A stretch of DNA of 50,489 bases from Acidocella sp. (GTDB lineage: Bacteria > Pseudomonadota > Alphaproteobacteria > Acetobacterales > Acetobacteraceae). Positions 1 through 50,489 of this stretch are shown piece by piece (the stretch's first letter is position 1; each line of letters begins with the position of its first letter). The stretch spans positions 1 through 50,489 of the forward strand of contig JAMFRU010000098.1 of assembly GCA_026224875.1 (NCBI GenBank), read 5' to 3'. The notes under the pieces are model-generated. The model made no database searches and was not told where the DNA came from. It saw nothing but the letters and a program-made list of their open reading frames with translations. The translations under genes were made by a program, and so were the position numbers.

Positions 1-66
1 GCCACCGGCCGGGCCCAGCCCTACGGCGCGCTGTTGCAGCCCCTATTCGATGCCCTGGCCAATTAG
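1..66 (+). CDS. C-terminal end of an unidentified protein (partial)
   Basis: An open frame enters from the left edge and ends at the TAG at 64-66. It encodes about 21 residues, ending in the hydrophobic segment LLQPLFDALAN. No family can be recognised from so short a tail. Codon choice is GC-rich like the genes downstream. It is the upstream convergent neighbour of the lytic transglycosylase gene, with a palindromic element between them. The open frame could be chance. Confidence 0.4.
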   Translation, partial: ATGRAQPYGALLQPLFDALAN

Positions 67-112
67 CCCCCCCACCGGATAATTGCCGCCTGACATTGGG
101 CGGGGGCTTTGG

Positions 113-316
113 CACGGAAAAGGCCAGGGCTCTGCCCTGGACCCTCCAAGGGCCGAAGGGCCCTTGGATCCCACCCGGGTTTAGGAAGGGGATGCCCTCC
201 ACACCATACGCGTTGAGAGCCCGTGCAGGGCATCCCCTTCCTAAACCCGAATTGTTGGGGGTCTGGGGCCTCAGGCCCCAGCGGGGTCGAGGGGCGGAGC
301 CCTCGCCTTTTCCGTG
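113..316. repeat. Nested palindromic element, family A copy 1 (hybrid arms)
   Basis: The outer ends CACGGAAAAGGC (113-124) and GCCTTTTCCGTG (305-316) are exact inverted complements. Inside the left end are two hairpins, one at 125-139 and one at about 147-168. Inside the right end are a hairpin with the core GGGGCC TCA GGCCCC (263-281) and a GC hairpin at 288-305. The centre is a perfect 23-bp stem (176-198 with 227-249). The left modules match the right side of copy 5 and the right modules match copies 2-4, so this copy is a hybrid. It lies between two convergent gene ends and may terminate transcription from both sides (inference). Confidence 0.85.
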
Positions 317-340
317 CAACGCCCCGAACCCAACCCCAGG

Positions 341-1051
341 CTAATCTCCGTCGATTACGCGGGGGAGGCCGGGGCGGGGTGGGCCGGTGTTGTCGTCGAG
401 CATTGAGTATACGTGGACGCGGCGGGCGGAAGCGGATTGGAGGATGACTACGGCTTGGTCGGGGTCGTAGGTGGCTTCGATTATTGCGCTGTCGGTGTCC
501 GTGCCGAGGCCGAAGGGGAGGTTTCCTATACGTTTCCAGGCTGCCAGCACGAGGCGTTGGTAGGGTAGGCCCAGATCCGGCAGGGCTGAGTGGTAGTCGG
601 CTATGGCTGTGTTCCAGTTGCCGGTTTGGGCTTTCAGCTGGGCCAGGTAGCGGGCGGCGTAGGCGGCGTTTTCGGCGGGGTCGAAGGCGTCATCGAGGGT
701 TGCGAAGGCATCGGGGTGACTTTGCAGGCTGATCTGGAAGCAGCCGACGTCTATGTCATGGGCGCCGGAGGCCTGGGCGAAGCGGACGAAGGCTTCGGCG
801 TCTTGCTTGGTTTGGAAATATTGGCCTTGGCCGTCGGCGTTCACCGTCCAGGGCCAAGGGACATAACGGCCGGTGAGTGGGTCCGGATGGGCGCTTTCGA
901 CCATGCCGATTGAGATGAGGATGTTTTGCGGCAGGGAGCCCATCTGCTCAGCATCGTGCCCGGCCGCGGTGCAGGCTGAGCCGGGGGGCACGTCAGCACG
1001 GGCAGCGACGGCGAACGCCAGTGCGGCGATGATGAGACCCAGTCGTTTCAA
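341..1051 (-). CDS. Lytic transglycosylase (SLT domain), secreted
   Basis: A 236-residue protein with a cleavable signal peptide (residues 1-19, ending AVAARA). The lysozyme-like SLT fold is indicated by the predicted catalytic Glu52 in IGMVESAH, the GCFQIS motif typical of the glycine-glutamine loop, and a later NAAYAARYLAQL helix. Family members cleave the MurNAc-GlcNAc bond of peptidoglycan in the periplasm, yielding anhydromuramic ends. Some serve secretion systems or flagella, but no such genes are nearby. The last ~40 residues, after the SLT domain, are not recognisable. It appears monocistronic and divergent from typA. The broad family call is firm; the exact role is unknown. Confidence 0.85.
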   Translation of the reverse strand: MKRLGLIIAALAFAVAARADVPPGSACTAAGHDAEQMGSLPQNILISIGMVESAHPDPLTGRYVPWPWTVNADGQGQYFQTKQDAEAFVRFAQASGAHDIDVGCFQISLQSHPDAFATLDDAFDPAENAAYAARYLAQLKAQTGNWNTAIADYHSALPDLGLPYQRLVLAAWKRIGNLPFGLGTDTDSAIIEATYDPDQAVVILQSASARRVHVYSMLDDNTGPPRPGLPRVIDGD

Positions 1052-1408
1052 CGCAATCCCTCGTTAAGCCTGCCCCCGTTAAGCAGCTCGTGAAGTCATG
1101 ACGTATAACGCGATCTCTACGTTTTGTGACGGGTCTTTCATGTGACACTGGAACAAAATCGGCAGTTGCGGCGCGAAAAACCGCCGTTTTGGTGATAAAA
1201 CACCCCACCGGAAGGATAAAATGAGCGCCCGGCGGGCAAAGCGCGCCTTCCATGCGGATTTAATGTGGATTTTACCCTCGCTTTTGCGATGCGATATCGC
1301 TATGCGGGGGCACAATTCATCAACGAACAGACCGCTCTGTCCGCAGCGCCCTCTCTTTGACATGGGCATCGCGGCGGTTTGGTTTGCTCAAACCACTGGG
1401 TAATTTCT
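1052..1408. other. Divergent intergenic region between transglycosylase and typA
   Basis: This 357-bp stretch must hold both promoters. The only recognisable hexamer is TTGACA at 1357-1362, which could be a -35 for typA, but no good -10 follows at the usual spacing. I see no RNA gene, repeat or riboswitch. An in-frame ATG at 1379 would extend TypA by ten residues that do not resemble the family. Confidence 0.4.
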
Positions 1409-3244
1409 ATGGCCACGCCGAAAATCCGCAATATCGCCATCATCGCACACGTTGACCATGGCAAAACCACGCTCACTGACCAGATGCTGAAGCAATCCGG
1501 CGCCTATGCCGCCCACCAGGCTGTCGTCGAACGCGCGCTTGACCGCAATGACCTCGAAAAAGAGCGTGGCATCACGATTCTCGCCAAAGTTGCTTCGGTG
1601 GTGTGGAAAGACGTGCGGATCAACATTGTCGACACCCCTGGCCATGCCGATTTCGGCGGCGAGGTGGAGCGAATCTTAAGCATGGTGGATGGCGCCGTAA
1701 TCCTGGTGGATGCCGCCGAAGGCGTGCTGCCGCAGACCAAATTCGTGCTCGGCAAAGCGCTTGCGCGCGGCCTGAAGCCGATTGTGGTTGTAAATAAGAT
1801 CGACCGTGGCGATGCCCGCCCGGATGATGTGCATAACGAGATGTTCGATCTGTTCGCCTCGCTGGACGCCAATGAGGAGCAGCTGGACTTTCCGATGCTG
1901 TTCGCCTCGGGCCGCCAGGGCTGGGCTGTCGCCAATCTGGACGATCCCCGCGAGAGCCTGACCCCGCTGTTCGACATGATCCTGAGCCATGTGAAAGCCC
2001 CGGCCTTGGATGTCGACGCGCCCTTCGCCATGGTAACCTCCATTCTGGAAGCCGACACCTTCCTCGGCCGCGTGCTAACCGGCCGCGTCGAGCAGGGCCG
2101 CGCCACGCTGAACATGCCGGTTAAGGTTCTGGATCTTGACGGCAAGATCGTTGAGACCGGCCGCTTGACCAAGCTGCTTTCGTTCCGTGGCCTGGAGCGT
2201 GTGGCGGTGGATGAGGTCAGCGCCGGCGATATCGTCGCTGTGGCTGGGCTGTCGGACGCCACCATCCCTTACACCATCTGCTCGCCGGAAGTGACGGCCC
2301 CGCTGGCCGCCACCCCGATCGACCCGCCGACCCTCTCCATGACCTTCCGCATCAACGACGGCCCGCTCGGCGGCCGCGAAGGCAAAAAGGTCACCTCGCG
2401 CCAGATCCGCGACCGTCTGTTCAGCGAAGTGGAAGGCAATGTCGCCATTCAGGTGACCGCCTCCACCGAGAGCGACGCGTTCGAAGTGTTCGGCCGCGGC
2501 GAATTGCAGTTGGGCGTGCTGATCGAGCAGATGCGCCGCGAAGGTTTCGAACTGACCATCGGCCGCCCGCGCGTGCTGATCCGCACCAATGCGGAGACCA
2601 AGGAGCGCGAAGAGCCGTATGAGGAAGTGCTGATCGACGTGGATGAGCCGTACTCGGGCGCCGTGGTCGATAAAATGTCCCGCCGCAAGGGTGAGCTCTC
2701 CGACATCCGCCCCTCCGGCGGCGGCAAGCAGCGCCTGACCTTCCGTATCCCGGCACGCGGCCTCATCGGCTATCATGGTGAATTCCTCACCGATACCCGC
2801 GGCACCGGCGTGATGAACCGCCTGTTCGCCGGCTACGGCCCGTGGAAAGGCAAAATCGAAGGCCGCCGCAATGGCGCGCTCATCTCCTCCGAAGACGGCG
2901 AGGCCGTGCAATACTCGCTGTTCTCGATCCAGGACCGCGGCGCGCTGTTCGTGAACCCGGGCGAGAAAGTCTACGTCGGTATGATCCTCGGCGAACATAG
3001 CCGCGAGAACGACCTGGACGTGAACCCCGTGCGCGAGAAGAAGCTGACCAACATCCGCGCCGCCGGCAAGGATGAGGCCCTGCTGCTGGTCCCGCCCCGC
3101 CGCATGTCGCTGGAACAAGCCATCGCCTACGTGGAAGACGACGAGTTGGTCGAAGTAACCCCCAGCGCCATCCGCCTGCGCAAGAAGCACCTGAGCCCGA
3201 ACGACCGCAAGCGTGCGGAACGCCGTTCGGACGATGCGGCTTAA
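1409..3244 (+). CDS. typA: Translational GTPase TypA/BipA
   Basis: A ribosome-binding GTPase of the EF-G/LepA class that helps late 50S assembly and stress growth. The 611 residues match the usual ~605. The G domain shows AHVDHGKTTL (P-loop, residues 13-22), ERGITI (switch I), DTPGHADF (switch II) and NKIDR (base recognition). It is followed by domain II, EF-G-like domains III/V and the BipA-specific C-terminal region. I chose the ATG at 1409 because MATPKIRNIAIIAHVDHGK is the family's standard start. The stop codon TAA lies inside the outer arm of palindromic element copy 2. Confidence 0.96.
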   Translation: MATPKIRNIAIIAHVDHGKTTLTDQMLKQSGAYAAHQAVVERALDRNDLEKERGITILAKVASVVWKDVRINIVDTPGHADFGGEVERILSMVDGAVILVDAAEGVLPQTKFVLGKALARGLKPIVVVNKIDRGDARPDDVHNEMFDLFASLDANEEQLDFPMLFASGRQGWAVANLDDPRESLTPLFDMILSHVKAPALDVDAPFAMVTSILEADTFLGRVLTGRVEQGRATLNMPVKVLDLDGKIVETGRLTKLLSFRGLERVAVDEVSAGDIVAVAGLSDATIPYTICSPEVTAPLAATPIDPPTLSMTFRINDGPLGGREGKKVTSRQIRDRLFSEVEGNVAIQVTASTESDAFEVFGRGELQLGVLIEQMRREGFELTIGRPRVLIRTNAETKEREEPYEEVLIDVDEPYSGAVVDKMSRRKGELSDIRPSGGGKQRLTFRIPARGLIGYHGEFLTDTRGTGVMNRLFAGYGPWKGKIEGRRNGALISSEDGEAVQYSLFSIQDRGALFVNPGEKVYVGMILGEHSRENDLDVNPVREKKLTNIRAAGKDEALLLVPPRRMSLEQAIAYVEDDELVEVTPSAIRLRKKHLSPNDRKRAERRSDDAA

Positions 3245-3453
3245 GGAAAAAGGCGGGGGGCTTTGCCCCCCTTGACCCCCCGCTGGGGCCTGAGGCCCCA
3301 GCCCCCCGCTACCTAAGAACTAAAAAAGAGGCCTGCTTCCACGCTGTTTCAACAGCTAGGCGGCAGGCCTCTTTTTTAGTTCTTTAGCTAATGGGGCCTG
3401 GGCCTCAGGCCCAGTGGGGGTCGAGGGGGCAAAGCCCCTCGCCTTTTTCTTAA
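3241..3453. repeat. Nested palindromic element, family A copy 2 (bidirectional terminator)
   Basis: It sits between convergent typA and the MFS gene and is mirror-symmetric. The outer arms start TTAAGGAAAAAGGC and end GCCTTTTTCTTAA, and contain the stop codons of both genes. Next come a GGGGC/GCCCC hairpin and a GGGGCC TGA GGCCCC hairpin on each side. The centre is a perfect 22-bp stem (3315-3336 with 3363-3384) whose A-tract and T-tract make it an intrinsic terminator in either direction. Its loop contains a small GCTGTT/AACAGC hairpin also found in copies 3 and 4. Confidence 0.9.
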
Positions 3454-4673
3454 ACCGCGTGGCTCCGGAACAGGCGGCCGCCTTCTGCGATGGTTACGAG
3501 GATTAGGGCCAATAGGCCGCTGATGACGAAGCCTAGGGCTAGGGGGATTAGGGTTCCGTTGAAGTTTTGGCCGATTAGGACGCCGATTAGGGCGGCGCCG
3601 GACATGTTGATGAAGCCTTGGACGGAGGCGGCGGTGCCGGCGATGTGGCCGAGGGGTTCCATGGAGATGGCGCCGCAATTGCCGGCGAGCAGGCCGAAGC
3701 TGAACATCATGGCGGCTTGGATTAGGGCGAAGGTCATGAGGGTGTCGTGGCCGGAGAGGGCGAAGGCGGCCTGGGTGGCGGAGGTTGCGATGAAGCCGAA
3801 CATGGCGGTGTGGGCAAGGCGGCGCATCCCTAAGCGCTCGACCAGGCGGGCGTTGAGGAGGGCGGCGGCGGCCATGCAGATGGCGCAGGCGGCGAAGATG
3901 ATGGGGAAGAGTTTGGGGACGTGGAAGATGTCGGCGAAAACCTGTTGGGCGGAGTTGATGAAGCCGAGCCAGGCGCCAAGCAGGAGCATGGCGCCCAAGG
4001 TATAACCCAGGGACATGCGGTTGGTTAAGGTCAGGCGGATGGCGGCGTAGAACTCGGCCACGTTCATGCCGGTGTGGTCTTCGGCGTGCTGGGTTTCGGG
4101 CAGGCGGAGGGCGACCCAGATTGTGATTAGCCCGCCGTAGATGCCGAGGGTGGCGAAGATGGATTGCCAGGGGGCTATGAGCAGTAGGGCCTGGCCGAAC
4201 GAGGGGGCGAGGATGGGGGCGGTGAGAAAGACCATGAAGGACAGGGAATTCACCTGCGCCATGCGTCGTCCGGCGTAGCAGTCGCGCACTATGGACACGC
4301 TGAGGACCTGGGCACCGGCGGCACCAAAACCCTGGCCGGCGCGGGCGAGCAGTAGCAGCGTGAAGCTTGGGGCCAGGGCCGCGGTAAAACTGCATAGAGT
4401 ATAGAGTGCGAGGGAGAAGATCAGCACTGGGCGGCGGCCGAATTTATCGGCGGCCAGGCCGTACAGGAGCTGGGCGCCGCCGAAGGCCAGCACGAAGGTG
4501 GTGATCACCCATTGGCGCTCGTTGCCGGTGCCTACGTGAAGTACGCTGGCAATCTGGCCGAGGGCGGGCACCATCATGTCGATAGACAAAGCCACCACCG
4601 CCTGGATGAAGGCGATGGTGGCGACGAAGGCGCGGAAGCTTAGCCCCGGGTGGGGGTTTATGGTCTCAGACAT
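3450..4673 (-). CDS. MFS drug-resistance transporter, Bcr/CflA type
   Basis: A 407-residue inner-membrane protein with about twelve hydrophobic segments. The loop 2-3 signature GLAADKFGRRPVL (MFS motif A), the ARAGQGFGAAGAQ motif in TM4 and the following RDCY are typical of the Bcr/CflA proton-driven exporters for drugs and small metabolites. The substrate is unknown. It is convergent to typA and divergent from the SUKH gene, with 90 bp between starts. Its stop codon is inside the right arm of palindromic element copy 2. No dedicated regulator is adjacent. Confidence 0.85.
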   Translation of the reverse strand: MSETINPHPGLSFRAFVATIAFIQAVVALSIDMMVPALGQIASVLHVGTGNERQWVITTFVLAFGGAQLLYGLAADKFGRRPVLIFSLALYTLCSFTAALAPSFTLLLLARAGQGFGAAGAQVLSVSIVRDCYAGRRMAQVNSLSFMVFLTAPILAPSFGQALLLIAPWQSIFATLGIYGGLITIWVALRLPETQHAEDHTGMNVAEFYAAIRLTLTNRMSLGYTLGAMLLLGAWLGFINSAQQVFADIFHVPKLFPIIFAACAICMAAAALLNARLVERLGMRRLAHTAMFGFIATSATQAAFALSGHDTLMTFALIQAAMMFSFGLLAGNCGAISMEPLGHIAGTAASVQGFINMSGAALIGVLIGQNFNGTLIPLALGFVISGLLALILVTIAEGGRLFRSHAV

Positions 4674-4763
4674 GCCCCTGCTTTAAGGGGTTGCCATCCC
4701 AGCCGCTATGGCGAGGCGTGCATCTACGGTATTCCATCAAGACCTAGCGGATGAGATCGTGAA

Positions 4764-5171
4764 ATGACCCCTACTGTACCGGAAACACTCAAAGAATTTT
4801 TCCTCAGCCGGGACGTGAAGTTGAACCCTTCCGCCTCGGAGGACCAAATCGCATTATTCACCGCGAGAACAGGAATAGTAATCCATCCATACGTCGTTTC
4901 GATCTACCGATGCTTCAACGGCTTCGCCAACAACGATTTCGATGCCAAAAACATGATGGAAATATGGCCGCTGGAAAGGGTCTGTAGCGAAGACAGCCTG
5001 TTTACCGCCGGATACATGCCGTTTTCCGATCTTTTCGGAAATGCCGAGATATACATGCAATCATTTGACGACCCGTGGAGGCCCGTAATCGCGATGTTTA
5101 AGGAAGTGCAAATCGCATCCTCCACCTACGCGTTCTGGGAAAAATACCTCGCAGGAGGTTTTGACTTTTAA
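4764..5171 (+). CDS. SUKH (SMI1/KNR4) domain protein, possible orphan immunity protein
   Basis: 135 residues. The N-terminal LNPSASEDQIALFTARTGIVIHPYVVSIYRCFNGF matches the SUKH pattern: an acidic helix, then the LP..Y..FY/FNGF-like segment, then a W-P-L strand (IWPLERV). SUKH proteins often neutralise polymorphic toxins, but no toxin, Rhs or CDI gene is adjacent. G+C is roughly half by eye, below its neighbours at well over 60%, which suggests recent acquisition. The ATG at 4764 lacks a strong Shine-Dalgarno (only GAGATCGTG upstream). It could also be a housekeeping SMI1 protein. Confidence 0.65.
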   Translation: MTPTVPETLKEFFLSRDVKLNPSASEDQIALFTARTGIVIHPYVVSIYRCFNGFANNDFDAKNMMEIWPLERVCSEDSLFTAGYMPFSDLFGNAEIYMQSFDDPWRPVIAMFKEVQIASSTYAFWEKYLAGGFDF

Positions 5172-5198
5172 ACGCTTCACCCCGCCAACATCCAAGGC

Positions 5199-5903
5199 TT
5201 AAGCAGAGCGGCGCGTTCTTAGGAACAGGAAGACTCCGAGGGCGGCCGAGGCGGCGAACATGGCGCCGCCGAGGGCCAGCATGTGGGCGTGGTTGGGCTG
5301 GCTGCCGTGGCCGAAGAGGGCGAATATCAAGGTTTGCGGGATAAAGCCCAGTGCCGAGGCGGCGAGGAAGGGCAGAAGTTTTACCGAGGACAGGCCGGCC
5401 GCGAGGTTGAGGAGCAGGTTGTTGCCTACCGGCAGCAGCCGGAGCGTTAAAGTTGTCACGAAAGTATGATCCGAGAGGGTTTTGTCGAGCTTGGCAAAGC
5501 GGTCGCCAAAGCGGCGGCGGATGAAACCCTGGCCTACGGCACGGGCCCAGATGAAGTCGAGACTACAGGCCAGCACCTGGGCCACGAGGGCGATGATGCT
5601 GCCATAGACCGGGCCGAAGGCATAGCCCGCGGCGAAAGCCGGCACCTGGCGCGGCAGACCGATGGCGACCAGAAAGGTGGAGAGCAGGAGAAACAGACTC
5701 TGCCCGCGAATCCCGCCCTGCGATACCGCGTTGACCAGCTCGGTCTGCGCGGCACCGTGGCCGAGCAGCGGCAGAGCGGCTGCCACGGCGATCAACGCGC
5801 CGGCCATCAGCATCGGCTTCAGCGCCTTGGCGGTAATGGCGACGGCCTGGGCCTGAGGCTGAACCAAGCGAGGGGCCGGGGTGCGGGGCAGAATCTGGCT
5901 CAT
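5199..5903 (-). CDS. TVP38/TMEM64 (VTT domain) membrane protein
   Basis: 234 residues with about six hydrophobic segments. The central VTT/SNARE-associated region includes FLVAIGLPRQVPAFAAGYAFGPVYGSIIALVAQ and the later LRLLPVGNNLLLNLAAGLSSV. VTT proteins (DedA relatives) are thought to act in lipid or undecaprenyl-phosphate movement across membranes. The start overlaps the stop of the upstream glycosyltransferase by 4 nt (ATGA), indicating translational coupling and a shared task, plausibly handling of a polyprenyl- or lipid-linked sugar (inference). Confidence 0.82.
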   Translation of the reverse strand: MSQILPRTPAPRLVQPQAQAVAITAKALKPMLMAGALIAVAAALPLLGHGAAQTELVNAVSQGGIRGQSLFLLLSTFLVAIGLPRQVPAFAAGYAFGPVYGSIIALVAQVLACSLDFIWARAVGQGFIRRRFGDRFAKLDKTLSDHTFVTTLTLRLLPVGNNLLLNLAAGLSSVKLLPFLAASALGFIPQTLIFALFGHGSQPNHAHMLALGGAMFAASAALGVFLFLRTRRSA

Positions 5904-6673
5904 TCGGCACTCTCTATGTTGGGCACTTTCCAGCGCCGTTGCAGCCAGGCGACGCCAAACAGATCGACAATGCCGACCATGGCACGCTGCCAGTTATTGT
6001 AATGCGAGGCACCATGCGCGCGGGCGTGGTGGCGCACCGGTACCGAAACCACATGCCCGCCGGCGCGGATGAACAATGCCGGCAGAAAGCGGTGGATATG
6101 GTTGAAATGCGGCAGCTCCAGAAACGCCTCGCGCCGGAAGAGTTTGAGGCCGCAGCCGGTATCGGGTGTCGCGTCCTGCAGCATATAGGCGCGGATGCGG
6201 TTGGCATATCTGGAAGCCCAGCGCTTGGAGCCGGTGTCCTTACGATTAACGCGGTGGCCCGCGATCAGCACCGGACGCGGGCCGACGTTTTCGGCCTCGC
6301 GCGCCGCGGCCAGCATGGCGGGGATGTCGGCGGGGTCGTTCTGGCCGTCACCATCGAGCGTGGCGATGAACGCGCCGCGGGCCTTTTTGATGCCGGTGAT
6401 CACGGCACCGCTCTGGCCGCAGCTCTTGGTATGGCGAAAACGCCGGAAATTCGGGAGCTCCAACGCCAGCGCCGTTAAAATCGCGGGACTGTCGTCGGAG
6501 CTGCCATCGTCAACATAGACGATCTCGTGATCGACCCCCTCAAGGGCAACGCCGATGGCGGCCACCAGGGGACGAATATTGGGACTCTCATTATGGACCG
6601 GAACCACCACTGAAATCAGCGGCGCGGCTACATCGGTCTCAAGCAGGGTCTGGAATTTGGTCTCGATGTTCAT
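5900..6673 (-). CDS. Family 2 glycosyltransferase (dolichol-phosphate mannosyltransferase-like)
   Basis: 257 residues from the ATG at 6673, which I preferred over an upstream ATG at 6820 because the conserved domain begins about 18 residues later. The GT-A fold is shown by ISVVVPVHNES, the nucleotide-binding VDDGSSDDS, the metal-binding DGDGQNDPADI (DXD) and DTGCGLKLFRREAF. No C-terminal membrane segments follow, so it resembles DPM1-type enzymes that load a sugar onto a polyprenyl phosphate at the cytoplasmic face. It forms a two-gene operon with the VTT protein. Confidence 0.85.
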   Translation of the reverse strand: MNIETKFQTLLETDVAAPLISVVVPVHNESPNIRPLVAAIGVALEGVDHEIVYVDDGSSDDSPAILTALALELPNFRRFRHTKSCGQSGAVITGIKKARGAFIATLDGDGQNDPADIPAMLAAAREAENVGPRPVLIAGHRVNRKDTGSKRWASRYANRIRAYMLQDATPDTGCGLKLFRREAFLELPHFNHIHRFLPALFIRAGGHVVSVPVRHHARAHGASHYNNWQRAMVGIVDLFGVAWLQRRWKVPNIESAE

Positions 6674-7017
6674 GAGCCTAATTGAACGCCGCATTAAGGC
6701 GTATCTGTGGCCCAATTTCGCCCAGGATAAGGTTTTTAGCGCGCCGCACAGCCTGCCCAAGTAAAAAACTGTAATCGCCCGCCGCCATGTCACCGATCCG
6801 TCATGATGCCTCGGATACATGGCATGTCTTCTGCCCCATTTCCAGCTCGAACCTTATGAATCCTGATTTACGCTGCCCCGCGCTCCGATTACGCAAACGG
6901 CCTTGGCTTGAGCGCGGTGCATCGCTATAAGCCCGCTCAACCACGCCGGGGCCGGACTCCATGGCCCCAACCCCCGGGGCCTTCCAGGCCCCAACTCATT
7001 GTAAGGATACGGACGGC
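6674..7017. other. Divergent intergenic region between the GT2 gene and dksA
   Basis: 344 bp carrying the promoters of both genes. I find no convincing -35/-10 pair, repeat, riboswitch or RNA gene. An open frame continues upstream of dksA to 6961, but its residues are not DksA-like. Confidence 0.4.
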
Positions 7018-7434
7018 ATGCTGATTTCGTTGCCACCCGACTACCGCCCATCGGATACCGAAGAGTTTATGAATCCGATGCAAACCGAATACTTTAGGCA
7101 AAAACTGCTGCGCTGGCGCAGCGAACTCGTCAAGGAAGCAAACGGTACACTCGCCTCCCTCGGTGAAGGCGGCATTCTCGAAGCCGATATCACCGACCGC
7201 GCCTCGGTCGAAACCGACCGGGCCTTGGAACTACGGACCAGAGATCGCGCCCGCAAACTGATCGGTAAAATCGACCAGGCCCTGCAACGCATCGAAAGCG
7301 GCTCCTACGGCTACTGCGAAGAAACCGGCGAACCAATAGGCCTCAGACGCCTCGAAGCCCGCCCCATCGCAACCCTCTCCATCGAAGCCCAAGAACGCCA
7401 CGAGCGTATGGAAAAAGTCCACCGCGACGACTGA
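7018..7434 (+). CDS. dksA: RNA polymerase-binding transcription factor DksA (single-Cys type)
   Basis: DksA enters the secondary channel of RNA polymerase and, with ppGpp, shifts promoter use under starvation. The 138 residues hold a coiled-coil with acidic tip (LEADITDRASVETD, about 54-67) and the C-terminal globular end GYCEETGEPIGLRRLEARP. Only Cys100 of the four zinc-ligand positions remains: the second position of the first CxxC is Thr103, and the second pair is replaced by Ser/Ala in SIEA. This is the usual alphaproteobacterial non-zinc form. I chose ATG 7018, preceded by AAGGATA, because MLISLPPDYRPS is a typical start. Confidence 0.92.
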   Translation: MLISLPPDYRPSDTEEFMNPMQTEYFRQKLLRWRSELVKEANGTLASLGEGGILEADITDRASVETDRALELRTRDRARKLIGKIDQALQRIESGSYGYCEETGEPIGLRRLEARPIATLSIEAQERHERMEKVHRDD

Positions 7435-7447
7435 GAACTCGGGAGTT

Positions 7448-7657
7448 ATGACGGAAAAGGCGAGGGCTCTGCCCCTCGCCCCCGCTGGGGCCTGAGGCCC
7501 CAGACCCCCGCTACTTAAGACATAAAAAAGAGGCCTGCCTCCTCGCTGTTTCAAACAGCTGGGAAGCAGGCCTCTTTTTTGTGTCTTCAACTAATGGGGT
7601 CTGGGCCTCAGGCCCAGTGGGGGTCGAGGGGGCAAAGCCCCTCGCCTTTTTCCGTCA
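7448..7657. repeat. Nested palindromic element, family A copy 3 (bidirectional terminator)
   Basis: It lies between convergent dksA and the Hyf-like operon. The arms TGACGGAAAAGGCGAG and CTCGCCTTTTTCCGTCA mirror each other except for one base, and the right arm contains the stop of the small-subunit gene. Both sides carry the GAGGG/CCCTC hairpin and the GGGGCC TGA GGCCCC type hairpin. The central 22-bp stem (7517-7538 with 7566-7587) has one T-G wobble. The stem core AAAAAAGAGGCCTGC and the loop GCTGTTTCAAACAGC are nearly those of copy 2. Confidence 0.9.
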
Positions 7658-8212
7658 CAAATCCCGTGCTCTCAGCCGCCGGGGCTTTTTCATGGGGTCG
7701 AGGGCGTTGGCTTCTATGAGGGTTAGGAGGGCTTGGATGATTTGGGTGGGGGTTGGGGGGCAGCCTGGGATGAACAGGTCTATGGGGGTGATGGTGTCGG
7801 CGCCGCCTTGGACGGCGGGGGAGGCTTTGAAGACGCCGCCGTCTATGGCGCAGTCGCCCAGGGCTACCACCAGCACGGGGTCGGGCATGGCGGCGCGGGC
7901 TTGGCGGGCGGCTTCTATCATGTTGCGGCCGGCGACGCCGGTGATGAGGAGGATGTCGGCGTGGCGGGGGCTGGGGGTGAAACTCAGGCCGTATTGGGTG
8001 AGGTCGTGGATCAGGTTTTGGGTGGCGCGGAGTTCGAGTTCGCAGCCGTTGCAGCTGCCGGCGGGGACGTGGCGGATGGCGAGCGCGCGGCCGAGTTTGG
8101 TGGTGCTGGCGGCGGCGAGGCGGGCGCGCAGGTCTTTTACCTGGGCGGGGTCGGCCTTGGCTGGCGCCGGGGCTTTGCTGAGGATGTGGTTGAGGGCGGT
8201 TTTCCACACCAT
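7655..8212 (-). CDS. hyfI: Hyf/Ech-like small subunit, NuoB/HyfI family
   Basis: 185 residues of the NuoB/[NiFe]-hydrogenase small-subunit family, which carries the 4Fe-4S cluster nearest the active-site subunit. All four ligands are visible: Cys54 and Cys57 (GSCNGCELE), Cys121 (ALGDCAIDGG) and Cys151 (IPGCPPTP). The cluster site is therefore intact even though the partner large subunit has lost its nickel site. It is the last gene of the operon, starting 1 nt after the large-subunit stop. The ~45-residue N-terminal extension is poorly conserved. Its own stop is embedded in palindromic element copy 3. Confidence 0.85.
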   Translation of the reverse strand: MVWKTALNHILSKAPAPAKADPAQVKDLRARLAAASTTKLGRALAIRHVPAGSCNGCELELRATQNLIHDLTQYGLSFTPSPRHADILLITGVAGRNMIEAARQARAAMPDPVLVVALGDCAIDGGVFKASPAVQGGADTITPIDLFIPGCPPTPTQIIQALLTLIEANALDPMKKPRRLRARDL

Positions 8213-8213
8213 T

Positions 8214-9581
8214 TTATAAATCCACGCCGGAGTATGAGGCGTTGATGGATTTATTGATCAGCGGGAAGTCGGCGAGGATGCCGGTTGTGGCGGCGTGTTC
8301 CAGCAATGGCCAGTGCAGGGCTGAGGCGTCGGCTATGAAGGCGGTGGTGATGGCGCCGCTTTCTATGTGCAGCCAGTGCCAGACGGGGCCGCGGAAACTT
8401 TCGGCCACACCCAGGCCCATGCCGCTGGTTTGCGGGAGGGCGTAGGCCAAAGCGTCGGTGGGGAGGGTTTGCAGCCAGTTGCGGATGGAGCGGATGCTTT
8501 CGGGGATTTCGTCCAGGCGGATGCGCAGCCGGGCGGCGACATCCCCTTCGTGTTGGATGGGCATGTGGATGGGGTGGTCCAGATAGGGCGGGTAGCCGGG
8601 TTGGGCGCGGGCATCGTGCGCCTGGCCGGAGGCGCGGCCGACGTAGCCGCCGGGGTGGTAGGCTTCGGCCAATGCCGGGGAGATGATGCCGGTGCCGATG
8701 ACGCGGTCCTGTAGGGAGGCGTAGTCCTCGAACACGCGGGTGAGGCTGGGGAGTTCGAATTCCAGGGCTGACAGGGCGTCGATTATGGCGGCAGCACCTT
8801 CGGGCATTATATCGCCCGCCACGCCACCAGGGACGACAATATCCATCATCAGACGGTGGCCAAAGGCAATGGCCGCAGCGGCGCAGATGGTTTCACGGGC
8901 GAGGGCGAAGCGGGCGTCGAGGAAGGCGAAACCGGCGTCGGCGGCGATAGCGCCGATATCCGATGTGTGGTTCGCGAGGCGTTCCAGCTCGGCCATGATG
9001 GCACGGAGATACACGGCGCGGGCGGGCGGGGTGGTGTCGAGCGCGGTTTCGGCCGCCTGGGCGAAGGCGAGGCTGTGCGCGACGGTGGCGTCCCCGGACA
9101 CGCGGGCGGCGTAGCGGGCGGCGAGGCGGGGGGATTTGCCGCGCATGAGGGCGAGCGTGCCTTTGTGGGCGTAGCCGAGACGGGCTTCGAGTTTCAAAAC
9201 CTCTTCGCCGCGGAGCGAGAAGCGGAAATGGCCGGGCTCGATGATGGCGGCGTGGATGGGGCCAACGGCGACTTGGTGCACGCCCTCCACGCCGGGGGAG
9301 GTGAATTCGGGCCAGGGGGCGGTGAAGTCGGGGTTGCGGAAATGCTCGATGGCGGGGCGGGTGTCGGTGGCACCCTGCGCTTTGTGGCCGTTGAGGTCGT
9401 GGGCGAGGCGCTGATACCAGTTGGCGCCAGGGTGGGGGAGAGCGGGGTAGGCACCCTCTACGAGTTCCACGGCGACCAGTTGTTGGGGCTGGTAGAGGGC
9501 GTAGGCGTATTGGGCATCGGTCCAGAGGGCGATGAATTTGCCCTGGTGGGCCGCCCAGTCGGCGGGGGAGAGCAGGATCAT
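8214..9581 (-). CDS. hyfG: Hyf/Ech-like large subunit, NuoCD/HyfG family, lacking Ni-Fe ligands
   Basis: 455 residues. Residues 1 to ~95 look like a shortened NuoC-like part, and from about 100 it follows the HyfG/NuoD core (VHQVAVGPIHAAIIEPGHFRFSLRGEEVLKLEARLGYAHKG). The first nickel motif RVCGICxxxH reads RVSGDATVAH (residues 160-169), so both cysteines are Ser162 and Ala165. The C-terminal DPCxxC motif reads NASYSG (447-452), so both cysteines are Ser449 and Gly452. With no ligand left it cannot bind a Ni-Fe centre. This matches the Ehr group described as linking group 4 hydrogenases to complex I. The start overlaps the upstream stop by 4 nt. Confidence 0.85.
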   Translation of the reverse strand: MILLSPADWAAHQGKFIALWTDAQYAYALYQPQQLVAVELVEGAYPALPHPGANWYQRLAHDLNGHKAQGATDTRPAIEHFRNPDFTAPWPEFTSPGVEGVHQVAVGPIHAAIIEPGHFRFSLRGEEVLKLEARLGYAHKGTLALMRGKSPRLAARYAARVSGDATVAHSLAFAQAAETALDTTPPARAVYLRAIMAELERLANHTSDIGAIAADAGFAFLDARFALARETICAAAAIAFGHRLMMDIVVPGGVAGDIMPEGAAAIIDALSALEFELPSLTRVFEDYASLQDRVIGTGIISPALAEAYHPGGYVGRASGQAHDARAQPGYPPYLDHPIHMPIQHEGDVAARLRIRLDEIPESIRSIRNWLQTLPTDALAYALPQTSGMGLGVAESFRGPVWHWLHIESGAITTAFIADASALHWPLLEHAATTGILADFPLINKSINASYSGVDL

Positions 9582-11026
9582 TGCAGCGCTCCGGACATGG
9601 TTGAGAGCAAATGCAGGATTGGCCCGGGCATGGCAAAAGCCAGCAGGACGACCAGGGCCAGATGCAGCGCGACCAGATGCATTTCGGGGGCGGCTTTTAC
9701 CGGTTTGGTGTGCGGTGGGGCGTCGCCGAAAATCAGCGGGCCGATGTTGCGCAGAATAGCGACGGCGCAGAGCAGCAGGCCAACGGCGAGTGGCGCGGAA
9801 ACCCAGGGGTTACGCTGCACGGTTTGGCTGATGATGATGAATTCCGAGGCGAACAGGCCCGACGGCGGCAGGCCGGTGAGGGCGAAAATTGCGCCGCCAA
9901 GCAGCCAGGCGGTGTATTTATTGGAGTGGATGAGCCCGCGCAGGTGTGAAAAACTGTAATTTCCGGGGGCGGTGGAGCCGCGCAGGGCCGCCGCGCGGAT
10001 GAGGGCTATGAACAAAGCGCTCTTAATAAGCGTTTGCAGCAGCATGTGCAGCAGCCCGCCGAAGATAGCCGCCGGGCCGCCGATGCCGAAAGCGAAGATG
10101 GCGATGCCGGAATGCTCGATGGACGAGAAGCCGAAGAAGCGCCGGGCGTCGCGCCGGCGGGAGAGGGAGAAGCCGACCAGGAGGAGCGAGGCCAGGCCAA
10201 GCACGATGAGGAACGGGCCGGGCGGCATGGCGGTGCCGCCGGAGGCGACGTTGGCCTGCATCAAATGGCGGAAGCGCAATATGGCGATGAGGGCTAGGTT
10301 CAACATCGGGCTGGAGAGGGCGGTGGTGAGCGGGGCTGGGCCTTCGGCGTAGGCGTCCGGCAGCCAGCCGTGCAGGGGGACGAGGGCGGCTTTGGTGCCG
10401 TAGCCGAACAGGATGAAAACGAAAGCCAGCGTCAGCAAGGCACCATCCATCCAGGCGGCGTGGGATGAGAGTTGGATAAAACTCATGGCGTTCAGGCCGG
10501 GGCCGAGGGCTGGCTGGGCGGCGAGGTAGACCAGCATGGTGCCGAACAAGGCCAGAGCGATGCCGACACCGCCGAGGATGAAGTATTTCCATGCCGCTTC
10601 CAGAGCCGAGGCGGTGCGCGGCAGGCTGACTGCCAAAGTTGCGGCGATGGTGGCGATTTCCACCGACGCCCAGAGCAGGCCGATGTTGTCGGCGTACAGG
10701 CCGAGCAAAGTGGCGCCGAGTACCACCTGGCAGAGCGCGTGGTAGAGGCGCCAGAGCGGCGGGGTGAGGCGGGGTTCGGCGCCGCGCACGTAGCCGATAT
10801 TGGCCAGCGATGTGGTGAAGGCGATGAAGCCGGTGAGGGCGCCGAAGAGCAGGCCCAAAGAATCGGCATGGATGAGGCCGCTGCCGGGGGCGGTGAAGGC
10901 GGCGATTGTGAGCAGGAAGACGACGAGGCTCAGCGCGGCGTTGGCGATGGCGCCGCGCACCGGGGTGCCGATGACGCCGAGAACGATGGCCGCCAAAAAA
11001 GGGAGGATGATGGGGAGCAGAATCAT
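9578..11026 (-). CDS. hyfF: Antiporter-like membrane subunit, HyfF/NuoN type
   Basis: 482 residues with about 13-14 hydrophobic segments, of the Mrp antiporter/NuoL-M-N family that moves protons or sodium ions. Conserved features are a membrane glutamate in WASVEIATI and the lysine-bearing GTKAALVPLHGWLPDAYAEGPAPLTTALSSPMLN stretch (TM7-8). It is shorter than E. coli HyfF (about 526). Start and stop overlap the neighbouring genes by 4 nt each. It is expected to be one of two ion-translocating modules of the complex. Confidence 0.85.
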   Translation of the reverse strand: MILLPIILPFLAAIVLGVIGTPVRGAIANAALSLVVFLLTIAAFTAPGSGLIHADSLGLLFGALTGFIAFTTSLANIGYVRGAEPRLTPPLWRLYHALCQVVLGATLLGLYADNIGLLWASVEIATIAATLAVSLPRTASALEAAWKYFILGGVGIALALFGTMLVYLAAQPALGPGLNAMSFIQLSSHAAWMDGALLTLAFVFILFGYGTKAALVPLHGWLPDAYAEGPAPLTTALSSPMLNLALIAILRFRHLMQANVASGGTAMPPGPFLIVLGLASLLLVGFSLSRRRDARRFFGFSSIEHSGIAIFAFGIGGPAAIFGGLLHMLLQTLIKSALFIALIRAAALRGSTAPGNYSFSHLRGLIHSNKYTAWLLGGAIFALTGLPPSGLFASEFIIISQTVQRNPWVSAPLAVGLLLCAVAILRNIGPLIFGDAPPHTKPVKAAPEMHLVALHLALVVLLAFAMPGPILHLLSTMSGALQ

Positions 11027-11682
11027 CGGCCGCGGCGCTCGATGTCTTCGATGCCGGTGATGTCCAGCGTGTCAAAATGCTCGCGGATGCGGAGGAGGAA
11101 GATGCCGACGACGAGGAAGGCGAGCAGGACCAGAAGAGCCACCGAGAATTCGGCGACGAAGGGCATGCCGGGCATGCCGATGGCAGCCAGGACCAGGCCG
11201 TTTTCGGTGGAGAGAAAGCCGATGATTTGCGCCAGAGCGCTCCGGCGGGCGGTCATCACCAGCAGGCCGAGCAGCACCACCGACAGGGCGATGGCGAGGT
11301 CTTCGCGGGTCAGCGACACGGCGCTCATGGTGCTGGGCAGGACCACCAGAACGGCGATGCCGATGAGGCCGGTGCCGAGCATCATGGAGAGGGCCATGGG
11401 CATGGTGCTTTCCACGGCGCGGGTGAGGTTGAAGCGCAAGACGATTTGCCGCAGCGCGATGGGCAATAGCACGCCCTTCAAGGCGAGGGTGATGATGCCG
11501 GTGAGGTAGAGGTTGACTTCGTGCTGGGCAAAGCCCTGCCAGACGGCGGCGGCCGAGAGGGTTAGCGCCTGCACCTGATAAAGAGTGATCATGGCGGCGA
11601 GGCGGCGCTGCGAGAGCAGCAAAAAGGCGCAGAGGAGGATAAGGCCGCCCATGAGATGGGCGAGGGAGAAGGTGAGGTTCAT
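11023..11682 (-). CDS. hyfE: HyfE-like membrane subunit (NuoK-related)
   Basis: 219 residues, almost the length of E. coli HyfE (216), with about seven hydrophobic segments. The N-terminal half is NuoK-like. I chose the ATG at 11682 (MNLTFSLAHLMGG). A longer frame to 11763 would overlap the upstream HyfC gene and add Ser/Pro-rich residues unlike the family. The protein sits in the membrane arm between the HyfC-like and antiporter-like subunits. The stop overlaps the hyfF start by 4 nt. Confidence 0.82.
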   Translation of the reverse strand: MNLTFSLAHLMGGLILLCAFLLLSQRRLAAMITLYQVQALTLSAAAVWQGFAQHEVNLYLTGIITLALKGVLLPIALRQIVLRFNLTRAVESTMPMALSMMLGTGLIGIAVLVVLPSTMSAVSLTREDLAIALSVVLLGLLVMTARRSALAQIIGFLSTENGLVLAAIGMPGMPFVAEFSVALLVLLAFLVVGIFLLRIREHFDTLDITGIEDIERRGR

Positions 11683-11695
11683 GAGCCGATCCTCT

Positions 11696-12655
11696 TCATG
11701 AGCCAATCCTGGCGGCGACGAAGAGGAAGACGCCGGCGAGAATGCCGAGGAGCATTGCGGCACCGAGGAATTCGGGCACGCGGAAGATGCGCATTTTGGC
11801 GGTGGAGATTTCGAACAATGGCAGCAGAGCGGCCATGATGCCGAGTTTGATGAGCCACAGCACCAGGCCCGCCGGCCAGGTGAGAATGCTATCGGCCTGC
11901 GCCATGGCGAAGGGGAAGAAGATGGTGCCGATGAGGTCCATCCAGAGCAGCAGGCGGAGCATGGCGGTGTATTGCAGCAGGAGCAGGAAACGGCCGGAAT
12001 ATTCCAGCGTCAGGGCCTCGTGGACCATGGCGAGTTCGAGATGGCCGGCGGGGTTGTCGGTGGGGATGCGGCCGGTTTCGGTGAGGGCTACGGCGAGGAG
12101 GGCTGCCAAAGCGAAGCCGAGGGAGACGGAGATGCCGATGTGGCCGGTGGCGAAGGCCACGGCGATGCCGTCTACCGTGATACTGTGCGCGAGGAGGACG
12201 AAGCTGAGGAGGACGACCAGCAGGGCGGCTTCGGCGAAAAGGGAGAAGAGGACTTCGCGCCCGGCGGCGGCACCGCCGAAGCCGAAGCCGGTTTCCAGCC
12301 CGCCAAGCATGGTGGCGGCGCGGGCCAGAGCGAGCAAGCCGATGAGGGTGATGAAATCGCTGGTGGGTGCGGTGAGCATGCCGGTGTAGAAGCCGGGCAC
12401 CAGCAAGGCGGCGGTGGCGGTGGCGAGGAAGGCGGCAACGGGCCAGATGGCGAAGAGTTCGGTTGCGGTTTCCGGCACCAGCGTGGTTTTACGAAGGTGT
12501 TTGTACAGCTCGTAATAGGGTTGCAGGAACGGCGGGCCGCGCCGGCCTAGCGCCCAGGCGCGGAATTTGTTCACTGCACCCATGAGTAATGGGGCCACGG
12601 CGAATACGGCGGCGGCGTGCAGCAAAGTGGCGATGAGGCGGAGGAGGAAGAGCAT
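11696..12655 (-). CDS. hyfC: HyfC-like membrane subunit (NuoH family)
   Basis: 319 residues with about eight hydrophobic segments, matching NuoH/HyfC. The cytoplasmic loop PPFLQPYYELYKHLRKTTLVPE after TM1 and the later loop with TGRIPTDNPAGHLELAMVHEALTLEYSG, rich in acidic residues, are family hallmarks. NuoH forms the link between the Fe-S arm and the proton-pumping subunits. The start codon overlaps the hyfB stop by 1 nt. The acidic loop is preserved, suggesting the coupling function survives even without the Ni-Fe centre. Confidence 0.88.
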   Translation of the reverse strand: MLFLLRLIATLLHAAAVFAVAPLLMGAVNKFRAWALGRRGPPFLQPYYELYKHLRKTTLVPETATELFAIWPVAAFLATATAALLVPGFYTGMLTAPTSDFITLIGLLALARAATMLGGLETGFGFGGAAAGREVLFSLFAEAALLVVLLSFVLLAHSITVDGIAVAFATGHIGISVSLGFALAALLAVALTETGRIPTDNPAGHLELAMVHEALTLEYSGRFLLLLQYTAMLRLLLWMDLIGTIFFPFAMAQADSILTWPAGLVLWLIKLGIMAALLPLFEISTAKMRIFRVPEFLGAAMLLGILAGVFLFVAARIGS

Positions 12656-14319
12656 CAGCCGCCCTCCGCCAAGCCGAGGGCGAGCAGAAACATGACCAGT
12701 GCCGCGAAGACCACGCCGAGGCGCTGGCGGATAGTGGCGCGGCGGATGCGCTCGGCCAGGCGCACACCGCGCAAATGCAGGCGTTGCAGCGGGGCGACGA
12801 GGTAGGTTTCGGCCGGGTCAGTGCCGTGTTTGCCGAGAATGCCCCTGGCGATGGCGCGGGTGACGGGCTCGGCAAAGCCGGTGGCGCTGGGCTGGGTGGT
12901 GGGGTCGCCGAAGGGCAGCCAGACCGGGGCGCGGCCGAAGCCGCCGTTCCAGGGGGCGGCCTCGCGCGTGCCGCGTACGCCCCAGCGGTGGAGGATGAAG
13001 CCTGTGGCGGTGGCGATGAGGAAGGCTAGCAGAATCAGGGGCAGAGGAGTGTAGCTCAGCAAATGGATCTCCGCTTGCGGCGCCAGCAGTGTGACCACCG
13101 GCATCATGGCCGCCAGCACCTGGCCTGGCACCAGCGCGACCGGGAGCATCAGCACGGCCAGCAGGCCCATACCGAATAAGGGGCCGCGCCTTGCGTCCTC
13201 GGCGGATGCGGCGTGCAGGCTGCGGGGACGGCCGAGAAAGCCGATGCCGATGAGGCGTACGGCTGCACCCAAAGCCAGCGCCGCGCCCAGTCCCAAAGCG
13301 GCCAAAGCAAAAGTAAAGCCGATGCGGGCTAAAATCCCGCCGGTGGCCGCGGCGGCTATTACCGCATGCAGGAGTAAAAACTCCGGCGCGAAACCGGGGC
13401 CGAGCGGGAGGGCTGCCATGCCTGCCGCACCCAGCAGCATGAGGGCGCCCAGGCGGGGCTGGCCGCGCATGAGCCCGCCCAGCCAGTTGAGCGAGGTGGT
13501 GCCGGTGGCGTGTTTCACCTCGCCCGCACCGAGAAACAGCAGCGGTTTGAACAGCCCGTGCGCCACGGCGCAGAGTAGGGCGGCCTGAAGTGCCACGGCG
13601 GTGAGAGCTGGGTCGCCCATGGCTTTGGCGCGCAGGGCGATGCCGAGCCCGACCGCGATGAGCCCCACATGCTCGACCGTGGAACAGGCGAGCATGGTCT
13701 TCATCTCGGTTTCCAGCATGGCCCGCAGCGCGCCGATGACGACCGAGGCGATGCCGGCGACGATGAGCACCACGCCCCACCAGGGCTGCGCGGCCCCTGT
13801 GAGGACGATAAAGGCATAGCGGATGAGCACGTAGAGGGCGATTTTGACCATGCCGCCGGACATAAGCGCCGACACCCCCGCTGGTGGCGCTGGATGCGCT
13901 TTGGGCAGCCAGGAGTGCAGCGGGGCGAGCCCGGCTTTAGCACCCGTGCCTAGAGCGATGAGCACGAACGCGATGGAACTAGCAGGGAGGAATACCGCCG
14001 GGATGAGGCAGGCGGACGAAAAAATGGCGATGGTGATGTAGAGGGTCGCGGGCCTCTGGTCGCCGCGCAGCACCAGCAGCCAGGAGGCCGCACTCATCAG
14101 CTCGAAGCCGAAGATGAGGGTGAAGGCATCACCTGCCGCCAGGGCCAGCACCATGCCGAATACGAAAACCCAGAAGGTGACGGAGAAGCGCATGCCGGCC
14201 ACGGCACTGGCCAGCACTTGCGGGGCCAGGATGCACAGGAACAGCAGCGACAGGGCATCGAGATGCAAATGCATCCCCTGCCCCGGCAGCCCCACCATCA
14301 GCGTCACATTATCAGTCAC
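12655..14319 (-). CDS. hyfB: Antiporter-like membrane subunit, HyfB/NuoL-M type (short N-terminus)
   Basis: 554 residues against about 672 in E. coli HyfB. The first ~70 residues (two membrane helices) are absent, and the sequence opens at the LRMDSLS-like position (MHLHLDALSLLFL). The GTG at 14319 is the first possible start, since an in-frame TAG lies four codons upstream. Key antiporter residues are present: Glu in FGFELMSAASW and Lys in GAKAGLAPLHSWLPKAHPAPPAGVSALMSGGMVK. It is the first gene of the Hyf-like operon. Its upstream neighbour on the same strand ends 85 bp away, so a promoter may lie in between or it may be co-transcribed. Confidence 0.85.
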   Translation of the reverse strand: MTDNVTLMVGLPGQGMHLHLDALSLLFLCILAPQVLASAVAGMRFSVTFWVFVFGMVLALAAGDAFTLIFGFELMSAASWLLVLRGDQRPATLYITIAIFSSACLIPAVFLPASSIAFVLIALGTGAKAGLAPLHSWLPKAHPAPPAGVSALMSGGMVKIALYVLIRYAFIVLTGAAQPWWGVVLIVAGIASVVIGALRAMLETEMKTMLACSTVEHVGLIAVGLGIALRAKAMGDPALTAVALQAALLCAVAHGLFKPLLFLGAGEVKHATGTTSLNWLGGLMRGQPRLGALMLLGAAGMAALPLGPGFAPEFLLLHAVIAAAATGGILARIGFTFALAALGLGAALALGAAVRLIGIGFLGRPRSLHAASAEDARRGPLFGMGLLAVLMLPVALVPGQVLAAMMPVVTLLAPQAEIHLLSYTPLPLILLAFLIATATGFILHRWGVRGTREAAPWNGGFGRAPVWLPFGDPTTQPSATGFAEPVTRAIARGILGKHGTDPAETYLVAPLQRLHLRGVRLAERIRRATIRQRLGVVFAALVMFLLALGLAEGG

Positions 14320-14404
14320 GGGAGCAGGCTAGCACCCTGCCCCCGAGTCTCGTCAGGGCACTACCGCAGCGGGTAGTGGATCAGTTTGAAATCCGCGATG
14401 GCGT

Positions 14405-15421
14405 TTACGTCAGCGACGGCCGCAATGGACCAAGCTGCGAGATCAACCTTATCCCAGGCGGAGCAGCTATTACATCTGGAATGCGGTTCACCATGCAGGA
14501 TGCTGAGGTGTGTACCCCATCGGCGCGGTCGATCCGGATTTTGGATGACGGCCTTCCATCAACGGCCCACGTCATGTTTTCGGACTCGCCTTCCGCCAGG
14601 AGACGCAGTTCAATGTGCGCGCTTGCCGTAGGCCCTTCTACGGTTTCGACAGACGCGATGATCCGAAGACCGAGCGAGGTGCCGGGCTCCAAAAACCTAT
14701 TGAGGATACGGCACCACACCGGTTGATCGGAAAGTACCGGCTCGCGCAGCTCGGTCACGTTTTTGATCGTAAAGCCAAGCGCATGCATCACGTGTGCCGG
14801 TATGCCTTTATACAGCTCACCTAATTGGCCGGGCACCTTGGTTACTTTTTCCAAAAACTCGGCTTGCGTCATGTCAACGCCATAGGCGCGCATCATGCGT
14901 TCGTTCGCCAGCTCTGCGTTTGTCAAGCACGGCCCCGCAATCAGCATTCCCGCCCAGATGCGGGAGAAGTCCCAAATGCCAGTCCCGGTGAATGTAACAG
15001 CGTTCCGCTTGGCCAAGGCATCAATCTTTTCGGCTAAGTCGGGATCGGCGCCTTGCGGAAAATAGGACTCTGAGCCGTGGCAGATGACATTGATGCCGGC
15101 TCCCAAGAGGCGTTGATAAGCCGCAAAGTTGAGGCTCAGCCTCTCGGTTTGCACAACCAACGCGATGTCCGCATCCATGGTCGCGTAGTCGGCGGTTTCA
15201 CAGTCCTGTACGACGACACCCAAGTCTTCGTTCAGCCCGGCGAGCCGCCCTAGATCCTCGCCGATCTTGGGACCTGCCCGGTTCACCGCCGCAACGATTG
15301 GCCAGCCATTTTTTACGAGAATGCGCACAGCCTCCATACCGTAGTACCCGGCCCCGTAGATCATGACCCGGGGCCTGAGACGTGCTGGGTCTTTTGCGGC
15401 GGTGCCGTGGACGACGCTCAT
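14405..15421 (-). CDS. NAD(P)-binding dehydrogenase, DapB/2,4-diaminopentanoate dehydrogenase-like
   Basis: 338 residues. The N-terminal Rossmann fold RVMIYGAGYYGMEAVRILVKNGW carries GxGxxG-like spacing, followed by DADIALVVQTERLS and GINVICHGSESYFP, as in dihydrodipicolinate reductase N-terminal-domain proteins. The C-terminal half resembles proteins annotated as 2,4-diaminopentanoate dehydrogenase or NAD(P)H-dependent amine dehydrogenase. The true substrate is unknown. The ATG at 15421 is used. It precedes the Hyf-like operon on the same strand but shows no overlap with it, so a functional link is only a possibility. Confidence 0.7.
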   Translation of the reverse strand: MSVVHGTAAKDPARLRPRVMIYGAGYYGMEAVRILVKNGWPIVAAVNRAGPKIGEDLGRLAGLNEDLGVVVQDCETADYATMDADIALVVQTERLSLNFAAYQRLLGAGINVICHGSESYFPQGADPDLAEKIDALAKRNAVTFTGTGIWDFSRIWAGMLIAGPCLTNAELANERMMRAYGVDMTQAEFLEKVTKVPGQLGELYKGIPAHVMHALGFTIKNVTELREPVLSDQPVWCRILNRFLEPGTSLGLRIIASVETVEGPTASAHIELRLLAEGESENMTWAVDGRPSSKIRIDRADGVHTSASCMVNRIPDVIAAPPGIRLISQLGPLRPSLT

Positions 15422-15547
15422 GAAAGGGCCTTTGGCAGATGAACGCGGATGAAAAGGCTAGCACTCCTTATTCTAGCCGATCATACGCTGTCGGACCATG
15501 GAGTTTCGCACAGCCCCGTCAACCCGGCCGAAATTCAAACTGACCCA

Positions 15548-15925
15548 CTACCCCGCGGCGAGGTCCGTCTCGTACTCCACCACGGTCGCGATGCGAAAGG
15601 AGGTGCGGTCGAACAGGTTCTTCTCATCCTCGACGATGAAATCCGGCATGACCGCGCTGGTGAGGTAGCCGAGCAGATTGTTGAACGAGGTCTCGTCCTT
15701 GCACCACAGCTCGGTGATGACGTCGAATGCCATCTCGGTGTTGGGGCCGGTTTCGGGGTGCGGCTGGGGGTTTATGAAGCGGCGGATGTAGCGGGCGAGA
15801 TTGGTGCTGGATTTGGCGCATAAAGGCGCGTGGTTGTTCTCGTAATAGGCGCGGAAATCGGCGACGGACATGCCGGGCTTGCGTTTCATGAACAGCAGGA
15901 TTTTGTGGATTTTTATGTCTGACAT
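15548..15925 (-). CDS. EthD-domain protein
   Basis: 125 residues from the ATG at 15925 (MSDIKIHKILLFMKRKPGMSVADF). An ATG at 16003 would add 26 residues unlike the family. The LLFMKRKPGMSVADFRAYYENNHAPL segment is the EthD ferredoxin-like (dimeric alpha-beta barrel) signature. EthD proteins accompany P450 or other degradative enzymes, sometimes as decarboxylase-like or accessory proteins; the activity here is unknown. It appears to be a single gene, 126 bp upstream of the DapB-like gene on the same strand. Confidence 0.78.
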   Translation of the reverse strand: MSDIKIHKILLFMKRKPGMSVADFRAYYENNHAPLCAKSSTNLARYIRRFINPQPHPETGPNTEMAFDVITELWCKDETSFNNLLGYLTSAVMPDFIVEDEKNLFDRTSFRIATVVEYETDLAAG

Positions 15926-16307
15926 TTTTTGCTCCCGTGTGCGGTTCGGGGTTGCTTTACCGTGAGACTGGCCAGCGGGCCACTGACCTGATGGCTTGGG
16001 CATGTAGGGCGGGACGGAAACGGACTCAGGTGACTGAACAGCGAAACATGCGGGGACATGCTGCTTCGTGCACGGGAGCGCTTATATGCCCGCGTGCGCG
16101 AGCATGACGGGGGTGGTGGGAGGCCGGCGGTGTGGAGCGGGACGTTTTGCCTGAGCTTGGGCTCACACAATCGGCTCTGAAAAAGGGAAGGCCATTCCAG
16201 CACGCGCGTTTTGCGAGCACCGGAATGGCCTTCCCTTTTTCAGAGCCGGGTGGGATCCAAGGGCCTTAGGCCCTTGGCGGGTCCAGGGCAGAGCCCTGGC
16301 CTTTTCC
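15926..16307. other. Intergenic region with a REP-like hairpin and family A copy 5
   Basis: 382 bp between the EthD gene start and the mdh stop. It holds a REP-like hairpin at 16086-16112 (CCCGC..GCGCGAGCATGACGGG pattern, the same type as at 26259) and the palindromic element at 16173-16310. The EthD promoter must lie near 15930-16080, but I cannot identify it. Confidence 0.5.
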
Positions 16308-16310
16308 TTA
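16173..16310. repeat. Palindromic element, family A copy 5 (right side only)
   Basis: A perfect 26-bp stem (16173-16198 with 16222-16247) with a 23-nt loop forms the centre and carries A- and T-tracts. Only the right-hand arm modules follow: GGGCC/GGCCC near 16257-16277, a CCAGGGC/GCCCTGG hairpin (16283-16299) and a GGCCTTTTCC end that runs into the mdh stop codon. In inverted orientation these modules match the left side of copy 1 almost base for base. The left-hand outer arms are missing, so the copy is a half element. Confidence 0.8.
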
Positions 16311-17288
16311 TGCCAACAGCGAAGCGATGGCTTCCTGCTCTTCCAGCAGTTCCTTCAGCGTGAATTCCAAGCGGCCCTTGGAGAATTCGTCGATGGCGAT
16401 GCCTTCGACGCGGGTGTATTTGCCGTTTTCGGTGGTCACGGGCACGCCATAGATCACGTCCTTGGGGATGCCGTAGGAGCCATCGGACGGGATGCCCATG
16501 GAGACCCAGCGGCCGTTAGAGCCGAGGACCCAGTCGCGTATGTGGTCGATGGCGGCGTTGGCGGCGGAGGCGGCCGAGGAGAGGCCGCGGGCTTCGATGA
16601 TGGCGGCGCCGCGTTTGCCGACGGCGGCGAGGTAGGTGTCCTTGTACCAGGCTTCGTCGTTGATGAGGGCCGGGAGCGGCTTGCCGGCGGCGGTGGCGTT
16701 GCGGTAGTCGGCGTACATTGTGGGGGAGTGGTTGCCCCAGACGGCGACTTTGGCGATGTCTTTCACGGCCGTGCCGGATTTTTCGGCCAGCATGGAGACG
16801 GCGCGGTTATGGTCGAGCCGCAGCATGGCGGTGAAGTTTTCTTTCGGCAGGTCGGGCGCCGACTTCATGGCGATATAGGCATTGGTGTTGGCCGGGTTGC
16901 CGACGACCAGGACCTTGACGTCGCGCTTGGCAACGTCGTTGAGGGCCTTGCCCTGGACCTTGAAGATTTCGGCATTGGCGGCGAGCAGGTCGCGGCGTTC
17001 CATGCCAGGGCCACGCGGGCGCGAGCCGATGAGGATGGCGATGTCCACGTCCTTGAAGGCGACGCGCGGGTCATCGGAGGGCTCCAGGCCCGCGACCAGC
17101 GGGAAGGCGCAGTCGTTGATTTCCATGATGACGCCGCCGAGCGCCTTTTGCGCCTGCGGCACGTCCAGCAGGCTGAGGATGACCGGCTGGTCCTTCCCCA
17201 AGAGATCGCCATTGGCGATACGGAACAGGATGGCATAGCCGATATTGCCAGCGGCACCGGTGACGGCAACGCGCACGGGGGATTTCAT
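16308..17288 (-). CDS. mdh: Malate dehydrogenase
   Basis: 326 residues of the dimeric, cytosolic-type MDH that interconverts malate and oxaloacetate with NAD in the TCA cycle. Visible are the Rossmann motif [20 protein letters not shown], the substrate arginine loop [21 protein letters not shown], and the catalytic histidine in [12 protein letters not shown]. Length is standard. A GGAGAC Shine-Dalgarno precedes the ATG at 17288. No TCA partner gene is adjacent. Its TAA stop is part of palindromic element copy 5. Confidence 0.95.
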
Positions 17289-17360
17289 GAATTCTGTCTC
17301 CTTGAGTGGACAGGCATTCCCTTAAAACTTCACCGGGCGAGGTCAAGCCTGCTTTTGGCT

Positions 17361-18245
17361 CTAGCCAACAATAAGGGCGATGGGGGCGGCCGCATCCGTC
17401 ACGGCCCAGGGTGTGCCGGTCATTTTATCGCCGTCTGCCTGGGCGGGGATTGGGCTGGGGTTGGCTTCGAACTGCACGTGGCGGGCGGGGATGACACGCA
17501 CGCCGGGGCAGCGCGGGAGTAGGCCCAGGGGGAGTGCCGCACCCGAGAGCAATGCTGCGAAGGTGCCGGGGTTTTCGAAGAGGGCGACCTGGAAGCCGGG
17601 GGCTTCGGGGCGGGCGTTGGGGGCCAGCATGTAGGGGCCGCCGTACAGCCGGCCCTTGCTTACCACCACGCTGGCGGCCTCGTGCGTTACGCCGTCTATG
17701 GTGAGGCGCAGCAGCGGGAAGCCGTAGGCCACACTCTCCCATAGCGACTGCCACACATAAGCACCGCGGCCGATGGCACGCTTGAGCAGGGGCTGGATGC
17801 CCTGGACCACAGCGCCGTCGAACCCCAGGCCGACCATTTGCACGAAAATCTGGTCGCGGCTTCCTGATTGAGCGGCTATTTGTGCGGAGCCGGGCCAGAG
17901 CAGGCGGGTGCGTTTATAGGCCAAAGTGTTGGCGATGCCGCGCGGGCTGGTGGAGAGCCGGTATTCCTTGGCCAGCACATTGGCGGTGCCGAGTGGGATA
18001 ATGCCCAGGGCGGCGGCCGAGCCGATGAGCCCGTTGGCGACCTCGGCGATGGTGCCGTCACCGCCGGCGGCGACGACCATGAGCTCGCCATCCGCCGCGG
18101 CGGTGCGGGCCAATGCGGTGGCATGGCCGGCATGCTGGGTTTCGGCCACTTCCACCTTCACGCCATTTTCCACCAGCAGGTCGAGCACTTTCCATAGCGA
18201 GGCCGCGCGCCGGCGCCCCGCCACGGGGTTGAAAATGACCAGCAT
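17361..18245 (-). CDS. Diacylglycerol kinase-family lipid kinase
   Basis: 294 residues from the ATG at 18245 (MLVIFNPVAGRRR), which starts exactly at the family's NPxAG motif. Further motifs are AAGGDGTIAEVANG (nucleotide site), LGIIPLGTANVLAKE and the late QADGD. DAGK-family enzymes phosphorylate diacylglycerol or related lipids with ATP. It is divergent from plcP-like and agt-like genes, and the strongest predicted PhoB-type repeats (18297-18336) point toward this gene, 52-91 bp before its ATG. A role in recycling diacylglycerol during phosphate-limited membrane remodelling is inference. Confidence 0.88.
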   Translation of the reverse strand: MLVIFNPVAGRRRAASLWKVLDLLVENGVKVEVAETQHAGHATALARTAAADGELMVVAAGGDGTIAEVANGLIGSAAALGIIPLGTANVLAKEYRLSTSPRGIANTLAYKRTRLLWPGSAQIAAQSGSRDQIFVQMVGLGFDGAVVQGIQPLLKRAIGRGAYVWQSLWESVAYGFPLLRLTIDGVTHEAASVVVSKGRLYGGPYMLAPNARPEAPGFQVALFENPGTFAALLSGAALPLGLLPRCPGVRVIPARHVQFEANPSPIPAQADGDKMTGTPWAVTDAAAPIALIVG

Positions 18246-18296
18246 TATGCGATTCTCCCGGAGAGTGGCGTAAACTTTACGCAAAGCATTTTATCC

Positions 18297-18336
18297 ATGA
18301 CGCCATAATGACGCTTTCGTGACCGGAACATGACAA
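18297..18336 (-). promoter_or_regulatory. Tandem Pho boxes (four PhoB half-sites in 11-bp phase)
   Basis: ATGACGC at 18297, ATGACGC at 18308, GTGACCG at 18319 and ATGACAA at 18330 repeat at exactly 11-bp intervals with 4-bp spacers. On the minus strand these read TTGTCAT, CGGTCAC, GCGTCAT, GCGTCAT, close to the PhoB half-site CTGTCAT with its standard 7-4-7 layout. Two adjacent boxes are oriented toward the lipid kinase gene. Both flanking transcription units are ones expected to respond to phosphate limitation. Confidence 0.75.
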
Positions 18337-18360
18337 TCTGATTTGCAAACTTCGTTGAAA

Positions 18361-18378
18361 CCGTCACGGAATTATCAC
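18361..18378 (+). promoter_or_regulatory. Weaker Pho box candidate before the plcP-like gene
   Basis: CCGTCAC and TTATCAC separated by GGAA give the 7-4-7 layout on the plus strand, with five and four matches of seven to CTGTCAT. It lies 38 bp before the ATG at 18417. Alone it would be unconvincing; next to the four-repeat array it is a plausible site serving the plcP-agt direction. Confidence 0.4.
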
Positions 18379-18416
18379 TGTGCCCGGCGCGTGGGCGGGG
18401 GTTAAAGCCTGCGCTC

Positions 18417-19322
18417 ATGAATGCAATGGTACCGCCCCGCATGAGCCCGACCGTATATCGCAGCGTTTTCATCTCGGATACGCATCTAGGCACGCGCGGC
18501 TGCCGCGCTGAATTTTTGGCCGGATTTCTCAAGTCGATGACTTGCGAGAATCTTTTCCTGGTCGGTGATATCATCGACGGCTGGCGGCTGAAGCGCAGCT
18601 GGTTCTGGGATAAATACCACGACAAGGTTTTGCGCCGCGTGTTAAAATTTGCCCGTAATGGCACGAATGTCGTGTATGTGCCGGGTAATCACGATGAGAT
18701 GTTGCGCAAGTTTCTGAACCTCGGTGTCGAGGTTTGCGGTGTCAAGATCCAGATGGAGGCCGAGCATACCACGGCCGATGGCAAGCGGCTGCTGATTACG
18801 CATGGCGACATGTTCGACAGCGTGGTGCGCCATGCCCGTGTGCTCGCCCTGCTGGGCGACTGGGCCTACACCGTGGTGCTGGAGATAAACCGCTATTTCA
18901 ACATGGTGCGCACACGCTTAGGCTATCCGTACTGGTCGCTTTCCGCCTGGCTGAAATTGCAGGTTAAGGAGGCGGTCAAGGCGATTGACCGTTTCGAGAC
19001 CGCGATTGCCGATGACGCCAAGTCGCGCGGGTTTGATGGCGTGGTGTGCGGGCATATTCACCATGCCGAGATGCGCATGGTGAATGGCGTGCTGTACCTG
19101 AACGACGGCGATTGGGTGGAGAGCTGCACAGCACTTGTGGAACACATGGATGGGCGGCTGGAGCTGATCGACTGGGTGGCGCAAAACAAGCTTTCGATGC
19201 TGGCCAAACCCGCCGCGCGGATGAGTGCGGCACAGTCCACGGCGATCCAGAGTGTTGCCTCCGAGATTTCTAATATGCAACGCTCGCTGGATCCGGTTAG
19301 TGCTTTATCAGCCGGAGCCTGA
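18417..19322 (+). CDS. plcP: PlcP-like metallophosphoesterase (LpxH/calcineurin fold)
   Basis: 301 residues. Metal-site motifs of the calcineurin-like fold are in order: ISDTHLGTRGC (20-29), GDIIDGW (50-56), PGNHDE (89-94), THGDMFD (128-134) and CGHIHHAEM (211-219). The closest family I recognise is PlcP, which removes the phosphorylated head group from phospholipids to yield diacylglycerol under phosphate starvation; the fold is shared with LpxH. PlcP fits better than LpxH because a GT4 glycosyltransferase follows directly and PhoB-type repeats lie upstream. Alternative start codons at 18426 and 18441 cannot be excluded. Confidence 0.8.
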   Translation: MNAMVPPRMSPTVYRSVFISDTHLGTRGCRAEFLAGFLKSMTCENLFLVGDIIDGWRLKRSWFWDKYHDKVLRRVLKFARNGTNVVYVPGNHDEMLRKFLNLGVEVCGVKIQMEAEHTTADGKRLLITHGDMFDSVVRHARVLALLGDWAYTVVLEINRYFNMVRTRLGYPYWSLSAWLKLQVKEAVKAIDRFETAIADDAKSRGFDGVVCGHIHHAEMRMVNGVLYLNDGDWVESCTALVEHMDGRLELIDWVAQNKLSMLAKPAARMSAAQSTAIQSVASEISNMQRSLDPVSALSAGA

Positions 19323-20361
19323 GCCCCTGCCCCCGTTTCCTGGTCTGACCCGTATCCTGATTGTTTCGGATGCGTGGACGCCGCAGGTGAATGGCGTGGT
19401 CCGTACGCTGCGCACGGTGACCGATGAGATCCGTGCCATGGGGGTTGCCGTTGAGGTGATTGGGCCGGACCGGTTTAAAACCATTCCGATGCCGAGCTAT
19501 CCGGAAATTCGGCTGGCGATACGGCCGGCCAAACTTCTGGCACGGCTTATTGAAGAGTTCGCGCCGGATGCTTTGCATATCGCGACCGAGGGGCCGTTGG
19601 GCATGGCGGCGCGCTCTTATGCCAAGCGCCACAAATTTGCATTTACCACGGCGTTTCATACGCGGTTTGCAGAATATTTAAAGGCACGCACGGGGATTCC
19701 TGAGTTCTTGACCTATATCTGGCTGCGGCGTTTTCATGGCGCGGCGGCAGCGGTGATGGTGGCAACGCAGTCGCTGCGCGAGGAGTTGACGGCGCGCGGG
19801 TTTAAGAATGTCCGGCCGTGGTCGCGCGGCGTGGATCTGGCGGCGTTTCATCCGGAGCCGAAGGAAGATTGGAATTTGCCGCGCCCGATTTTTGCTTATG
19901 TCGGGCGGGTGGCGGTTGAGAAGAATTTGAAGGCGTTTTTGAAGCTTGATCTGCCGGGCTCGAAATTGATTGTCGGGGATGGGCCGCAGCGTAAATCGCT
20001 GGAGCGGGATTTTCCCAAGGCGCATTTTGCAGGCGCCCGGTTTGGGGAAGAATTGGCGGCGGCTTATGCGGGGGCGGATGTGTTCGTGTTTCCATCGCGG
20101 ACCGATACTTTTGGGCTGGTGGTGCTGGAGGCTTTGGCTTCGGGCCTGCCGGTGGCGGCTTATCCTGTAACGGGACCGAAAGATATTTTGGGTGAGGCGC
20201 CTGTGCCGGTGGGCACGCTGGATGTGGATTTGCGCAAGGCTTGTATTGCGGCGCTGGATATTGATAGGGCGAATTGCCGGCCGTTTGCTGAGACGTATTC
20301 TTGGCGCGCTTGTGCGGAACGGTTTATGGATAATCTGGTGCCGATGCGGGTGCTGGCTTGA
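19300..20361 (+). CDS. GT4 glycosyltransferase, Agt-like (glycolipid synthesis)
   Basis: About 353 residues from the GTG at 19300, overlapping the plcP-like gene by 23 nt. An ATG at 19225 would add 25 residues unlike the family. The GT-B fold shows the N-terminal RILIVSDAWTPQVNGVVRTLR, and the donor site VFVFPSRTDTFGLVVLEALASGLPVAA with its E-x7-E-type motif. In alphaproteobacteria and marine heterotrophs the gene next to plcP is often agt, which transfers a sugar to diacylglycerol to make phosphorus-free glycolipids. The exact sugar is not predictable. The start is uncertain; no good Shine-Dalgarno is visible. Confidence 0.8.
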   Translation: MLYQPEPEPLPPFPGLTRILIVSDAWTPQVNGVVRTLRTVTDEIRAMGVAVEVIGPDRFKTIPMPSYPEIRLAIRPAKLLARLIEEFAPDALHIATEGPLGMAARSYAKRHKFAFTTAFHTRFAEYLKARTGIPEFLTYIWLRRFHGAAAAVMVATQSLREELTARGFKNVRPWSRGVDLAAFHPEPKEDWNLPRPIFAYVGRVAVEKNLKAFLKLDLPGSKLIVGDGPQRKSLERDFPKAHFAGARFGEELAAAYAGADVFVFPSRTDTFGLVVLEALASGLPVAAYPVTGPKDILGEAPVPVGTLDVDLRKACIAALDIDRANCRPFAETYSWRACAERFMDNLVPMRVLA

Positions 20362-20542
20362 ACGAATTTAGGATGGATGCAGCGCAGCCCATCAACCATT
20401 ACGATAATGCAACCATCACGATGCGGCACGAAGCGATGGGTTGCTCTGCCTGCTAAATGTCCAATTTCGCCCAACCTCGCCATTTCGAGACACTATTGCG
20501 GGCCGGGACCGGTTATTCCCGCCGGCCAGGTGTTTTCGAATT

Positions 20543-21142
20543 TCAAGGGTTTCCCATTGGCCGCCCCGATGAGTCTGCCACTGCGATGATCTTGCGAATC
20601 ATGCCGGGAATGTTTTCCGGTGAAAGAATATGATCGATACATCCACTGCCTATCGCGCTGGCGGGCATGTCCGGTTCTTGGGCCGTATCTAGCCTCTGCG
20701 CTATGGTTACGCCACCGACGTCTCGTATCTCGCAAAGAGCGGCCGCGCCGTCGCCGTCAAAACCGGAGACGATGACAGCGATTAGCTTACCGTCCCAGTG
20801 CTGCGCCAGAGAACGCAAAAAGACCGTGATTACGTCAGGCCACCCCCTTGGTTTTGATATCGGCTTAAGACGGAACTCGCCATTGAGTACGTGCAGATCA
20901 CGTTGCGCTGGGATGATGAACACACAATTTGGTTTGATATGCAGGCCCTCGGTAATGAGTTCGACTGGCATCTGCGTATAATGCGGCAGGATTTCATGAA
21001 GGAGCGTGGCGGTCGTTCTAAGGTGGTTAACGATTACGACCGCTATGCCGAGATCGGCTGGAAGATTCCGGAGCAGGCGTGTGTATGCGTCAAGTCCTCC
21101 GGCGGAGCCACCTACGCAAACCAAAGGAAAAGCTTGATTCAT
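20543..21142 (-). CDS. CheB methylesterase-domain protein, orphan
   Basis: 199 residues made only of the CheB catalytic domain, with no receiver domain. Triad positions are visible: Ser in CVGGSAGGLDAY (Ser13), His in VIVNHLRTT and Asp in VSGFDGDGAA. In CheB this domain removes methyl groups from chemoreceptor glutamates. Here there are no che, mcp or cheR genes nearby, so the partner is unknown; similar stand-alone CheB proteins occur with PAS-kinase/CheR fusions. G+C is lower than the flanking genes. The ATG at 21142 lacks a strong ribosome-binding site. Confidence 0.82.
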   Translation of the reverse strand: MNQAFPLVCVGGSAGGLDAYTRLLRNLPADLGIAVVIVNHLRTTATLLHEILPHYTQMPVELITEGLHIKPNCVFIIPAQRDLHVLNGEFRLKPISKPRGWPDVITVFLRSLAQHWDGKLIAVIVSGFDGDGAAALCEIRDVGGVTIAQRLDTAQEPDMPASAIGSGCIDHILSPENIPGMIRKIIAVADSSGRPMGNP

Positions 21143-21282
21143 TTTTTTCCATAACTGGCCGAAGGCCCGCCCAGTTACAGCCTAGCACTGGTCTGCCGCA
21201 CTTCCAAATTCTTGTCGATCTGCGTAAACGTCCGCTTAGAGATATATTCGCTCTGAAGCCGCCGGTTCGCTACCGGCCCATT

Positions 21283-22422
21283 TCAATCGTTCAACTTCAG
21301 CGCATCCTCAATGCCAAACTCGCCCGGCAGGCTGCCTTTTGGAAACAGCCGGTTGAAATGCCCCATCTTTCGTCCCGGGCGGGCTTCGGTTTTGCCGTAG
21401 TGGTGGGGGATCAGTCCTGGTGTGGCGAGGATGCGAGGCCAGAGGGCGATGTCTTCGGGGCCGATCAGGTTTTTCATCACGGCATCGGAGTGGCGCACCG
21501 CCGGCGGGAGGGGCAGGCCGGCGATGGCGCGGATGTGCATTTCGAACTGGCTGCAGGGGCAGGCGTCCATGGTCCAGTGGCCGGAGTTGTGCGGGCGGGG
21601 GGCGATTTCGTTTACCAGTACGGTGCCGTCAGACGTTACGAACATTTCCACGCCGAGCAGGCCGACCAGTTCCAGGCGCTCGGCGATTTTGCGGGCGATG
21701 GATTGGGCTTCCTCCAGCACCGCGAGCGGCAGGGGGGCGGGAGCAAAGGTGAGGTCGAGGATGTGGTGTTTGTGGCGGTTTTCCACGGCGTCGTAGGTAA
21801 CCACGGTGCCGTCCACGCCGCGCGCGACCATGACGGAGATTTCGGCGGCGAAGTTGACGAAGCCTTCGAGCACGAGGGGTTTGGGGTCCAGGCTGGCGAA
21901 GGCGGGGGCCAAGCCGTCCGGGGTGCGGAGCATGGTCTGGCCCTTACCGTCGTAGCCTAGCCTAGTGGTTTTCAGCACCGCGGGCAGGCCTAGTTTGGCT
22001 ACGGCGGCTACCAGCTCTTCTTCGCTTGTCACGGCGGCCCAGGGGGCGGTGGCGATGCCGGCATCGTTCAGAAACTGCTTTTCCAGCAGGCGGTCCTGGC
22101 TGATGGCGAGGATTTTGGCGCCCGGGCGGACGGGTTTGAGGCTTTCCAGCAGTTCCAGCGAGACGGCCGGGATGTTCTCGAACTCGAAGGTGACGACATC
22201 GACCGCGCGGGCAAACATCTCCAGCATGGGGAGGTGGGTGTAGTCCCCCACCGTGCCGGCGGTGGCCACCTGGGCAGCCGGGCCGTTGAACTCGGGCGAG
22301 AAAATATGCGTGCGGTAGCCCAGCCGCGCCGCCGCAAGGGCGGACATGCGGCCGAGCTGGCCGCCGCCGATGATGCCGATGGTTGAACCGGGGGGTAGGC
22401 CTTGTTGCAAACCGCGCGTCAT
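21283..22422 (-). CDS. purK: N5-carboxyaminoimidazole ribonucleotide synthase
   Basis: 379 residues of the ATP-grasp enzyme that carboxylates aminoimidazole ribonucleotide using ATP and bicarbonate in purine synthesis. The N-terminal [19 protein letters not shown] and the late [18 protein letters not shown] motif are diagnostic. The ATG overlaps the purE stop by 4 nt, so both are translated in a coupled way and the product passes directly to PurE. The order is ydcH-purE-purK on the minus strand. Confidence 0.95.
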
Positions 22423-22901
22423 ACAGGGCTCTCCGGAACCTCATCCGTTTGTGCCGCGCGCAATGCCGCGACGCGGGCGCGTAATTCGGGGTCGGACAGG
22501 GCCAGGATGGAGGCGGCCAAAATGCCGGCGTTGATGGCGCCGGGCTTGCCGATGGCCAGCGTACCCACGGGGACGCCGCCTGGCATCTGCACGATGGCCA
22601 GCAGCGCGTCCTGCCCCTGCAAAGCGGTGGCGGCTACCGGTACGCCCAGCACGGGCAGGTTGGTCATGGCGGCGGCCATGCCCGGCAGGTGGGCGGCCCC
22701 GCCGGCGCCGGCGATGATGATTTTTAAGCCCCGCGCTTCGGCCGAGCTGGCGTATTCATACAGGCGCTTGGGCGTGCGGTGGGCTGACACCACCTTGGCC
22801 TCGAACGGTACGCCAAGCTTTTCAAGCATTTGGGCTGCATGCTCCATCACGGGCCAGTCCGAACGGCTGCCCATGATGATGCCGACTAACGGCTTGGTCA
22901 T
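22419..22901 (-). CDS. purE: N5-carboxyaminoimidazole ribonucleotide mutase
   Basis: 160 residues of class I PurE, which moves the carboxyl group from N5 to C4 of the imidazole. The signature [30 protein letters not shown] (catalytic His) and [12 protein letters not shown] are all present. The start overlaps the upstream ydcH stop by 4 nt and the stop overlaps the purK start by 4 nt, indicating a tight operon. Length is standard. Confidence 0.95.
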
Positions 22902-23101
22902 GCCGTGCGGTCCGGGATCAGCCGGCTTTCCAGCCGCGCGATCTCATCCTTCAGCCCCAGTTTGCGCTTTTTCAGCCGCTGGATTTGCAGCTGGTCAACC
23001 GGCCCGTGCTCGGTAATGCGGGCGATGACGGTATCCAGGTCCCGGTGCTCGCTACGCAAAGCGTGCAGGCGGCGCAGCAAATTGTCTTTATCAGTCAGCA
23101 T
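22898..23101 (-). CDS. YdcH/DUF465 small coiled-coil protein
   Basis: 67 residues, highly charged and helical ([23 protein letters not shown], then [19 protein letters not shown]), matching the YdcH/DUF465 family of unknown function. It is the first gene of the purEK operon, with a 4-nt overlap. A second, shorter family member lies 266 bp away in the opposite direction, so the region between them holds both promoters. Confidence 0.8.
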
Positions 23102-23367
23102 GAAGGGAGCATTTAGAGGGAAACGCGCCGGGCTGAAACCGAAATCTTAGTGATCGGTAGGGATTCTCGCGGCTTGTGTCCCAGCGCCACAGGCTGGGGG
23201 AGCGCGTTCCCGAAATTCGGGCCACCAAGGCCATTTTTAAGGTGACATTCCCGTGGCACCGGGATTAGCCTAGCAGGTCTGGGCGAAGCCCGACGATGAA
23301 GGGGCGTACCCAGGGTCTGAGTGGCCTAGTTGTGTTCAACAGTCCTACTTTTTTCAAAGGAGACACC

Positions 23368-23532
23368 ATGAACCTGCAATCGCATATCGACGCCTTAAAA
23401 GGGCGGCATGCCAGCCTGGACAGCAAAATTATGGCGGAGGGCCGCCGGCCCAGCCCCGATAGCGCTACACTCTCCCGCATGAAGCTCGAAAAGCTGCGGT
23501 TAAAGGAAGAAATGGAACGGCTGCAAAGCTGA
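23368..23532 (+). CDS. YdcH/DUF465 small coiled-coil protein, second copy
   Basis: 54 residues (MNLQSHIDALKGRHASLDSKIMAEGRRPSPDSATLSRMKLEKLRLKEEMERLQS). The pattern of charged helix, Pro-containing turn and basic helix matches DUF465. A strong Shine-Dalgarno (AAAGGAGAC) precedes the ATG at 23368 and decides the start over an upstream ATG at 23296. The palindromic element copy 4 begins 5 nt after its stop and probably terminates it. Confidence 0.82.
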   Translation: MNLQSHIDALKGRHASLDSKIMAEGRRPSPDSATLSRMKLEKLRLKEEMERLQS

Positions 23533-23536
23533 CGGA

Positions 23537-23801
23537 TTAAGGGAAAAAGGCGAGGGGCTTTGCCCCCTCGTGCCGAAGGCACGCCTTCGGCGTGACGCCC
23601 CCAACTGGGCCTGAGGCCCAGACCCCATTAGTTTTTAAAGAATTGAAAAGGGCCCTGCCACCTAGCTGTTGAAACAGCGAAATGGCAGGGCCCTTTTCAA
23701 TTCTTAAGCTATCGGGGGGCTGGGGCCTCAGGCCCCAGCGGGGTCGTCACGCCGGAGGCGTGCTTCGCACGAGGGGCAGAGCCCTCGCCTTTTTCCCTTA
23801 A
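23537..23801. repeat. Nested palindromic element, family A copy 4 (with extra module)
   Basis: The largest complete copy (265 bp), between convergent ydcH and trcR. The outer arms form a perfect 20-bp inverted repeat (23537-23556 with 23782-23801), and the right arm includes the trcR stop codon. Each side then has a CGTGCC/GGCACG and CGCCTTCGGCG-type hairpin module not seen in the other copies, followed by the GGGCC TGA GGCCC hairpin. The centre is a perfect 23-bp stem (23638-23660 with 23683-23705). Its sequence differs from copies 2 and 3, yet the loop again holds GCTGTT..AACAGC. Confidence 0.9.
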
Positions 23802-24373
23802 GCTGCTTCGGACGACGGCGGGGGTGGTGGGGGCGGGGTTAGGCCTTCGCGGGTTAGGCGGTCGTTGGCGGCGTGTACCGCGTCGTTCAGGTCTGATTGT
23901 TTGCACAGGCCGAGGATGACCGGGTCGCGCGGTTTGATGTTGGCGCTGTTCCAATGCGAGCGGTCGCGGATTTTCTGGATGGTGTCCTTGGTGGTGCCGA
24001 GCAGCTTGATGACCTGGGCATCGGTGAGATGCGGGTAGCTGCGGAGCAGGAAGGCGATGGCGTCTGGGCGGTCGTTGCGCTTGGCCACGGGGGTGTAGCG
24101 GCCGCCTTTTTGCTTTTTGTGCATGGATTCGGGGGCGGCCAGCAGTTTCAGGCGCAGTTCGGGGTTTTTCTCGGCACGCGCGATGTCATCGGCCGAGACC
24201 TGCTTGTTCAGCACCGGGTCGTAGCCGTTAATGCCTTGCGCCACCTCGCCATCGGCGATTGCCTGCACTTCCAGCGGGTGCATGCCGCAGAAATCGGCGA
24301 TCTGTTCGAAGGTCAGCCCGGTCTTGTCAATCAACCAGACTGCGGTAGCTTTGGGCATAAGGGGTAGAGACAT
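23798..24373 (-). CDS. trcR: Cell-cycle transcriptional regulator TrcR (DUF1013)
   Basis: 191 residues. The sequence LPLMPKATAVWLIDKTGLTFEQIADFCGMHPLEVQAIADGEVAQGINGYDPV is the highly conserved start of DUF1013 proteins, which in alphaproteobacteria are known as TrcR, an RNA polymerase-associated regulator of cell-cycle genes. A HTH-like stretch (LTDAQVIKLLGTTKDTIQKIRDRSHWNS) follows in the middle. The C-terminus is a proline run (PPPPPPPSS). The ATG at 24373 has a GGTGTT-poor leader without a clear Shine-Dalgarno. The stop is part of palindromic element copy 4. Confidence 0.88.
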   Translation of the reverse strand: MSLPLMPKATAVWLIDKTGLTFEQIADFCGMHPLEVQAIADGEVAQGINGYDPVLNKQVSADDIARAEKNPELRLKLLAAPESMHKKQKGGRYTPVAKRNDRPDAIAFLLRSYPHLTDAQVIKLLGTTKDTIQKIRDRSHWNSANIKPRDPVILGLCKQSDLNDAVHAANDRLTREGLTPPPPPPPSSEAA

Positions 24374-24511
24374 GGATAGAACACCTTTTATAGACGAGAG
24401 TCTTCTCGCGGGCCCTGCGGCCCGGAGCGGACATAATCATTCGCCTGCGGGAGACAAGTTAAACTTGGCCCGCGTATGGAGCCCGCGCCACCTCCGGGTC
24501 AAGATCGTTCC

Positions 24512-24706
24512 ATGATATTTTCCGAGGATGACCCGCCGCCACGGGCGAAAAAGCTGCTTATTCCGCCGGGTTTGGACCTGTTGGGGGTGGAGGAGCTCGC
24601 CGAGTACGTGGCTGAGTTGCAGGGCGAGATTGCCCGGGTGGAGGGGGCCATGGCGAAGAAGAGGGCACATAAGGACGCTGCTTCGGCATTTTTTAAGAAT
24701 AAGTAG
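24512..24706 (+). CDS. DUF1192 family small protein
   Basis: 64 residues from the ATG at 24512 (MIFSEDDPPPRAKKLLIPP); an earlier ATG at 24476 adds twelve residues. The motif GLDLLGVEELAEYVAELQGEIARVEGAMAKKRAHKDAASAFF is the DUF1192 signature, a short coiled coil common in alphaproteobacteria next to trcR or cell-envelope genes. The function is unknown. It is divergent from trcR, and the terminator-like element at 24738 follows its stop. Confidence 0.82.
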   Translation: MIFSEDDPPPRAKKLLIPPGLDLLGVEELAEYVAELQGEIARVEGAMAKKRAHKDAASAFFKNK

Positions 24707-24737
24707 CAAGTTTTTGTGAACAAAAAAATGCGCCGAA

Positions 24738-24828
24738 AAAAACTTTTATTAATTTGGGCTTTGGGCTGTGAACAGCCCAAAGCCCAAATTAATAAAAGTT
24801 TTTGGTGCAGCTTTTTTCAAAAAGCTGC
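24738..24828. repeat. Terminator-like palindrome, family B copy 1
   Basis: A perfect 31-bp stem (24738-24768 with 24773-24803, loop TGAA) begins CAAAAACTTTT-like (here AAAAACTTTT) and ends AAAAGTTTTT. After GGT comes a second hairpin, GCAGCTTTTT TC AAAAAGCTGC (24807-24828). Copy 2 at 42667 has the same ends and second hairpin but a different stem interior. It can terminate the DUF1192 gene; the following transglutaminase gene then needs its own promoter between 24829 and 24877. Confidence 0.85.
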
Positions 24829-24877
24829 GTACTGTATGCTTCGCTAAGCGGCCAATACGGCCGGAAGGACAAGCAGT

Positions 24878-25684
24878 TTGAAAATCGCGGTCGGTTACGA
24901 GTTCATCTACCAGCTTCCGCAACCCACCCCCATGATTCTGGCGCTGAATGTCCATTCGAGCCGTGCGGGTGACATTATTGTGGCGGATGTGATGACCACC
25001 TTCCCGGTGGTGCCGATTACTTTTCATCTGGACGGATTTGGTAACCAATGCGCCAGGCTTGTGGCCCCGGCCGGGCAATTCCGGCTGGCGAGTGCCGGCA
25101 CGGTGATCGATTCCGATACGCCGGACCCGGTGGTGGCCGATGCCGTGCAGCATGCGGTGGAGGATTTGCCGCTGGCCACTTTGCCGTTTTTGCTCGGCAG
25201 CCGTTATTGCGAGACCGATGTGCTGGGCGACATTGCCTGGAACCTGTTTGGCGACACCAAGCCGGGCTGGGCGCGGGTGCAGGCGGTGTGTGACTTTGTG
25301 CATAAACGCATTAAATTCGACTATATGCAGGCGCGTAACACCCGTACGGCACTGCAGGGTTACCAGGAGCAGGTGGGGGTGTGCCGGGATTATGCGCATC
25401 TCGGCGTGGCACTCTGCCGGGCGTTAAATATACCGGCGCGCTATTGCACGGGGTATTTGAGCGATATCGGCGAGCCTTTGCCGCACCCGCCGGGGGATTT
25501 TGCCGGCTGGTTCGAGGCTTATCTGGGCGGGGCGTGGCATACGTTCGATCCGCGCAACAACAAGCCGCGGCTGGGGCGTATTTTGATGGCCTATGGGCGC
25601 GATGCGGCCGATGTGGCGCTGTGCAATATTTTCGGGCCCAGCGTGCTGGAAAGCTTTACGGTCTGGACCCACGAGGCGATTTGA
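24878..25684 (+). CDS. Transglutaminase-like domain protein
   Basis: 268 residues. An N-terminal beta-rich region of about 100 residues precedes the transglutaminase-like cysteine protease core. The catalytic triad is visible as Cys169 in EQVGVCRDYAHLG, His221 in GAWHTFDPRNN and Asp224. Related alphaproteobacterial proteins are of unknown role, often with circularly arranged peptidase or amidase functions. The start appears to be TTG at 24878, supported by GGAAGGAC a few bases upstream; the next ATG would remove conserved N-terminal residues. The Smr gene follows 15 nt after the stop. Confidence 0.85.
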   Translation: MKIAVGYEFIYQLPQPTPMILALNVHSSRAGDIIVADVMTTFPVVPITFHLDGFGNQCARLVAPAGQFRLASAGTVIDSDTPDPVVADAVQHAVEDLPLATLPFLLGSRYCETDVLGDIAWNLFGDTKPGWARVQAVCDFVHKRIKFDYMQARNTRTALQGYQEQVGVCRDYAHLGVALCRALNIPARYCTGYLSDIGEPLPHPPGDFAGWFEAYLGGAWHTFDPRNNKPRLGRILMAYGRDAADVALCNIFGPSVLESFTVWTHEAI

Positions 25685-25699
25685 CGAATATTTTGCGTC

Positions 25700-26224
25700 A
25701 TGGCCCGGCGCAAAGGATTTTCTGAGGATGATTTGCGGCTGTGGGCGGCCTATGGCCGGACGCTGACGCGGCTTATGCCGGGCCGCAAGCTGGGTTTGGC
25801 GATCGAAGAGCTGCCCCCTGCCCCGCCGCCGCCTGCCGTAGCCATACCTGCACCGTTGGTGGCGCAAAAACCCAGCCTGGCGCGGATGCCGGCCGAGGTT
25901 GGGCTGAATGCAGCGCCTGCCGGGCTTGATAAAGCCACCTGGAAGAATTTTTACGCCGGCAAGACCAGGGTTGAGGCCAGGTTGGATTTGCACGGGCATA
26001 CGGCTTCCAGGGCGCATAATGAGGTGCGGCATTTTCTGGAGCTGGCCTATGGGTCTGGGTTGCGCAATGTCGAGATCATTACCGGCAAGGGGGAGATTTT
26101 GGCGCGTGAGCTGCCGCATTGGCTTAACGCGCCGGGGCTACGGCCGCTGATATTGGCGCTGGTGCATTCGCATGCGGCCAATACGGGCTCGGTGCGCGTT
26201 TTGCTCCGGCGGCGGCGGGGGTGA
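25700..26224 (+). CDS. Smr-domain protein (DUF1403/YdaL-type)
   Basis: 174 residues. A Pro/Ala-rich linker (about residues 30-60) leads to the Smr domain: LDLHGHTASRAHNEVRHFLELAYGSGLRNVEIITGKG, with the LDLHG and TGKG (HGxG-like) motifs. Smr domains nick or bind branched DNA or RNA; stand-alone versions in proteobacteria are implicated in nucleic-acid processing and ribosome rescue. It is probably co-transcribed with the transglutaminase-like gene (15-nt gap). A short REP-like tract follows its stop. Confidence 0.85.
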   Translation: MARRKGFSEDDLRLWAAYGRTLTRLMPGRKLGLAIEELPPAPPPPAVAIPAPLVAQKPSLARMPAEVGLNAAPAGLDKATWKNFYAGKTRVEARLDLHGHTASRAHNEVRHFLELAYGSGLRNVEIITGKGEILARELPHWLNAPGLRPLILALVHSHAANTGSVRVLLRRRRG

Positions 26225-26258
26225 GGCGTTTCGGTGATTGCGCTCGTCACGGCCGCGA

Positions 26259-26331
26259 GATCCCCGCTTTCGCGGGGATGACGGGGGCTTTCGCGGGGAT
26301 GACTTGGGTGTCGCGGAGATGATTTGGGTGG
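26259..26331. repeat. REP-like hairpin with decaying tandem copies
   Basis: ATCCCCGCTTTCGCGGGGAT (26260-26279) is a perfect palindromic hairpin followed by GACGGG, the common alphaproteobacterial REP-like pattern. The unit TCGCGGGGATGACnnGGG is then repeated twice with growing divergence up to 26331, five bases before the XRE gene ATG. A related hairpin lies at 16086-16112. Confidence 0.75.
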
Positions 26332-26335
26332 ATCC

Positions 26336-26770
26336 ATGACCCCGTTTGGTGAAAAACTGCGGCAGTTGCGCCAGGCGCGGGGGATTTTGCAGCGGGAGAT
26401 GGCGGCGGCACTTGAGATATCCGCTCCTTATCTCTCCGCACTTGAGCATGGCCGGCGGGGGACGCCTTCGGCCGGGCTGATCCACCAGGTTTGCCAGTAT
26501 TTTGGCCTGATCTGGGATGAGGCGGATGAGCTGACGGCACTGGCCAAGACCTCACGCCCGCGGTTGCGGCTGAATGCGGCCGGGCTGACGCCGGCGCAGA
26601 CCGCACTTGCCAACCGGTTGACGCGCGAGCTGCGGCATCTCGATGCACAGACTATAGAGACGATGCGGGAATTGCTGGACCAGGCGCGGGCGTCTCAGCC
26701 GGCCAGCGCGCCCAGCCCGCGTAAAAAGCCGAGCAAGGGGAGCAAGGGCAGGCCGAGAATGGTGAAATAA
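26336..26770 (+). CDS. XRE-family helix-turn-helix regulator
   Basis: 144 residues. The N-terminal HTH_3/XRE domain is GEKLRQLRQARGILQREMAAALEISAPYLSALEHGRRGTPSAGLIHQVCQYFGL, and the C-terminus is basic (RKKPSKGSKGRPRMVK). The targets are unknown. The ATG at 26336 fits the domain start. Its leader is the REP-like repeat, so no normal Shine-Dalgarno is visible and translation may be weak or start otherwise. The 3' end overlaps the convergent maf gene by 76 bp. Confidence 0.82.
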   Translation: MTPFGEKLRQLRQARGILQREMAAALEISAPYLSALEHGRRGTPSAGLIHQVCQYFGLIWDEADELTALAKTSRPRLRLNAAGLTPAQTALANRLTRELRHLDAQTIETMRELLDQARASQPASAPSPRKKPSKGSKGRPRMVK

Positions 26771-27279
26771 TCGCCTTCGACGTGCTCGAATAACTGCGCG
26801 CCAAGCCCTTCCAGCCGGTAGGCGCCGACGCAGCCGAGGATTTTGGTCCCCTCCGCCGCGAGGTAGCTGGCGATAAAGGCTTCGCTTAGGGGGCGGATTG
26901 TGAGGCGGGCCGATTCCACGTGCGTCCACAACACCGTACCGGCTTGCAGTACGCAGACGGCGGTTATGAGCTCATGGGCGCGCCCTGAGAGCGCGCGCAG
27001 ATGCGTTGCGGCCTCGGCCAGATCCGACGGCTTGTCGAAAATATTACCATCACATACGAGTAATTGGTCAGCACCAATAACAAAGGCGCCAGGGTGAGCC
27101 TGGGCCACGGAGCGTGCCTTTGCCTGGGCCAAAGCCAGCGCCAGTGCAGGCGGGGGACCGGTAAAACCGGCCTTGAGCGCCGCCTCATCTACGCCTGAGG
27201 CGATAAACTGCGCCTCGATGCCGGCGGAGCAAAACATTTCCTGCCGGGCGGCGGAGGTGCTGGCCAGAATCAGCTGCAT
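26695..27279 (-). CDS. Maf-like nucleotide pyrophosphatase
   Basis: 194 residues from the ATG at 27279 (MQLILASTSAARQEMF); earlier ATGs at 27288 and 27309 are possible. Maf/YhdE enzymes hydrolyse non-canonical or m7-type nucleoside triphosphates to prevent their incorporation. Visible are ILASTSAARQEMFCSAGI (the ASxSxxRxxLL nucleotide motif in variant form), VIGADQLLVCDGNIFDKP and GAYRLEGLGAQLFEHVEGDY. The C-terminal end runs antisense into the XRE gene for 76 bp. Confidence 0.88.
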   Translation of the reverse strand: MQLILASTSAARQEMFCSAGIEAQFIASGVDEAALKAGFTGPPPALALALAQAKARSVAQAHPGAFVIGADQLLVCDGNIFDKPSDLAEAATHLRALSGRAHELITAVCVLQAGTVLWTHVESARLTIRPLSEAFIASYLAAEGTKILGCVGAYRLEGLGAQLFEHVEGDYFTILGLPLLPLLGFLRGLGALAG

Positions 27280-27484
27280 GGGCGCCATTCCCGCATTTTG
27301 AAGAAACAAATTTTATTCCTGCTCAAAAAATAAACCCTCCATTACAGAATTGTGCAAATAATTGTCATCTGACGATCAAATCCCGCTCACTTGTTTGCCG
27401 CAATACCCCCACGCGGGGCTTGAGACCAGCGGTTTGCTGCATATGCGAAGGCTGGCTCAGCTCCGGCATGGCATTTGCATTATT

Positions 27485-27514
27485 TTAAACAGAGACCGCT
27501 TAAACAGAGACCGC
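27485..27514. repeat. 15-bp direct tandem repeat in the permease leader
   Basis: TTAAACAGAGACCGC occurs twice back to back (27485-27499 and 27500-27514), 36 bp before the ATG of the APC permease. It may be a regulator site or a recent slippage duplication. Confidence 0.6.
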
Positions 27515-27549
27515 GTGTGCGGTGAATTTTCAACCCGGAGACAGACAGC

Positions 27550-28968
27550 ATGGTCGCCACCACAGACATTGCCGCGCACGCCGCCGCGCAAGCAGCGCCA
27601 CAACTAAAACACGGCGCGCTCAACAAGATCGAGACGCTCGGCCAATCCATCGCCAATATCGCGCCGACCATGACGCCGGCGCTGAACATCACCGTCGTCG
27701 CCGGTCTGGCCGGCGTCGGCTCCTGGGTTGCCTATGCGCTGGCCACCCTCGGCCTCATCTTCGTCGGCGCCTCCATCTCCAGCCTGGCCAAGCGCCATCC
27801 GGAAGCCGGCTCCTTCTTTGTTTATATCGGCCGCAATTTCGGCCCCGTGAGCGGCGCGCTGGCCGGCTGGGCCATGGTGCTGGCCTACACCACCACCGCC
27901 GTGGCGGTGCTGATGAGCGAGCCGCTCTTCCTCAACAACGTGCTCGCCGTGTTCGGCATGTCGCTCGGCTTCGGCGCCGAGACGTTCATCTCCTTCCTGG
28001 TGCTGGCCTTGGTCGTGTTTGCCGCCTATCGCGACATCACCTTCTCCTCGCGCATGGGTCTGGTGCTGGAATGCGTCTCCGTCGGCATCATCGTCGTGAT
28101 CACCGCCCTTGTGGTGGCCAAGCACGGCACGGTGGTGGACCCGGTGCAGCTCCACGTCACCAAACTTCCGGTCGGCGGCATCATGTCCGCCATGGCGTTT
28201 GCCGTGTTCAGCTGGGTGGGTTTCGAAAGCTCCGCGACGCTGGCCAAGGAATCGGCTGATCCGGTGAAAAACATCCCCTACGCGGTGGTCGGTTCGGCCG
28301 CCATCGTCGGCGTGTTCTTCACCATCCTGGCCTATTTCATGGTCATGGCGATGGGCGACAATACCGGAGCCATCGCCGGCTCCTCCTCGCCGTTTGCCGA
28401 CATGACCAACAAGGCGGGTCTGCCCTGGGCTGCCGGCATCGTGTATTTCGCCGCCATCATCAGCGCGTTTGCCTGCGCTCTGGCCTGCCTGAACGCCAGC
28501 TCGCGCATGCTCTACTCCATGGGCCGCTACCAGTTCCTGCACGGCTCCATGGGCCTGGTGCATAAGGTCCACAAAACCCCGCACATGGCTGTGTATGCTT
28601 CCGGCGTCATCACCGGGCTGATCATTCTCGCACTTCTGCCCGAAGGCTTCCTCAACGGGTTCGGCCTGTCCGGCACCATCGCCACCTATGGCTTCGTGGT
28701 CGTGTATTTCGGCATCTGCCTTGCCGCCCCGGTGGATCTGTACCGCGGCGGTGTGCTCAAGGCGCAGCATGTGATCTACACCATCATCGGTGCCGGCATG
28801 ATGGCCTTCGTGATCTACGCCAGCCTGTTCCCCTACCCGGCAGCGCCGTTCAACATGCTGCCGCCGGTGTTCGCTGCGTACATGGGCATCGGGCTGGTCT
28901 GGTTCCTGGTGCTGAAGTCGAAATCGCCGCAGATCCTCGCCAGCATCGGCGCCGATATGGAAGGCTGA
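27550..28968 (+). CDS. APC-superfamily amino acid permease
   Basis: 472 residues with about twelve hydrophobic segments. TM1 holds the unwound NIAPTMTPALNITVVAG stretch that resembles the APC substrate site, and a conserved FSWVGFESSATLAKESADP follows in TM6-7. The substrate (amino acid, amine or organic acid) is not predictable. An AACCCGGAGAC Shine-Dalgarno precedes the ATG at 27550. A strong terminator follows at 28988. It is divergent from maf, with a 270-bp leader containing the 15-bp tandem repeat. Confidence 0.88.
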   Translation: MVATTDIAAHAAAQAAPQLKHGALNKIETLGQSIANIAPTMTPALNITVVAGLAGVGSWVAYALATLGLIFVGASISSLAKRHPEAGSFFVYIGRNFGPVSGALAGWAMVLAYTTTAVAVLMSEPLFLNNVLAVFGMSLGFGAETFISFLVLALVVFAAYRDITFSSRMGLVLECVSVGIIVVITALVVAKHGTVVDPVQLHVTKLPVGGIMSAMAFAVFSWVGFESSATLAKESADPVKNIPYAVVGSAAIVGVFFTILAYFMVMAMGDNTGAIAGSSSPFADMTNKAGLPWAAGIVYFAAIISAFACALACLNASSRMLYSMGRYQFLHGSMGLVHKVHKTPHMAVYASGVITGLIILALLPEGFLNGFGLSGTIATYGFVVVYFGICLAAPVDLYRGGVLKAQHVIYTIIGAGMMAFVIYASLFPYPAAPFNMLPPVFAAYMGIGLVWFLVLKSKSPQILASIGADMEG

Positions 28969-28987
28969 TTTCCAGCCTTCCTGAAAG

Positions 28988-29019
28988 GGCCCCGGACGCG
29001 AGTCCGGGGCCTCTTTTTT
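28988..29019 (+). terminator. Rho-independent terminator after the APC permease
   Basis: GGCCCCGGAC, loop GCGA and GTCCGGGGCC form a perfect 10-bp stem followed by TCTTTTTT. It separates the permease from the tRNA gene. Confidence 0.9.
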
Positions 29020-29089
29020 GGGTGGGTGTTTGGTGCTTGTCCCAATTGACTTCCCCTGCTGGCCGGGGTACCCGGCTGGCTTACGGTTT

Positions 29090-29164
29090 GGCGGCGTAGC
29101 TCAGCGGTAGAGCAGGAGAATCATAATCTCTTGGCCGGCAGTTCAAATCTGTCCGTCGCTACCA
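29090..29164 (+). tRNA. tRNA-Met (anticodon CAT, elongator type)
   Basis: A complete cloverleaf can be folded. The acceptor arm GGCGGCG pairs with CGTCGCT (two wobble pairs), followed by encoded ACCA. The D arm is GCTC/GAGC, the anticodon stem is GGAGA/TCTCT around the loop ATCATAA (anticodon CAT), and the T arm is GGCAG/CTGTC around TTCAAAT. The G1-U72 pair and the overall sequence fit the alphaproteobacterial elongator methionine tRNA rather than initiator or Ile2. Confidence 0.95.
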
Positions 29165-29198
29165 ACCGGAATTCGGGTAAAACAACAGATTTTCCTGC

Positions 29199-29411
29199 TT
29201 ATTCAAGCGCCTCGACGCTGCCCCAGCCGAACCTCACACTATGTGCTTCGATTTCCTCTCGCACGGCCGTTAAGGCCAGTTGGAGGCAAGCGAGTTCGTT
29301 CAAGGCGTTGGGATTATCGGCGGTATCGGTTGACGCCAAGGTTTGAATGGCGCTGAGGCGCTGGTCTTCAAGCTTGGCGCGCAGGGCTTGTACGGGGTGG
29401 TTGTTGTCCAA
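29199..29411 (-). CDS. Small hypothetical protein
   Basis: 70 residues, charged and probably helical (MDNNHPVQALRAKLEDQRLSAIQTLAS..., ending FGWGSVEALE). I do not recognise the family. It has no signal peptide or membrane segment. The reading frame is not shadowed by a larger gene and the GAGAGAGAT leader offers a weak Shine-Dalgarno (AAAGGAGAGAGATTC). It lies between tRNA-Met and a secreted Gly-rich protein. Confidence 0.5.
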   Translation of the reverse strand: MDNNHPVQALRAKLEDQRLSAIQTLASTDTADNPNALNELACLQLALTAVREEIEAHSVRFGWGSVEALE

Positions 29412-29443
29412 GAATCTCTCTCCTTTGCTGGATTGCCGTTATT

Positions 29444-29487
29444 GGGCGGAACCCGCTACTGGGCAGAACCCGCTACTGGGCGGAACC
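29444..29487. repeat. 17-bp tandem repeat at the end of a secreted-protein gene
   Basis: GGGCGGAACCCGCTACT (29444-29460) is followed by a one-base variant (29461-29477) and a partial third unit GGGCGGAACC. The stop codon of the adjacent gene is inside the second unit, so unit loss or gain would change that protein's C-terminus. Confidence 0.7.
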
Positions 29488-29985
29488 GTAGACGCGGCTG
29501 CCGTCATTGCCGGGGCAATAGCACCGCCCGCCTACCGGGACGGTGACCTCCATGGGGCAGACGTAAGTGCCGGCGTTGCAGGATTCCGCTGAAGCACTGC
29601 TCTGCACCGGGCCGGGTGACTCCTGTGAAGCGGGCGCCTGAGGTGCAGGGGCCTGCTGGATGTAGCCGGGATAGGGCGAATAATAGCCGGGCGGGGGCGG
29701 GTAATAGGCCGGGGCCGGGGGATAATAGACCGGCGGCGGGTAATAATACGGGCCCGGGACATAGGCCGGCGCGATGCCGATGCCGACACCCCAGCCCCAA
29801 CCGCCGTGCCAGCCGCCACCCCAGCCACCACCGCCGCGCCAGCCACCACCGCCATTCCAGCCGCCACCACCGCCATGCCAACCGCCGTCTCCACCCCCGC
29901 CGTGTGCCGAGGCTGGTGCCGCCGCAACGCCGGTTATGGCCAGGCAGGTCATCGCAACCGTTAGAATTTTCGCAAATCGTCTCAT
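29473..29985 (-). CDS. Secreted Gly-rich and Pro/Tyr-rich protein
   Basis: 170 residues. The signal peptide (1-27, MRRFAKILTVAMTCLAITGVAAAPASA) precedes a Gly/Trp/His-rich segment (GGGGWNGGGGWRGGGGWGG), a PPxYY-rich segment (YYYPPPVYYPPAPAYYPPPPGYY) and a C-terminal part with three cysteines (SCNAGTYVCPMEVTVPVGGRCYCPGNDGSRVYG). Proteins of this type are common surface or envelope proteins in alphaproteobacteria and their function is unknown. The ATG at 29985 has weak Shine-Dalgarno support. Confidence 0.75.
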   Translation of the reverse strand: MRRFAKILTVAMTCLAITGVAAAPASAHGGGGDGGWHGGGGGWNGGGGWRGGGGWGGGWHGGWGWGVGIGIAPAYVPGPYYYPPPVYYPPAPAYYPPPPGYYSPYPGYIQQAPAPQAPASQESPGPVQSSASAESCNAGTYVCPMEVTVPVGGRCYCPGNDGSRVYGSAQ

Positions 29986-30285
29986 GATGCTGGTTCCCGC
30001 ATGCTTACCGGGTGAGAAGATGATCTACTGCACTTCGGGGCTGTTGCGCTGTTTTCAAGCGCGTTTTAGGCGGCAGCCGTGAAGGATTGGCTAAGCGAAG
30101 TTTCATCCCGCCGTAGTTTATGCTGTCTGCGCCATAAAACTCGTATTGTTTCAATGAATTATAGGCATGTCGATGGGCTGGCGCGGCGGCATCGGCCACC
30201 CAGATGCCAGCATTGTGCCCAGCATTGCGCATTGAAGCGCATGCAGCGCCGCACCACTTTTAGTCTCATCATAATGGAGGACACC
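29986..30285. other. Intergenic region before the His/Tyr-rich secreted protein
   Basis: 300 bp between two divergently placed secreted-protein genes. I see no hairpin, RNA gene or recognisable operator. It presumably contains a promoter on each strand. Confidence 0.4.
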
Positions 30286-30537
30286 ATGCAATTGACCAAA
30301 AAAACCGGCACGTTGAAGCGCCACCTGTTATCGCCTTTTGCGCTGGCCGCCGCCCTGACCGTTTGCGCGCCCATGGCAGCACTTGCCATGCCGGTGGCAC
30401 CGCAGCCCGTTAGCGCCGTATCCAGCGCCGCTACCCCGGCGGATTACCTCTACCAGGGGCATCATTATCATTATCGTAATAATGGGCATTATTATAACCA
30501 TCGTACGCGTAAGGGCTCGAATTGGTCGTATAACTGA
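30286..30537 (+). CDS. Small secreted His/Tyr-rich protein
   Basis: 83 residues with a clear signal peptide (MQLTKKTGTLKRHLLSPFALAAALTVCAPMAALA). The mature part is short and ends in YLYQGHHYHYRNNGHYYNHRTRKGSNWSYN, rich in His and Tyr, which suggests metal or surface binding. A strong TGGAGGACACC ribosome-binding site directly precedes the ATG at 30286 and decides the start over longer frames. The bidirectional terminator at 30560 follows. Confidence 0.78.
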   Translation: MQLTKKTGTLKRHLLSPFALAAALTVCAPMAALAMPVAPQPVSAVSSAATPADYLYQGHHYHYRNNGHYYNHRTRKGSNWSYN

Positions 30538-30559
30538 TCATCTCAGCTTAAGAAGCTGG

Positions 30560-30605
30560 CCATAAAAAACCGGCCTTCCCTTGCGGGAAGGCCGGTTTTT
30601 TATGG
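30560..30605. terminator. Bidirectional intrinsic terminator
   Basis: A perfect 21-bp stem: CCATAAAAAACCGGCCTTCC begins at 30560 and its complement ends at 30605, with the loop TTGC. A-tract and T-tract flank the GC core, so it can stop transcripts from the secreted-protein gene and from the convergent Rieske oxygenase gene. Confidence 0.92.
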
Positions 30606-30643
30606 GATACGCCGCGGCAGCTGGTTTTTAGAAACCCAGATGC

Positions 30644-32065
30644 TTAGAAACCTAAATCTACAATCTTGCCGTCGAAATTGCCGCCGAGCAGATGCTGTGC
30701 CTTGGCAAGCTTCTGTGCGTCCACGCCGCCGAGATAACCGTCGATGATGCGCTCGTAATTGCTGATCAGCCCTTCGACATTCTCCGCCAGGCGCATGAAT
30801 TCAAAACCCTGCGCGTGTACACCCTTCTGCTGGATGGGGATGTTGGAATAATCCTGCTGCGGGATGGCGGGGAAGTCCTTGCTGTCATAGGGCAGCTCGA
30901 TCGGCGCCATGACCACCGGGGGCTCTTGGCCGGGCGCGCTCGGGGTGAGCGACCAGATTTCAAAATAGCAGCTTTCCGGACCCAGCGGGCGGATGCGGTA
31001 GGCTGACATCGAGGTGAACATCGGCAGCAGGAAGTAATGCGGGAAGATGAATTCCACCGCATGGATGGGGTCTGAGACCGCAACGGCATTGAGATCCGGC
31101 ACCGGCTCGCCCTTGGCACTCAGACGCTTGGTGATCTGATCCTGGAAGATGCCGTACCAGGTCTGCACCGCCAGCATCGGGTCTTCCGGCAGCTCGACCT
31201 CCAGCAGTTCCTTGGCGATCTCGATCTCCTTGGCATGCACCATGCCGGCCATGCCCTCGCTGAGCAGTTCGAGATGCTTGACCTGGGCCTTCACGTTTTC
31301 ACGCCCGGTGAGGTACGGGTTGGTCGGCAGGCCGACGCCGCCCGTGTCCTGCATGTTGAAGGCGTACATTGAGTTGTACAGCCCGGGCAGCGTGCGCTGC
31401 AGCTGCGGATGCGTTTTCATCACGTGATAGCCTTCCATGAAGGCTTCCATCGCGATTTTCCAATTGGCCGGCAGCGTTGTGGCGTAGCACCATTCGGCGC
31501 GCAAATTGCTCAGGCCGTGCGCTTCGAGGCGCTGGGCCAGCGGGCCGATGGAATCCAGCAGGCTGGGGGCGTTATCGTCGAGATTGATGAAGGCGCAGGC
31601 GCCCCAGATTTCGACGCGGCAGGTTTTGAGGGCGAGATCGGCCTTGTCGAGCTGGCGCTCGCTGAATTTCTGCTTGCCGTACACAAAGGTGTTCTGGCCC
31701 TCGATGTTCCAGCGCCAGCCGTGGAAGGGGCAGGTGAAACCCTCGTTCTCGCAGGAGCCATGCGCCTTGCCCTCGGTGATCGGCACACCGCGATGGCGGC
31801 AGGCGTTGTGGAAGGCCTTGATGCCCTTGGCGGCATGCATGATGATGATCGATTTTTCGAGGATCTTATACTCGATCCAATCGCCGGCATTGGGGATCTG
31901 CTCCAGTCGGCAGGCCATCTGCCACACATGCGGCCAGAGGCGCTCGGTTTCGGCCTTGTAGAAGGTCTCGTCGTAATAGCGCTGCACGGGGATGCGTTCC
32001 GGATCGGTGATCGGGAAAGGGACGCTGCCGTCCTGGATGTCTTTCACCTGGGTCATTATTGTCAT
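30644..32065 (-). CDS. Rieske-type aromatic-ring/terpenoid hydroxylating oxygenase, alpha subunit
   Basis: 473 residues. The N-terminal Rieske [2Fe-2S] domain shows CRHRGVPI (CxH) and, 20 residues later, CPFHGW (CxxH). The catalytic domain carries the mononuclear iron site in WKIAMEAFMEGYHVMKTHPQ (two His). These enzymes hydroxylate hydrophobic rings or side chains using electrons from a ferredoxin. No beta subunit is adjacent, as expected for the homotrimeric class. The ferredoxin at 42757 could serve it. It is divergent from a Crp-type regulator gene 434 bp away. Confidence 0.85.
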   Translation of the reverse strand: MTIMTQVKDIQDGSVPFPITDPERIPVQRYYDETFYKAETERLWPHVWQMACRLEQIPNAGDWIEYKILEKSIIIMHAAKGIKAFHNACRHRGVPITEGKAHGSCENEGFTCPFHGWRWNIEGQNTFVYGKQKFSERQLDKADLALKTCRVEIWGACAFINLDDNAPSLLDSIGPLAQRLEAHGLSNLRAEWCYATTLPANWKIAMEAFMEGYHVMKTHPQLQRTLPGLYNSMYAFNMQDTGGVGLPTNPYLTGRENVKAQVKHLELLSEGMAGMVHAKEIEIAKELLEVELPEDPMLAVQTWYGIFQDQITKRLSAKGEPVPDLNAVAVSDPIHAVEFIFPHYFLLPMFTSMSAYRIRPLGPESCYFEIWSLTPSAPGQEPPVVMAPIELPYDSKDFPAIPQQDYSNIPIQQKGVHAQGFEFMRLAENVEGLISNYERIIDGYLGGVDAQKLAKAQHLLGGNFDGKIVDLGF

Positions 32066-32498
32066 GCTTCGTCCCTCTCGCAGGTCTTACTGTTGCCTTG
32101 ATGCTCTTTGGGTGCCGCTTATATTGCTGGTGCGGTCAGCTGACTTGTTGAGAAGTCTGAACACCCTCTTAGCTTTTATACGTCGCTTCGGGTAACGCTA
32201 TCTTCTGGTCACTGTCAATGTCGCCATAAGCGGGTATTGTCCGTATGAGTTTCCGGCGCCGGCGGCTTCCCAAGACGGTTTGCGCGCCTCAGCGAAGTCC
32301 TTTCAGCGCCTCGAAAATCCGCGGTTCAACGCGGGGACGGTAAAGCGGGGGTTTGGCCCGTTGCTGTTTAAGCATACTGTTCAAACCCAGCCGGCTTAAA
32401 GATGCTTTTCCGTTCATGTCGTAACTTGTTGCAGTCCGACCCGGTTTCAGCATAGGCTGGCTCATAACAAGATCAAAAAAGACGGCAAGGGAGTAACC
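32066..32498. promoter_or_regulatory. Divergent promoter region between the Rieske oxygenase and Crp-type regulator genes
   Basis: A 433-bp region with an imperfect inverted repeat at 32366-32386 (GTTTAA, CATACTGT core, TTCAAAC). This closely resembles the inverted repeat upstream of the P450 gene at 46036-46064. No other gene or RNA is visible. Confidence 0.5.
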
Positions 32499-33215
32499 GT
32501 GATGGTTCCCATTAACCATACAAATAATTTTTTCGACGAGTTGTCACCAGAGCTGCAAAATGCGTTCGACGAGATCAGCTACGAGCGAAACGCCGCCGCC
32601 GGCGAGGAGCTGCTGCACTCGGGCTGCCAGTGCTCCCAGCTGTACCAGTTGCGCGCGGGTAAGGTGGAATACCGCGTGCCGGATGGCAAAGGCGGCGAGA
32701 CCGTGGCCGCGACCATGAACAAGGGCGATTGGATCGGCCTGCCGGAGGCTTTTACGGGCTTGCCGGCCACGGCGGATGTGATGGCGGTAACGCCGGTGCT
32801 GTTGCGGATCATCCCGCACCGGGATTTTGAGCTGTTGCTCGACCGCCACCCGGTGCTGGCGCGCCGGTTGTTGCAGCTTTTCAGCCTCAGCCTCTCGGCC
32901 GTGTACCACCAGGCGCGCGACCGCAATGCGTTGCCGTTGAAGGAGCGCCTGTTGCGCACGCTCTACATGCTTGCCTTCAGCCATGGCAAAACCTTGCGCC
33001 AGCAGCAGGGCATACTCATTGAAATGCCGCAGGAGGAGCTGAGCCAGCGCCTGGCCGCGGCCCGCCAGACCCTCAACCGCCAGCTGAAGGCGCTGGAGCG
33101 TGAGGGGCTGATCCGGGTGAATTACGGCTCGATTACCGTGCTCGGCCTGCACCGGCTGGCTGAGCGGCAGCTCAACCCGCCGGTTAGTGCCAAGTTTAGC
33201 CCCAAACTTAACTAA
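32499..33215 (+). CDS. Crp/Fnr-family transcriptional regulator
   Basis: 238 residues. The N-terminal cyclic-nucleotide-binding-type beta barrel (AAGEELLHSGCQCSQLYQLRAGKVEYRVPDGKGGE) is followed by a long helix and the C-terminal winged helix (EMPQEELSQRLAAARQTLNRQLKALEREGLIRV, like HTH_Crp_2). No FNR-type N-terminal Cys cluster is visible, though CQC occurs near residue 44. It may start at GTG 32499 or at ATG 32502; GGGAGTAACC is upstream. It is divergent from the Rieske gene and the likely regulator of it (inference). Confidence 0.85.
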   Translation: MMVPINHTNNFFDELSPELQNAFDEISYERNAAAGEELLHSGCQCSQLYQLRAGKVEYRVPDGKGGETVAATMNKGDWIGLPEAFTGLPATADVMAVTPVLLRIIPHRDFELLLDRHPVLARRLLQLFSLSLSAVYHQARDRNALPLKERLLRTLYMLAFSHGKTLRQQQGILIEMPQEELSQRLAAARQTLNRQLKALEREGLIRVNYGSITVLGLHRLAERQLNPPVSAKFSPKLN

Positions 33216-33221
33216 GCGAGC

Positions 33222-33719
33222 TTAACTAGGGACGCACGGGGTCAGAGGCGCTACCGGGCGCGTCATGACCTCGGAGCGGCCGAACAAAGGCACACCGATA
33301 AAGCCGCGCACATGCAATTTGCCGTCATCGCCAACATGCATGTTGGATTTATAGGTGTTGCCGGAGTCGGGATCGTAGATCCAGCCGCCGCCCCATGAGC
33401 CGTCGGCATTCGGGGTGAAATTGCCCAGCATGGTCAGGTCGCAGACCTGGCGGGGGCGCAGGGTGGCATCCGGGTTGTGGATGTCGGTTTTGGGTTTGCC
33501 CGTATTGGGGTCCAGCGGCTCTTTGAGCCATTCCACCTTGCCGCAGAGCTGCGTGCCGCAGGGGGCGATGTTGATGGCGGCTTTGCCGTCCGTGGTGAGC
33601 CACCAGCCATAGACCGCTTGATTAGTGGTCTGGGCCCGCACGGTGGAGGTGCCGCCGAAACTGGCCAGAGCCAGCACCGCGGCACATGCGATCAGTCTTG
33701 TGAAAGGTGTAGCTTGCAT
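33222..33719 (-). CDS. DUF2147 secreted protein
   Basis: 165 residues. A signal peptide (1-29, ending TSTVRA) precedes the DUF2147 fold: YGWWLTTDGKAAINIAPCGTQLCGKVEWLKEP, GNFTPNADGSWGGGWIYDPDSGNTYKSNMHV and LHVRGFIGVPLFGRSEVMTR. The function of the domain is unknown; it is periplasmic or surface-associated. It is convergent to the Crp-type gene, 6 bp apart, and divergent from FadL. Confidence 0.88.
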   Translation of the reverse strand: MQATPFTRLIACAAVLALASFGGTSTVRAQTTNQAVYGWWLTTDGKAAINIAPCGTQLCGKVEWLKEPLDPNTGKPKTDIHNPDATLRPRQVCDLTMLGNFTPNADGSWGGGWIYDPDSGNTYKSNMHVGDDGKLHVRGFIGVPLFGRSEVMTRPVAPLTPCVPS

Positions 33720-33832
33720 TTCATCCCCATTTGGTATTTAACATACACTATACGTAAGGTGCCCGCCATAACCTTGTTAATGGGCGTAACCATAAAAATA
33801 TATGGCGTGCGTATTCGTTACAGGAGGAAGGC

Positions 33833-35176
33833 GTGAATAAAAAAGTCGTAAGAAAGAAAAACTTCTCTAAAGCCCATCTGCTTTCGGCGGTTGCGGGGTT
33901 TGGCGGGGTGTTGGTGCTGGGCATGCCGGCGCATGCCAGCGGCTTCGGCCTGCGCGAGAGCTCGGCCGATTCGTTGGGCAATGCGTTTACCGGCAGCGAG
34001 GCCAAGGCCTATGACGCCAGCACGGTGTGGAACAACCCGGCGGGCATGGCTTTGCTCAACAATGACGAGATCGACGGCGCGATCAGCCTGATCGCCCCTT
34101 CCGCGCATTTTACCGGCAGTGCCACCAATGCGCAGACCGGCGGCAATGTGAGCGGTAGCCAAGGCGGCAATGCCGTGGCCCCCGCGGCCTCGGGCGCTAC
34201 ATTCGGGGTGATGACTTTGGGCCCCAACTGGCGGCTCGGCTTTTCCGTCACCTCGCCTTTCGGCGAGCGCACCAATTATCCCGGGGATTTCGTCGGGCGC
34301 TATCAGGGGCTTTCGTCCAGCATCACCGATATCAATTTCGGGCTGGCCCTGTCCTATAAGGTCAACGACCATCTCTCGATCGGCGGCGGGCCGAATTTCG
34401 ATTATTTCCAGGCCCGGCTTACCGAAGCCGTGAACGTGCCGATACTGAGTGCCGCCACCGGGCAGGATCCCACGGGCGAGATCCGCGGCACCAATCTGGG
34501 TGTCGGCTATAATCTCGGCGTGCTCTACCAGTTCGATGATGCCACGCGCATCGGTCTCGATTACCACTCGCGCATCCGCCATAACATCAGCGGCGGGCAA
34601 TATGTGTCCGTCCCCGGCAGCTACAGCGCGATACCGGCGGTGGTGGGGCTGCTAAGCCAGGCCAACACCAAGGCGACCACCAGCATCACTCTGCCCGATA
34701 GTGCCGGGCTTGGCATCTATCATCAGATCAACCCGCAATGGGCCGTGATGGGCAGTGTGGAATGGACCGAATGGTCGCTGCTGAAGACCATCAATATCAC
34801 CGCCCAGAATGGTTCGGGCAATACCACGATCCAGGAGAACTGGCGTAACACCTGGTTTGCCGGGGTGGGTACGAATTACCAGCTGACGGACAAGCTCATG
34901 CTGCAAGGCGGCTTCGCCTATGATGAATCGCCGGTGACGGATGCCAACCGTACCGTGCGCATTCCAGATTCGGACCATTACGATCTCGGCTTCGGCGCGC
35001 AATACCAGCTGCTGCCCAACACCAAGCTCGAGCTGGCTTACGGCCATGTGTTCACACCTGGCGGGTCTATCCACGGCAGTGCCGCAGCGTCTGCGCTTAC
35101 GCCGGCGGGGAGCATTGATGGTGAATATTCGGCTTCCGATAATTCGGTGACGGCCGGCATGAATATGATTTTTTGA
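33833..35176 (+). CDS. fadL: FadL/OmpP1/TodX-family outer membrane transporter
   Basis: 447 residues. After a signal-type N-terminus comes the hallmark ASGFGLRESSADSLGNAFTGSEAKAYDASTVWNNPAGMA (the FadL hatch), then a beta-barrel with alternating hydrophobic strands ending in MNMIF (terminal Phe). These proteins bring long-chain fatty acids or other hydrophobic compounds across the outer membrane. The GTG at 33833 has a strong GGAGGAAGG Shine-Dalgarno. The regulator and beta-oxidation genes follow, supporting a role in uptake of the degraded substrate. Confidence 0.92.
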   Translation: MNKKVVRKKNFSKAHLLSAVAGFGGVLVLGMPAHASGFGLRESSADSLGNAFTGSEAKAYDASTVWNNPAGMALLNNDEIDGAISLIAPSAHFTGSATNAQTGGNVSGSQGGNAVAPAASGATFGVMTLGPNWRLGFSVTSPFGERTNYPGDFVGRYQGLSSSITDINFGLALSYKVNDHLSIGGGPNFDYFQARLTEAVNVPILSAATGQDPTGEIRGTNLGVGYNLGVLYQFDDATRIGLDYHSRIRHNISGGQYVSVPGSYSAIPAVVGLLSQANTKATTSITLPDSAGLGIYHQINPQWAVMGSVEWTEWSLLKTINITAQNGSGNTTIQENWRNTWFAGVGTNYQLTDKLMLQGGFAYDESPVTDANRTVRIPDSDHYDLGFGAQYQLLPNTKLELAYGHVFTPGGSIHGSAAASALTPAGSIDGEYSASDNSVTAGMNMIF

Positions 35177-35181
35177 AATCC

Positions 35182-35205
35182 GGCGTTGACCGTGAGGTCA
35201 ACGCC
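35182..35205. promoter_or_regulatory. Inverted repeat before merR-type gene, candidate operator
   Basis: GGCGTTGACC, GTGA and GGTCAACGCC form a perfect 10-bp inverted repeat 26 bp before the MerR gene ATG. The inner part TTGACC...GGTCAA resembles operators of MerR regulators of acyl-CoA catabolism (LiuR-type). No T-tract follows, so a terminator is less likely. It could control the downstream operon by looping or by 19-bp spacer promoters. Confidence 0.55.
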
Positions 35206-35230
35206 AAAGTTTGAAGACCGGAAGTGAAGA

Positions 35231-35671
35231 ATGACGAACCTTGATCAACTCTATACCGTAACCCAGCTCGGCGCCGAGCTGGGGATTACGGTACGGACCC
35301 TGCATTTTTACGAGACGCAAGGGCTGATCACACCGCGCCGGGCGGGCAATACCAGGGTGTATTCGCAGCGCGACCGCGCCCGCATGATTTTAATTTTACG
35401 TGGCAAAAGCCTGGGGTTTTCGATCAAGGAGATCAGAGAGTATCTGGAACTTTACGATATGGACCCGACCCATGCGCAACAGACGAAAGCGCTGATTAAA
35501 TCTGTGCATGAGCGCATACAAAAGCTGGCCGAGCAGCAGCTGGCGCTGACGCAGACTTTGCTGGAATTGAATGAGATTGAGCAGCTGGCCATGGCGGCGC
35601 TGCGTAATATGGAGACCGCGGCTTTGGCTAATAGCGAGCCAAAGCCTGCAACAACCGGGAGGCAATTGTGA
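35231..35671 (+). CDS. MerR-family regulator of acyl-CoA catabolism
   Basis: 146 residues. The winged-helix domain YTVTQLGAELGITVRTLHFYETQGLITPRRAGNTRVYSQRDRARM opens the protein and a long coiled coil follows. No metal-binding cysteines are seen, so it is not a metal sensor. The ATG at 35231 is preceded by GGAAGTGAAG. The stop overlaps the GTG start of the thiolase gene by 4 nt (GTGA), so it is in the same operon as the fad genes and probably their autoregulated controller, sensing an acyl-CoA. Confidence 0.86.
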   Translation: MTNLDQLYTVTQLGAELGITVRTLHFYETQGLITPRRAGNTRVYSQRDRARMILILRGKSLGFSIKEIREYLELYDMDPTHAQQTKALIKSVHERIQKLAEQQLALTQTLLELNEIEQLAMAALRNMETAALANSEPKPATTGRQL

Positions 35672-36816
35672 ATCAAGCCGTGAATCAAGCTGTTATCGTG
35701 GGCTATGTGCGCTCGCCGTTTACTCTGGCTGGCAGAGGCGCTTTGGCGCATACGCGGCCTGATGATCTGGCAGCTGCCGTGGTGGCCGAACTGGTGAAGC
35801 GCTCCGGGGTGAAGCCGGAAGATATCGAGGCGCTGGTGCTGGGCTGCGCTTTTCCGGAGGCCGAGCAGGGGCTGAATGTGGCGCGGCTGATTGTACTGCT
35901 GGCGGGGCTGCCGCAATCGGTGGCAGGCTATACGGTCAATCAGTTCTGCGGCTCCTCGATGCAGGCTGTGCATATTGCGGCGGGGCACATCGCCACCGGT
36001 GCGGGTGAGGTTTTCATCGCCGGCGGGGTGGAGAGCATGAGCCGCGTGCCGATGCCGGGGTTTAATATTCTACCCAATCCGAGGCTCTCGAAAGAAGTTC
36101 CCGGCGCTTATATGGGCATGGGGCAGACCGCTGAGAATGTTGCCAAGAAATGGAAAATTTCGCGCGAAACGCAGGATGGTTTTGCATTGCGCAGCCAGCA
36201 GCGTACAGCCGCCGCGATTACCGCCGGGTATTTTGCCGATGAGATCGTGCCGGTGCAGACACGCAACGGTGTGGTGGATAAGGATGGTTGCCCGCGCCCC
36301 AGCAGCAATGCTGCCGACCTTGCCGGGCTGAAGCCGGTGTTCGATACCGAGGGCAGCGTTACCGCTGCGACCTCGTCGCCGCTGACTGATGGTGCAAGCG
36401 CCGTGTTGGTGTGCAGTGCCGATTATGCGGCCAAGCATGGGTTGAAGCCACTGGCACGGATTGTTGCCACCGCCAGTGCCGGTTGCGCGCCGGAGATTAT
36501 GGGCATCGGCCCGGTGGCGGCCAGCCGCAAGGCGCTGGCACGGGCCGGGATTGATATTTCCGCGATTGATGTGGTCGAGCTGAACGAGGCGTTTGCTTCG
36601 CAGTCGCTGGCCTGCGTGCAGGAGCTGGGGATTCGCGATGAGATTCTGAACATTGATGGTGGTGCCATCGCTCTTGGGCATCCGCTGGGTGCGACGGGCG
36701 CGCGGCTGGTGGGTAAGGCTGCCAGTTTGCTGGCGCGTACCGGGGGGCGTTATGCGCTGGCGACGCAGTGCATTGGTGGCGGGCAGGGCATCGCCACCGT
36801 GCTGGAGCGGGTGTGA
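35668..36816 (+). CDS. fadA: Acetyl-CoA acyltransferase (thiolase, FadA-like)
   Basis: 382 residues with the thiolase triad: nucleophilic Cys94 in NQFCGSSMQA, His338 in ALGHPLGATGAR and Cys368 in ATQCIGGGQG. It cleaves 3-oxoacyl-CoA to acetyl-CoA plus shortened acyl-CoA, the last step of beta-oxidation. GTG is the start. The stop overlaps the FadB-like start by 1 nt (TGATG). It forms an operon with merR, fadB-like and fadE-like genes. Confidence 0.93.
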   Translation: MNQAVNQAVIVGYVRSPFTLAGRGALAHTRPDDLAAAVVAELVKRSGVKPEDIEALVLGCAFPEAEQGLNVARLIVLLAGLPQSVAGYTVNQFCGSSMQAVHIAAGHIATGAGEVFIAGGVESMSRVPMPGFNILPNPRLSKEVPGAYMGMGQTAENVAKKWKISRETQDGFALRSQQRTAAAITAGYFADEIVPVQTRNGVVDKDGCPRPSSNAADLAGLKPVFDTEGSVTAATSSPLTDGASAVLVCSADYAAKHGLKPLARIVATASAGCAPEIMGIGPVAASRKALARAGIDISAIDVVELNEAFASQSLACVQELGIRDEILNIDGGAIALGHPLGATGARLVGKAASLLARTGGRYALATQCIGGGQGIATVLERV

Positions 36817-39119
36817 TGGGCGATATTCGTAAAGCCGCGGTTATTGGCGCGGGCACCATGGGGGCGGCGATTGCCGCGCAGTTTGCCAATGCCGGCACGC
36901 CGGTGTTGTTGCTGGATATCGTGCCTGCCGGGGCAAAGAGCCGCAACGCGCTGGCCGAGGGCGCCATTGCCAAAATGCTGAAGACCGATCCGGCGCCGTT
37001 CATGTCCAAATCCGCCGCGAAACTGGTGGCGCCGGGCAATATTGAGGATGATCTTGGCAAACTTGCTGAGTGTGACTGGATTGTTGAGGCGATCGTCGAG
37101 CGGCTGGATATTAAGCAGGATCTTTACCGCAAGATCGAGACGGTGCGGAAGCCGGGTTGTGCGGTGTCGTCCAACACCTCGACCATTCCTTTGGCAAAAC
37201 TTGTTGAGGGTATGGGCGAGGGTTTTGCGCGCGATTTTCTGATCACGCATTTCTTTAATCCGCCGCGTTATATGCGGCTGCTGGAACTGGTGACGGGGCC
37301 TGCCACCGATGCGGCTTTGGCTGATTCTGTAGAAAAATTTGCCGATGTGCGGCTCGGAAAATCCATTGTGCGGACCAAGGATTCGCCGGGGTTCATTGCC
37401 AATCGTTTGGGTGTGTACTGGCTGATGCTGGGTGTGATCGAGGCCTTGGATGCTGGGCTGACCATCGAGGGTGCCGATGCGGTGATGAGCAAGCCGATGG
37501 GGATTCCCAAAACCGGTGTGTTCGGGCTGATCGATCTGGTCGGGCTGGATTTGATGCCGCATATCAATGCGAGTCTGGGTGCCACGTTGCCGAAGGGCGA
37601 TGCGTTCCATGCGGCAAATCGGGATTTGCCACTGATTAAGAAGATGATCGCGGAGGGGTATATCGGCCGCAAGGGCAAGGGCGGGTTTTACCGCAAGACG
37701 GCAGCCGGACGCGAGGCGATTGATCTGGCCAGCGGCGATTACCGGCCGGTGCAGAAATCCAATTTGCGCGAAGCCGAGGCGAAATTGGGCAAGCTGCTCA
37801 GCTTCGATACCAAGGCCGCGAAATATGCGTGGCGCGTGCTGGGGCAGACACTGAGCTATGCCGCCAGTCTGGTGGGCGATGCGGCGGACAATATCGATGC
37901 GATCGATACGGCGATGCGGCTGGGGTATAACTGGCGGTATGGGCCGTTCGAGCTGATCGATCTGATTGGCGTGGACGTGCTGGTGGAAAAACTGGCGAAG
38001 GACGGGTTTGCCGTGCCGGCTTTCCTTAACGCTGCTAGGGGCAAGAAGTTTTATCAGCTGACCGGTGGCAAGCGTGAGTATTTTGGCGCGGATGGTGTGT
38101 ATCATCCGTTGCAGCGCCCGGCTGGCGTGCTGCTGCTGGAGGATATCAAGCGCACGGGCAAGCCTGTGCTGAAGAATGCTTCAGCATCCGTGTGGGATGT
38201 TGGCGACGGCGTGCTGTGTTTTGAGTATACTTCCAAGAGCAACTCGCTCGATGCGCAGAATTTGGAATTGCTGAGCCAGACCATTGATTTTCTGCCGAAA
38301 GCGCATAAGGCGCTGGTGATTTATAACGAGGGACAGAATTTTTCCGCCGGTGCCAATCTTGGCCTTGGGTTGTTTGCTGCGAACATTGCGGCATGGAGTG
38401 AGATTGAGAAACTCGTTACCGCCGGGCATGATGTTTACAAGAAACTGAAATACGCGCCCTTCCCTTCCGTGGCCGCCCCGTTCGGCATGGCGCTGGGCGG
38501 CGGGTGCGAGATTCTGCTGCATACATCCGCCGTGCAGGCGCATGCCGAGGCCTATGTCGGGCTGGTGGAATGCGGCGTGGGGCTGGTGCCGGCCTGGGGC
38601 GGGTGCTCGGAAATGCTGGCGCGCTGGGCGGCTAACCCCAGAATGCCGCACGGGCCGATGCCGGCTGCGGCGAAGGTGTTTGAGATCGTCAGTACGGCTA
38701 CGGTTTCGAAATCTGCTGCTGAGGCCAAGGAGTTTATGTTCCTGAAGGCCGATGACGGGATTTCCATGAACCGCGACCGGTTACTGGCCGATGCCAAGGC
38801 GCGCGCTTTGGCACTGGTGGAGGGCTATGCGGCACCCGTGCCGGCAACCTACCGCCTGCCTGGCGCCTCGGGTGCCGTGGCCATGGGCATCGCCGCTGAT
38901 GAGTTCCGGCGCAAGGGTGTTGCGACCACTTACGATATGGTGGTGGCGGGCGAGCTTGCCGGTGTGCTTTCGGGTGGTGCGGCCGATATTATCGACGAGG
39001 TGACGGAGAAGGAAATTCTGGCACTGGAGCGCGCCGCGTTCATGCGGCTGATCAAGAACCAGGGCACGCTGGCGCGCATCGAAACGATGCTGACCACCGG
39101 CAAGCCTTTGCGGAATTAG
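36816..39119 (+). CDS. 3-hydroxyacyl-CoA dehydrogenase/enoyl-CoA hydratase (FadN/FadB-like)
   Basis: 767 residues. The order is dehydrogenase first (KAAVIGAGTMGAAIAAQFANAG, HFFNPPRYMRLLELV, DSPGFIANRLG) and enoyl-CoA hydratase last (about residues 450-700, with ALVIYNEGQNFSAGANL and SVAAPFGMALGGGCEILL). This is the reverse of E. coli FadB and matches the FadN/YusL type. It hydrates enoyl-CoA and oxidises the 3-hydroxy product with NAD. I chose ATG 36816, which follows the thiolase stop directly, over an upstream ATG at 36768. Confidence 0.92.
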   Translation: MGDIRKAAVIGAGTMGAAIAAQFANAGTPVLLLDIVPAGAKSRNALAEGAIAKMLKTDPAPFMSKSAAKLVAPGNIEDDLGKLAECDWIVEAIVERLDIKQDLYRKIETVRKPGCAVSSNTSTIPLAKLVEGMGEGFARDFLITHFFNPPRYMRLLELVTGPATDAALADSVEKFADVRLGKSIVRTKDSPGFIANRLGVYWLMLGVIEALDAGLTIEGADAVMSKPMGIPKTGVFGLIDLVGLDLMPHINASLGATLPKGDAFHAANRDLPLIKKMIAEGYIGRKGKGGFYRKTAAGREAIDLASGDYRPVQKSNLREAEAKLGKLLSFDTKAAKYAWRVLGQTLSYAASLVGDAADNIDAIDTAMRLGYNWRYGPFELIDLIGVDVLVEKLAKDGFAVPAFLNAARGKKFYQLTGGKREYFGADGVYHPLQRPAGVLLLEDIKRTGKPVLKNASASVWDVGDGVLCFEYTSKSNSLDAQNLELLSQTIDFLPKAHKALVIYNEGQNFSAGANLGLGLFAANIAAWSEIEKLVTAGHDVYKKLKYAPFPSVAAPFGMALGGGCEILLHTSAVQAHAEAYVGLVECGVGLVPAWGGCSEMLARWAANPRMPHGPMPAAAKVFEIVSTATVSKSAAEAKEFMFLKADDGISMNRDRLLADAKARALALVEGYAAPVPATYRLPGASGAVAMGIAADEFRRKGVATTYDMVVAGELAGVLSGGAADIIDEVTEKEILALERAAFMRLIKNQGTLARIETMLTTGKPLRN

Positions 39120-39128
39120 GAGGAAACC

Positions 39129-40904
39129 ATGCAAAATTACACCGCACCTTTGCGCGACATGCGCTTTGTGCTGCACGAATTGCACGGCGCAGAACCACTG
39201 CCGGGGCAGGAGGAATTTTCAGTCGAACTTCTGGATACGATTCTGGAAGAGGCGGGGAAATTCTGCACCGAGCAGCTTCTGCCGATCAATGCCAGCGGCG
39301 ATCTTGAAGGCTGCACCTACGAGAATGGCGTGGTGCATACGCCCAAAGGTTTCAAGGAGGCTTACAAGGGCTTCTCCGAAGCTGGTTGGGGCGCGCTGAA
39401 TGCCGCGCAGAAATACGGCGGCCAGGGCGCGCCGGAGACGATCGCGAAACTGGTGGAGGAGATGATTTGCTCCACCAATCTTTCCTTCGGGCTGTATCCG
39501 GGGCTAACGCATGGCGCCTCTTTGGCGCTGGAGAGCCATGGTTCGGAAGAGCTCAAGGATTTCTATCTGCCCAAAATGGTATCCGGTGAATGGTCTGGCA
39601 CCATGTGCCTGACCGAACCGCATTGCGGCACGGATTTGGGCCTGCTGCGCACCAAAGCCGCGCCGCAGAATGACGGCAGCTATAAGATCAGTGGTGCCAA
39701 AATTTTCATCTCCGCCGGTGAGCATGATCTGACCGAGAATATCATCCATCTGGTGCTGGCGCGCCTGCCGGATGCGCCCGCGGGCGTGAAGGGTATTTCG
39801 CTTTTCCTGGTACCAAAATTTTTGCCGAATGCCGAGGGCAGACCTGGGGCGCGCAACGGCGTATCCTGTGCCGCCATCGAGCATAAAATGGGCATCAAGG
39901 CCTCGGCCACGTGCCAGATGAATTTCGACGACGCCACGGGCTGGCTCGTCGGTACGCCGCATAAGGGCATGCAGGCGATGTTCGTGATGATGAACAGCGA
40001 GCGGCTCTCTGTGGGCACGCAAGGGCTGGGCATTGGCGAGATCGCGTATCAGAGCGCTGTTTCCTATGCGCGGGAGCGGTTGCAGGGGCGTTCGCTGTCG
40101 GGTGTGAAACATCCTGACAAGCCGGCGGACCCGTTGATCGTGCATCCGGATATTCGCCGCATGTTGTTGACGATGCGCGCGAATAACGAGGGCTGCCGGG
40201 CGCTGTGCGTTTGGGTGGCGCAGGCGATGGACCGCGCGGCACTTGCGGCTGATCCGGTGGAGCGTGCCGAGTATGAGGAGTTTGTGGCACTGCTGACACC
40301 GGTGGTGAAGGCGCTGTTTACGGACCTTGGTTTCGAGAGTGCCAGCACCGCCATGCAGGTTTACGGCGGGCATGGTTATATTCGCGACCATGGCATCGAG
40401 CAGTTGGCGCGCGATGCGCGGATTGCGATGATTTATGAGGGCACCAACGGGATTCAGGCGCTGGACCTGGTGGGGCGCAAACTGCCGGCGAATTTGGGGC
40501 GGAGTCTGCGGCGGTTTTTCCATCCAGTTTCCGAGTTCATCGAGGCACACAGTGGACATCCGGCACTTGGCAAGCTTGTGCAGGGTTATGCGCGGGCGTT
40601 CGGTGCGCTGCAGCTGGCGACTGCGTATATTGCCGAGAAGGGGATGAGCGATCCTGAGGAGGCTGGTGCCGCGGCGACGGATTATCTGCGCCTGTTCGGG
40701 CTCGTGGCACTTGGCTTCATGTGGGTGCGCATGGCGGTTATCGCGGTGGACAAAATGGGCGGGGAGGATGCCGAGTTCTACCAGGCCAAGATCGTCACCG
40801 CGCGTTTCTTCATGCAGCGTATTCTGCCGCAGGCCGGCGCGTTGCTGTTTACCATCAAGGCCGGCAAGGCGCCGTTGATGGACATGGCGGAGGCTGCATT
40901 CTAG
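39129..40904 (+). CDS. Acyl-CoA dehydrogenase with C-terminal extension (FadE-type)
   Basis: 591 residues. The acyl-CoA dehydrogenase core has the FAD/substrate segments GTMCLTEPHCGTDLGLLRTKA and QVYGGHGYIRDHGIEQLARDARIAMIYEGTNGIQALDL, the latter with the likely catalytic glutamate. An extra C-terminal domain of about 130 residues is typical of the long forms that favour long or bulky acyl-CoA. It begins 10 bp after the FadB-like stop with AGGAGGAAACC as ribosome-binding site, so it is part of the operon. Confidence 0.9.
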   Translation: MQNYTAPLRDMRFVLHELHGAEPLPGQEEFSVELLDTILEEAGKFCTEQLLPINASGDLEGCTYENGVVHTPKGFKEAYKGFSEAGWGALNAAQKYGGQGAPETIAKLVEEMICSTNLSFGLYPGLTHGASLALESHGSEELKDFYLPKMVSGEWSGTMCLTEPHCGTDLGLLRTKAAPQNDGSYKISGAKIFISAGEHDLTENIIHLVLARLPDAPAGVKGISLFLVPKFLPNAEGRPGARNGVSCAAIEHKMGIKASATCQMNFDDATGWLVGTPHKGMQAMFVMMNSERLSVGTQGLGIGEIAYQSAVSYARERLQGRSLSGVKHPDKPADPLIVHPDIRRMLLTMRANNEGCRALCVWVAQAMDRAALAADPVERAEYEEFVALLTPVVKALFTDLGFESASTAMQVYGGHGYIRDHGIEQLARDARIAMIYEGTNGIQALDLVGRKLPANLGRSLRRFFHPVSEFIEAHSGHPALGKLVQGYARAFGALQLATAYIAEKGMSDPEEAGAAATDYLRLFGLVALGFMWVRMAVIAVDKMGGEDAEFYQAKIVTARFFMQRILPQAGALLFTIKAGKAPLMDMAEAAF

Positions 40905-40913
40905 CCTGCGGGC

Positions 40914-42599
40914 ATGGATGATCTGGTCCGCCAGCTGCGCGCGATTGCCGGGGCACGGCATGTGCTTACCGGTTCGCGCGCGACGGCCAGGTTTTGCGCG
41001 GGGTTTCGGTTTGGTCAAGGGCCCGTGCTGGCGGTGGTGCGGCCGGGCGGGCTCGTGGAGCAGTGGCGGGCGCTTAAGGCGTGCCATGCGGCTGGGGCCG
41101 CCATTATCATGCAGGCGGCCAATACCGGCTTGACAGGCGGCTCCACGCCGGATGGGGATGATTACGGCCGGAAGGTGGTGATCATCAACTGTATGCGGAT
41201 GAAAGCGATCCATGTGCTGCCGGGTGCGGCGCAGGTTGTGTGTCTGCCGGGGGCGACACTTTTTCAGTTGGAAAAGCTGTTGCGGCCGCTGGGGCGCGAG
41301 CCGCATTCGGTTATTGGATCGTCCTGCCTGGGGGCATCGGTTGCTGGTGGCATCTGCAATAATTCGGGCGGGGCGCTTATCCGGCGCGGGCCGGCGTTTT
41401 CGCAGCTGGCGGTTTATGCGCAAGTGAATGAGGGCAATGAGCTTGAGCTGGTCAATCATATTGGCTTGCGTTTAGGGGATGAGCCGGAAGAGGTTTTGGC
41501 GCGGCTGGAGGCGGGGCATTTTATCCCGGATGAGATTGAGCATCCGGTGGACCGTGCGGCGTCGGACCCGGATTACGCCACCCATGTTCGCGATATTTCT
41601 GCTCCCACCCCTGCCCGGTTTAATGCCGATCCGCGCCGGTTATTTGAGGCTTCGGGCAGTGCGGGTAAGCTGGCGTTGTTCGCGGTGCGGCTGGATAGTT
41701 TTGCCAGCGATGAGAATACCGCCGTGTTCTATATCGGCAGTAATAACGCGGATGAGTTGACGCAACTACGCAGGCATATACTGGGGAGTTTCAAAAATCT
41801 GCCGGTGGCGGGGGAGTATATTCATCGCGACGCTTTCGATCTTGCGGCGCGCTATGGCAAGGATATGTTTCTGGCGATTGAGAAGCTCGGCACGGACCGG
41901 CTGCCTGCTTTGTTCGCGCTGAAAGCCCGGTTCGATTCTTTTGCGAGCCGCTTGAGCTTCCTGCCACGCGATTTTTCGGATCGGTTGATGCAGGCTGCGA
42001 GCCATCTTTTCCCTGAGCATTTGCCGAGGCGGATGCGCGCCTATCGGGACCGGTTCGCGCATCATCTGCTGTTGAAAATGTCCGGGGACGGCATTGCGGA
42101 AGCGCGTGATTGGCTGGCGCGACAATATCCGTCGGCTACCGGGGATTTTTTTGAATGCACGACGGAGGAAGGATCAAAGGCTTTTCTGCATCGCTTTGCC
42201 GTGGCCGGGGCCGCCGTGCGTTACCGTGCCATGCATCGCGATACGGTGCAGGATATCGTAGCGCTGGATATAGCTCTGCGGCGGGATGATACCGCATGGG
42301 AAGAGCATCTGCCCGCGGATATCTCAACGCCGATCAGCCTGAAACTCTATTACGGGCATTTTTTCTGCCATGTGTTTCATCAGGATTATATCGTCGCCAA
42401 GGGGCACGACCCGGTGGCGATTGAGCATCGTATGTGGGAACTGCTCGATGCGCGCGGGGCGGAATATCCGGCGGAACATAATGTGGGGCATTTGTATAAG
42501 GCCAAGCCGGCGCTGGCGGCGCATTACCGCGCGCTGGACCCGTGCAATTGTTTTAATCCGGGTATCGGGGGCACGAGCAAGCGAGTTTGCTGGAGTTAA
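40914..42599 (+). CDS. dld: Quinone-dependent D-lactate dehydrogenase
   Basis: 561 residues with an N-terminal FAD-binding PCMH domain (MQAANTGLTGGSTPDG, IGSSCLGASVAGGICNNSGGALIRRGPAFSQL) and the Dld-specific C-terminal membrane-associated part (ISLKLYYGHFFCHVFHQDYIVAKG). It oxidises D-lactate to pyruvate and passes electrons to quinone at the inner membrane. It begins 10 nt after the acyl-CoA dehydrogenase stop, which suggests co-transcription. Why lactate oxidation is grouped with beta-oxidation here is not clear; a related 2-hydroxy acid is possible. Confidence 0.9.
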   Translation: MDDLVRQLRAIAGARHVLTGSRATARFCAGFRFGQGPVLAVVRPGGLVEQWRALKACHAAGAAIIMQAANTGLTGGSTPDGDDYGRKVVIINCMRMKAIHVLPGAAQVVCLPGATLFQLEKLLRPLGREPHSVIGSSCLGASVAGGICNNSGGALIRRGPAFSQLAVYAQVNEGNELELVNHIGLRLGDEPEEVLARLEAGHFIPDEIEHPVDRAASDPDYATHVRDISAPTPARFNADPRRLFEASGSAGKLALFAVRLDSFASDENTAVFYIGSNNADELTQLRRHILGSFKNLPVAGEYIHRDAFDLAARYGKDMFLAIEKLGTDRLPALFALKARFDSFASRLSFLPRDFSDRLMQAASHLFPEHLPRRMRAYRDRFAHHLLLKMSGDGIAEARDWLARQYPSATGDFFECTTEEGSKAFLHRFAVAGAAVRYRAMHRDTVQDIVALDIALRRDDTAWEEHLPADISTPISLKLYYGHFFCHVFHQDYIVAKGHDPVAIEHRMWELLDARGAEYPAEHNVGHLYKAKPALAAHYRALDPCNCFNPGIGGTSKRVCWS

Positions 42600-42666
42600 G
42601 CAGTACTTTTTGCGAACAAGTACTGCTTAACGCGCTCGAACCAGTGGCGCGCGTTTCGCAGACCCA

Positions 42667-42750
42667 AAAAACTTTTGGCCCTGTGGGCGTTGGCGAGGCC
42701 AACGCCCACAGGGCCAAAAGTTTTTGGTGCAGCTTTTTTCAAAAAGCTGC
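42667..42750. repeat. Terminator-like palindrome, family B copy 2
   Basis: A perfect 28-bp stem (42667-42694 with 42698-42725, loop GAG) starts AAAAACTTTT and ends AAAAGTTTTT. It is followed by GGT and the hairpin GCAGCTTTTT TC AAAAAGCTGC (42729-42750), identical to copy 1. The stem interior differs completely from copy 1. An additional 8-bp hairpin with CAGTACTT/AAGTACTG lies upstream at 42601-42625. It separates convergent dld and the ferredoxin gene. Confidence 0.88.
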
Positions 42751-42756
42751 GGTTAC

Positions 42757-43074
42757 TTAATCTTCCGGCGCAATAATCGTTTTCAGGCCGTTCAGCGCGT
42801 CAGTTACCTTCACCTGGCAGGAGAGGCGCGAGTTTTCGGTGCGGTGTGAGGTGCTGTCCAGCAGCTCGTTTTCGTCTTCGCTCATGGCCGGGAGTTTGCC
42901 GAGGAATTCCGGGGCGATGTAGACGTGGCAGGTGGCGCAGGAGCAGCAGCCGCCGCACAGGGCCAGCAGCTCGTCATGTCCGCCGTCACGCAGCGCCTCC
43001 ATCAGGCTGACCCCGGCCTTGACGGTGAGGGAAGAGGTCGCGCCCTCGCGCGTGGTGACGAATATCTCAGGCAT
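42757..43074 (-). CDS. [2Fe-2S] ferredoxin, adrenodoxin/terpredoxin type
   Basis: 105 residues. The cluster ligands are in [11 protein letters not shown] and the later LSCQ, following the Cys-x5-Cys-x2-Cys-xn-Cys pattern, with the CATCHVYI extension typical of P450-type ferredoxins. An AAGGAGAG site lies before the ATG at 43074. It is a likely electron donor to the P450 at 46127 or the Rieske oxygenase at 30644. No ferredoxin reductase is in the window. It is followed upstream on the same strand by an SDR gene with an 81-bp gap. Confidence 0.9.
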
Positions 43075-43155
43075 TCGGAAGCTCTCCTTGGATTCTATTG
43101 GTATGGCCGCCCCATTTTCGACGAGGCTTGGCCGGATGTCTAGCGCCCCGGATGT

Positions 43156-43935
43156 TTAGCGCACACCCATGCGGATGCCGCCGTCGAGGCGGATGGACTC
43201 GGCGTTGAAATAGGTGTTGCGGACCAGCTCCAGCGCCAGGCTGGCGTATTCGGCGGCATACCCAAGGCGCTTGGGGTACAGCACCGTGGCGCCCAGCGAG
43301 TCGCGCATGGCCTGGGTGGCGCCGGCCATGGCGGGGGTGTCGAAAATACCGGGCAGGATGGTGTTGATGCGGATGCCCCAGCGCGAGAGGTCGCGGGCGA
43401 TGGGCAGGGTCATGCCGGCGATGGCGGCTTTGCCGGCGGAATAGGCGGCCTGGCCCTGCTGGCCGTCTTGCGCTGCCGCGGACGCCGTGCAGACGATGGC
43501 GCCGCGCTCACCGTCGATAAGCTCCAGCTCGGCGATGTCCCGGGCGAAGCGGGTGATGGTGGCGAAGGTGCCGGCGGCGTTGAGCGTGAGCACGCGGATA
43601 AAGTCGGCGGTAGGGAACACCTTGATTTCGCCGCTTTCCTTGTCCTTGCGGATGGTGGTGTGGGCGTTGCCGCCGCCGGCGCAGGCGATGAGGATGCGGG
43701 CTGGGCCGTGGGCGGCGCTGGCCTTGGCGAAGGCGGCGTCCAGGCTGGCGTCGGACATCACATCGGCTTCGCAGAAGATGGAGCCGGTCAGCTCAGCCAT
43801 TTTTTCGCCGGTTTCCGGGTTGCGGTCGAAGATCGCGACTTTTACGCCGGCGGCGCGCAGGGCTTGCACGCTGCCGAGGCCAAGGCCGGAGGCGCCGCCT
43901 GTTACGATCGCCGCGACGCTGGAATCGATCTTCAT
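43156..43935 (-). CDS. SDR, 3-hydroxyacyl-CoA dehydrogenase type 2-like
   Basis: 259 residues. The TGGASGLGLGS cofactor motif, NAG-like NAAGT segment, catalytic Ser and Tyr-x3-Lys in AAYSAGKAAI, and the RINTILPGIFDTPAM tail resemble HSD17B10-type 3-hydroxyacyl-CoA dehydrogenases (NAD-dependent). It probably oxidises a hydroxylated acyl-CoA or alcohol. An AAGGAG site lies before the ATG at 43935. It is in the same direction as the ferredoxin and could be co-transcribed. Confidence 0.85.
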   Translation of the reverse strand: MKIDSSVAAIVTGGASGLGLGSVQALRAAGVKVAIFDRNPETGEKMAELTGSIFCEADVMSDASLDAAFAKASAAHGPARILIACAGGGNAHTTIRKDKESGEIKVFPTADFIRVLTLNAAGTFATITRFARDIAELELIDGERGAIVCTASAAAQDGQQGQAAYSAGKAAIAGMTLPIARDLSRWGIRINTILPGIFDTPAMAGATQAMRDSLGATVLYPKRLGYAAEYASLALELVRNTYFNAESIRLDGGIRMGVR

Positions 43936-44035
43936 TGGCCGAAAACTCCTTGAACCCGGTTGAATCCCCCTCTCCTCGCCGGACGCGGCGCTCAGGGCAA
44001 GGGAGGCCTGCCATCATCGCCGCAGCGATGCCAAA

Positions 44036-44180
44036 CTGAGATTGCTTCAGAAGCCGCTTTGGCGGCCGTCTAGCGGCGATTTCCTGCGCGCTGGTGCTCA
44101 CGTACTTAAGTACGCTGCGCTCCAGTGCTCGAAAATCACCACTATACGACTCGCCAGAGCGGCTTCTGAAGCAATCTCAG
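44036..44180. repeat. MITE-like inverted-repeat element
   Basis: A 145-bp element with perfect 23-bp terminal inverted repeats (44036-44058 and 44158-44180), extended to 29 bp with a T-G wobble. The interior contains the palindrome CGTACTTAAGTACG (44100-44113). It has no coding capacity. It lies between the SDR gene and the E2 catalytic-domain gene and could be a small non-autonomous mobile element or a processed hairpin. Confidence 0.75.
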
Positions 44181-44248
44181 GGGCCACGCTTGTTTCGGCG
44201 GTCCGGCGATGACATTCTGCCCGCCATTGGAATGCTGGGAGCAAATAC

Positions 44249-44959
44249 GTGAGCACTGAGAATACGCCCGAGGCCTATTTCGCGCAGTTTGGCGAGATCG
44301 AGACGGTCAAACGCACCCGCTTCCAGAAGATCGTGGCCAAGACCATGGTCAATAATGCCAGCACCATCCCGCACGTAACCCACCAGGACGACGCCGATGT
44401 GACCGGGCTGGAGGCGTATCGCAAGTCGGTGGAGGTGAAGGCCTCGCCGTTGATTTACCTCATCAAGGCGGTGGTTGAGGCGCTGAAGGCGTATCCGCAG
44501 TTCAATGCCTCGCTCACCCCGGATGGCGAGACTTTGGTGCTGAAGAAGTTCTTCCACATCGGCATTGCCGTGGATGGGCCGCTCGGCCTGCTGGTGCCGG
44601 TGCTGCGCGATGCCGACCAGAAAGACATTCCCACGCTGGCGGCGGAGCTGAAGGAGATTTCCGGCCTGGCGCGGAGCAAGGGCCTGCCGATGGATAAAAT
44701 GCAGGGCGGGTGCTTCTCGATCTCCTCGCTCGGCGGTATTGGCGGCACGTATTTCTCGCCGATCATCAATGCGCCGGAGGTGGCGATTTTGGGCGTGACC
44801 GGGATTCAGACCAAGCCGGTTTGGGATGGGCATGCTTTCCAGCCTCGTAAGGTGCTGCCGTTGTCGCTTAGCTATGATCATCGGGTGATTAATGGGGCTG
44901 ATGCGGCGCGGTTTGTTAACAAGATTGCTGAAGCCATGAAGCAATGGGATGCGGCTTGA
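44249..44959 (+). CDS. Stand-alone 2-oxoacid dehydrogenase acyltransferase (E2) catalytic domain
   Basis: 236 residues that align only with the catalytic domain of E2p: FAQFGEIETVKRTRFQKIVAKTMVNNASTIPHVTHQDDADVTGLE opens directly at the core. There is no lipoyl or E1/E3-binding domain. The catalytic motif SYDHRVINGADAARF has His211 but Asn215 in place of the common Asp, as in some E2p enzymes such as that of Azotobacter. Without a lipoyl arm it cannot work as a normal E2 unless a lipoyl domain is supplied in trans. GTG at 44249 follows GGGAGC. It may transfer acyl groups to CoA in this catabolic cluster (inference). Confidence 0.85.
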   Translation: MSTENTPEAYFAQFGEIETVKRTRFQKIVAKTMVNNASTIPHVTHQDDADVTGLEAYRKSVEVKASPLIYLIKAVVEALKAYPQFNASLTPDGETLVLKKFFHIGIAVDGPLGLLVPVLRDADQKDIPTLAAELKEISGLARSKGLPMDKMQGGCFSISSLGGIGGTYFSPIINAPEVAILGVTGIQTKPVWDGHAFQPRKVLPLSLSYDHRVINGADAARFVNKIAEAMKQWDAA

Positions 44960-44971
44960 AAAAAAAACAGC

Positions 44972-45004
44972 CGCTTTTTGTAAAAAGCGACTCCAAAAAC
45001 TTTT
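44972..45004. repeat. Partial family B element
   Basis: CGCTTTTTGTAAAAAGCG (44972-44989) is a hairpin like the small one of family B, followed by TCCAAAAACTTTT. In inverse orientation this matches the tail of copies 1 and 2. The long variable stem and its other half are missing. Confidence 0.6.
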
Positions 45005-45061
45005 GATTCTTAAGCGCTGGGGCGAATGGGCCTTGGCGGTGCCTAATAAAACGGGGGAAAC

Positions 45062-45910
45062 ATGGCAGCTTTGGTACGCCGCAAGGCGCTTATTACCGGT
45101 GCGGCGGGCGGCATGGGGCGGGCTTGCGCAAGGCTGTTCGGGCAGACGCAGGACCTGGTGCTGACCGATGCCATCGCGCCCGGACTGGAGAAATTTACCG
45201 CTGAACTGCGGGCGGATGGGTTTACCGTGCTCGGCGCCCATGCCGGGGATCTCGGCAGCGAGGCGGTGCTGGCCGCGATCATGGCCGATATGGCAGGCGA
45301 AGGCCCGCTTACTCTGATCCATACCGCCGGTCTCTCGCCCTCGCTGGCGGATGCCGGCGCCATTATGAGGATCAACCTGGTCGCCACGGTGAAACTGCTG
45401 GATGCCATCGAGCCGATCTTACGGCCCGGTTCGGCCGGCGTGCTCATCGCCTCCTCCGCCGGGCATCTCATCCCGCCGATTCCGGATGCGCTGGCGCTGA
45501 TGGCCAACCCGCTGGCACCGGATTTCCTGGCCCGGATAAATACGTTGATTGAGACCATGGCACAGGGAGACGCCGTGAAGACGGCCGGCATTAGCTATTC
45601 GCTGAGCAAACAGGCGGTGCATACGCTTACCCAGAGCCGCGCCCTCACCTGGGGGCCGCGCGGCGCCCGGATCACCTCTATATCGCCAGGCATGATATTG
45701 ACGCCGATGGGGCGCAAGGAGGCGGAGACGCCCGGCGGCGCCCAGATGCAGAATGCGGCACCGCTCGGCCGGCCGGGCGTGGCGGCGGATATCGCGCTCG
45801 CAGCACTGTTCCTCGCCAGCGACCAGGCAAGCTTCATCACCGGCTCCGATTTGCTCGTGGACGGCGGCTCGGTGGCCGTCTTCCGCCAAGGCGCGGTCAG
45901 CATGGGCTGA
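45062..45910 (+). CDS. SDR-family oxidoreductase
   Basis: 282 residues. The cofactor motif ITGAAGGMGRACARLFG, the catalytic Ser region LIASSAGHL and the Tyr-x3-Lys in ISYSLSKQAVH are present. The C-terminal half retains the GDLLVDGGSVAV strand typical of classical SDRs. It differs from the SDR at 43156 and may act on a different alcohol of the same pathway. The GGGGGAAAC ribosome-binding site precedes the ATG at 45062. It lies 102 bp after the E2-domain gene. Confidence 0.82.
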   Translation: MAALVRRKALITGAAGGMGRACARLFGQTQDLVLTDAIAPGLEKFTAELRADGFTVLGAHAGDLGSEAVLAAIMADMAGEGPLTLIHTAGLSPSLADAGAIMRINLVATVKLLDAIEPILRPGSAGVLIASSAGHLIPPIPDALALMANPLAPDFLARINTLIETMAQGDAVKTAGISYSLSKQAVHTLTQSRALTWGPRGARITSISPGMILTPMGRKEAETPGGAQMQNAAPLGRPGVAADIALAALFLASDQASFITGSDLLVDGGSVAVFRQGAVSMG

Positions 45911-45916
45911 GCACCC

Positions 45917-45960
45917 GCTTGATCGCCCCCGCTTGATCGCGCTTGATCGCGCTTGATCGC
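45917..45960. repeat. GCTTGATCGC tandem repeat
   Basis: The decamer GCTTGATCGC occurs at 45917, 45931, 45941 and 45951, the last three directly adjoining. GCACC at 45911 and GGTGC at 45962 bracket the array. It lies just after the SDR stop and about 165 bp before the P450 gene. Confidence 0.75.
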
Positions 45961-46035
45961 AGGTGCGGTATTTTGGTTTTGCCGTTGAACCGTGCCGTCT
46001 TCGCCGTCATGATTCGCGCGAAATGAGGTGACTTG

Positions 46036-46064
46036 AGTGTTTGATCCATACTGTATCAAACACT
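46036..46064. promoter_or_regulatory. Inverted-repeat operator candidate upstream of the P450 gene
   Basis: AGTGTTTGAT (46036-46045) and ATCAAACACT (46055-46064) form a perfect 10-bp inverted repeat with a 9-bp centre containing CATACTGT. A related sequence is at 32366-32386 before the Crp-type gene. The spacing is not that of an FNR box. It lies about 63 bp before the P450 ATG. Confidence 0.6.
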
Positions 46065-46126
46065 ACCCTTGTCACCATGCCGCGAGAGACGGCGCGGCGG
46101 CCCGAAATTGAGGAGTTCGATGTACC

Positions 46127-47383
46127 ATGGACACAATTGCACCTGACATGCTGAGCCCCGCCGTGCCCAGACCGGACCATGTGCCGGTCGAGGCGGTGTA
46201 TGATTTCGACATGCATCTCGACCCCGGACTGCTGCGCGACCCGCATGAGCGCGTGCGCGAGCTGCTGCGCGTCGCACCGCCGGTGTTCTGGACGCCGCGC
46301 AACCGCGGCCATTGGATGGTGACCGGGCACCTGGAAAACTACACGCTCTCGCGCGATCCGGTGAATTTCACCTCCGAGGTGATGACCGCCGCGCAGTCCG
46401 CCATGTTCCTGCAGCATCTGCCGCCGGATTTCGGGCATGTGCCCATTGCCTTCCCCATCCAACTCGACCCGCCGGCGCATGGCATCTACCGCGCCCCGCT
46501 CCAGGCCGCTTTCTCGCCCAAGGCGATTCTCGCCCGCAAGGAGAAGATCCGCGCGCTGGCCAATGAGCTGATCGACGCCGTGATCGACCAGGGGCATTGC
46601 GATTTCGTGCCCGCCATCGCCGAGCCCCTGCCCGTAAAAGTGTTTCTTGAGATGCTCGGCCTGCCGGTGGAGCGCCTGACCGAATTCCGCCAGCTGGTGA
46701 CCGAGCATATGGCGCCGGCCAAGAGCCCCATGGATTTTGTTTTCCGCTCGCGTAAAGTGGCGGATGCGATGGGTGAAACCATCGATGCACGCAGACTGGA
46801 GCCGAAGGACGATCTGATCAGCCTGCTCTGGCAGTCGGAGATCGACGGCAAGCCGATGACCAAGGAGATGATGGAGAATTTCGGCGTTCTGCTGTTCATC
46901 GCGGGGCTGGATACCGTGATCAACGGCATGGGCTTCGGGATTCGCCATCTGGCGAAAAATCCCGGTTTCCAGAACGAGCTGCGCGCCAATCCGAAGTTGA
47001 TCGTGGAAGCTGCCGAAGAGATTCTGCGCCGCTATACATTTACCGTGCCGGTGCGCCGGGTGGCGCAGGATACCGAGCTGGGTGGATTTGCGCTGAAGCA
47101 GAATGACATCGTTATGATCTTCCTGCCTGGGGCTGATCTGGATGCGCGCGAATTCCCGAACCCGGAAGTGTTCGACATGAAGCGCGAGAATAACGTGCAT
47201 ATTGCCTTCGGTGCAGGTCCGCACCGCTGCTTAGGGTCGCATCTCGCGCGCATCGAATTGCAGGTGATCTATGAGCAGATGCTCGCGCGCCTGCCGGAAT
47301 TCCGCCTGGACGAGACCAAGCCCGCCAAATTCCATGCCGGTAATATCATCGCGATCGACTCACTCACCATTCGTTGGGATTAA
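46127..47383 (+). CDS. Cytochrome P450
   Basis: 418 residues, soluble bacterial type. Motifs are the I-helix AGLDT (259-263), the K-helix EILR (298-301) and the heme-binding FGAGPHRCLG with the axial thiolate Cys368. It uses electrons from a ferredoxin, probably the one at 42757. Bacterial P450s of this layout hydroxylate terpenes, sterols or fatty acids. The ATG at 46127 is preceded by a GAGGAGTTC site. It is the first gene of the run P450-DUF35-thiolase-like-DUF2889-GST and has an inverted repeat upstream. Confidence 0.92.
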   Translation: MDTIAPDMLSPAVPRPDHVPVEAVYDFDMHLDPGLLRDPHERVRELLRVAPPVFWTPRNRGHWMVTGHLENYTLSRDPVNFTSEVMTAAQSAMFLQHLPPDFGHVPIAFPIQLDPPAHGIYRAPLQAAFSPKAILARKEKIRALANELIDAVIDQGHCDFVPAIAEPLPVKVFLEMLGLPVERLTEFRQLVTEHMAPAKSPMDFVFRSRKVADAMGETIDARRLEPKDDLISLLWQSEIDGKPMTKEMMENFGVLLFIAGLDTVINGMGFGIRHLAKNPGFQNELRANPKLIVEAAEEILRRYTFTVPVRRVAQDTELGGFALKQNDIVMIFLPGADLDAREFPNPEVFDMKRENNVHIAFGAGPHRCLGSHLARIELQVIYEQMLARLPEFRLDETKPAKFHAGNIIAIDSLTIRWD

Positions 47384-47385
47384 TA

Positions 47386-47790
47386 ATGTCTGCTGCTAGG
47401 CCCCTGCCCCGGCTCGAACCGGATAACCGGTTTTTCTGGACGAGTGGGGAGGATGGCAAATTGCGGTTTCTGCAATGCAGCGACTGCAAAACCTTCATCC
47501 ATCCGCCGCGCCCGATCTGCTTCAACTGCCTGTCGGAAAACGTCGCACCCGCGGTTGTGCCAGGCACCGGCGTTGTGGATACGTTCACCATCAACCACCA
47601 GAAATGGAGCCCCAATATGGAGGTTCCGTTTATTATCGCCCGCGTTGCCATCGATGGCGCGCCGGGGGTGATCCTGACCACCAACATCATCGACTGCCCG
47701 GTGGATGCGGTGGAATTCGGTGACAAGGTTGTGGTTTCATTCGAACAGCAGGACGATGTCTTTCTGCCGCTGTTCAAGAAGGTGATCTAA
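47386..47790 (+). CDS. DUF35 OB-fold protein (ChsH2-like)
   Basis: 134 residues from the ATG at 47386, 2 nt after the P450 stop. A zinc ribbon is visible (Cys31, Cys34, Cys45, Cys48 in CSDCKTFIHPPRPICFNC), followed by the OB-fold (PAVVPGTGVVDTFTINH). DUF35 proteins partner with thiolase-like or MaoC-like enzymes acting on acyl-CoA; in steroid degradation the pair Ltp2/ChsH2 is an aldolase. The thiolase-like gene follows 1 nt later, fitting that pairing. Confidence 0.9.
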   Translation: MSAARPLPRLEPDNRFFWTSGEDGKLRFLQCSDCKTFIHPPRPICFNCLSENVAPAVVPGTGVVDTFTINHQKWSPNMEVPFIIARVAIDGAPGVILTTNIIDCPVDAVEFGDKVVVSFEQQDDVFLPLFKKVI

Positions 47791-47791
47791 A

Positions 47792-48955
47792 ATGGCGCTT
47801 CCCGAAGCTTATATCACCGGCATTGGCCAATCTAAGATCGGCCAGAAGACAACGCGCCATCCGCTGTTGCTCACCACCGATGCGATCCGCGAAGCACTGG
47901 ATGATTCCGGGCTGACATTGGCCGATATCGACGGCATTTCCACCTATCCGGGCAAGATGAGCGGCTATCTCGGCTTCTCACCGGTGGGCTGCGAGGATCT
48001 GATCGACGCGCTGCGCCTCAACATCCGCTGGTTCAACGGCAGCGGGGAAATCTCCTCGCAGCTCGGCGCCGTGGCTGTGGCGGCGCACGCGGTGCGGGCC
48101 GGTGCCGCCCGTCATGTCATCTGCTTTCGCACCGTTTACGAATCCGCCGCGATGTCCCGCCCGCAGGATTACCCGATGAACCGCGCCCCGCGTGTTGAGG
48201 GCATGAGCCAGTGGACCGCCCCCTTCAACGCTACCTCCGCCGTAACCTGGGTGGCGCAATACGCGATGCGCCATGTTAAAAAATACGGGATGAAGCGCGA
48301 GCAGCTGGCGCAGATTGCGCTGACCGACCGCAAGAATGCCATGCTGAACCCGCGCGCTCTGGTGCGTGAGCCGCTCAGCCTGGAGCAGTACATGGAGGCG
48401 CGGATGATTGCCGAGCCGATGTGCCTGTTCGATTGCGACCGCTTCTCCGACGCCTCGACCGTGCTGATCGTCTCGGCCGGCGATGCTTTGGGCGATGTGA
48501 AATGCACCCCCGTGCGCATTGCCGCCACGGCCTATCAGTCCGACGGCCGGCATAGCTGGGACCAGCCTGAGGTCATGGCCTCCTACCCGACCGGCGCTGA
48601 GCTGTGGAAGTACACAGACTATACGGCCAAGGATGTGGACACGGTGCAGCTGTATGACGGCTTCGCCTTCCTCACCATCACCTGGCTTGAAGCCCTGGGT
48701 TTCTGCGGCATTGGCGAGGGCGGGCAGTTCATCGAGGGCGGGCACAGGATTGCGCTGGATGGCGAACTGCCGCTGAACACGTTTGGCGGGCAGATTGGCG
48801 CCGGGCGGCTGCACGGGTTCGGGTTTGCGCATGAAGCCGTGGTGCAGTTGCGCAGCCAGGGTGGCGAACGGCAGATCAAGGGTAACCCGAAGGTTGCTGT
48901 CGCGGCTTCGGGCGGCGGGCCTTTGGCGACTGCACTTCTACTGGCGCGGGATTAA
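47792..48955 (+). CDS. Thiolase-like acyl-CoA enzyme (Ltp2/SCP-x type), candidate aldolase
   Basis: 387 residues with the thiolase fold (AYITGIGQSKIG..., LYDGFAFLTITWLEALGFCG, LNTFGGQIGAGRLHGFGF). At the usual nucleophile site the sequence is FNGSGEISSQLG (about 81-92), so the canonical Cys is absent. That is also the case in Ltp2-type aldolases. It is placed 1 nt after the DUF35 gene, so the two are likely co-translated and form a complex. The likely activity is retro-aldol cleavage of a hydroxylated acyl-CoA (inference), not ordinary thiolysis. Confidence 0.85.
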   Translation: MALPEAYITGIGQSKIGQKTTRHPLLLTTDAIREALDDSGLTLADIDGISTYPGKMSGYLGFSPVGCEDLIDALRLNIRWFNGSGEISSQLGAVAVAAHAVRAGAARHVICFRTVYESAAMSRPQDYPMNRAPRVEGMSQWTAPFNATSAVTWVAQYAMRHVKKYGMKREQLAQIALTDRKNAMLNPRALVREPLSLEQYMEARMIAEPMCLFDCDRFSDASTVLIVSAGDALGDVKCTPVRIAATAYQSDGRHSWDQPEVMASYPTGAELWKYTDYTAKDVDTVQLYDGFAFLTITWLEALGFCGIGEGGQFIEGGHRIALDGELPLNTFGGQIGAGRLHGFGFAHEAVVQLRSQGGERQIKGNPKVAVAASGGGPLATALLLARD

Positions 48956-48959
48956 GCCG

Positions 48960-49688
48960 GTGGAATCGGGATATCGCCGCCGCATTCTTATTGAACCAGG
49001 GGCTGGGGCGGTGAGCGCCGAGCTGGAGGATGATTACCACCGCATGGTGGTGATTCTGACGCATGAGGATAGGGTGGTGACTTCGGTGGCGAGCGAGATG
49101 AAGCGCTCGCCCTGGACCATGTGCCCGGGGGCGATGGACCAGCTGGCGCAGACCTTTACCGGCGTGCCGCTGGCGGGGTTCGCCAAGCGCGGCGAGAAGA
49201 CGGCGAATTGCACCCATCTGCATGATCTGGCGCTGTTTGCAGCGGCGCATGCTAGCGATATGGTGCCGGTATCCTATGATATTCTGGTCGGCGATGCGGT
49301 GGATGGAGCGCGCCGCGCGACCCTGGCGCGTAATGGTGCGCCGATGCTGGATTGGGTGCTGGAAGGCCCGCCAATGCGCGAGGTTTTCGCGGCACCCGAG
49401 GCGCTCGCGGGCAAGCCGATGAGCCAGCTCAACGAGTTCATCGCCACACAGGACAAGCCCACCGCCGAAGCCATCCGCATTTTGCGCTGGGCCAGCATGA
49501 TCGCGCATGGGCGGGTGCGGGATATGCCCGCCGGCATGTCCGCCACCGAATTCCCGGGCGGGTCATGCTATAATTTCCAGCCCGATCGCGCGCCCGTTTC
49601 AACCCGCCGCCCAGGGGCTGATATCGATTTCAGCAAGCCCGGCGCGGCGCCAATGGCTGACCGGGCAGAGGCGTTTTCCGCCTCGTAA
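48960..49688 (+). CDS. DUF2889 domain protein
   Basis: 242 residues from the GTG at 48960 (GTGGAATCGGGATATCGC), 4 nt after the thiolase-like stop. The conserved DUF2889 pattern RRRILIEPGAGAVSAELEDDYHRMVVILTHEDRVVTSVASEMKRSPWTMCPGAMDQL is present. The function is unknown, though DUF2889 proteins often occur with P450, thiolase-like and DUF35 genes. A longer frame to 48783 would overlap the thiolase-like gene. It belongs to the P450 operon. Confidence 0.82.
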   Translation: MESGYRRRILIEPGAGAVSAELEDDYHRMVVILTHEDRVVTSVASEMKRSPWTMCPGAMDQLAQTFTGVPLAGFAKRGEKTANCTHLHDLALFAAAHASDMVPVSYDILVGDAVDGARRATLARNGAPMLDWVLEGPPMREVFAAPEALAGKPMSQLNEFIATQDKPTAEAIRILRWASMIAHGRVRDMPAGMSATEFPGGSCYNFQPDRAPVSTRRPGADIDFSKPGAAPMADRAEAFSAS

Positions 49689-49707
49689 ACAATTAGGGAG
49701 ACAGCAA

Positions 49708-50325
49708 ATGCTGACCATCCACCATCTCGGCCTCTCGCAATCCGAACGCATCATCTGGCTCTGCGAAGAACTCGGCGTGCCCTACGAACTCATCCGCTAC
49801 GAGCGCGAACCAACCATGGCCGCCCCGCCCGCATATAAGGCGCTCCACCCGCTAGGCACCGCGCCTACCATTAGCGATGGCGGCCTCGTGCTGGCCGAAA
49901 CCAACGCCGTGGCCGAATACATCGTCCGCAAATACGGCGGCGGCCGGCTGTTCCTGAACCCGGACCACAAGGATTTCGCCAACTTCCTGTTCTGGTACCA
50001 CTACGCCAACGGCACCGTGCTGCCCGCCTTCATGATGGACATGACCGCCAAACGCGCCGGCGCACCACCCATGACCGGACGCACCGACCTCGCCTTCAAA
50101 CTCATTGAAGAACGCCTGGGCCAAGCCAAATGGTTCGCCGGTGACGAATTCACCGCCGCCGACATCATGATGGGCTTCCCCCTCACCCGCGCCCGCCTGG
50201 TATCAAACCGCGATATCTCAGACATGCCCAACCTGCTGGCCTACCTGAAACGCATCGGCGAACGCCCCACCTACCGCAAAGCCATGACCATAGCCGAACC
50301 CAACATGCCGCCACGGCTGGATTAG
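49708..50325 (+). CDS. Glutathione S-transferase
   Basis: 205 residues. The N-terminal thioredoxin-fold half starts LTIHHLGLSQSERIIWLCEELGVPYELIRYERE with LAETNAVAEYIVRKYG (GSH-binding Glu-Thr/Ser), and the all-helical C-terminal half includes FAGDEFTAADIMMGFPL. A GGGAGACAGC site lies before the ATG at 49708, 19 bp after the DUF2889 stop. It may detoxify electrophilic intermediates of the pathway. The palindromic element copy 6 begins about 12 bp after its stop. Confidence 0.9.
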   Translation: MLTIHHLGLSQSERIIWLCEELGVPYELIRYEREPTMAAPPAYKALHPLGTAPTISDGGLVLAETNAVAEYIVRKYGGGRLFLNPDHKDFANFLFWYHYANGTVLPAFMMDMTAKRAGAPPMTGRTDLAFKLIEERLGQAKWFAGDEFTAADIMMGFPLTRARLVSNRDISDMPNLLAYLKRIGERPTYRKAMTIAEPNMPPRLD

Positions 50326-50337
50326 GGTTTGGGGCGT

Positions 50338-50386
50338 TCCACGGAAAAAGGCGAGGGCTCCGCCCCTCGACCCCGCTGGGGCCTGA
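50338..50386. repeat. Family A palindromic element copy 6, interrupted
   Basis: The left arm CCACGGAAAAAGGCGAGGGC, the GAGGG/CCCTC hairpin and the first half of the GGGGCC TGA GGCCCC module are present. The sequence then breaks off after TGA at 50384-50386. The other half lies outside the window or was displaced by the IS end that starts at 50387. Confidence 0.8.
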
Positions 50387-50489
50387 GAGCCCATCCAAGA
50401 AGTTTCTCATGAGACCTTCCTTGCGAGTCTTCGGAGCATGATTTTGATCATGGCTAGTTTGACGAAGGCGGCGACGCTTTTGATATGGC
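50387..50489. mobile_element. End of an IS5-type insertion sequence (partial)
   Basis: The element appears to begin GAGCCCATCC at 50387, next to the TGA (TNA) trinucleotide that IS5/IS1031-type elements often duplicate. It contains the C-terminal end of a transposase on the minus strand. The inverted partner lies beyond the right edge, so the assignment rests on the transposase tail and the junction in the palindrome. Confidence 0.6.
50407..50489 (-). CDS. IS5-family transposase, C-terminal fragment (partial)
   Basis: Reading from the right edge, about 26 residues end ...HIKSVAAFVKLAMIKIMLRRLARKVS before the TGA at 50407-50409. The pattern (IK..A.F..LA.I...LR) matches the tail of IS5-family DDE transposases. 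The stop lies about 20 bp from the element end, as is usual for the family. The catalytic part is outside the window. Confidence 0.65.
   Translation of the reverse strand, partial: HIKSVAAFVKLAMIKIMLRRLARKVS

Follow-up and report, generated by a model that had tools for sequence, protein, structure and literature searches.

The window, by which we mean the whole 50,489-nucleotide stretch of Acidocella sp. DNA analysed here, contains a six-gene operon, hyqBCEFGI, that runs from position 14319 to 7655 on the minus strand with all six frames open. Its gene order (B, C, E, F, G, I) matches that of the Hyq operon, and its features are as follows.

hyqB, 12655..14319, minus strand: 554 aa, antiporter-like subunit resembling HyfB/HycC, with a short N terminus; PF00361; best NCBIfam model, hydrogenase 4 subunit B
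hyqC, 11696..12655, minus strand: 319 aa, membrane anchor resembling HyfC/HycD; PF00146
hyqE, 11023..11682, minus strand: about 219 aa from a putative internal Met start, HyfE-like membrane subunit; NF008556, below cut-off
hyqF, 9578..11026, minus strand: 482 aa, antiporter-like, HyfF-like subunit
hyqG, 8214..9581, minus strand: 455 aa, large subunit without Ni-Fe ligands; PF00346 and PF00374
RVSGDATVAH (HyqG residues 160-169), 9075..9104, minus strand: site of the first CxxC of hydrogenases
NASYSG (HyqG residues 447-452), 8226..8243, minus strand: site of the second CxxC, followed by three residues and the end of HyqG
hyqI, 7655..8212, minus strand: 185 aa, small subunit with one [4Fe-4S] site; PF01058; just outside 8214-14319

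The open frame of hyqE extends to 11763, but relatives' matches start at about residue 24-30 of this long ORF at most loci, and the gene probably begins at the internal Met (end 11682). No relatives of the operon were found among viral contigs.

Overall, each of the six subunits scored higher against E. coli Hyf/Hyc than against Nuo, in a comparison whose Nuo set comprised NuoB, CD, H, J, K and L, with NuoM and NuoN outside it. For example, HyqC matched E. coli HyfC and HycD with no NuoH match at E<=0.01. In NCBIfam, HyqF came closest to hydrogenase 4 subunit F, although its 426 bits did not reach the cut-off of 533. The best NCBIfam models were NuoD for HyqG and NuoB for HyqI, among listed library matches that held no HyfG model, and the closest solved structure to HyqG in both sequence and fold was HycE of FHL (7z0s_E; predicted HyqG model, pLDDT 89.4). 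The original prediction had placed the complex between complex I and the group 4 hydrogenases, and here the outcome is mixed: the E. coli comparison and 7z0s_E favour Hyf/Hyc, while the NCBIfam models of HyqG and HyqI point to complex I. All six subunits are homologous to E. coli Hyf/Hyc (7z0s), with which the proton relay is also common, but Hyq lacks the Ni-Fe ligands, the canopy Asp, HyfA/HyfD/HyfH, detected maturation genes and, relative to HycE, the C-terminal extension past the second motif. Complex I shares the core fold of HyqG; in contrast to it, Hyq has no NADH module, has changed His and Tyr positions and carries a CxxC in place of the consecutive cysteines found in complex I (PMC9474812).

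Alignment with E. coli HyfG/HycE places S162, A165, S449 and G452 of HyqG at the four ligand-cysteine positions; both CxxC pairs are absent, as described for Hyq (PMC3357923) and unlike in group 4 [NiFe] hydrogenases. Among 125 related HyqG rows (117 distinct), 123 likewise have no cysteine at these positions and two have one (L068 and L183). Because of this agreement and the six open frames, a sequencing error or frameshift is an unlikely source of the lost cysteines and was rejected. The loss itself is previously known rather than new, since a 2012 paper already describes HyqG without both CxxC motifs (PMC3357923).

The remaining redox and pump residues are retained. HyqI keeps C54, C57, C121 and C151, in the CxxC, C, C arrangement of Hyq, as do 90 of 90 rows filtered at 75% length and 40% identity. 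In three species (G120, G190 and G258) hyqI does not follow hyqG; loss of the gene was rejected there, as it was found elsewhere in each genome, adjoining trpS, with its four cysteines kept. HyqF retains E123, K212, E304, H327, K335 and E395 (16/17 clade rows) and HyqB retains E73, K128, K159, K258 and E313 (15/17); key charges are gone from both HyqB and HyqF of clade member L050, and one from HyqB of L120. The original prediction, that the large subunit reads RVSGDATVAH and NASYSG in place of the CxxC pairs while the small subunit keeps all four Fe-S cysteines and the HyfB/F-like subunits their charged residues, was thus borne out for HyqG, HyqI, HyqF (six residues) and HyqB (five residues). 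It did not mention that HyqB is short: in alignment the N terminus falls about 60 residues short of HyfB, and the protein, at 554 aa, is smaller than the four annotated copies from alphaproteobacteria, which have 665-686 aa. Comparably short hyqB open frames occur in the window's clade.

By orthology and gene order, on which its membership rests, the complex is the Acidocella-clade form of Hyq, a system known from Azorhizobium caulinodans and called an "endo-hydrogenase" there. As described in two papers (PMC2650096, PMC3357923), Azorhizobium hyqRBCEFGI shares the six structural subunits and their order, the absence of HyfA and HyfD, a HyqG without CxxC and a HyqI with four cysteines. Since HyfA and HyfD are missing there too, the lack of input subunits is a family trait and not a loss peculiar to the window's genome. 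Compared with the published description of Azorhizobium Hyq, the window's clade lacks C258/C491/C497 and has a shortened HyqB, while the window's genome lacks HypA/HypD and any nif match above cut-off, and carries a DAP_DH-like gene, not a regulator, upstream of hyqB. The Hyq literature we found comes from one laboratory, in a search that misses most subscription journals.

The 2012 paper calls C258, C491 and C497 of HyqG completely conserved (PMC3357923). The window's HyqG has A213, I442 and A448 at these positions (that of C258 taken from the alignment), and all three cysteines are absent in 24/24 rows of its HyqG clade. Among the 125 relatives, all three are present in 58, one or two in 26 and none in 41; because only 58 hold all three, we did not treat them as defining Hyq. 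Deep Hyq-like branches also lack them, and at least six changes between none and some are counted on a rapidly built tree whose branches are long and whose only support values are SH-aLRT. The absence of three supposedly invariant cysteines throughout the window's HyqG clade is new; no published report of their absence was found in the same literature search, which leaves out most subscription journals. Together with the shortening of HyqB, it appears peculiar to this clade.

HyqG also retains the hydrogenase-type proton-relay residues E115-R397-H205-E358-R316: E115 is found in 110/116 and R397 in 114/116 HyqG rows, H205 and R316 in 115/115 relatives and E358 in 114/115. The positions of the quinone-binding His and Tyr of the complex I 49 kDa subunit are occupied by I114 and G163, and HyqG therefore has no canonical quinone site. 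The canopy Asp, which appears strictly conserved according to PMC9474812, is Asn447 in the window. Conserved residues specific to Hyq lie at the first motif (D164 and T166) and elsewhere in HyqG (D208, H242, D247 and D418). By these alignments, HyqG shows a new combination, with a hydrogenase-type relay kept, neither the metal ligands nor the His/Tyr of complex I present, and conserved residues of its own. It is possible, but on balance rather unlikely, that HyqG represents a pocket that is neither of the Ni-Fe nor of the canonical quinone type, and so a third kind within the complex I superfamily. With the hydrogenase relay kept around it and with Hyq-only conserved residues, this pocket would bind a novel substrate or cofactor, one Fe-S cluster would feed or drain it, and proton pumping would be driven; the Acidocella form would then be the minimal, cysteine-free version. 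Such a pocket would have D164 and T166 at the former metal site and D208, H242, D247 and D418 as candidate residues.

The original prediction assigned the complex to Ehr, the energy-converting hydrogenase-related complexes, for which Marreiros 2013 is reportedly the reference. A later source describes Ehr as group-4-related complexes without Ni-Fe ligands in which redox chemistry is presumed to be linked with the movement of ions (PMC6349859). Hyq fits this broad definition (group-4-like, no Ni-Fe ligands, antiporter-like subunits), and to that extent the assignment stands, but the nearest named system is Hyq, whose family trait is the missing HyfA/HyfD. The Ehr examples, compared by their description there (PMC6349859), have a proposed pairing with formate dehydrogenase and NuoE/F-like genes, none of which is linked to Hyq.

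Searches of the whole window at E<=0.01 gave no match to HyfA or HyfH, and HyfD matched hyqB and hyqF only, in agreement with the predicted absence of these three subunits. Other large subunits and maturation genes, which the original prediction proposed to seek, were searched genome-wide: PF00374 matched this HyqG alone, and HypA and HypD, the Hyp genes covered as markers of group 4 maturation, gave no match. For nifH there was a single weak match below cut-off. That neither a second Ni-Fe large subunit nor HypA, HypD or nitrogenase was detected is a new observation; because the assembly is 95.1% complete in 145 contigs, these absences are strong but not absolute. A formate dehydrogenase partner was rejected, as no Fdh-alpha match is linked to hyq: the best, which stays below cut-off, lies next to nirB on contig C113 and belongs to a flavoprotein reductase fusion with a nitrate-reductase-like domain; another, on C128, falls in the FdhF/YdeP family and has an FdhD gene at a distance of about 1 kb; and further matches lie on C117 and on C4, the complex I contig. 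All seven Fer4_7 matches from the search for a HyfH-type ferredoxin are likewise unlinked. No donor or ferredoxin gene was seen beside the operon, and the original prediction's statement that the electron donor cannot be named still holds. In the window's family, 111/136 Hyq-bearing genomes have neither HypD nor nifH and 131/136 lack nifH, while HypD is commoner with Hyq (23/136) than among the family's other genomes (10/163). Five HyqG-like matches with E-values from 1e-59 to 1e-70 are not counted in the 136, and those weaker still, down to 1e-20 and including matches at 1e-56 in two g7 genomes, were assumed to be NuoD-like.

The short HyqB and the charges lost in L050 and L120 could be taken as signs of a decaying relic heading for loss. 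We regard this as highly improbable, given six open frames, dN/dS values of 0.02-0.28 for six genes in nine pairs (seven for hyqI; pairs share species and some dS exceed 1) and HyqG in 16/16 sampled genomes of the genus (in G229 only in part, at a contig end). The sampled gene pairs show purifying selection, which is a new finding, as is the retention of hyqI beside trpS in three species.

The complex is most likely an oxidoreductase that pumps ions, contains no Ni and has a single Fe-S cluster; we infer its donor, acceptor and direction. We give roughly an even chance to a specific form of this reading, in which the window's complex, a member of the complex I / group 4 hydrogenase superfamily without the usual Ni-Fe centre, passes electrons through one cluster to an acceptor and thereby drives proton pumping. 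A ferredoxin-like, soluble low-potential carrier would dock straight onto HyqI, whose lone [4Fe-4S] cluster would reduce an acceptor, most likely ubiquinone, in a pocket formed by HyqG, HyqI and HyqC. Protonation of this pocket through the relay would drive a proton path through HyqC, HyqE, HyqF and HyqB, and at high proton-motive force the direction may reverse. This pump model draws support from the Hyq gene order, the similarity to Hyc/Hyf, the conserved Fe-S, pump and relay residues, dN/dS, the retention of unlinked hyqI, the lack of another hydrogenase, HypA/HypD or nif above cut-off and the 111/136 Hyq genomes with neither HypD nor nifH. Against it stand I114, G163 and Asn447, the A. caulinodans genetics, the commoner HypD, the lack of a linked donor gene, the short HyqB and the L050 charge losses.

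The genetics of H2 turnover stands against any non-hydrogenase reading: three papers credit A. caulinodans Hyq with both H2 uptake and H2 production (PMC2650096, PMC3357923, PMC2930871), Delta-hyq strains strongly alter H2 evolution, in a nifK background too (PMC3357923), and H2 escapes nodules only if hup and hyq are both deleted (PMC2930871). Hyq might then be a true hydrogenase with a new, non-Ni-Fe site, a reading also favoured by the family-specific HyqG residues and by the three cysteines that 58 rows hold in full, and the Acidocella form would keep this site or lack it along with the cysteines. We consider this unlikely, as the complex is still kept where all three cysteines are gone (41/125 rows, including all of the window's clade), nifH, the proposed H2 source, is missing from nearly all Hyq genomes of the family, and the available parts of the Hyq papers report no purified Hyq enzyme.

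Hyq could also work in reverse, with proton-motive force driving quinol electrons through HyqI to a low-potential carrier, for example for nitrogenase or biosynthesis. A one-cluster electron path, the control of hyq by NifA in Azorhizobium (PMC2650096) and the reversibility of complex I (PMC3357923) agree with this idea. It nonetheless seems decidedly unlikely, since no linked ferredoxin gene was seen and, with nifH lacking in 131/136 Hyq genomes, reverse flow would need a use other than nitrogenase. Acidocella is an acidophile genus, and its presence in the clade, with metal ligands and canonical quinone ligands both gone, would suit a redox-free ion antiporter useful in acidic habitats, on which HyqG and HyqI are structural caps. 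The invariant Fe-S cysteines of HyqI, its retention where unlinked and the conserved relay make such an antiporter very unlikely.

Operons for hyq are present in many alphaproteobacteria, where some annotations label the large subunit a nickel-dependent hydrogenase. The family is little studied, and its reported hydrogen activity is put in question by the missing metal ligands; A. caulinodans is a nitrogen fixer whose H2 recycling is credited to Hyq despite their absence. A natural Hyq that is also without C258, C491 and C497, in a genome where no nitrogenase or maturation genes were found, makes the choice between a hydrogenase and a one-cluster proton pump testable, and either answer bears on the function of complex I by showing which parts of the pocket are required for coupling.

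On the minus strand of the window, six genes run from 14319 to 7655 in a tight array:

12655-14319, minus strand: hyqB, antiporter-like subunit (Pfam family match)
11696-12655, minus strand: hyqC, membrane anchor (Pfam family match)
11023-11682, start inferred, open frame to 11763, minus strand: hyqE, HyfE-like subunit (NCBIfam only, below cut-off)
9578-11026, minus strand: hyqF, antiporter-like subunit (Pfam family match)
8214-9581, minus strand: hyqG, large subunit (Pfam family match)
7655-8212, minus strand: hyqI, small Fe-S subunit (Pfam family match)

Pfam hits to five of the products fell in the antiporter, NADHdh, 49 kDa/NiFe and 20 kDa families, with HyqE named solely by a below-cut-off NCBIfam score ('hydrogenase 4 membrane subunit'). 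Searches for HyfA and HyfH across the window revealed no matches at E ≤ 0.01, and a HyfD query matched only hyqB and hyqF. The original prediction located the complex at 8214-14319, a span that leaves hyqI outside. Upstream, a diaminopentanoate-dehydrogenase-like gene (14405-15421) and an EthD-domain gene (15548-16003), both on the minus strand, separate hyqB from a malate/lactate dehydrogenase gene. Several other loci of the window's HyqG clade have the malate/lactate dehydrogenase gene directly upstream of hyqB, and L109 alone showed an EthD relative.

Gene content and order are identical to those of Azorhizobium caulinodans hyqRBCEFGI, an operon described in PMC2650096 as missing hyfA and hyfD. 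The absence of both CxxC motifs from HyqG was reported in 2012 (PMC3357923), and the loss of Ni-Fe ligands is in this sense already known for the family. The complex is a Hyq variant, poorer in cysteines and shortened; the original prediction was right about the missing metal ligands and gave the identity too broadly. Compared with E. coli Hyf, Hyc and NuoB, CD, H, J, K and L, all six proteins matched Hyf/Hyc best, and HyqC had no match to NuoH at E ≤ 0.01. The top NCBIfam models were NuoD for HyqG (145 bits) and NuoB for HyqI (108 bits), both below cut-off, with no HyfG or HyfI model among the matches listed. HycE of formate hydrogenlyase is the best solved relative of HyqG, both by sequence and by fold (AlphaFold model, mean pLDDT 89.4).

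The predicted absence of metal ligands was borne out by alignment, in which the four Ni-Fe cysteines of HyfG and HycE correspond to S162, A165, S449 and G452 of HyqG. Likewise, 123 of 125 fetched relatives (117 distinct) have no cysteine at these sites, and the other two have one. Public records for two relatives (L035, 8752-10317; L038, 8785-10302) label HyqG a 'nickel-dependent hydrogenase large subunit' despite absent nickel ligands in both, and others annotate it as hydrogenase expression protein HypE. The His and Tyr of E. coli NuoCD, which we take to be quinone-binding, are replaced in HyqG by I114 and G163. Among the superfamily proton-relay and canopy residues listed in PMC9474812, HyqG keeps E115, H205, R316, E358 and R397 of the relay (HycE E193, H284, R395, E437 and R478; R397 is Lys in NuoCD) and has N447 at the canopy aspartate, which appears strictly conserved according to that source. 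Its C terminus coincides with the end of NuoD, lacking the hydrogenase-type extension. At 29 positions, including D164, T166, D208, H242, D247, D418 and G452, residues at least 93% conserved in 116 HyqG proteins differ from HycE, HyfG and NuoCD, and 22 others are common to both hydrogenases and not NuoCD. Judged by its residues, the pocket is of neither the Ni-Fe nor the canonical quinone type, with D208, H242, D247 and D418 as candidate pocket residues; we count this pattern as new.

Three further HyqG cysteines (C258, C491 and C497 in the 2012 Hyq paper, PMC3357923) correspond to A213, I442 and A448 in the window. All three are present in 58 of 125 HyqG rows, one or two in 26 and none in 41 (among 117 distinct rows, all three in 56 and none in 36). 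The window's protein belongs to a clade of 24 rows (SH-aLRT 100, no bootstrap), not one of which carries any of them; this absence is also a new point. Deeper Hyq-like branches are likewise without them in a quick tree with long branches, which requires at least six changes and is compatible with either loss or gain. One genome (G280) carries nifH, hypD and hyqG within ~34 kb of one contig (C109; 163912, 172310 and 196287) and a second hyqG with all three cysteines on another (L055). Ten loci (L059, L063-L066, L069, L070, L073, L074 and L079) encode divergent HyqG-like large subunits. At E ≤ 1e-5, their neighbourhoods matched neither HyqE nor HyqF, and these loci are possibly a separate Hyq-like type within the same family.

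A rival reading is that Hyq could be a hydrogenase with a new type of site, and the evidence for this is real: Azorhizobium genetics ascribed H2 uptake and evolution to Hyq, also without working nifK (PMC3357923), and nodules are reported to evolve H2 only after deletion of both hup and hyq (PMC2930871). No purified Hyq enzyme was found in the literature examined. In the window's genome (95.1% complete), HyqG was the only PF00374 match, HypA and HypD (the Hyp proteins searched) had none, and nifH gave one weak match below cut-off; the original observation of a ligand-free large subunit with no maturation gene nearby extends genome-wide. Downstream of nirB, the same genome encodes a 1386-residue fusion protein (L199, 3915-8075) made up of a nitrate-reductase-like molybdopterin domain and a CysJ-like flavoprotein reductase. 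It also encodes an FdhF/YdeP-family oxidoreductase followed ~1 kb downstream by an FdhD gene (L200, 2218-4566 and 5641-6507).

Of 299 genomes from the window's order, every one carrying the same family label, 136 were HyqG-positive at our own cut of E ≤ 1e-80, counted by match score with cysteines or synteny inspected in a minority; five HyqG-like matches (1e-59 to 1e-70) were excluded and weaker ones treated as NuoD-like. HypD exceeded its cut-off in 23 of the 136 and nifH in 5, with neither in 111, and we regard this lack of maturation genes and nitrogenase as new. HypD was nevertheless more frequent with Hyq (23/136 versus 10/163; odds ratio 3.1, Fisher P = 0.005, kinship uncorrected), a point against complete independence. 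Among 38 named Hyq genomes, our own choice from 80 loci, 18 had HypD and 11 nifH; Rhodopseudomonas palustris 2.1.18 (L172), with all three cysteines, had nifH and no HypD match in a genome of unstated completeness.

Evidence that Hyq is kept is a further new point. HyqG, and a HyqI with at least 63% identity, were found in all 16 sampled genomes of the window's genus, the window's own included (HyqG is partial at a contig end in G229); the genus takes in Acidocella aromatica and A. aquatica. When nine pairs of close relatives were compared (seven in the case of hyqI), dN/dS was 0.02-0.28 for all six genes, with species shared between pairs and a few dS >1. In three species of the genus (G120, G190 and G258), hyqI lies not after hyqG but beside trpS elsewhere in the genome (L101, 5831-6367; L102, 5235-5777; L103, 5882-6424), with its four cysteines present; being kept even when unlinked, it speaks for a functional redox part. 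The pump residues, predicted to be retained, proved widely conserved: among 101 filtered HyqF rows, E123 and K212 occur in 98, E395 in 97, K335 in 96, E304 in 89 and H327 in 84. Of 17 clade rows, 16 have all six in HyqF; in HyqB, E73 and K128 are each present in 16 rows and K159 is present in 15. L050 is the deviating row in every case, joined by L120 at K159. L050, from a metagenome-assembled genome (G288), lacks all three HyqB residues and five of the six in HyqF, and it shares 64% identity with the window in HyqG and 72% in HyqI.

The complex has a single recognisable electron cofactor, the one Fe-S cluster of HyqI. We propose that HyqI receives electrons from a docked soluble carrier of low potential and would hand them on to an acceptor bound in the pocket of HyqG. 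This acceptor, probably ubiquinone, is the weakest step of the scheme because the canonical quinone ligands are missing. The electron transfer may drive proton pumping through HyqC, HyqE, HyqF and HyqB.
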